This document shows positions 1 through 27,605 of a stretch of 27,605 nucleotides of DNA, piece after piece. The stretch is from positions 1 to 27,605 of the IMG/VR virus record IMGVR_UViG_3300034095_001197; one strand, given 5' to 3'. Origin of the DNA: a virus. A model generated the notes under the pieces. It was not told the origin of the DNA and ran no database searches. It was given only the letters and a program-made list of their open reading frames with translations. Position 1 is the first letter of the stretch; every line of letters starts with the position of its first letter. The position numbers and the translations under genes were made by a program.

Positions 1-1984
1 CTAATGGAGAAATACCATCACTTTGTGTAGTTGGTTTAGTTGGAGTAACTAGCGGACCATTAACATCAGTTGCACCCGGACCACCACCGTGATCTACGTT
101 ACGATATGCACGCCATTTGGTGCCATCATTATACATAATGTCAACTTCTTCAAATTTAGGATCGTACCATAATAATCCATCAACTGCTGCGCCTGTTAAC
201 ACGGTATTGCTAGGTGTAATAAACGAATGAATTCTATCATTTGAATATTCAGTCCATAATGTAGCAATATACTTATCTGCGTTCAATGGATCACCATTTC
301 CAAAACTTGCATGACGATAGAAATTAGCAGTAGTAGTTGGCGAGAATAATTTTGATAGTGGCGTACCGCCGCCATCATTAAACTCAATGTCACCACCACG
401 ACGATGTGATATTACAATTCGATTTCCTGTTTGTACTGCATGTACTGACGAAGTAGTATTTCGTGAATCATTAATAGCAAACAAAATACGATCAATCACA
501 CCAGTAACTATTTCAGATTCAACATATTGTGATGGTAACGCAGGAATAGTAAAATCTACTGTTCTTGTAACAAGAGTTGCAGAACCAGGAACACTTTCAC
601 TAATATCAAATGAGTAACCACCGCTATTAAACGTATCATATTTTATTAATGCTGATGTAATGTTAGTAGCAGTTACATCGGTACGACGATAAATCTTAAA
701 GTTAGCAGCCGGTGTTTCAAATTCAGCATCATTATACTTAACATATAATGTATTGCCTGCTAAATTAATGCCGCCGCCGGTTGGATCAAGAGCTGCTAAT
801 GCTGCTGCACCATTTTTATGCACAGGTGCTTTTACGCTAATCCATGATTTTGCTGCAGTATTATAACGTTGAACTATCCAGTCAGCACCTCGATTAACTG
901 CAGATGTTTTAATCCACACAGATCCGGTTGGTTTACCAGTTACTGAAGTTGGAATATCTTTACGTTTAAATTGTGGAATTAATGTATGTGCAGATATTGC
1001 TAAAGCAGGTGCGTTGTATGTACCGAGCGTAACTCCAAGTTTTGTTGCAGTTTGCGAACCATCTGATAAAATAATATCAACACCGGTTGAATATAACTCT
1101 AATTTGTTATTAACGATCGATGCAGAAACCCCATCAATATCACGGGTAGTAATAAGAGTAACTAACGCGTCTAGTGAAGTAAATCCTTCAAATAATTCAG
1201 CATTAATTGTAATAGTATCAGCATCTTCAGTTGCAGATGGTGTGTCAACTAACGTAAAGCTATATTCAGAGTTTGCACATTGTACGGTTGGGCGACTGTT
1301 TACCCAATCTACCGAACCAAGTTGTGCCCATTGTCCATTACGTGGTGATTTAAACCACATAGTAGCAAGACTAGAAACTAGCACTACTGCATAAGTACCA
1401 GACGCACCGTAACTCGGTTTTGGTCTATAATCACCGCCTGCAAAATCAACTACTAATTTAGTATCAGTGATTGTAGTCGGTACTACATTTGAAAACGTTT
1501 GTCCAAGTTTAGTTGATGCAGAATCCGAGTCCCATTCAAATAAACCCCAATGTGACGTAGCTGTATCTAACCAAAATGTGCCGTTTTCAGGAACTCCTGC
1601 AGGTACTGCTGCTGATGGTGAAATTTGTTCTAAATCAATATCTGCACGAACTACAAATGCACGGTTGCTTATGCCTAAATAACTATAAGCAGCTTGTAAA
1701 CCATATTCATTTTGTTCACCAGCATGTACTGGACTGTTATTACTATCAGTTTTAAATACAGGTGTACCAAATGTGTCTAATAAATCTTTTTGTCCGGTAA
1801 GTAAATATACTTTTCCGTTATTTGTTGATGTTGTTCCTGGAGCAATTCCAGTCTTGGCGCTGTTTAATTTGTTTGCTGCAGTGGCAACAAAAATTAAAGG
1901 TACAGTGCCAGGGGCTGCTGAGGTATAAAAACTTTCGTCTGAAAGTTCTACACTCACGCCTGGTGAACTAAGTTGTTGAGCCAT
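1..1984 (-). CDS. gp18: Contractile tail sheath protein (T4 gp18-like), 3' end outside window
   Basis: Reading from an ATG at 1984 the frame stays open to the left edge, giving about 661 residues without a stop, so the C-terminus is missing. The N-terminus (MAQQLSSPGVSVELSD) has the SPGV start typical of phage sheath proteins. The segment around residues 70-115 (DTFGTP, then YGLQAAYSYLGISNRAFVVRA) matches the sheath pattern of a named G-x-P step followed by a tyrosine-rich helix and the VVRA strand. Sheath subunits stack around the tail tube and contract on infection. Several tryptophan-rich stretches (for example near residues 135-150, FWLDT then FEW) look like insertions relative to T4 gp18, whose full length is 659. 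The RBS is AAATGGAGAT just upstream, and a TATAAATA late box lies at 2017-2024. Family assignment is by pattern recognition; confidence is high. Confidence 0.85.
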   Translation of the reverse strand, partial: MAQQLSSPGVSVELSDESFYTSAAPGTVPLIFVATAANKLNSAKTGIAPGTTSTNNGKVYLLTGQKDLLDTFGTPVFKTDSNNSPVHAGEQNEYGLQAAYSYLGISNRAFVVRADIDLEQISPSAAVPAGVPENGTFWLDTATSHWGLFEWDSDSASTKLGQTFSNVVPTTITDTKLVVDFAGGDYRPKPSYGASGTYAVVLVSSLATMWFKSPRNGQWAQLGSVDWVNSRPTVQCANSEYSFTLVDTPSATEDADTITINAELFEGFTSLDALVTLITTRDIDGVSASIVNNKLELYSTGVDIILSDGSQTATKLGVTLGTYNAPALAISAHTLIPQFKRKDIPTSVTGKPTGSVWIKTSAVNRGADWIVQRYNTAAKSWISVKAPVHKNGAAALAALDPTGGGINLAGNTLYVKYNDAEFETPAANFKIYRRTDVTATNITSALIKYDTFNSGGYSFDISESVPGSATLVTRTVDFTIPALPSQYVESEIVTGVIDRILFAINDSRNTTSSVHAVQTGNRIVISHRRGGDIEFNDGGGTPLSKLFSPTTTANFYRHASFGNGDPLNADKYIATLWTEYSNDRIHSFITPSNTVLTGAAVDGLLWYDPKFEEVDIMYNDGTKWRAYRNVDHGGGPGATDVNGPLVTPTKPTTQSDGISPL

Positions 1985-2016
1985 ATTATAATCTCCATTT
2001 ATACAAGTTCTAACTG

Positions 2017-2024
2017 TATTTATA
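2017..2024 (-). promoter_or_regulatory. T4-type late promoter box for tail sheath
   Basis: The minus strand reads CTATAAATACAG here, an exact TATAAATA, the T4 late promoter core recognised by the phage gp55 sigma factor. It sits about 33 bases upstream of the sheath ATG, in the short gap after the dNMP kinase stop, followed by a GGAG ribosome binding site. Late expression fits a major structural protein. Confidence 0.75.
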
Positions 2025-2045
2025 GGAAATTACAATTTTATACCA

Positions 2046-2663
2046 TTATATCTTAACTATTTTAGCTACTTTAACATATAACTCGTCAATTGTAGAATTG
2101 TTATCAATTATATGATCAACAGATAAACCGTACCATGCCCACTCACTTTCGTGAATCCCACAATGTTGTAACATTAAAATATCATCAATATTACCAGCTA
2201 TTGCACCGTTAACATATTGATGCCATTCTGGTTCTAGTCCTCTGGTTACCCGAATAATAATGCCGCCTGCATTTTTAATAGCAGTAAACTCATTTGGAAA
2301 TCTACAATCACTAATAACAACATCAGTTGTTATAGTTCGTAATTTGTTTTCTAAACTAGCAATCCAAATATCACCATGAAAACTTTTTCTGCAAACTTCT
2401 GTGCCCCATTGTTGTAATACATATCGAGGAGTTAAGTTTGACATTGATAATCTATCGGCCCACCATTGATCAACTGTTTCGCGCCATGCTCTTGATTCAG
2501 CAGTTTGTCCTTCAAGTAATATCCTATCCCACCCAAAAACTGCAGCGACTGCATCTTTTAATGTACCTGCAAAACTTTCACGTTTAAAGTTATGTTGATT
2601 AACTAAATATTCTGCAACAGTGTCTTTACCTTCGCCTATATTTCCTACGATTCCGATAATCAT
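2046..2663 (-). CDS. gp1: Deoxynucleoside monophosphate kinase (T4 gp1-like)
   Basis: A 205-residue P-loop kinase. The Walker A motif is at residues 7-15 (GNIGEGKDT), with the GKDT form seen in T4 gene 1. The following segment (FAGTLKDAVAAVFGW, about residues 31-45) matches the gp1 pattern 'AGPIKDALAYAWG', and a later region (LQQWGTEVCR, then VVISDCRFPNEF, about residues 84-126) matches the gp1 stretch with LGTDL and the VVPDTR strand. T4 gp1 phosphorylates dNMPs to dNDPs for phage DNA synthesis in the host cytoplasm. It is shorter than T4 gp1 (241). The RBS TAGGAGA is close to the ATG. Unlike its late structural neighbours it has a consensus sigma70-type promoter directly upstream. Confidence 0.8.
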   Translation of the reverse strand: MIIGIVGNIGEGKDTVAEYLVNQHNFKRESFAGTLKDAVAAVFGWDRILLEGQTAESRAWRETVDQWWADRLSMSNLTPRYVLQQWGTEVCRKSFHGDIWIASLENKLRTITTDVVISDCRFPNEFTAIKNAGGIIIRVTRGLEPEWHQYVNGAIAGNIDDILMLQHCGIHESEWAWYGLSVDHIIDNNSTIDELYVKVAKIVKI

Positions 2664-2683
2664 ATTATTCTCCTAAAATAAGT

Positions 2684-2712
2684 ATTATACACTCATTTTA
2701 GTTAAATGTCAA
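2684..2712 (-). promoter_or_regulatory. Consensus sigma70-type promoter ahead of dNMP kinase
   Basis: On the minus strand TTGACA (2707-2712) is followed after exactly 17 bases by TATAAT (2684-2689). Both hexamers and the spacer match the bacterial housekeeping consensus perfectly. The -35 box starts right at the end of the gp13 gene. The predicted transcript start is around 2677, leaving a very short leader that begins near the TAGGAGA ribosome site of the kinase. This would allow early transcription by unmodified host polymerase. Confidence 0.7.
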
Positions 2713-2713
2713 A

Positions 2714-3484
2714 TTATCCTACTACGAAATAATACCCAGTTCCGCCAGATATTAGTGTTTCAAGTTCTTTATCAAGTTTTTCTAATTCTTCTTTACCTGC
2801 AGATTTCATATCATTACCGTTTAATGACATACTGCCACTTGGTCCAGCAATACTTTGAAATAAACTACGTGCTTCACCTAGCATAATTTTACAACTCGCA
2901 AGCGTATAATCTCGCAGCCATTGTTTAGCATAGATATCAGTTAACAATACAAAGTCAGGTCGAAAGTTATGCGATTTAATAAGAATCTGCTCACCTTGTG
3001 CAAACGGACGTTGCAAAATAGTTAATACGTGACTAGTCGGTTTCCATTTAAACTCAATGTAGCTACCAAACATTTTACCGACTAATTTTTGGTAACCGGC
3101 AAATAATTCGTATGTTGCTAATCCACCCATCATACTACCGCTCATTAAATAAGTGTTAGTGTATGCTAAGTTAAATGGTTCAAATAATGTACCACCTGCG
3201 CCTAGACCAGTACGTGATCCAATTGCACGTCTAAATACACTCTGTACTTCTATAATTTCGTCAGGTAATCTGTAATCATTTTGATCTTGTACTAATTCTA
3301 AAAAACTATAGCTTTCTTCTACGGCATTTGGACTACGTTGTCTAAAGCGATTTAATGCTCTATCTAATGCAATTTCGTAATGAATTGGATCTAAATCTAT
3401 GTCAATCATACCTTCACCAAGAAGAGTTCTAACATATTCAAATACTTTATTTCGTTCTATTAATGAGGATGTGTCATCAGACAT
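2714..3484 (-). CDS. gp13: Neck protein (T4 gp13-like)
   Basis: A 256-residue protein. The N-terminus (RNKVFEYVRTLLGEGMIDIDLDPIHYEIALDRALNRFRQ) resembles the opening of T4-like gp13 proteins, where a short helix, a beta strand ending in a Val/Ile-Asp-Leu pattern and a 'D-x-Al-x-x-f' helix occur. The C-terminus (WLRDYTLASCKIMLGEARSLF, then SLNGNDMKSAGKEELEKLDKELE) matches the gp13 ending, in which a Lys-x-x-x-Gly helix is followed by a P-G-G-x-x-LNG segment and a charged helix. gp13 helps complete the head and connects head to tail. It is somewhat shorter than T4 gp13 (309). The start has a CGGAG site 7-8 bases upstream. It is transcribed away from gp14, whereas in T4 the two are adjacent and co-directional. 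The assignment rests on motif similarity and could be wrong. Confidence 0.65.
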   Translation of the reverse strand: MSDDTSSLIERNKVFEYVRTLLGEGMIDIDLDPIHYEIALDRALNRFRQRSPNAVEESYSFLELVQDQNDYRLPDEIIEVQSVFRRAIGSRTGLGAGGTLFEPFNLAYTNTYLMSGSMMGGLATYELFAGYQKLVGKMFGSYIEFKWKPTSHVLTILQRPFAQGEQILIKSHNFRPDFVLLTDIYAKQWLRDYTLASCKIMLGEARSLFQSIAGPSGSMSLNGNDMKSAGKEELEKLDKELETLISGGTGYYFVVG

Positions 3485-3571
3485 AATGTTGCTCCGTTTT
3501 GTGTAATGAAAATGTAGTTCACGGAACGAAAATTCCTAACTACCTTGACATCAAATAATAACATCAACAAT

Positions 3572-3581
3572 GATATTTATC
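3572..3581 (-). promoter_or_regulatory. Late-type promoter box for gp13 (minus strand)
   Basis: The minus strand reads GATAAATATC, a one-base variant of the T4 late box TATAAATA, about 88 bases upstream of the gp13 ATG. The same GATAAATAT core occurs on the plus strand at 3628-3636, so the two form a divergent pair. Confidence 0.6.
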
Positions 3582-3627
3582 AATAACAAATACACCTACT
3601 ATGGTAACGCTCGTAGCTCTATTGTAA

Positions 3628-3636
3628 GATAAATAT
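3628..3636 (+). promoter_or_regulatory. Late-type promoter box for gp14 (plus strand)
   Basis: GATAAATAT followed by a TAAGGAGA ribosome binding site (3645-3652) and the gp14 ATG at 3660. It mirrors the minus-strand box at 3572-3581, so gp13 and gp14 probably share late timing despite opposite directions. I see nothing else clear in the 175-base gap apart from a small GTTC/GAAC inverted repeat near 3517-3527. Confidence 0.65.
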
Positions 3637-3659
3637 GATAATATCTAAGGAGAACATAC

Positions 3660-5093
3660 ATGCCTAAACTTTCACTTTACAAACCCGAGAAAGGCAACAA
3701 TTATAGATTTATCGATCGCCAAATATCAAGGATGTTTCAAGTTGGAGGAACAGATGTTCACTTTCATAAATATTTAGGTCCTAAAATCCAGGATGACGGT
3801 ACTGCTGATCAACCAATATATGATGTAATAAAAGAAACAAATATTCAAGATTTGTTATTTTTAGAAAATCGAGATCGCAAATACGAACCAGAAATATATA
3901 AACTTAGAGGGCATTATCAAATACAAAATATTGACTTTAGTCTAAGTCAATTTGGATTGTTTATTGATAATGATACAGTGTTTATGACTGTACACATGAA
4001 TGACTTTATATTAACAATAGGTCGTAAACCATTAAGTGGTGACGTTATCGAGTTACCGCATTTAAAAGATGATTTTGCGTTAAATGATTTTGATTTAAGT
4101 TTGCCTAGATTCTTTGTTATTGAAGATGTTAGTCGAGCTAGCGAAGGTTTTAGTGTTACATGGTTTCCTCATTTATATAGATTAAAACTTAAAAAGATTA
4201 CCGACAATCAACAATTTTCGGATATTCTTGATCAGCCTATGAGTGACGATATTCCAAATGCATTGCGCGAACTGTTAAGTACTCGTAATAAAGAATTAGA
4301 AATTAATGATGCAATCGTTAGGCAAGCAGAGGCTGATTTACCAAAATCCGGATTTGAAACTCGACAATTTTATACTTTAGCATTTGATTCGTTAACTGGT
4401 ACATCCACGTTAGTTACTGTTGATTCATCTGAGTTAGATGCTAGTTATTGTAGTCAAATAATAGACGGGCAGTCAAATGTTAATGCAAGTAATATTAATG
4501 GGGTACCATTTAGATCTGGTTATTCTGGTTTCTTAGTAGGTGACGGATATCCAGTTAACGGTTATGTATTTGGTAAAGGAATTCAATTTCCTACAGATGT
4601 TGCAATTGACGATTTCTTTTTAAGACTCGACTTTATGCCTAATCGATTATTTAGATGGGATGGAGAGAAATGGATGAAAATAGAAGATGCAGTTAGAATG
4701 ACATTAACAAATACAGATACTCGATTTACAAGAAGAATTAGTTTCATTAATAACAGTAACTTTACTTATAATGAAGAACTTGCAAATGATTACGTTAGAT
4801 TATCAGTTGGAGATATAGCATTTAACACATCTATATTATTTAATGTAACCGGATTATACCTTGTGTTAAAACTTGATGAACATCGATTAGAATTTGTAGT
4901 TGCAGATCTTGAAAATTTACTAGAAGCATATAATGATAACGGAGTTGATAAAATTAGGGTTAATTTACCAATAGTAAATAATAATCAAACTGTTATACCT
5001 CATGCAGGTGCGTGGCGAGTTAGCTTATTTAATTATCGAGAAGCAGAACGTCAGTCAATATCAAAAGTACTTAGACCAAAAGCAGATTTATAA
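3660..5093 (+). CDS. gp14: Neck protein (T4 gp14-like), enlarged
   Basis: A 477-residue protein. The first 190 residues match gp14: an early acid segment (DLLFLENRDRKYEPEIYKLRG, about 65-85), then FGLFIDNDTVFMTVHMNDF with the 'FG...v-d-D-t-v' pattern, then R-K-PLSGDVIELPH and finally VTWFPHLYRLKLKK, like the gp14 segment ending in YELKCELF. gp14 forms part of the neck that closes the filled head and receives the tail. T4 gp14 has 256 residues, so roughly 200 residues are extra. The extra part (about 230-440) includes FMPNRLFRWDGEKWMKI, a tryptophan-type motif also seen in the sheath and gp15 of this phage. The end (about 440-477) may return to the core fold. The start is set by TAAGGAGA eight bases upstream. 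Confidence 0.7.
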   Translation: MPKLSLYKPEKGNNYRFIDRQISRMFQVGGTDVHFHKYLGPKIQDDGTADQPIYDVIKETNIQDLLFLENRDRKYEPEIYKLRGHYQIQNIDFSLSQFGLFIDNDTVFMTVHMNDFILTIGRKPLSGDVIELPHLKDDFALNDFDLSLPRFFVIEDVSRASEGFSVTWFPHLYRLKLKKITDNQQFSDILDQPMSDDIPNALRELLSTRNKELEINDAIVRQAEADLPKSGFETRQFYTLAFDSLTGTSTLVTVDSSELDASYCSQIIDGQSNVNASNINGVPFRSGYSGFLVGDGYPVNGYVFGKGIQFPTDVAIDDFFLRLDFMPNRLFRWDGEKWMKIEDAVRMTLTNTDTRFTRRISFINNSNFTYNEELANDYVRLSVGDIAFNTSILFNVTGLYLVLKLDEHRLEFVVADLENLLEAYNDNGVDKIRVNLPIVNNNQTVIPHAGAWRVSLFNYREAERQSISKVLRPKADL

Positions 5094-5110
5094 TTCCAGT
5101 ATTTAGATAA

Positions 5111-5120
5111 TAATAAATAT
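5111..5120 (+). promoter_or_regulatory. Possible late promoter box for gp15
   Basis: TAATAAATAT lies in the 44-base gap between gp14 and gp15 and contains AATAAATA, one mismatch from TATAAATA. It is followed by TAGGAGA and the ATG at 5138. The surrounding bases are AT-rich, so this could be chance. Confidence 0.45.
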
Positions 5121-5137
5121 TACTATAGGAGAACACA

Positions 5138-6625
5138 ATGCAACATTTTTATGACGGTGCTATACGAAGATATGTCACCCAGACAATTAGGATTCTTAGT
5201 GAATTTACAGTTAGATACGGCGACGGATCGTTACATCGTATACCAGTATTATACGGAGATGCTGATAGACAAGCTGCTAGTATCCTAAGACAGAATTCAG
5301 AAAATGCAATTAATTCAGTTCCTCGCATAAGTGTCTATATTTACGGATTAGATTTAGATCGAGACAGACTAGCTGATTCAACGTTTGTTAGTAAATTGCA
5401 TGTTAGAGAACGTGATATTACTAATGGTGCATACACCGGAAATCGAGGTAGAAATTATACAATTGAACGATTAATGCCAACTCCATTTAAATTAACAATG
5501 AAAGTTGACATATGGTCTGCAAATACTGATCAAAAATTACAAATTTTAGAACAACTGTTAATGTTGTTTAATCCTAGCTTAGAAATTCAAACAACTGATA
5601 ATTATGCAGATTGGACAAGCCTATCGGTATTGAACTTAGATTCAGTTAATTGGTCTAGTAGATCAGTACCTGTTGGAACAGACACTCCGATTGACATAGC
5701 AACATTAACATTGTCAAGTCCAATATGGATTAGTCCTCCAGTAAAAATTAAACAACTTGGTGTAATTACTAAAATTGTTACTGGTTTATTTGATGGAAGT
5801 TCTACTTATGCTACTCCGTTGTTCGGTGCTGATTATTTAGATCCAACTACTAAATTTGCCGAAGCAGGTACTGCATTTTTAGCAGAAGTTATTACAGTTG
5901 TTGAACAGTACAGTATTGAAGTATATGAAAATCAAATTACATTATTAAGTCCTAGTTATAGTAATGAACATGATACATCGCAATACAGCATGCCTGATGT
6001 TGAACGAGCAGTAACACCATGGGAACAAATATTATCAAAATATCCTGAAAAATTTATACCTCATTTTAGTAGATTATTTATAAAACAACGAAATGGTACT
6101 GAGATAAATGGTACTATTTCATTAAACAGTCAAGACGAATCAATTATGGATATTGACTGGGATATGGATACGTTAAATCGTAATACAGGAATAGACAGTT
6201 CAGGAAATTTAGACACTGATACTAATTATCATCTTACTAATCGAGCAAACAGTCCAGGTACGTTTGATGCAATTATTAACCCACTTGAGTTTAACCCACA
6301 TCGACCATTAAAACAGTCAACTGATCAACCTATTGCAATAGGTTTACGATATTTGTTAATTGAAAGTATTGGTTCAGATACAAACAGCGAAGGTGCAGTT
6401 GCATGGCGATCAACCGATGATATTGATTTAATTGCACACGAAAATGATATTATTGAGTGGACTGGAACTCGATGGAATGTTATATTTGATTCAGTATACG
6501 AAATCGATACAATGATTTGGCAGACTAATACATATACAGGTATTCAATTTGTTTGGAACGGTGTTGCATGGGCTAAAAGTTTTGAAGGTTTATATAGGGC
6601 AGGTACATGGCGGCTGGAACTGTAG
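5138..6625 (+). CDS. gp15: Tail completion / sheath-terminator protein (T4 gp15-like), enlarged
   Basis: A 495-residue protein whose first 210 residues match T4 gp15. It opens with HFYDGAIRRYVTQ (T4: YFYNSSFRRYATL), continues with IPVLYGDADRQAASIL and VPRISVYIYGLDLDRDR, then YTIERLMPTPFKLTMKVDIWSANTDQKLQILEQLLMLFNP, which parallels the gp15 'NPSPIKMIYELSIFTRYEDDMFQIVEQILPYFQP' block, and ends the core with WISPPV (T4 MYPPV). gp15 caps the tail tube and sheath and joins the tail to the neck. T4 gp15 has 272 residues, so about 220 are extra at the C-terminus. These include IIEWTGTRWNVIFD and IQFVWNGVAWAKSF, two copies of a W-x-G-x-x-W motif. It lies 44 bases after gp14 with a good RBS. Confidence 0.8.
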   Translation: MQHFYDGAIRRYVTQTIRILSEFTVRYGDGSLHRIPVLYGDADRQAASILRQNSENAINSVPRISVYIYGLDLDRDRLADSTFVSKLHVRERDITNGAYTGNRGRNYTIERLMPTPFKLTMKVDIWSANTDQKLQILEQLLMLFNPSLEIQTTDNYADWTSLSVLNLDSVNWSSRSVPVGTDTPIDIATLTLSSPIWISPPVKIKQLGVITKIVTGLFDGSSTYATPLFGADYLDPTTKFAEAGTAFLAEVITVVEQYSIEVYENQITLLSPSYSNEHDTSQYSMPDVERAVTPWEQILSKYPEKFIPHFSRLFIKQRNGTEINGTISLNSQDESIMDIDWDMDTLNRNTGIDSSGNLDTDTNYHLTNRANSPGTFDAIINPLEFNPHRPLKQSTDQPIAIGLRYLLIESIGSDTNSEGAVAWRSTDDIDLIAHENDIIEWTGTRWNVIFDSVYEIDTMIWQTNTYTGIQFVWNGVAWAKSFEGLYRAGTWRLEL

Positions 6626-7056
6626 TAGAAAATATAATTTGTAGCGGGGCATTAATATATGCACGATCAACTCATCGATTTTTGTTAATTCAAAAATCGT
6701 CAGGTAAACACCAAGGTACCTGGGGATTAGTTGGCGGTACTAATTTAATTAATGAGAATCCGTGGCAAGGTCTTACTCGAGAAATTGAAGAAGAAATTGG
6801 ATTTATACCAGATATTATAAAAACACTACCGTTAGAAAAATTTGTGTCTAACGATAGTGTTTTCAATTTTCATACATATTTTTGTTTAGTTGACTCTGAA
6901 TTTGTACCAATATTAAGTGATGAACATATTGCATGGGGTTGGTTTAGCTTAGTAGCATTACCAAAACCTGTACATCGAGGATTAAATCTTAGTTTGCGTA
7001 ATAAAGTTATTCAAACTAAAATTCAAACTGTTATTGATATTATTGATAGCTTATAA
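6607..7056 (+). CDS. NUDIX hydrolase
   Basis: A 149-residue protein with a perfect Nudix box at residues 44-66: G44, five residues, E50, seven residues, then R58-E-I-E-E-E-I-G-F66. The acidic residues bind the metal that hydrolyses nucleoside diphosphate-X substrates. The preceding GTWGLVGG is typical of the family, and a WGWFSLVALPKPVH segment near residue 117 is the usual C-terminal part. The ATG overlaps the end of gp15 by 19 bases, with a GGGCAGG site just before it, so translation is probably coupled. Substrate cannot be told from sequence: T4 NudE acts on ADP-ribose and dinucleoside polyphosphates, but this is not clearly an orthologue. Confidence 0.9.
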   Translation: MAAGTVVENIICSGALIYARSTHRFLLIQKSSGKHQGTWGLVGGTNLINENPWQGLTREIEEEIGFIPDIIKTLPLEKFVSNDSVFNFHTYFCLVDSEFVPILSDEHIAWGWFSLVALPKPVHRGLNLSLRNKVIQTKIQTVIDIIDSL

Positions 7057-7154
7057 CTTTTTATTAGTTTCTAAAAAGGAGTTTGTTTTTTAAGAGTGTT
7101 GCCATTATATTATCCAATTGTAAGCTGGTTGATACAATCTGCATTTTTGACCGA

Positions 7155-7194
7155 TACCCAACTATATTGTAGTATTTATACAATCAGTTGAGTA
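7155..7194. terminator. Hairpin in convergent intergenic spacer, possible terminator
   Basis: The 150-base gap between the convergent NUDIX and APS-kinase-like genes holds an imperfect inverted repeat: TACCCAACTATATTGTA (7155-7171) against TACAATCAGTTGAGTA (7179-7194), with a 7-base loop. Neither strand has a clean U-run right after it. A weaker AT hairpin at about 7059-7080 is followed by a T-rich stretch. Location argues for termination; the structure is not canonical. Confidence 0.3.
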
Positions 7195-7206
7195 TGGTTG
7201 TGAGAT

Positions 7207-7608
7207 TTATTTTAAAATGTTTTTTATTTGATTAGCCCAATAAATTGCATGTTTACTGTCTACTCTAATATTATAACTTTGAGGTTTTTCAAATAATTTG
7301 TTAGTATCATCATACTTACTACTATCTTGAGTATCAACAAATACTAAAAAATCAGCATTAAACTGTTCTCTAATAGCATTAGTTGGTGCAATAAAATCGC
7401 ATATAACATAATCAGCATTTGAAGTATTTGCTAATGTCTTCATTCTTTCACACTGGCGAAGTCTTCCACCGACACTAAAATCCCAATCATTATATTGTTG
7501 CCTAATTGTATCAGCATTAAACCATTCTGAGTTAGGTAATAATTTAATTAATTCTTTTGCTAAGGTAGTTTTACCTGAACCAGGTAAACCCATAATTAAA
7601 ATTTTCAT
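7207..7608 (-). CDS. APS-kinase-like P-loop protein
   Basis: A 133-residue kinase. Walker A is at residues 7-15 (GLPGSGKTT). The next motif NADTIR (31-36) corresponds to the LDGD-x-x-R of adenylylsulfate kinases, and ICDFIAPTNAIREQF (69-83) to their 'vSFISP-x-R-x-x-RE' block, followed by the strand FVDT (90-93). The ending (DDTNKLFEKPQSYNIRV, then YWANQI) matches a short subfamily usually labelled adenylyl-sulfate kinase, so it looks full length although classic CysC has about 200 residues. APS kinase makes PAPS, the donor used by sulfotransferases. The ATG overlaps the stop of the preceding gene as ATGA, so translation is coupled. An alternative is a P-loop kinase with another small substrate. 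Confidence 0.65.
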   Translation of the reverse strand: MKILIMGLPGSGKTTLAKELIKLLPNSEWFNADTIRQQYNDWDFSVGGRLRQCERMKTLANTSNADYVICDFIAPTNAIREQFNADFLVFVDTQDSSKYDDTNKLFEKPQSYNIRVDSKHAIYWANQIKNILK

Positions 7609-8135
7609 ACTGGGTTATTTTTAATATATTCCGCAACTGCGTATTCTCTAACAATAGGAGATGGCTCAAGTAGAGAGGCAGCAGGATAACCAAGATTAGT
7701 ATACGCTTCGTGTCTAATACCAGCATCGGGATTAGCAAATGCAGATTCTAAAAATCCAAAAATTCTATAACATTCTAGCCTTATAGGCAAATACGTATCT
7801 GTCAGTCCGGCTTCGGTATAACCATAAATTTGAGAAGCTTCATGTCTTACCCAATCAATAGGACTATTTACTTGATCTTTTGAATAACCAACCATTCGGT
7901 AATAGTTTTGTAAGTAGTACAGCGAGGTATCTTCAAGATTAAAATCATTAAAATAAACACTTGCATTCCATCTAATAATGGCCGAATCATCAGTTAGCGC
8001 ATCGGTAGTATAACCAAGATTATAATATGCAGCAATTCGAACCCGATAATCTATATCAGACAATGCATCAGTAGTAAACCCATTTGTTCTATAATATTTT
8101 AATCGTTCTAAAGCTGATAAATTGTTAAAATCCAT
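7605..8135 (-). CDS. 22-residue-repeat (HEAT/LRV-like) protein
   Basis: A 176-residue protein made almost wholly of tandem units of about 22 residues, starting around residues 5, 24, 46, 66, 88, 110, 132 and 154. The pattern is A-L-x-D-x-x-x-x-I/V-R-x-E-A-Y-x-x-x-G-Y/F, for example ALSDIDYRVRIAAYYNLGY and AFANPDAGIRHEAYTNLGY. The 'D-x-x-x-VR' core is that of alpha-solenoid repeats (HEAT, PBS-lyase HEAT, leucine-rich variant), here with an unusually short period. Such proteins usually bind other proteins. It overlaps the sulfotransferase by 11 bases upstream and the APS-kinase-like gene by 4 bases downstream, so it is translated as the middle gene of that cassette, with GGAGA before its ATG. 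No catalytic motif is visible and its function is unknown. Confidence 0.7.
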   Translation of the reverse strand: MDFNNLSALERLKYYRTNGFTTDALSDIDYRVRIAAYYNLGYTTDALTDDSAIIRWNASVYFNDFNLEDTSLYYLQNYYRMVGYSKDQVNSPIDWVRHEASQIYGYTEAGLTDTYLPIRLECYRIFGFLESAFANPDAGIRHEAYTNLGYPAASLLEPSPIVREYAVAEYIKNNPV

Positions 8136-8910
8136 GTTGTCTCCAGTATTCTAAATTGCTGTATTGACGTATTAAATCATCTGGTAGCAATTGATAACGG
8201 TTAATTGCACCTACAGTTGGCTGCACATCATGTAAACCAACTAAGTTAAGTTGCGCATCGCAATCTTTAATATTTTTAAAATTTTCTATCTTAGTAAAAT
8301 CATGTTCAAAATTATCCATTCCTAAAAACTCATAAATATTTTGCATTTCGGAGTTTGGATTTGCTACTAACGAGTCGTATTCTAATATGTAAATACGATC
8401 TGCAAACGTAGAATGTATTGCACTTTTTAATGAAGCTAAATGCCGTCCAACACTTCCATCCCATTTCATTAAATTCTCACATCTAAAATATACATTTTGC
8501 GTGCTGTTTAGATATACAGGAGAATTGTATTGATATATATTGTCTCGATAAACTCTCTCAAACGAATTTAATATAGAAGGAATATCACGAACACAGCAAA
8601 TAATTTTTAAATCATCTACTACTTCGTTTAATAGTTCAACAAGGTTAGTCCATGATCGGTTTGTGTCAAAAATTATAGGTTTATCTATATCACTATATGC
8701 AACATCAAAAACTGATTTAATCATTAACTTTATTTTGTCATTAGTTAGTAATTGATTAGTTCCAATCTGATCAATCTCCGTCATATGCTGTGTAACTAGT
8801 TGCACTGGTGATGAAATACTAGCATAACACATTGGATTTTGAACTAATATTGCCGAGAGCAGGGTTGACCCTGCTCTCGGCAACCCTGAAATAAAATAAA
8901 ACTTTTTCAT
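8125..8910 (-). CDS. PAPS-dependent sulfotransferase
   Basis: A 261-residue protein with both PAPS-binding elements. The 5'-phosphosulfate loop is at residues 8-18 (SGLPRAGSTLL), and the 3'-phosphate motif is IICCVRDIPSILNSFER (103-119), with Arg108 and Ser116 spaced eight apart as in known sulfotransferases. FDTNRSW (81-87) and a late HDF (204-206) also match a bacterial and phage family starting 'ISGLPRSGSTLL'. The enzyme moves sulfate from PAPS to a hydroxyl or amine of an unknown acceptor (sugar, lipid or protein). There is no signal peptide, so it acts in the cytoplasm. It leads an overlapping three-gene cassette with the repeat protein and the APS-kinase-like gene. A TATAAATA box upstream suggests late expression. 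The codons for the PAPS loop form a long palindrome. Confidence 0.88.
   Translation of the reverse strand: MKKFYFISGLPRAGSTLLSAILVQNPMCYASISSPVQLVTQHMTEIDQIGTNQLLTNDKIKLMIKSVFDVAYSDIDKPIIFDTNRSWTNLVELLNEVVDDLKIICCVRDIPSILNSFERVYRDNIYQYNSPVYLNSTQNVYFRCENLMKWDGSVGRHLASLKSAIHSTFADRIYILEYDSLVANPNSEMQNIYEFLGMDNFEHDFTKIENFKNIKDCDAQLNLVGLHDVQPTVGAINRYQLLPDDLIRQYSNLEYWRQHGF
8850..8888. repeat. Perfect 16-bp palindrome with alternative overlapping hairpin
   Basis: TTGCCGAGAGCAGGGT (8850-8865) and ACCCTGCTCTCGGCAA (8868-8883) are exact reverse complements separated by two bases. A second pairing competes with it: CAGGGTTG (8860-8867) and CAACCCTG (8881-8888) are also exact reverse complements, with a 13-base loop. 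The arms are GC-rich in AT-rich surroundings. The structure lies within codons 9-20 of the sulfotransferase, on its PAPS-binding loop. No U-run follows on either strand, so it is not a standard terminator. Confidence 0.92.
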
Positions 8911-8928
8911 TTACACCTCTTTTTTAAG

Positions 8929-8936
8929 TATTTATA
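8929..8936 (-). promoter_or_regulatory. T4-type late promoter box for sulfotransferase cassette
   Basis: The minus strand reads TTTTATAAATACTT, an exact TATAAATA, 19 bases before the sulfotransferase ATG, with an AAGAGGTG ribosome site between. It sits in the 50-base gap after the glycine-rich adhesin gene. The AT-only imperfect hairpin at about 8941-8958 could end the upstream transcript, but this is weak. Confidence 0.72.
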
Positions 8937-8960
8937 AAATTGAAAATCTTTAAAAATATT

Positions 8961-10955
8961 TTAAGCAAGAGCTCCACCTACAGTGCCACCATTTGACCAA
9001 GTAGTAATTTTTGAAAAATTTCGTATTGCATACCCGCCAGTACCGCCGGTACCGCCGCCTGTACTATATCCAGAGTTCCCGCCAGCACCGCCTGCGCCTC
9101 CCGGGCCACCACCACCACCACCACCACCGCCTGGTAATCCACCTGATGCTTGATATCCTGCGCCACCACCGCCGCCACCGCTTCCGCAGCCTGCTGCACC
9201 GCCACTTCCGTTGCTAGCAGCTCGTGAAAAGGTACCAGAAGAGTCGCCGGTGCCGCCGGTGCCACCACTACCGCCGTTATTGTAACCACCTGCACTGCCT
9301 GCGCCCCCGGCGGAACTACCAGCATAATTTCCTGAAGTACTATATGCAGATCCACCGCCACCACCACCACCGCGATATGTAGTAGTTGGACTATAGGTGG
9401 CGCCGCCACCACCACCACCACCACCACCGTGCCAGCCACCGCCACCGCCACCACCACCACCACCGCCGGCAATTACTCCTCCGTTATAGAAGTATTCAAC
9501 GGTTGTTCCTGTATCTATGTTTACTGCATCAGCGCCAGGATTGCCGTTATTTCCATTACTCAAACCAGAAGCGCCGGCACCACCACCACCACTGCCGGCC
9601 CAAATTGTAGCGTAGTTATATATTCTTATTCTAGGAACACTAGAGCCATAAATATGTACGGCGCCTGAACTACCGGCTGTTGACCAATTTCCAGTTAATG
9701 AATATGTATTTGAAACCGGAGTTGGTGTCATATTATAACTAACAGCTCCAGAGTTGCCAAAGTTGGTATACAGAGTTCCATTAACAATTGGTGTTCCTTG
9801 ATAGTTAGAAACTCCAGAAAGCCACGCGCAGGCAGCACTAGTCCCTTCTGCACTTTCACCGTTTGCGCTAACTGCTCTAACGCTAATTAGATATGCTGTA
9901 TTATTCGAAGACCCGGCTATATTTCCGGAAGGAACTGTAATACTTACTCCGCTAATACTAAGAGATGTTACATTATAAGTGGTAAACGTTGAACTTCCGT
10001 AATAATATCTAGCAACTACGGTATACGACGTTGCTCCGGCAGACGCTGAGTTTAAATATACTTGTATAGTGCTACTTGAAGTTAGAATCGCATAGTTAAT
10101 TGACGGTGCAGCAGGTGCTGTAGTTTTAATAACAGAACTAGTTGAAATACCAAACGTATTAGTTGCTTTTACATAATACGTATATTGAGTGTTTGCAGTT
10201 AAGCTAGTATTAGTGTAAGTATTAGTTCCGGATGCAGTGGTCCAACCAGAAAGTTGGGTAGTATTTCTCCATAAAGTAAATGTATACCCAGAAGTATTAG
10301 TCCATGATACTGTAATCTGCGTATCATTTACTACAGTAGCCGTTATTGGGTGTGCTAATGGTGTAGTTACCGAAAGGACAGTTGATGATATTAGTACTCC
10401 AGTTGAGTTAGAGGTTTTTACATAAAAACTATAACCAGTACTAGGAGTTAAATTTGTAATAATAGTATTAGTTGGATCAATTGTAGAAACTGTTCCAGTA
10501 GGTGATGGTGTACTTGATGTAATTTGTGTAGAATTATTCCATACAGTGTATGTAAATCCTGCAACATTTGTCCATGTTAGTTTAAACTGAGTTTCGGCCC
10601 AGGTGCCGTTAACTGCAGTAAGACCTGTTGGAGCAGCTGGGTTAGTAAACACTGATAATACCTTTGAAAATACAGTACCCGAAACATTAGCTGCCTTTAC
10701 AAAATAATCGTAACTAGTATTTGCAGTAAATGATGAATTATTAATAACCGCACTACGAGTTGATCCAGTTAACGAAATAGTAAGTCCGGAAAATACAGTT
10801 TTAGTTGGTCCGTAATGTACAGTGTATGTTGTTATTGCAGGATCGTTATCCCACGATAACGTAAAACCAGTAGTAGTGTAAGCACTAGCTGTTACGTTTT
10901 TTGGTGGTGCCAGTCCGCCGGCTGCAACTATTAATGTTGATAAAATTCCACTCAT
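8961..10955 (-). CDS. Tail fibre adhesin: FN3 repeats plus glycine-rich tip
   Basis: A 664-residue protein starting at MSGILSTL (ATG at 10955), chosen because AAGGATT lies six bases upstream; the frame extends to 11009 but with no ribosome site. Residues about 15-390 hold four fibronectin type III-like units, each starting near a proline (APPKNV, NPAAPTGL, PLAHPI, PAAPSI) and carrying the YTYYVKA-type strand. Residues about 440-664 are glycine-rich, with runs of up to 11 glycines broken by short polar or aromatic inserts, preceded by IRIYNYATIWAGSGGGG. This resembles receptor-binding tips built from polyglycine-II helices, as in T-even gp38-type adhesins, but homology is not shown. It lacks the N-terminal module of its paralogues; that module is in the gene just upstream (10966-11496). 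Likely a receptor-binding tail component. Confidence 0.8.
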   Translation of the reverse strand: MSGILSTLIVAAGGLAPPKNVTASAYTTTGFTLSWDNDPAITTYTVHYGPTKTVFSGLTISLTGSTRSAVINNSSFTANTSYDYFVKAANVSGTVFSKVLSVFTNPAAPTGLTAVNGTWAETQFKLTWTNVAGFTYTVWNNSTQITSSTPSPTGTVSTIDPTNTIITNLTPSTGYSFYVKTSNSTGVLISSTVLSVTTPLAHPITATVVNDTQITVSWTNTSGYTFTLWRNTTQLSGWTTASGTNTYTNTSLTANTQYTYYVKATNTFGISTSSVIKTTAPAAPSINYAILTSSSTIQVYLNSASAGATSYTVVARYYYGSSTFTTYNVTSLSISGVSITVPSGNIAGSSNNTAYLISVRAVSANGESAEGTSAACAWLSGVSNYQGTPIVNGTLYTNFGNSGAVSYNMTPTPVSNTYSLTGNWSTAGSSGAVHIYGSSVPRIRIYNYATIWAGSGGGGAGASGLSNGNNGNPGADAVNIDTGTTVEYFYNGGVIAGGGGGGGGGGGWHGGGGGGGGGATYSPTTTYRGGGGGGGSAYSTSGNYAGSSAGGAGSAGGYNNGGSGGTGGTGDSSGTFSRAASNGSGGAAGCGSGGGGGGAGYQASGGLPGGGGGGGGGPGGAGGAGGNSGYSTGGGTGGTGGYAIRNFSKITTWSNGGTVGGALA
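9107..9469. repeat. CCA/CCG trinucleotide tracts encoding polyglycine
   Basis: Three clusters of nearly pure (CCA/CCG)n repeats, at about 9107-9131, 9352-9372 and 9401-9469, encode glycine runs in the adhesin read on the minus strand. The last cluster is two tracts broken by codons for a short Trp-His insert. Changes in repeat number would keep the frame. Confidence 0.75.
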
Positions 10956-10965
10956 ATATAAATCC

Positions 10966-11496
10966 TTATGACACGCCTGCGCCTGATATAAACCATTTTG
11001 TTGATGCAATTTTAATTGCAGTTGCCATACCTCCTGCAGCTAATGTTCGCGTTGCAGTAGTATCACCTGATGGAATCCATACCATTGTATCAGTAGTAAT
11101 AGTAATTGATAAAACACCCGAACCAGTATCATTAATAAATGTTAGTACTGTACCAATCGGAAATGCAACAGACGAGTTTGCTGGTATAGTATATGTATGA
11201 GCAGTTGCACTACTATGAAATATATGTTTTCCTGAATCTGTTAGTACAACAGGATAAGACACGGCTTGTGAGTTTTGAGGAACAGTAATATAACCAACAC
11301 TTACAGTACCATCAACTGTACATGCTGATAATGTTCCAGAAGCTGGAGTACCTAATACCGGAGTTACTAATGTCGGACTAGTTGAAAGAACTAAATTTCC
11401 AGTTCCGGTTGATGTTGAGACACCAGTTCCGCCGTTTGTAACTTTAAGTACACCCGACGAAACTCCTAAAAGTATATCGGACAAGTTTTTAGCCAT
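10966..11496 (-). CDS. Short tail fibre protein with shared N-terminal module
   Basis: A 176-residue protein. Residues 1-55 (NLSDILLGVSSGVLKVTNGGTG, then LVLSTSPTLVTPVLGTPASG) are the NGGTG-containing N-terminal module also seen in the fibres starting at 13260, 14750 and 16863. The remaining 120 residues look like a beta-rich domain (KHIFHSSATAHTYTIPANSSVAFPIGTVLTFIN), equal in place and pattern to the second module of those fibres, and end with the strand KWFISGAG. Its stop lies 11 bases before the FN3/glycine-rich gene, so the two probably act together. The RBS is AAAGGAAA, and a late-type box lies at 11523-11531. Confidence 0.75.
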   Translation of the reverse strand: MAKNLSDILLGVSSGVLKVTNGGTGVSTSTGTGNLVLSTSPTLVTPVLGTPASGTLSACTVDGTVSVGYITVPQNSQAVSYPVVLTDSGKHIFHSSATAHTYTIPANSSVAFPIGTVLTFINDTGSGVLSITITTDTMVWIPSGDTTATRTLAAGGMATAIKIASTKWFISGAGVS

Positions 11497-11522
11497 AATT
11501 TATTTCCTTTAAAATGTTATTC

Positions 11523-11531
11523 ATATTTATC
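11523..11531 (-). promoter_or_regulatory. Late-type promoter box for short fibre gene
   Basis: The minus strand reads CGATAAATATG, with GATAAATAT as in the divergent gp13/gp14 region, 27 bases upstream of the ATG at 11496. It lies in the 39-base gap between two fibre genes. Confidence 0.55.
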
Positions 11532-11535
11532 GTAG

Positions 11536-13260
11536 TTACTGAGTTGGACATGCCGGTGGTAAACTGGTATTAAATGCAGCAGTATATCTTGCAACCCCTT
11601 TAGTAATACGAAAATCATCCATCCATCCGTTAAATCTGTAACCGCCTTGAATATAACTACCAATTTCTAAATTTGATCCACCGTCATAAATTGCACGAGA
11701 ATCTGTAAAACTTGATATACTAATGCCGTCTATGTACATAGTAAATACAGATCCAGATCTAACAAATGCTAAATGATGCCAAACATTATTAGTAACTGTT
11801 GCAGTTGATGTTCCAACGTAAGACCCAGCACTAGTACCAAATGCACAACTACAACTGATTCCAGTTCCATTGCCGTCGTATCCAATTGCCCATGAACTTC
11901 TTGAACCGTATCCAGCATCCATATAATTACCACAAAACCCTACCCATGATCCTTGAACTCCATTTGGCAAAAACCAAAATTCAATTGTAAAATTATTAGA
12001 TAATCCAATTGTAGTTGTTGACGTTGGCGTCATAGTTAAGTATCCTGTACCTGTGGTTATACTACCGGATCCGTATCTTACATTTGCTGTACTTACAGTT
12101 ACTGAAGATGATCCAACATTATTAGTAACTGTCCGTCCATTGCTACTTGAGTCGTAAAAGGTTGTACTTCCGTTAGCTCCTGTATTAGCATTTATTAATA
12201 CTGTAACTGAACTAAAGTATGGATCATAAGTTGGAATTGTAATTAACGATGAAACACCACCTGCACTATCTCCCATAGTATTAGTAGCAATTACTGTAAA
12301 TGTATACGAGGATCCGTTAGTTAACCCTGTAACAGTAATTGGAGATCCAGAACCAGTATTAAATTGTCCGCCTGACGATGTTACTTTGTATGAAGTAATT
12401 GGCACTAATGGATCTGATGTAGAGGTAAATGATACAGTTGCTTGTCCAGACGCTGTAACTACAGAAATTCCAGATGGTGTAGTAGGAACAGATAACGTAG
12501 TTTTTGCCAAAGATGCAATACTTGCAAGGCTAGTACCAAATGCATTAGCTGATGTTACTGTAAATGTGTACGAAGTCCCTGGTAGTAAATTAGATATTAT
12601 AATCGAAGTAGATGGATGAATTGTAGTTCCAATTAATCCGCCAGGTGAACTTGTTGCAGTATAACCTGTTATCGGGCTTCCGCCGTCAAATGTTGGTGAT
12701 GTAAATGAAATAGTTGCAGTTTTAAGAGATATTGAAGCCGAAACATTAGTTGGAGGATTTGGAGCAGAAATTGCTATTAACGACGATTTATTACCTAACA
12801 CCCAATTAGTAGTAGACAGTTCGTAAACAAATGTAACACACGCATAAGAAATATTTAAAATTACAGAATTATCACTTTCAATTGTTTTGCCGTTTGGAGA
12901 AATTGTTACTGGATTTGAACTAAACAATCCTCCAACATCTAACACTGTGATAACATCACCGTCATTTGGAGTTAATGGAAATGTAATAGTAAATGAACTT
13001 GTACTGTTACACCTTACTAAATCGTACGATGCTGCAGTATAATTACCTGAAATAACAGGAGTTGGCATTATGCATTTAATAGATATATTTCCAGATCCTA
13101 ATAAACTAGTGTTATTAATAGGTTTTATATTAGTACCGGAAGTTAGCGTAGGTTGTGCTTTTAACGCAGTCACTGCTGCGGCTGCTGATGTTACACCAGT
13201 GCCTCCAACTGATACTGGTAATACATCGTTATATAATTTTGATGAAAGTGTAGCTGGCAT
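11536..13260 (-). CDS. Modular tail fibre with LamG-like C-terminal domain
   Basis: A 574-residue protein. Residues 1-58 are the N-terminal module (LSSKLYNDVLPVSVGGTG, then LTSGTNIKPINNTSLLGSGN). Residues about 62-160 are the second module (YTAASYDLVRCNS, PNDGDVITVLDV, SPNGKTIESD). Two FN3-like units follow (about 165-255, APNPPTNVSAS; and 255-345, VPTTPSGISVV). The C-terminal 225 residues form a concanavalin-like (LamG) domain, with FTIEFWFLPNG, VTNNVWHHLAFVRSGSVFTMYIDG and FNGWMDDFRITKGVARYTAAF as hallmarks. Such domains bind carbohydrates in many systems, so this is probably the receptor-binding end. A TATAAATA box lies upstream at 13282-13289 with a CAGGAAA site before the ATG. Confidence 0.85.
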   Translation of the reverse strand: MPATLSSKLYNDVLPVSVGGTGVTSAAAAVTALKAQPTLTSGTNIKPINNTSLLGSGNISIKCIMPTPVISGNYTAASYDLVRCNSTSSFTITFPLTPNDGDVITVLDVGGLFSSNPVTISPNGKTIESDNSVILNISYACVTFVYELSTTNWVLGNKSSLIAISAPNPPTNVSASISLKTATISFTSPTFDGGSPITGYTATSSPGGLIGTTIHPSTSIIISNLLPGTSYTFTVTSANAFGTSLASIASLAKTTLSVPTTPSGISVVTASGQATVSFTSTSDPLVPITSYKVTSSGGQFNTGSGSPITVTGLTNGSSYTFTVIATNTMGDSAGGVSSLITIPTYDPYFSSVTVLINANTGANGSTTFYDSSSNGRTVTNNVGSSSVTVSTANVRYGSGSITTGTGYLTMTPTSTTTIGLSNNFTIEFWFLPNGVQGSWVGFCGNYMDAGYGSRSSWAIGYDGNGTGISCSCAFGTSAGSYVGTSTATVTNNVWHHLAFVRSGSVFTMYIDGISISSFTDSRAIYDGGSNLEIGSYIQGGYRFNGWMDDFRITKGVARYTAAFNTSLPPACPTQ

Positions 13261-13281
13261 ACGATTTCCTGGTTAGTTGTA

Positions 13282-13289
13282 TATTTATA
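13282..13289 (-). promoter_or_regulatory. T4-type late promoter box for LamG fibre gene
   Basis: The minus strand reads CTATAAATATAC, containing exact TATAAATA, 22 bases before the ATG at 13260 and followed by a CAGGAAA ribosome site. It occupies the short gap after the preceding fibre gene. Confidence 0.75.
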
Positions 13290-13298
13290 GGTTGCTTA

Positions 13299-14750
13299 TT
13301 ACTTACGGATTGCCATGTAGATGTAGGTTGAACTAGATTCATTTGTAAGTTGATGGTTAAACTTTATGGAAAACCCTGTTGCTGTAAAATCGAGCGTATC
13401 ATTAAGTGCGAACGTATTGTTTTCTGCAGCCGTTGAATTTGCGTCAAGCTCAGCATCATTTCCATTTGTAAAAACTCCACGCATAGCATCAAACACAAAC
13501 CAATTCGCATTTGTCATGGTACCTGTTACTTTTTTTATTAAAACATACTGAGGTTCCCATCCAAGCGACACTGATGGAGGAGAAGTAGTACCGTTTCCTG
13601 TATAACTTCCACACTGAATAATTCCAGTTGAAGACGTGTCGTGGGCGAAAACATAAGCTACGTATGTTACTCCAGAAGCATTAGGTAGCAGTCCACCAAC
13701 ATTAAAACTGCTAGCACTAATATCTGCACCAATATTATATGAGCCGCTTTGCGTAGCAGCAAGATTCAGCTGCAACCAGGGCCACGCAGTATCTGTTGCG
13801 CGACACAACACCTGCCAATCACCGGATACGCTAGTTGATTTTACTGTAACAAAACCTGGACGGATACCGAGTGAATGCGGTATAGCTCTACTAGCATTTC
13901 CATCACCTGTATAAGTCACCACATCAAAAAACTTTGGTGCTTTGCGGAATGTCCATGAAACGTAGGTATAACCAGAGCCGTTTACGTTTCCATTTGTACC
14001 TAATGTAAAACCATTTGAATTAAAAGCAGTAACACGCTGATTGTTTGCAGGGTTAGGAGCAGCCGTAGTTGCAGTATTTAATGGTCCGATTCCAACTCCA
14101 TTTACTGTATCATATAAAGTGTGGTCCCAAGATAAATTACGACCTTTAACCCAAACCAATCCACCTTTACCAGCCAAGTCGATGCCGTTATTGATGGTCT
14201 GCGTTGAGCCGTTGCCGATATATAGAGTAGTACTAAATACACTAAATACAGGTACAGGTGGTGATATCCATATAGTTGGAGCAATATCTAACAATTTCCA
14301 ATTATTATTAATATACATAATAGATATATTAGCGTTATTTACATCTAAAATTAATGATGTATCATTTTCAATTGTTTTTCCGTTTGGGGATACTGTTAAC
14401 GCATTTGTACCAAACTTACCTACTACATCAACAATCTTAATGATATCACCGTCAACAGGAGATAACGGTAATGTAACTGTAAATGTGCCGCTTGCAGTGT
14501 TGCATTTAACTAACTGATTTGCTGATGCAGTGTATGCACTGGTTTGTACAGTAGTTGAAGTGTCTTCAGTAATTGCTATATTAGTAGAACCTAGTACTGA
14601 ATTTCCATTAACTGTGCCAACATTTGCGCCAGATACTAATAACGATTGTCCTCCTAATGCATTAAGTGATTTATCTAATGTAGTTGTTCCGGTACCGCCG
14701 GACGATACTGCTAATATACCGTTATATATGTTAGTTGATAATGTTGTCAT
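13299..14750 (-). CDS. Modular tail fibre with marine-phage tandem repeat domain
   Basis: A 483-residue protein. Residues 1-58 are the N-terminal module (LSTNIYNGILAVSSGGTG) and about 68-160 the second module (YTASANQLVKCNT, PVDGDIIKIVDV, SPNGKTIEND). The rest (about 170-483) contains three related units opening with TLYIGNGST, VTYTGDGNA and GSYTGNGTT, each followed by a strand ending in a G-x-V-x-V/I-K motif (GGLVWVKG, GFVTVKS, YVLIKKV). VNGSGYTYVSWTFRKAPKFFDV and the final YIYMAIRK are typical of a domain I know from marine phage structural proteins (possibly the one now called DUF7483). The C-terminal coding part has markedly higher GC than the N-terminal part. The ATG lies inside the 3' end of the upstream 89-residue gene, a 20-base overlap. 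Confidence 0.8.
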   Translation of the reverse strand: MTTLSTNIYNGILAVSSGGTGTTTLDKSLNALGGQSLLVSGANVGTVNGNSVLGSTNIAITEDTSTTVQTSAYTASANQLVKCNTASGTFTVTLPLSPVDGDIIKIVDVVGKFGTNALTVSPNGKTIENDTSLILDVNNANISIMYINNNWKLLDIAPTIWISPPVPVFSVFSTTLYIGNGSTQTINNGIDLAGKGGLVWVKGRNLSWDHTLYDTVNGVGIGPLNTATTAAPNPANNQRVTAFNSNGFTLGTNGNVNGSGYTYVSWTFRKAPKFFDVVTYTGDGNASRAIPHSLGIRPGFVTVKSTSVSGDWQVLCRATDTAWPWLQLNLAATQSGSYNIGADISASSFNVGGLLPNASGVTYVAYVFAHDTSSTGIIQCGSYTGNGTTSPPSVSLGWEPQYVLIKKVTGTMTNANWFVFDAMRGVFTNGNDAELDANSTAAENNTFALNDTLDFTATGFSIKFNHQLTNESSSTYIYMAIRK

Positions 14751-15000
14751 TTATTATTTCCGGATGTTTAAATTCGTCTAATACTGGATCATATACTGCT
14801 CCGGGCCCTGCAAAAGCATTACGAAATGAATGGTTAAAACTTGTTTGCACCCATTTAGTATTTTCTCCAAATATACTTTGGCAAAATGCTATACCTTTAG
14901 CTTCGACTTCTTCGTTATTTTCGTTTAAAAGTTCATTATTGTGTACTACGATTACTCGTAATACTATATTATTGTCGTCTAATTCTGCAAAATGCGCCAT
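14731..15000 (-). CDS. Small conserved phage protein between fibre genes
   Basis: An 89-residue protein, MAHFAELDDNNIVLRVIVVHN, then GIAFCQSIFGENTKWVQTSFN and FAGPGAVYDPVLDEF. This matches a small family widespread in T4-like cyanophages and other marine phages, marked by an N-terminal MAHFAxLD, a W-V-Q-T-S centre and a final Y-D-x-x-x-D-x-F motif. Its function is not established; it commonly lies among structural genes. The RBS AAGAGGAAA overlaps the stop region of the fibre gene upstream, and its own end overlaps the next fibre gene by 20 bases, so all three are probably co-translated. Confidence 0.8.
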   Translation of the reverse strand: MAHFAELDDNNIVLRVIVVHNNELLNENNEEVEAKGIAFCQSIFGENTKWVQTSFNHSFRNAFAGPGAVYDPVLDEFKHPEIINDNIIN

Positions 15001-15009
15001 AATTTCCTC

Positions 15010-16863
15010 TTAAAATGTTATTGAACCTGATCCGGTAAAAATATACGTACGAGTAGTACCGTCATTAGATACAGTTGGTGACCCTGAAGGTGTTGCAGGT
15101 CTGTAAGTACTTGGATATGTAATAATTACAATACCTGATCCGCCTGCGCCGCCGTATTGGTCTGAACCTTCTCGTTCGGATCCACCGCCACCGCCACCTC
15201 TATTTACTGTTGCGGCAGAACCAGCTCCGCCTGCTGGTGATTGAGATCCGGATCCGGCACCTGGTCCGCCTGAACCACCTGTTGCAGTATACGCCGAACC
15301 GCCACCGCCTGATGCTACCCAACCAACTTCGTTTGTATACATACCATAACCACCGGCACCACCCGATGTAGATCCTCCAGTGCCGCCTGTGCCGCTAAAG
15401 CCGCCGCCGCCACCTGCTCCATAGTACGGGGATGAGTTTGATCCTTCGCCGCCGTCGTAACCTTGACGAGGTGGGCCAGCTACCCCAGTTCCTTTTTTAG
15501 GAGTACCGCTATTACCAGGAGCACCGCCTCCAGATCCGCCATAACCACCAGTACCTGGTTGTGTTGCTCCGGCGCCTCCGCCGGTGGTACTGATAGTATG
15601 AAACCCTGATCCAGATCCTGAGTAACTGCCTGAACTTGATCTGTTGTTTCCGCCAGCACCAACTGCTACACCGTATCCTGTTCCTCCACTAACCGAGAGT
15701 GTTCCTGTTAACACGCCACCACCGCCACCACCACCGCCGTGATAATTTCCGTATCCACCTTGTCCACCACCTCCGACTACTATGTAAGTAACAGATGAAA
15801 CTGCCGGTAATGACGGTGTTACTGAATTACTTGCACTACTTGCATCACTTGTACCAGCTGCATTTGTAGCAGTTACTGTAAAAGTATAGGCAGTATTAAT
15901 CTGTGTTTCGGTAGCAGTAAATATAACATTGCCCGACCCTGCTTGTACTAACGAACCGGTAAATGCTGCGGGAGAACTTGTTACAGCGTATTGTGTAATT
16001 GTAACTCCGCCGTTAATTAACGGCGCAACAACTGGCACGGTGATTGTAACATTAGATACAGTAACTGTACCAATCGACGGCGGGTTTGGTTTGTTTAATG
16101 CTACGATGTTTGATGTATTACTAGGAACACTAGTATCTGTTCCATTTGATGCAGTCACTGTAAATGTATAATTAGTATTATACGATAATCCAGTTACCGT
16201 AATAGTGCCACTTCCTGATTGTGCCAACGTTCCTGTTAAATTTCCAGTAGACGATGTTGCTGTATATAGTTTTATAGGCACACCACCGTTATCTAATGGT
16301 GAAGTAAATACTACATACGCAATTAAATTACTTGCAGTAGCACTAACTCCAGTTGGTGGTTCTGGAGATTTATACCATAATGCTGATTTAGTTTTTATTA
16401 TTTGCCAATTACTATTAAACGAATTAAATATGATCGAAATGTAGGTGTTTGGCATATTTAATATAATTGATGTATCATTTTCAAAAGTATTACCACTTGT
16501 TACTACAGTTACGGCGTATGTACTAAATGTTCCATTAACATCTAAAATTGCAATAATAGTTCCATCATTTGGAGATGTAGGTAACGTAATAGTAAACGCA
16601 CCTGCTGTACTATTACATCTAACTAAATCATTTGAAACTGCAGTGTAATTTGCAGTTTTAATAGAAGTAGGTGTTAAGTTTCCAAACTGAATACTAGAAA
16701 AAAGTATATTTGTGTTATTAACTGTTTTAATATTAGTACCAGAAACTAATTTTGGGTGGATACCAAGTTTAACTAGTGCGCCGCTTGCAGTGTTAGCACC
16801 AGTACCTCCGTTTTCAATTGGAGTAACTCCGGTATATAAATTATCAGAAAGTCTTGTTGTCAT
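15010..16863 (-). CDS. Modular tail fibre with FN3 repeats and Gly-rich C-terminus
   Basis: A 617-residue protein. Residues 1-60 are the N-terminal module (LSDNLYTGVTPIENGGTGANTA) and about 65-165 the second module (YTAVSNDLVRCNS, PNDGTIIAILDV). FN3-like units follow at about 170-260 (PEPPTGVSAT) and 260-350 (PNPPSIGTVT). From about 355 comes a glycine-rich domain opening with VTYIVVGGGGQGG and closing with GGSGIVIITYPS; this start and end are the signature of a glycine-rich domain found in many aquatic bacterial and phage surface proteins. A final YIFTGSGSITF forms the end. The glycine is spread through varied inserts, unlike the longer pure runs in the adhesin at 8961-10955. The RBS AAAAGGAT is just before the ATG. 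Confidence 0.85.
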   Translation of the reverse strand: MTTRLSDNLYTGVTPIENGGTGANTASGALVKLGIHPKLVSGTNIKTVNNTNILFSSIQFGNLTPTSIKTANYTAVSNDLVRCNSTAGAFTITLPTSPNDGTIIAILDVNGTFSTYAVTVVTSGNTFENDTSIILNMPNTYISIIFNSFNSNWQIIKTKSALWYKSPEPPTGVSATASNLIAYVVFTSPLDNGGVPIKLYTATSSTGNLTGTLAQSGSGTITVTGLSYNTNYTFTVTASNGTDTSVPSNTSNIVALNKPNPPSIGTVTVSNVTITVPVVAPLINGGVTITQYAVTSSPAAFTGSLVQAGSGNVIFTATETQINTAYTFTVTATNAAGTSDASSASNSVTPSLPAVSSVTYIVVGGGGQGGYGNYHGGGGGGGGVLTGTLSVSGGTGYGVAVGAGGNNRSSSGSYSGSGSGFHTISTTGGGAGATQPGTGGYGGSGGGAPGNSGTPKKGTGVAGPPRQGYDGGEGSNSSPYYGAGGGGGFSGTGGTGGSTSGGAGGYGMYTNEVGWVASGGGGSAYTATGGSGGPGAGSGSQSPAGGAGSAATVNRGGGGGGSEREGSDQYGGAGGSGIVIITYPSTYRPATPSGSPTVSNDGTTRTYIFTGSGSITF

Positions 16864-16874
16864 TTGTAATCCTT

Positions 16875-18362
16875 TTATGATAACATAACTAATTTAGCTA
16901 ACGCAACTTTTGATCCTGTCGGCCCTGCAAAGAAAGACAACGCAGTAGTTGAATTAATAGTGATTAACCCATTATATCCATCCGAAATACCGGTATAAGT
17001 AGTACCGCTAAATGTATATCCTACTGTTGAATCAAAAACAATACCAAGATTACTAATTATTGTTGATGATCCGGATAATGTAATACTTTTAGTTTCTATT
17101 TTTGACGATGTAGCGTTGTTATACTGTACAATTGCAATTGCTGGAGACAATGTACACATTGATATGTAATAACAGTTAGCTGGATAAAGAGAAACGGTAG
17201 TAGGCACACCGCCTGTGCTTGTAATTGTGGTACCTGAAATTGTCATTTTATTTGTATAAAGCACTTCACCATAAGCGTAACAATAAACTACTATAGAATT
17301 AGATAACGGCGTAGATGATAAGTAATCAGTTGTAATACTTACTGTTACCGGTGATCCGGAAGTTAATGCACCTGAACCAATTAAATTTGATATAACAATT
17401 GCGTTAATTGTTGATGAATCTGTTAATTTAAATATGATTGATAATGTAGTTGATGATAGTTTACATGCTGTAAGAATACGATATGCGCTTCCTGATGAGG
17501 CGGAAGTATTTCCAAGTGATAATACACCGTCAGTAGCGATAGCAGTGCCCGATATAGTAAGTCGTTGACAAATTAATGCATGGTTGTTAGGTGGTATATT
17601 TCCGCTCGAAATTAAAATTGCAGTAGTTGATGATATAGCACAAACTTTAATCCCGCCGAAGCCCCCATACGTAGTTGAGATTGACCTAGTAGGGTTAACT
17701 GTTAATGTTGACGATGTATATGTTATTATGCAACCATCAGTGACTGTCCACGAGCCTGACCAAACTAAAATTGCAGTAGTTGTATTTAATACATCGATAG
17801 AAAACGAATAACTCGGTGACCAAGCTATTGTGCTTGTTGATAAATGTGTAATAGCTGATCCTGATATCTGTAACGCTGAAATATAAAGAGTCCACGGTTG
17901 AACTGTAATACCTATTGCTAATGTACTTGACAACATGCATACTTGATGATATACGTTATTTGTAGCACCGTTATTAATATATGTTGCGTTTGAACTCGAG
18001 CCAATAGAATTAAACAAAGAACTTCCTACAATTAATACATTCCATGTTCCGCTTGATGACAATTTGTTAATGCAGCAACAAGTTATGGTTTGGTTAATAG
18101 GTAATACTTTTAAAATAAATCCGTTATTATCGGATATTGAAATAGCAGTAGTTGATTTGTTAACAATATTAACAACGACATTTTTAATTAGTTGTCTAGC
18201 ATCGGGTAACCTAATACCATAATTGTTTGATTTAGTTATAGTAATAGTTTTACCCATATCAGATGCAGATAACACCAAATCCTTATCTAAATCACTGTAG
18301 TATGCACTGTTATCAGTCCTACTACCATTACCAAATGGATTAAGTAATCCAGCATTTGCCAT
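16875..18362 (-). CDS. Probable seven-bladed beta-propeller fibre protein
   Basis: A 495-residue protein. Residues about 25-115 form a small beta domain (LVLSASDMGKTITITKSNNYGIRLP, ending GTWNVL) like those capping other phage fibres. Residues about 130-495 carry seven spaced copies of a strand motif of the type L-S-S-T-x-A-I-x-I: MLSSTLAIGI, VLNTTTAILV, AISSTTAILI, KLSSTTLSII, PLSNSIVVYC, TLSPAIAIVQ and TINSTTALSF. Most are followed after about 15-25 residues by a second strand of the type L-x-I-S-G-T-x-I. A seven-fold pattern of 45-60 residues points to a beta-propeller. I infer a tail-associated receptor-binding or decoration role from context. Its ATG overlaps the upstream stop by one base (TAATG), with GGAGA before it, so translation is coupled. 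Confidence 0.7.
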   Translation of the reverse strand: MANAGLLNPFGNGSRTDNSAYYSDLDKDLVLSASDMGKTITITKSNNYGIRLPDARQLIKNVVVNIVNKSTTAISISDNNGFILKVLPINQTITCCCINKLSSSGTWNVLIVGSSLFNSIGSSSNATYINNGATNNVYHQVCMLSSTLAIGITVQPWTLYISALQISGSAITHLSTSTIAWSPSYSFSIDVLNTTTAILVWSGSWTVTDGCIITYTSSTLTVNPTRSISTTYGGFGGIKVCAISSTTAILISSGNIPPNNHALICQRLTISGTAIATDGVLSLGNTSASSGSAYRILTACKLSSTTLSIIFKLTDSSTINAIVISNLIGSGALTSGSPVTVSITTDYLSSTPLSNSIVVYCYAYGEVLYTNKMTISGTTITSTGGVPTTVSLYPANCYYISMCTLSPAIAIVQYNNATSSKIETKSITLSGSSTIISNLGIVFDSTVGYTFSGTTYTGISDGYNGLITINSTTALSFFAGPTGSKVALAKLVMLS

Positions 18363-19024
18363 TAGAAATCTCCGCCAATTGCAGTAACAGTAATACCCGG
18401 TGAGGTTTGACTAACACTTACTGATGTTCTTAAAGAAAATCCAGCTGGTAAAATAATTGGTAATAAATCTGGAGTTAACACTGACGTATATTGAGCATTA
18501 TATGCAGCTTGTGTAGTTGATAAAGTAACTGCACTAAATGTGATTTCTCTTAACAACCCATATTGTGCAGATGTAGATACACGGGTTGAACTATAATATC
18601 CAACATCAGTTGCTGCTACACTGCTTACTGATGTAATTGTATATGTAAATACAGTAGTCGACGACACTGTGATAGACGCTGATTTTACGTTAAATTCAGG
18701 AGGGTTGCACCCTTGAATTGTTACGCAATCGCCTGTAATCAAGCCATGTACTGATGCAGTTGTAACAGTAGCAGTAGTAGTCGATGATGTAATTGAGCTA
18801 ATTGTTTTACCTGGAAAACCTTTACAAATAAAAAGTCTAAGTTGACTTGCTGTTGTAGTCACAGTAGCCGATATTTGAATACTATCAATTCTTGATCCGG
18901 TATTTGCTGCGGTAAAAACTATTCCAGTTGCTGCAATTGCAGGCTGAGTCAATGATGAATCTGCAGTTAATACGGTTGCAAAGTCTAGTTTTGGTGTTGC
19001 GGTATATTGTGCTAATGCTGCCAT
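18362..19024 (-). CDS. Structural protein with inserted E1-FCCH-like domain
   Basis: A 220-residue protein. The outer part (about 1-70 and 150-220: RIDSIQISATVTTTASQLRLFICKG, then LLREITFSAVTL, LPAGFSLRTSVSVSQ and VTAIGGDF) resembles a beta-sandwich protein common in aquatic phages, ending in a conserved G-G-D-F/Y. Between the two halves (about 72-145) sits VTTASVHGLITGDCVTIQGCNPPEFNV with a TTVFTYTI strand, the signature of a domain often annotated as E1-FCCH-like in phage proteins. The insert breaks the outer domain after LFICKG. It starts one base after the stop of the long repetitive fibre gene, with a CAGGAATA site, and is coupled to the propeller gene. Likely tail or head surface; exact role unknown. 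Confidence 0.65.
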   Translation of the reverse strand: MAALAQYTATPKLDFATVLTADSSLTQPAIAATGIVFTAANTGSRIDSIQISATVTTTASQLRLFICKGFPGKTISSITSSTTTATVTTASVHGLITGDCVTIQGCNPPEFNVKSASITVSSTTVFTYTITSVSSVAATDVGYYSSTRVSTSAQYGLLREITFSAVTLSTTQAAYNAQYTSVLTPDLLPIILPAGFSLRTSVSVSQTSPGITVTAIGGDF

Positions 19025-19025
19025 G

Positions 19026-22000
19026 TTATATTATTCCTGCGTTAATTAATAAAAAGTCTAAAGTCGGGTTTGGTGCCGGAGTAGTTGATAATTTACTTGG
19101 CGTTTCTAACATTCTCCAGTTAGAGTTTGCTGAATTATAAACAAATGATAAAAATGCCCCGTTAATATCTACTACAAAACCTATAGCATCTAATTCAATA
19201 TATTTACCAACAGCATTTGGTTTAAGGGTTAAATTGTTTGTTGCAAATGAATTGTATACATCGATAACACTAACTATATCACCGTCGACCGGAAGTGCTG
19301 GAAACTTAATACTAAATGCAGATAATCGAGTATCACACCTGACAAAATCTCCGGATACTGCAGTATAGTCTGCAGTTTTAATTCCAGTAGCAGTACCAGC
19401 GCCACCACCGCCTCCTGCTATTGCGCCCCACGCAGTACCGTTATGTCCTTCAAATTTGTTTGATGTATTGTTAAACCGTAAATTACCTGCTATCGGAGTC
19501 GCTGGCAACGTGGAGGTAGATGGAAGAACAAGCGATGCAGTAATTGTTAATGTACTTGTATTTAGTGTGCCGTTAACGGTAGTAGTTATACCTGAAGACC
19601 CAATTGTAATTGCAGAAGTACCATATGTTCCAACAGTAGCTTGTGTTCCTATGTTAATAGTACCTAATGTAAGGGTACCACCTGCAGCAGGTGAACCACC
19701 ATCGATATATACAGAACCACCAATTTTAATACCAGTTGCTGCACTCGGTGCACCGCCTACTATTTGGATATTACCGCCTGTGCCTGCAGTTGCTCCGGCC
19801 GAATTTCCGCCTTTAAGTATAAGTGCACCACCTGTTGATGTTGCAGCAGTTGAAGTACCACCATTTACAGTTATGTTACTACCGGTTGCAACTGCTTGAC
19901 CAGAATATCCTGGACTAATACTAACAGTACCCGCTTGACCTCCAGATGCCCCAGCACAATCACCAGATGCAATATATAATGCACCAGATGCCCCTACTGT
20001 AGAATTACCACTAAACAAATATACTGCACCAGTAGCACCTGCAGTAGTAGTACCAGTTGAAAATGTTAAAGTACCTGATGACACCCCAGTTGCAGTACCA
20101 GTTGATATAGTAACAGCTCCGGATGCAGCAGAAGAATTACCTGAGTTAATAGTAATTGCACCAGTTGTACCACTTGTTGTAGTTGTACCGGTTGATATTG
20201 CAATTGCAGTTGATGCAGCGGCTGTTTTATTAGATGAAGTAAATCCAGTAATACCAGTTAGTGCAATCTCAGATGATGTGTTTCCTAAACTAATTGATGT
20301 AGTACCAACATATAACGATCCGCTAATTGCAGTCCATGCAAATGCAGATCCGGTCCAATTTAAATATCCGGTTGTTGGTGTTAAAAATCCAGTAGCATTT
20401 AAACCGGTTTGATATACAAGTTGATTAGCAGCTCCGGCAGCTATTCCAGCTGCATACCCAGATGTATTTTGATTTAATGTCGGTATATCAGCACTAACAA
20501 GTGATCTAAAAGTTGGTATTGCTAATCCAGTAGTCGGTCCTGCATAAACTATGTTTGCTGATTGAGATGTAAATGCTGTTTGATATGTAGTAGTATCAGC
20601 ACTTAATTGACCGCCTGTTCCTAATTTTACAAAACCGGATGTACCAACTGTTGGTAATTTAATTGTACCATTTGCAACAATTGTTCCTGTAGTTGAACCA
20701 ATAGTTATAGTGCCAGTGGTAATACCAGTCCATGCATTAATAATACCAGTTGTTACATCAGTTGTTAAATTAATAGTACCTGCAGCAGTACCGGCAATTT
20801 TTAATATATTACCAGTAATTGCGCCACCTACTGTAGCAGTAGTTAATGCAGTTGTATTTGTTCCTAATGCAATTGTAGTAGTAGTTGTACCACCAACTGT
20901 TACGCCGGTTGCAGATGCTAACACCTGAGCAGTATCTAATACAGTTACATTATTGATTTTATATGTTTTACCTGTAGCAATATTCCAATGTTCACTAGAT
21001 GTCCAGTTAGTATTAGTAGAATCCCAAATAATAGTTTTATTACCAGCACTACTTAATAATGTTATGCCGCCGCTATTTGCAGTTGCATCAGTTGCTCCGG
21101 TGGTTGTAATAGTAGTAACTGTACCAGCAACTGGCGTTGTACCACCGGTATATGTGTAAGTAACACTAGTTGAACTTACAATAGATGTAACAACTGCAGC
21201 ACCTGATGCACCTAAACTACCAGGAGAACCATTAGTTGCAGCAATAACTGACCCAATTATTAATCCAGTTGTGGAACTCATACTGGTAATTGTTGCAGTC
21301 CATGGGCCTGTTCCTGATATGGTTCCAACTGTACCGGTGGTACTTACAGTTATTGCTGCTACTGATCCTAGTTCAATATTCTTATCATCAACTGTTAACG
21401 TTGAAGAATTTACAGTAGTTGTGTTACCGTTAACAATTACATTTCCGTTAACTGTTAAATCCGATCCAATTGTTGCAGTACCTGTAGTAGTTAATGTAGT
21501 AAATGCACCAGTTGACGCAGTAGTTGCACCAATTGACATATTGTTAATTGTACCGGTTGTGCCTGATCCAATTGTAATAGTACCAGTACTTGATGTAGTA
21601 TACGATTGATTATTTGTAGTGGTATTAATAGTAATTGCACCAGTTGCACTTAACGTAGTAAATGCACCAGTTGACGCAGTAGTTGCACCGATAGTACCGG
21701 TAAAGTCTGTTGCTTTAACTCTGCCAGCTGCAAATATTGACCATGCATTTGTAAGTGTTGTATTTGCACTACCTACAGGAGCTGCTACAAATAAATTAGC
21801 AGCATCAGTAATTGTAATACCAGTATTAGTACTTGCAAAAGTAGGTGCGTTAATTACGTTGATATAACTGCTTGCTACAGTGCCGTTTAGTGCAGTTGAT
21901 GTATCGGTGTAAGTACGTGATTGTAATTTTAAGTTAATACCGGCAGTAGTCCATACTGCTGCACTGACTGCCGTTGTTGGAGTATTAATAGTTCCAATAA

Positions 22001-23456
22001 CTGTTAAATCAGTACCAACAAACAATTTTTTAGTAACTGCAGCGCCACCTGAAACAGTTAAGGTACCACCAGTTACGCTGTCAGTAGCATCAGTAGTTGC
22101 TGGAATAGATAACGATCCGTAGATAGTAGTAGCAGTAGTATTCCCAATACTGCCAATTACTGTCGTCTTATCACCTAAACCGACTGCTCCTGCGCCAATT
22201 ACTAATTCGTATGTATTGTTAATGCCGGCGCCGACAGTATTATAACCAACATATGTATTGTTTGATCCAGTAGTATTAGCATTTGCACTGCTTGCATATC
22301 CGGCATAGTAACCAAATGCAGTGTTGTTTCCACCAGTTGATGTATTTTGCAATGCAAAATAACCAAGTGCTGTGTTATTACTAGATGTTGCTAGTTTAAG
22401 AGAATTGTATCCAACTGAGGTATTATAGTTTCCACTAATATTAGTTACTAATGAGTAGTTACCGATTGCAACATTATGGTGTCCGCCAGCATTTGCAAGT
22501 AAAGGTTGATATCCAATTGCAGTATTGTCAGTACCGTTAGTATTTGCAACTAATGTCTGATATCCAACTGCAGTATTATATGTACCTGTTGCTAAATTAA
22601 CTTTTAATGCTTGGTATCCATGTGCAGTATTTGATGTTACTGCACTGTTGCCATAACCAATAGTCATAGTTTGCACAGTGATATCGTTAGCAGTCGAAAT
22701 TAAACTGCTCCATGTGCCCGACGTAATTGTACCAACACCGGATAATAACGACAGTGTAGTAACTGCAGAATTAACTAACGTTCCGGTAGTTGGTAATGTT
22801 ACGTTAGTTGCAGCAGTAGATGTAAATGTTATTGAGAATGCACCACTTGTTGCCAAGGTTGAACCCGATGCAAGTGTTAACGTAGTAGTTGCTACTGGTG
22901 TCGGAGTTGATATCGATACTCCATTTACTGTACTAGTAATTAATCCACCAATTTGTAATTTATCATAAGTAGCAGACGTAAAATCTACAATAGTAGTAGG
23001 TTCTGTAGTAATGCCGCTAAACAACTTCCATACTGAATCAGTTGCATCTCTAACTAAGCCAGTATGCAAATGTGTACTAGTTGGTTGATACGCGCCTACC
23101 CAGCCAATGTCTAATATGTCAGCTGCGTTGTTAGCTGCTAAGTAGATTAACGAGTCGTTAACACTTAAATTAGTTGCACTTAGTTGATTAGCAGTTCCAT
23201 TAAAATAAATGTTGCCTGCTACTTGTAAATCATTTTTTATATATACTGTACTAGTTGTTACTGCTCCAATATTTACAGTAGTTGCAGCACCTGCAAAATT
23301 TACAGTAGTTGCACCAGTATTAAGCAAATCAAAACTACTTGAAGTTGTAATTACTGAAGTTAGTAATGTTGGCGAAGTCTGTAATACAGTGTTGCCTGTA
23401 CCTGAGGTAGTTCCTAAATTTGCAGATTTTAACAGGCTTGAAAGAGTTTTTGACAT
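19026..23456 (-). CDS. Very long repetitive tail fibre with YadA-like region
   Basis: A 1476-residue Thr/Ser/Ala/Gly-rich protein, the largest here. It begins LSSLLKSANLGTTSGTGNTVLQTSPTL, like other phage fibre N-termini. About 85-165 holds LIYLAANNAADILDIGWVG and THLHTGLVRDATDSVWKLF, a conserved phage structural motif. About 265-425 carries repeated units of the NTAVGYQ-type, spaced 15-20 residues apart with asparagine pairs, which resemble the head of trimeric autotransporter adhesins (YadA-like). The middle holds near-identical units such as GATTASTGAFTTL, and then many serine/threonine beta repeats. At about 1340-1365 is the motif FEGHNGTAWGAI. The final 110 residues (about 1360-1476) are the same second module as in the shorter fibres (YTAVSGDFVRC). 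I see no C-terminal S74 chaperone. RBS AAGGATA. Probably a trimeric long fibre. Confidence 0.85.
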   Translation of the reverse strand: MSKTLSSLLKSANLGTTSGTGNTVLQTSPTLLTSVITTSSSFDLLNTGATTVNFAGAATTVNIGAVTTSTVYIKNDLQVAGNIYFNGTANQLSATNLSVNDSLIYLAANNAADILDIGWVGAYQPTSTHLHTGLVRDATDSVWKLFSGITTEPTTIVDFTSATYDKLQIGGLITSTVNGVSISTPTPVATTTLTLASGSTLATSGAFSITFTSTAATNVTLPTTGTLVNSAVTTLSLLSGVGTITSGTWSSLISTANDITVQTMTIGYGNSAVTSNTAHGYQALKVNLATGTYNTAVGYQTLVANTNGTDNTAIGYQPLLANAGGHHNVAIGNYSLVTNISGNYNTSVGYNSLKLATSSNNTALGYFALQNTSTGGNNTAFGYYAGYASSANANTTGSNNTYVGYNTVGAGINNTYELVIGAGAVGLGDKTTVIGSIGNTTATTIYGSLSIPATTDATDSVTGGTLTVSGGAAVTKKLFVGTDLTVIGTINTPTTAVSAAVWTTAGINLKLQSRTYTDTSTALNGTVASSYINVINAPTFASTNTGITITDAANLFVAAPVGSANTTLTNAWSIFAAGRVKATDFTGTIGATTASTGAFTTLSATGAITINTTTNNQSYTTSSTGTITIGSGTTGTINNMSIGATTASTGAFTTLTTTGTATIGSDLTVNGNVIVNGNTTTVNSSTLTVDDKNIELGSVAAITVSTTGTVGTISGTGPWTATITSMSSTTGLIIGSVIAATNGSPGSLGASGAAVVTSIVSSTSVTYTYTGGTTPVAGTVTTITTTGATDATANSGGITLLSSAGNKTIIWDSTNTNWTSSEHWNIATGKTYKINNVTVLDTAQVLASATGVTVGGTTTTTIALGTNTTALTTATVGGAITGNILKIAGTAAGTINLTTDVTTGIINAWTGITTGTITIGSTTGTIVANGTIKLPTVGTSGFVKLGTGGQLSADTTTYQTAFTSQSANIVYAGPTTGLAIPTFRSLVSADIPTLNQNTSGYAAGIAAGAANQLVYQTGLNATGFLTPTTGYLNWTGSAFAWTAISGSLYVGTTSISLGNTSSEIALTGITGFTSSNKTAAASTAIAISTGTTTTSGTTGAITINSGNSSAASGAVTISTGTATGVSSGTLTFSTGTTTAGATGAVYLFSGNSTVGASGALYIASGDCAGASGGQAGTVSISPGYSGQAVATGSNITVNGGTSTAATSTGGALILKGGNSAGATAGTGGNIQIVGGAPSAATGIKIGGSVYIDGGSPAAGGTLTLGTINIGTQATVGTYGTSAITIGSSGITTTVNGTLNTSTLTITASLVLPSTSTLPATPIAGNLRFNNTSNKFEGHNGTAWGAIAGGGGGAGTATGIKTADYTAVSGDFVRCDTRLSAFSIKFPALPVDGDIVSVIDVYNSFATNNLTLKPNAVGKYIELDAIGFVVDINGAFLSFVYNSANSNWRMLETPSKLSTTPAPNPTLDFLLINAGII
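21496..21689. repeat. 35-base direct repeat inside long fibre gene
   Basis: An identical 35-base block beginning GTAGTAAATGCACCAGTTGA occurs at 21496-21530 and 21655-21689, 159 bases apart (53 codons, so in frame). It encodes the GATTASTGAFTTL type of unit. The in-between units are similar but diverged. Confidence 0.85.
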
Positions 23457-23465
23457 GTGTTATCC

Positions 23466-24983
23466 TTAAACAGTCGGCGTAATTTCCATTCGCCAGTTAG
23501 TAGTACTTGCAATATACACAAACGGCACATATGCTCCATTAATATCTAATATAAATGCATCAGCAACACCTTCAATTGTATTGCCGCTACCTGGTATCAC
23601 TGATACCGGATGTGCTAAAAATGTATATGCAACATCCATTACAGCAACTATTGATCCATCTATCGGCGAGGTCGGAAATGTAATATTAAACGATCCAGCT
23701 GTTGAGTCTGCTCTAACTAAATCAATAAGGTTTGCAGTATAATTTGATGTTTTTATTGGTGTTGAATTTAATCCAGATCCAGATATAACAGTTCCAACCT
23801 GCCCCCAATTTGATCCATTATACCCTTCAAAATATCCACTAGCAGTATTATATCGAATATTGCCGCCTGTAGGTGACCCAGGTCGTAACGACGAATCCCC
23901 AGATGGTAATGTAAACGAAGTTGTTACACTAGTTGCGTCAAATGACACTCCAGACAATGATAAATTTCCAGTTGTTCTATTAAGTGCTATTGCAGTAGAT
24001 CCTAAATATAAATTTGAATTTCCTAATACCGTAGACGGAATAGTACCAGTTATATTTGATGCTGATAGTGATGTAAGATTTGCACCGGATACTGCACCAA
24101 ACAAACCGGACCATGTTCCGGTTGTAATTGTGCCAACACTAGTTAATGAGGATAGTGTCGATACTGTTGAGTTAACTAATGTTCCAGTAGTTGGCAATGT
24201 TACAGTAGTATCAGCAGTAGAAGTAAGTGTTATTGAGTATGAACCGCTTGTTGCTAATGTTGATCCAGTTACTAATGTCAATGTTGCACTAGTAGCAGGT
24301 GATGTAATTATTAATTTGTTAATCGATGTAGCAGTAGCTACACCTAATAACGGAGTAGTTAATGATGGAGAAGTTGCAAATACTAAACTACCAGACCCTG
24401 TTTTATCTGATATAATACCAGCTAGCTGAGATGATGTGGTATTTGCAAATACTGCTAATGTATTTTCTTTATATGCAATAGTACCGCCAGTATCAAAATT
24501 AACTGATGATGCACTAGTACCAGTAAACGATACCGAGTTATTTATAGTTAGTGTTTGTCCGTCGACTATAGTTAATGTTGCACTAGTTGCAGGCTCAGTA
24601 ATTGATAACTTATTTAATGAAGTAACACTAGTTAACCCAGTAAGAGTCACAGTGTTACTACTTGTAAGGGTTGACGATAAAACAATATTATCATTAGTTG
24701 ACGCCGATTGAAGAATTAAATTCCCTGTGCTACTTTTAACAGTATTTGTATTAATGTTGATATTACCGATATCAACTGTAGTACTCTTAATATTAGTTGA
24801 ACGAGTAGTTCCGGCAATATCTAGTAAGTATGCAGGTGCATCAGTATTAACACCAATTTTAAAATTTATCGGGTCGGGATCAGATAAACTGAAATATAAA
24901 AGATGTGATTCGATCGAAAGGTCTAACCCATTCCGCACCAAATTTGATGCCAACATCGGTCCTGATATGTTACCAATTGCCAT
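23466..24983 (-). CDS. Tail fibre with shared C-terminal module
   Basis: A 505-residue protein. It opens MAIGNISGPMLASNLVRNGLDLS and continues with LLYFSLSDPDPINFKIGVNTDAPAYLLDIAGTTRS, a conserved phage fibre start. The middle (about 110-330) is Ser/Thr-rich beta repeats (SATLTLVTGSTLATSGSYSI, TVTLPTTGTLVNSTVSTLSS) that also appear in the long fibre at 19026-23456. At about 360-395 is LRPGSPTGGNIRYNTASGYF, a motif shared with the two neighbouring structural genes. The last 100 residues are the second module (YTANLIDLVRADS, PIDGSIVAVMDV, FILDING). It overlaps nothing; the next gene's RBS (AAGGATA) lies over its stop. RBS AAGGAAAA. Confidence 0.8.
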   Translation of the reverse strand: MAIGNISGPMLASNLVRNGLDLSIESHLLYFSLSDPDPINFKIGVNTDAPAYLLDIAGTTRSTNIKSTTVDIGNININTNTVKSSTGNLILQSASTNDNIVLSSTLTSSNTVTLTGLTSVTSLNKLSITEPATSATLTIVDGQTLTINNSVSFTGTSASSVNFDTGGTIAYKENTLAVFANTTSSQLAGIISDKTGSGSLVFATSPSLTTPLLGVATATSINKLIITSPATSATLTLVTGSTLATSGSYSITLTSTADTTVTLPTTGTLVNSTVSTLSSLTSVGTITTGTWSGLFGAVSGANLTSLSASNITGTIPSTVLGNSNLYLGSTAIALNRTTGNLSLSGVSFDATSVTTSFTLPSGDSSLRPGSPTGGNIRYNTASGYFEGYNGSNWGQVGTVISGSGLNSTPIKTSNYTANLIDLVRADSTAGSFNITFPTSPIDGSIVAVMDVAYTFLAHPVSVIPGSGNTIEGVADAFILDINGAYVPFVYIASTTNWRMEITPTV

Positions 24984-25016
24984 GTATTTTCCTTATTCTA
25001 CATTCTTATAGTGCAT

Positions 25017-26690
25017 TTATTTGTCAAATCCGTGTAACACAGTAACAGGTTTTCCGTATGGTACGCTTGAATTAAATTTTAAATAATATCCTAATTCTAC
25101 ATTTGTTGGCTCAACTATTGTAAATGATGTGTTTATTGCGATAATACTAGTATTAGTTGCTCTATTTAAAGTTACACTTATCAATGCATTGGTTATTGGA
25201 TCAGATACATAACTAGAAACAGTCGGTAATACAATGTACGTTAATCCTGTAGGAGTACCTGCAGTAGTAGTTATTCCGTTGCCAGTTGCAGATGTTGATA
25301 ATGTAAATGTTGTAGTGCCATTAGTTGCAATAATATAATAGTTAGTTGGATTTATATATCCTGCTATAGACCCAGTACCACCATATGTGCCACTAATTGT
25401 AACTACTTGTCCAACTGCTAATGTAGTCGTAGCGCATGAGAATTGGCCATCAGTGCCAGTTATTACAACAGTAGTACGCGTAACTTGTAAACTTGTGCTA
25501 CCACTTACTATCGCACCAATAAGATCACCATCGACATATAGAGTAGAAGTACTTGCAACCGTACCTAACGAAGTTGACGGAGTCACTGTTCCTGTACCGG
25601 CACTAGGATAGCTTAACTGAGACACAATGCCGCTAACTACAGCAGACGTTGCAGTTTGCCAAGTATTAACAGTATAACTAGTTCCAGTAGTCGGAGTTCC
25701 GGTTGCTGATTGATTAAGTGTATAAGTTCCAGTACCGCCGATGCCTGTACTCAATGCCGAAATATATGTTCCTACAGTAACGCCTGTTCCTGTAATAACC
25801 ATTCCGACTCTAATAGTCCCTGATGAAATTGCTGTTACTGTTAATACAGTCGTTGATATAGTTGCAGTAAATAATGCAGAGTTAACTGCTGTAATAAAGG
25901 TATTGCTAGCAATTGTTGTGCTAGTTACTACTCCGCCTACTACCGGTGTACCAGTAGCAGTACCGGTCATTGATAATACATTAGAACTAATAAATCCTGC
26001 AGTGTTACTAAATGTAGTAACAGTCGGTGAACTTACTGCAACTGATGACACGTTGTATGGTGCTATATTAGTAACATTAATAGTTGCTCCGATTGCAAAT
26101 GGTACTTGTGTGTTAGTAGGTAATTGTAACACTGTAATAGTTGCAGTGGTGCCAGTACCAGTAACGCTGGTTATTATCATGCTAGTATTAAAGTTTATAG
26201 TTGTTGCTCCGATTGCAGTTGCAACGCTGTTTGTACCAGTATATGTCTTACTCGATTCTTTAGGATTTTGTACAACAAGATAATTAGTTGTTGATAATTG
26301 TATAACATTTTCAACTATTACAATTAAATTTTGTGGTCCCCATACTGCATTATTTTGTACAGTAATCGGCGGTGCTGGAGATAATGGACCAAAAAGGGTC
26401 GTTACACCATCGCCTGAACCTAAATTCTGTTGGGTAATCTGAGTTGCTTCTTTAAATCTTAAGCTGCGCCATGCGCCGGCTTGGTATAATTCAACTTCAC
26501 CATTAGTTGCAACATCAGTGTTATACCGTAGCATACCATTTGTCGGCGATGCTGGTCGTTGTGCAGTAGTACCACTTGGTAATGTTAAGTTATTAGTAGT
26601 AGTCATAACGATAGAATCGTCAGCATTAATGTTTAGTCGTTGATCGTAAGGTGCTCTACGATTTAAAACTTGTTTTCTTAAATATCTCAT
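25017..26690 (-). CDS. Phage structural protein with long repetitive insertion
   Basis: A 557-residue protein. The ends belong to one conserved family in aquatic T4-like phages. The N-terminal 170 residues contain [46 protein letters not shown] and then [22 protein letters not shown]; the C-terminal 40 contain [25 protein letters not shown]. Between them (about 170-500) are Thr-rich beta repeats, including [20 protein letters not shown] and VTISGTYGG-type units, that break the family's core. The motif R-x-A-S-P-x-x-G-M-L-R-Y-N-T also appears in the next two genes downstream. It is probably a virion component near the baseplate or fibres. It starts one base after the stop of the upstream gene. 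Confidence 0.7.
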
Positions 26691-26691
26691 G

Positions 26692-27024
26692 TTATACCGC
26701 CAATGTACTTACAGTAGCTGTAATATTACTCAACGAATCTGTTTTAGCAACTAATGTATCGCCGTTGGCTAACACTAATTTTTCTTGATCAAAAGACACA
26801 GTTTCACCAGCCGGGATAGGTAATCCATTAACAATTAATGTATTGTTACCTACTACGCCGCCACTAGGAACTGCATAAACATAAAGTAATGATTGATTCA
26901 ATGCAGGAGTTGCTGTTACATACGCGGATGTATTACAAAATATAACAGTAGTTATGGCATTATTGCCAGTACTAGAATAAATTGTTGTATTTGCAGATGT
27001 TACTGCAGTATTTGAAATTGCCAT
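26692..27024 (-). CDS. Small conserved phage structural protein
   Basis: A 110-residue protein, beginning [33 protein letters not shown] and with [25 protein letters not shown]. It matches a small beta-rich family often seen beside fibre genes in aquatic T4-like phages, with an N-terminal Ala-x-Thr start, a central YAVPSGG and an E-K-L-x-L-x-x-G-D-T motif. The function is not established; a virion surface or tail role is inferred from neighbours. The RBS AAGGATTAAAA is at 27026-27035. Its stop is two bases from the next start, so translation is probably coupled. Confidence 0.7.
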
Positions 27025-27033
27025 TTTTAATCC

Positions 27034-27605
27034 TTAGAAAAGCATACTAAGCAATAATGCTCTATTTTTAGCTACTAGTTCATCATTGACTGTGCTGTTT
27101 ATAAAATATAATCCGCTATTACCTGCACCAATTGTAGCTGATGCATAAATTTTTGTTTTGTTTGCAGTTGCGCTAGGTGCAGTTTTATTATCAAGTGTAA
27201 GTATTGCGTCAACTTCTAATTCTGATCCAGATAATGGAGTAACTGTATTAACATTAAAACCAGTCGATGTAAATGTTGCAACCGATGTACTACTTATCGA
27301 CGCGGTAATAATCGATGACCCTGCTAGCATTTTAGCAGTAGTAGTATGTAAATTATCAACATCAGCCATACCTGAAGTTGCAGCTACGTAACTAGTAATG
27401 TATTTACGATTTGGAATAGTGTTATCTGATCCAGCAACTACATTGGCGGCATACTGTGTTGCATCCATATTAGATATGGAAATTAATCCTGAAGTGGAAT
27501 TTTGTAAGTCAACAGTTAAATTAACTAATGTACCAGTAATTGAACTACAAGTTAACTTGCCAACCGACATGTTTGCTAGTGCTATGCTAAGTCCGTTATT
27601 ACTAA
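27034..27605 (-). CDS. Phage structural protein, 5' end outside window
   Basis: The frame is open to the right edge. A methionine at 27570 could start a 178-residue protein, but there is no ribosome site before it and the frame continues upstream (NNGLSIALAN), so the real start probably lies beyond the window. The visible part contains VVAGSDNTIPNRKYITSYVA, a motif found in aquatic phage structural proteins, and ends SGLYFINSTVNDELVAKNRALLLSMLF, the typical closing strand and helix of that family. It heads the fibre cluster in this window. A virion protein is likely; which part of the particle is unknown. Confidence 0.65.
   Translation of the reverse strand, partial: SNNGLSIALANMSVGKLTCSSITGTLVNLTVDLQNSTSGLISISNMDATQYAANVVAGSDNTIPNRKYITSYVAATSGMADVDNLHTTTAKMLAGSSIITASISSTSVATFTSTGFNVNTVTPLSGSELEVDAILTLDNKTAPSATANKTKIYASATIGAGNSGLYFINSTVNDELVAKNRALLLSMLF

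Follow-up and report, generated by a model that had tools for sequence, protein, structure and literature searches.

A fibre-adjacent gene cassette of a jumbo T4-like phage, probably for sulfation, pairs an APS-kinase-like protein with a predicted PAPS-dependent sulfotransferase

Can a phage make a sulfate donor and use it within one set of genes? The question is raised by three overlapping genes, encoding a sulfotransferase, a 22-residue-repeat protein and a small kinase, in a 27,605-nucleotide stretch of viral DNA (IMG/VR record IMGVR_UViG_3300034095_001197, positions 1 to 27,605; hereafter, the window). A first-pass annotation had described them as a self-contained, late sulfation unit in a T4-like phage. 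The overlapping minus-strand arrangement was confirmed, and the T4-like affiliation was borne out, the phage being of the jumbo kind (Table 1). Our analysis indicates that the locus is likely a fibre-adjacent mobile sulfation cassette. In the mechanism that we propose, APS (adenosine 5'-phosphosulfate) would be taken from the host and the kinase would phosphorylate its 3'-hydroxyl to yield PAPS. The sulfotransferase, whose gene belongs to the overlapping set, would then use this PAPS as donor for the sulfation of an acceptor; the most likely candidate is a sugar or residue, either of the tail fibre or of the cell envelope. The overlaps between the genes may couple their translation. No inverted repeats of at least 8 were found between the kinase and NUDIX genes.

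Table 1 Features of the cassette and its flanks in the window
Feature	Position	Strand	Size or spacing	Evidence or remark
Predicted sulfotransferase	8125..8910	-	261 aa	Pfam Sulfotransfer_3, PHROG_27463, both PAPS motifs
22-residue-repeat protein	7605..8135	-	176 aa	All-alpha, solenoid-like (predicted); lag-22 identity
Lidless APS-kinase-like P-loop kinase	7207..7608	-	133 aa	Pfam APS_kinase; CysC alignment
Overlap, sulfotransferase/repeat gene	8125..8135	-	11 bases	
Overlap, repeat gene/kinase	7605..7608	-	4 bases (ATGA)	
T4-type late-promoter-like box, TATAAATA	8929..8936	-	Box end 18 bases ahead of sulfotransferase start codon	
Fibre-like gene, FN3 domains and glycine-rich tip	8961..11009	-	Upstream of sulfotransferase by 50 bases	fn3 3.7e-17
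NUDIX hydrolase gene, convergent flank	6607..7056	+		NUDIX 2.7e-15; anchor of presence/absence test
T4 gp15-like tail sheath stabiliser, flank	5138..6625	+		PF16724 1.5e-22

The proposal that the first of these genes encodes a PAPS-dependent sulfotransferase with both cofactor motifs is supported. The protein matches Pfam Sulfotransfer_3 (PF13469) at 2e-18, with 67.9 bits against a cut-off of 27, and PHROG_27463 at 1.1e-52. It carries GLPRAGST (residue 9) and RDIPSILNS (residue 108), which we take to be the 5' PAPS-binding motif (the 5'-phosphosulfate loop) and the 3' motif (the 3'-phosphate R...S motif), respectively. Residues L10, P11, R12, G14, T16, R108 and S116 are invariant in an alignment of 12 sequences, and the window enzyme is predicted to be of the PAPS type. 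Homologous sulfotransferases with 24-30% identity are found in the cyanophages S-SKS1, S-SRM01 and S-SCSM1 (PHROG_27463), and the S-SRM01 copy adjoins a glycosyltransferase and a nucleotide-sugar epimerase. The cyanophage genes differ from that of the window in that a kinase is annotated in neither of the two stretches examined, and cyanophages are absent among the five kinase matches in phage records. One published account describes the role of phage sulfotransferases as unclear (PMC10580990).

By profile and alignment, the window kinase is nearest to APS kinases. Its best Pfam match is APS_kinase (PF01583; 2e-7, 31.6 bits versus a cut-off of 21.1) and its best PDB chain by sequence is 2yvu, a probable APS kinase (E 1.5e-4). 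The APS_kinase profile matches 40/40 members of the kinase family at E 0.001 or better, as does the generic AAA_18, while AAA_33 matches 38/40. When a profile of the family was compared with the PDB, 24 of the 30 matched sequences were APS kinases or APS-kinase-like domains (best 1e-11). Fold evidence comes from a model of a relative, L107, not of the window's own kinase; this model superimposes on the APS kinase 7yq0 with a Z of 18.0 (2.1 Å over 138 residues), compared to 17.6 for human PAPSS1, 14.5 for gluconate kinase, 13.9 for PSTK and 12.9 for shikimate kinase. The 30 APS-kinase rows among the 50 structural matches listed range in Z from 15.3 to 18.0. Through this relative, an APS-kinase-like fold is predicted for the window kinase.

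Most substrate-site residues are also retained in the alignment. The CysC (E. coli) residues D65, R68, D74, F77, R82, R88, F107 and P169 are identical in all 11 aligned phage kinases, while D63 (the D that opens the DGD motif) is replaced by N and N85 by Q in all 11; these positions presumably have roles in the APS site. The features common to CysC enzymes (b2750 of E. coli K-12, 2yvu, 7yq0 and the human PAPSS1 kinase domain) and the phage kinases are the P-loop, the second D and the R of DGDNxR, one F and two R within the APS-site segment, the F-[IV]-x-P motif and, from the relative's model, the fold. By contrast, the window kinase shares 28% identity with E. coli CysC and lacks a 19-column lid stretch, located between VDT and the FTGID-type segment, together with the six preceding residues; the lid stretch is missing from 11/11 phage kinases. 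The window kinase also scores far below the cut-off of the apsK orthologue model TIGR00455 (25.1 versus 138.7 bits). The earlier designation as APS-kinase-like is supported by the Pfam family, the 40 relatives and the modelled fold.

The kinase and sulfotransferase genes are tightly co-inherited as a pair. At loci anchored on the NUDIX gene, both genes are present in 19 and neither in 42 of the 61 informative cases, with one alone in 0/61. In this count, two records cut at an edge were dropped, L293-L295 were credited from separate neighbourhood data, a stricter sulfotransferase profile was used and "neither" means absence within the fetched 2.5-9 kb; when only loci with 8 kb or more of fetched sequence are counted, the numbers are 15/36 and 21/36. 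Clustering of the NUDIX proteins at 95% leaves 7 loci with both genes versus 14 with neither (Fisher 9e-6). On the NUDIX tree, each of the two traits has 4 changes and the independent pairs agree in 3/3 cases; with so few changes, a sign test could not reach significance. Among 80 sulfotransferase loci, retrieved with a query built from the sulfotransferases of kinase loci, the kinase is found in 57, overlaps on the same strand in 45 and does so by exactly 4 bases in 32; it is missing from the fetched stretch in the other 23. At 80% sulfotransferase identity these loci form 23 clusters, 10 with the kinase and 4 with adjacency. The kinase also overlaps further sulfotransferase types that exceed Pfam cut-offs, in L027 and L072 (Sulfotransfer_3) and L077 (Sulfotransfer_2). 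In 11 hand-picked records holding both genes, the distances between them, one of which is 15 kb, give a Fisher combined p of 0.0013, which weakly supports the pairing.

The pairing is not universal, as Sulfotransfer_3 above its cut-off is absent from 51/80 kinase records, many of them short. Two sets of possible partners were left uncounted: cluster 6, with 10 loci that adjoin the kinase or lie close to it, for which the evidence of sulfotransferase identity is suggestive only (profile-profile P 2.6e-4; Pfam E 0.01 in one member), and the kinase partner in L037, which falls below the cut-offs. The first-pass annotation had named the absence of the full three-gene set from relatives as a refutation of its proposal; this refutation did not arise, as the three genes occur together in 9/80 kinase-bearing viral records. 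These represent about five lineages, since in three records the proteins do not differ from those of the window and a further two pairs are nearly duplicated.

In other lineages, the position of the middle gene is taken by a TPR protein, a methyltransferase or a glycosyltransferase-like gene. The 22-residue repeat noted earlier is genuine: 28 identities occur at lag 22, a number reached by 0/5000 shuffles at any lag from 15 to 44. The structure model of the repeat protein (mean pLDDT 77.6) shows alternating 11- and 5-residue helices. Profile searches (Pfam, PHROG and orthologue models) gave no family above cut-off and a structural search gave nothing at E 0.001; the weak best matches were to HEAT_2 (E 0.26), by Foldseek (E 1.3) and to a PDB sequence (E 0.029). 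The protein probably acts as a scaffold or acceptor-binding partner; the first-pass annotation had proposed that it may hold the acceptor.

The late timing attributed to the unit fared less well. The exact box is present ahead of the sulfotransferase gene, but TATAAATA occurs 6 times in the window compared to a shuffle mean of 6.06; as this count is at chance, the box alone is not significant, and we did not accept it as demonstrating that the unit is late. Support for the box consists of its position and partial conservation: L004 and L005 carry CATAAATA at the equivalent position, and no box was found within 75 bases ahead of the sulfotransferase gene in L023-L026. The cassette may be expressed late.

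Where, then, would the APS come from? In other phages, the kinase is fused to a nucleotidyltransferase of ~116 residues. This is the case in PHROG_10255 ("kinase"; Stenotrophomonas phages DLP_6, Suzuki and others), the family of the window kinase (39-47% identity), which differs from it in that the profile and all five records are such fusions. An annotated sulfotransferase is absent from the two neighbourhoods examined, and the five named phages with a fused kinase are not among the sulfotransferase matches in phage records. The window yielded neither a relative of this nucleotidyltransferase nor a Sat-type ATP sulfurylase (PF01747), and the claim that the cassette is self-contained in making and using PAPS is therefore unsupported. 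The nucleotidyltransferase was likewise found in 0/31 records of relatives, including ones of 126 kb and 372 kb, in a 33-record search that detected both positives, the known carriers L063 and L114.

The closest matches of the nucleotidyltransferase are NMN adenylyltransferases (1f9a, 2.8e-7; NF002243 matches 18/18 members), although its first member scores far below the NMNAT NCBIfam cut-offs (31 versus 181.2 and 33.6 versus 127 bits). Its assignment as a known ATP sulfurylase was rejected, as PF01747 gives E 0.099 in one of two members, below cut-off. In marine bacteria its gene lies 1.4-2.2 kb upstream of aprA, on the same strand, in 9/20 aprA genomes, most of which are without a detected ATP sulfurylase; this adjacency provides an independent link of the kinase to APS. 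ATP sulfurylase of either kind was detected in only 5/40 bacterial kinase carriers, in 2/3 genomes without the nucleotidyltransferase versus 3/37 with it (Fisher 0.036, a small and uncorrected comparison on which we do not rely). According to one report, ATP sulfurylase is missing from most SAR11 (PMC10356861). In relatives, the kinase is either fused to an adenylyltransferase-like domain or has it next in line, an order that is that of the bifunctional PAPS synthetase, as in human PAPSS1, but the partner is small, is closer to NMN adenylyltransferase than to Sat and is missing from the window. The kinase and nucleotidyltransferase may be a minimal PAPS synthetase. By extension, they could represent a previously unrecognised, minimal form of sulfate activation, in which a lidless APS kinase and an NMNAT-like adenylyltransferase of ~120 residues replacing ATP sulfurylase are fused in phages, where they are coupled to several sulfotransferase families, and occur as a gene pair or aprBA-operon member in marine bacteria (SAR11, SAR86 and others), there providing the missing APS/sulfate-interconverting enzyme; the window lineage would use the kinase alone on host APS. 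We put this extension forward tentatively and with more doubt than confidence.

The departures of the phage kinases from CysC also allow for a different substrate. Cj1415 of Campylobacter, an APS-kinase homologue, acts on cytidine diphosphoramidate, and the window kinase could similarly act on another 3'-hydroxyl (for example, of a nucleoside-diphospho compound) while the sulfotransferase uses host PAPS. The low apsK score, the missing lid and the replacement of CysC D63 and N85 in 11/11 kinases are compatible with this, as are one kinase clade that adjoins a RecA/UvsX-like gene instead of a sulfotransferase and two named phages without a recognised sulfotransferase nearby. We regard it as unlikely given that the kinase overlaps several sulfotransferase types, that presence and absence of the two genes agree and that the nucleotidyltransferase partner adjoins aprBA.

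The kinship of that partner to NMN adenylyltransferases could instead point to an NAD salvage pair, NadR-like, of ribosylnicotinamide kinase and NMN adenylyltransferase beside a coincidental sulfotransferase, and one of the 30 PDB hits obtained with the kinase profile is indeed nicotinamide riboside kinase (2.6e-4). That match, however, is confined to the P-loop part (the first 36 positions), and the partner's scores far under the NMNAT cut-offs, its absence from the window and the co-inheritance of the kinase with sulfotransferases make this explanation very improbable. The 50 structural matches listed for L107 do not include nicotinamide riboside kinase, which excludes nothing. A role in sulfur assimilation, in which a phage cysC would be an auxiliary metabolic gene that supplies PAPS reductase while sulfation would be secondary, would follow the interpretation of phage cysC genes as helpers of sulfur assimilation given in a published study (PMC10914622). 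It appears highly unlikely here, as the kinase and sulfotransferase are both present or both absent at the NUDIX site and overlap in other phages, and ATP sulfurylase is rare among the bacterial kinase carriers.

In the mostly open-access literature, bioRxiv not included, we found no paper joining cysC and a sulfotransferase in phage or viral genomes or as auxiliary metabolic genes, nor one on a sulfotransferase and sulfation of a bacteriophage tail fibre. Joining the phage cysC genes with the phage sulfotransferases leads to a testable answer, namely that phages supply PAPS to sulfate something. Moreover, if the nucleotidyltransferase partner makes or uses APS, this would bear on how SAR11 bacteria handle the APS of AprBA.

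The 27.6 kb virus record is from a T4-like phage. The named phages nearest to it in the tail sheath stabiliser, gp15, are jumbo phages, among them Phosso, Atu_ph07 and PA5oct (30–33% identity). The tail-sheath stretch shares 68% DNA identity with 121Q-type jumbo phages over approximately one third of the query. From 27 kb to 8961 the minus strand encodes mostly fibre- or virion-protein-like genes, together with a few that match nothing. The last of the fibre-like genes is adjoined by three overlapping minus-strand genes, present as the first-pass annotation had claimed. Beyond them lie the NUDIX and gp15 genes, in convergent orientation. The NUDIX gene overlaps gp15 (5138–7056); in PA5oct-like jumbo phages, too, the region matched by gp15 carries a NUDIX annotation (hits H38 and H43). 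The fibre-like gene at 8961–11009 has a glycine-rich tip and encodes 682 residues, versus 670 in the near-identical record L001 (3163–5175), an in-frame length change.

Coordinates of gp15 and the three overlapping genes in the window
Feature	Position	Strand	Profile
Tail sheath stabiliser gp15	5138–6625		PF16724
Kinase gene	7207–7608	minus	
22-residue-repeat protein gene	7605–8135	minus	
Sulfotransferase gene	8125–8910	minus	

Judged by profiles, fold and site residues together, the window kinase resembles an APS kinase that has diverged; it is not assigned as a CysC orthologue. Its top Pfam match is APS_kinase, above cut-off, a profile that matches 40/40 members of the kinase family, as does the generic AAA_18. 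TIGR00455 (apsK) is matched by 38/40 members, and the window kinase scores 25.1 against it, far under the cut-off of 138.7. Among the 30 PDB sequences matched by the family profile, 24 are APS kinases or contain an APS-kinase-like domain. The fold comparison rests on a predicted model of the kinase from a relative, L107 (pLDDT ≥90 over residues 1–90 and 70–95 up to residue 150), which gives Z scores of 15.3–18.0 with APS kinases, 14.5 with gluconate kinase, 13.9 with PSTK and 12.9 with shikimate kinase. E. coli CysC residues D65, R68, D74, F77, R82, R88, F107 and P169 are kept in all 11 aligned phage kinases, whereas D63 is replaced by N, N85 by Q, and a 19-column lid stretch is missing from every one. 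The earlier description as APS-kinase-like agrees with the Pfam, PDB and L107 fold results, but the apsK orthologue cut-off is missed and catalysis is a prediction.

The window sulfotransferase matches Sulfotransfer_3 (2e-18) and PHROG_27463 (1.1e-52) and contains both PAPS motifs. Homologues in 10 phage records, 23.5–34.5% identical to it, comprise cyanophage sulfotransferases and proteins of unannotated marine viruses. At E 1 or better, a sequence search of the PDB matched a single chain, 4gox (E 8e-4), which is called polyketide synthase and which we take to be a sulfotransferase domain.

The association of the two enzymes was examined from three anchors. When anchored on the kinase, Sulfotransfer_3 exceeded its cut-off in 29 of the best 80 of 418 viral records (25/48 plus 4/32) and did not in 51; the window's own kinase clade contained it in 10/10 clusters. 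Overlap of the kinase with sulfotransferases of other types was seen in L027 and L072 (Sulfotransfer_3, over cut-off) and in L077 (Sulfotransfer_2, over cut-off), the last gene cluster being common to five further loci. When anchored on the sulfotransferase (the top 80 of at least 577), a test biased because its query was built from kinase loci, a kinase was found in 57/80 loci, with same-strand overlap in 45 and by exactly 4 bases in 32; 23 had no kinase in the stretch fetched. At 80% clustering, 10/23 clusters had a kinase, 4 of them adjacent.

The third anchor, the NUDIX gene flanking the site, was picked independently of both enzymes. Of its 80 loci, 63 extended 2.5 kb or more towards the cassette, and before adjustment these comprised 16 with both genes, 42 with neither and five with the kinase only. 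L270 and L306 were dropped as their records end too early, and L293–L295 were credited with a sulfotransferase located further out, leaving 61 informative loci: 19 with both, 42 with neither and 0 with just one of the two. A distant cassette could be missed in those of the 42 that are short; loci with at least 8 kb fetched gave 15 both and 21 neither of 36 (L293–L295 credited). Clustering of the NUDIX sequences at 95% gave 7 versus 14 (Fisher 9e-6; one mixed cluster) and at 90%, 3 versus 10 (Fisher 0.0035). The NUDIX tree requires 4 changes per trait, with 3/3 independent pairs agreeing, too few for a sign test. This both-or-neither pattern is therefore most simply read as the kinase and sulfotransferase having been gained and lost as one unit. 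Six cassette-free loci that were read have fibre-like genes directly at the site (four) or other cargo (two); in L269 and L301 carbamoyltransferase-, glycosyltransferase-, nitrilase- and radical-SAM-like cargo lies between the fibre genes and NUDIX.

Other neighbourhoods of the kinase were also seen. One clade (L042, L044, L056, L059, L062, L068) adjoins a RecA/UvsX-like gene, mostly with a separate nucleotidyltransferase, and has no Sulfotransfer_3 match. In ten loci (L029, L032, L041, L048, L049, L052, L053, L057, L060, L079) the kinase has as an immediate or close neighbour a small protein whose N-terminal part carries a GST motif and which may be a divergent sulfotransferase; 2OG-Fe(II) oxygenase-like genes lie nearby. 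L077-type loci contain an Asp/Asn hydroxylase-like gene beside the kinase and a Sulfotransfer_2 gene.

In many relatives the kinase carries a fused C-terminal nucleotidyltransferase domain, which is what PHROG_10255 describes; the order, seen in L030, L034, L061, L077, L107 and others, is PAPS-synthetase-like. The fused form occurs in 22 of the 45 sulfotransferase loci with same-strand kinase overlap. The domain is closest to NMN adenylyltransferases, yet falls far under their cut-offs. This nucleotidyltransferase was found neither in the window nor in 31 records from relatives and elsewhere, records as long as 126 kb and 372 kb among them; the search of those records detected two known carriers. 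The window's unit therefore appears to need host APS, and its earlier description as self-contained does not hold.

A single scan of bacteria for the kinase gave SAR11, SAR86 and other marine genomes among the top 80 of at least 582 matches; in 65 of these 80 loci the nucleotidyltransferase accompanies the kinase (fused in 2). Forty genomes hand-picked from kinase carriers were surveyed; their gene absences are soft because they are single-cell or metagenome assemblies with no completeness given. Three of them had ATP sulfurylase Sat over cut-off and two different ones CysD; aprA was over cut-off in 20, and Sulfotransfer_3 was found in 30, of which 25 had neither sulfurylase; the nucleotidyltransferase was found in 37. 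In 9/20 aprA genomes, which are related and not nine independent events, it precedes aprA by 1.4–2.2 kb in the same orientation; it is approximately 50 kb away in 2 and on another contig in 9. In five of the nine stretches, those that were read, the gene order is PLP-enzyme-like, MFS-like, nucleotidyltransferase and PqqC-like (either order), membrane-protein-like, aprB-like and aprA, the flanking genes other than aprA being named by reading of the sequence. The kinase adjoins the nucleotidyltransferase in 4/9. These SAR11-type loci (L365–L373, e.g., L366:3400–3780 and L366:5162–7021) have an NMNAT-like protein of approximately 126 residues upstream of aprBA, with ATP sulfurylase undetected in most of the genomes. 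One study remarks in passing that most SAR11 lack ATP sulfurylase (PMC10356861). The aprBA-upstream nucleotidyltransferase is a candidate for the missing APS-sulfate enzyme. The kinase family is thus associated both with sulfotransferases and with APS chemistry, as expected of an APS kinase.

The repeat protein consists of approximately seven 22-residue units (28 lag-22 identities, equalled by 0/5000 shuffles). Its predicted model, only fair as it was built from five sequences (mean pLDDT 77.6), consists entirely of helices, long ones alternating with short ones. It had no PDB structural match at E 0.001 and no relative in phage records. Nine of the 80 kinase loci (about five lineages) contain it, each time between sulfotransferase and kinase; sister lineages have TPR protein, methyltransferase-like, large glycosyltransferase-like or carbamoyltransferase genes instead, some named by profile scan and the rest by reading.

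In the proposed mechanism, the kinase would convert host APS and ATP to PAPS, from which the sulfotransferase would pass sulfate to an acceptor. Joint synthesis of the three proteins is likely because the genes overlap by 11 and 4 bases, and strand and position suggest that they are expressed together with the fibre genes or after them. The late box proposed earlier is present: an exact TATAAATA stands 18 bases upstream of the sulfotransferase gene, fitting a late promoter, but the window count is at chance (six exact, 6.06 expected) and the box was not seen before the gene in L023–L026. All six copies are on the minus strand, though six is what chance would give over the two strands together. 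The acceptor is probably a sugar, carried by the fibre or the envelope, because glycan-type genes occur in sister cassettes and beside the S-SRM01 cyanophage enzyme, and because fibre genes are adjacent.

One study, whose main text does not use the word "sulfotransferase", assigns phage cysC (62 genes) to assimilatory sulfate reduction (PMC10914622). Two other reports leave a sulfotransferase of OM43 phages unexplained (PMC10580990) and describe a 144-residue ORF matching "Adenylylsulfate kinase" in a jumbo Ralstonia phage (PMC8504454). In the literature searched we found no report of the kinase and sulfotransferase genes together in phages. The phage sulfation operon is real and recurrent; the APS-kinase reading of the window kinase, drawn from sequence and a predicted fold, is well supported but unproven. 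Beyond the window, the broader lead is the kinase–nucleotidyltransferase pair.
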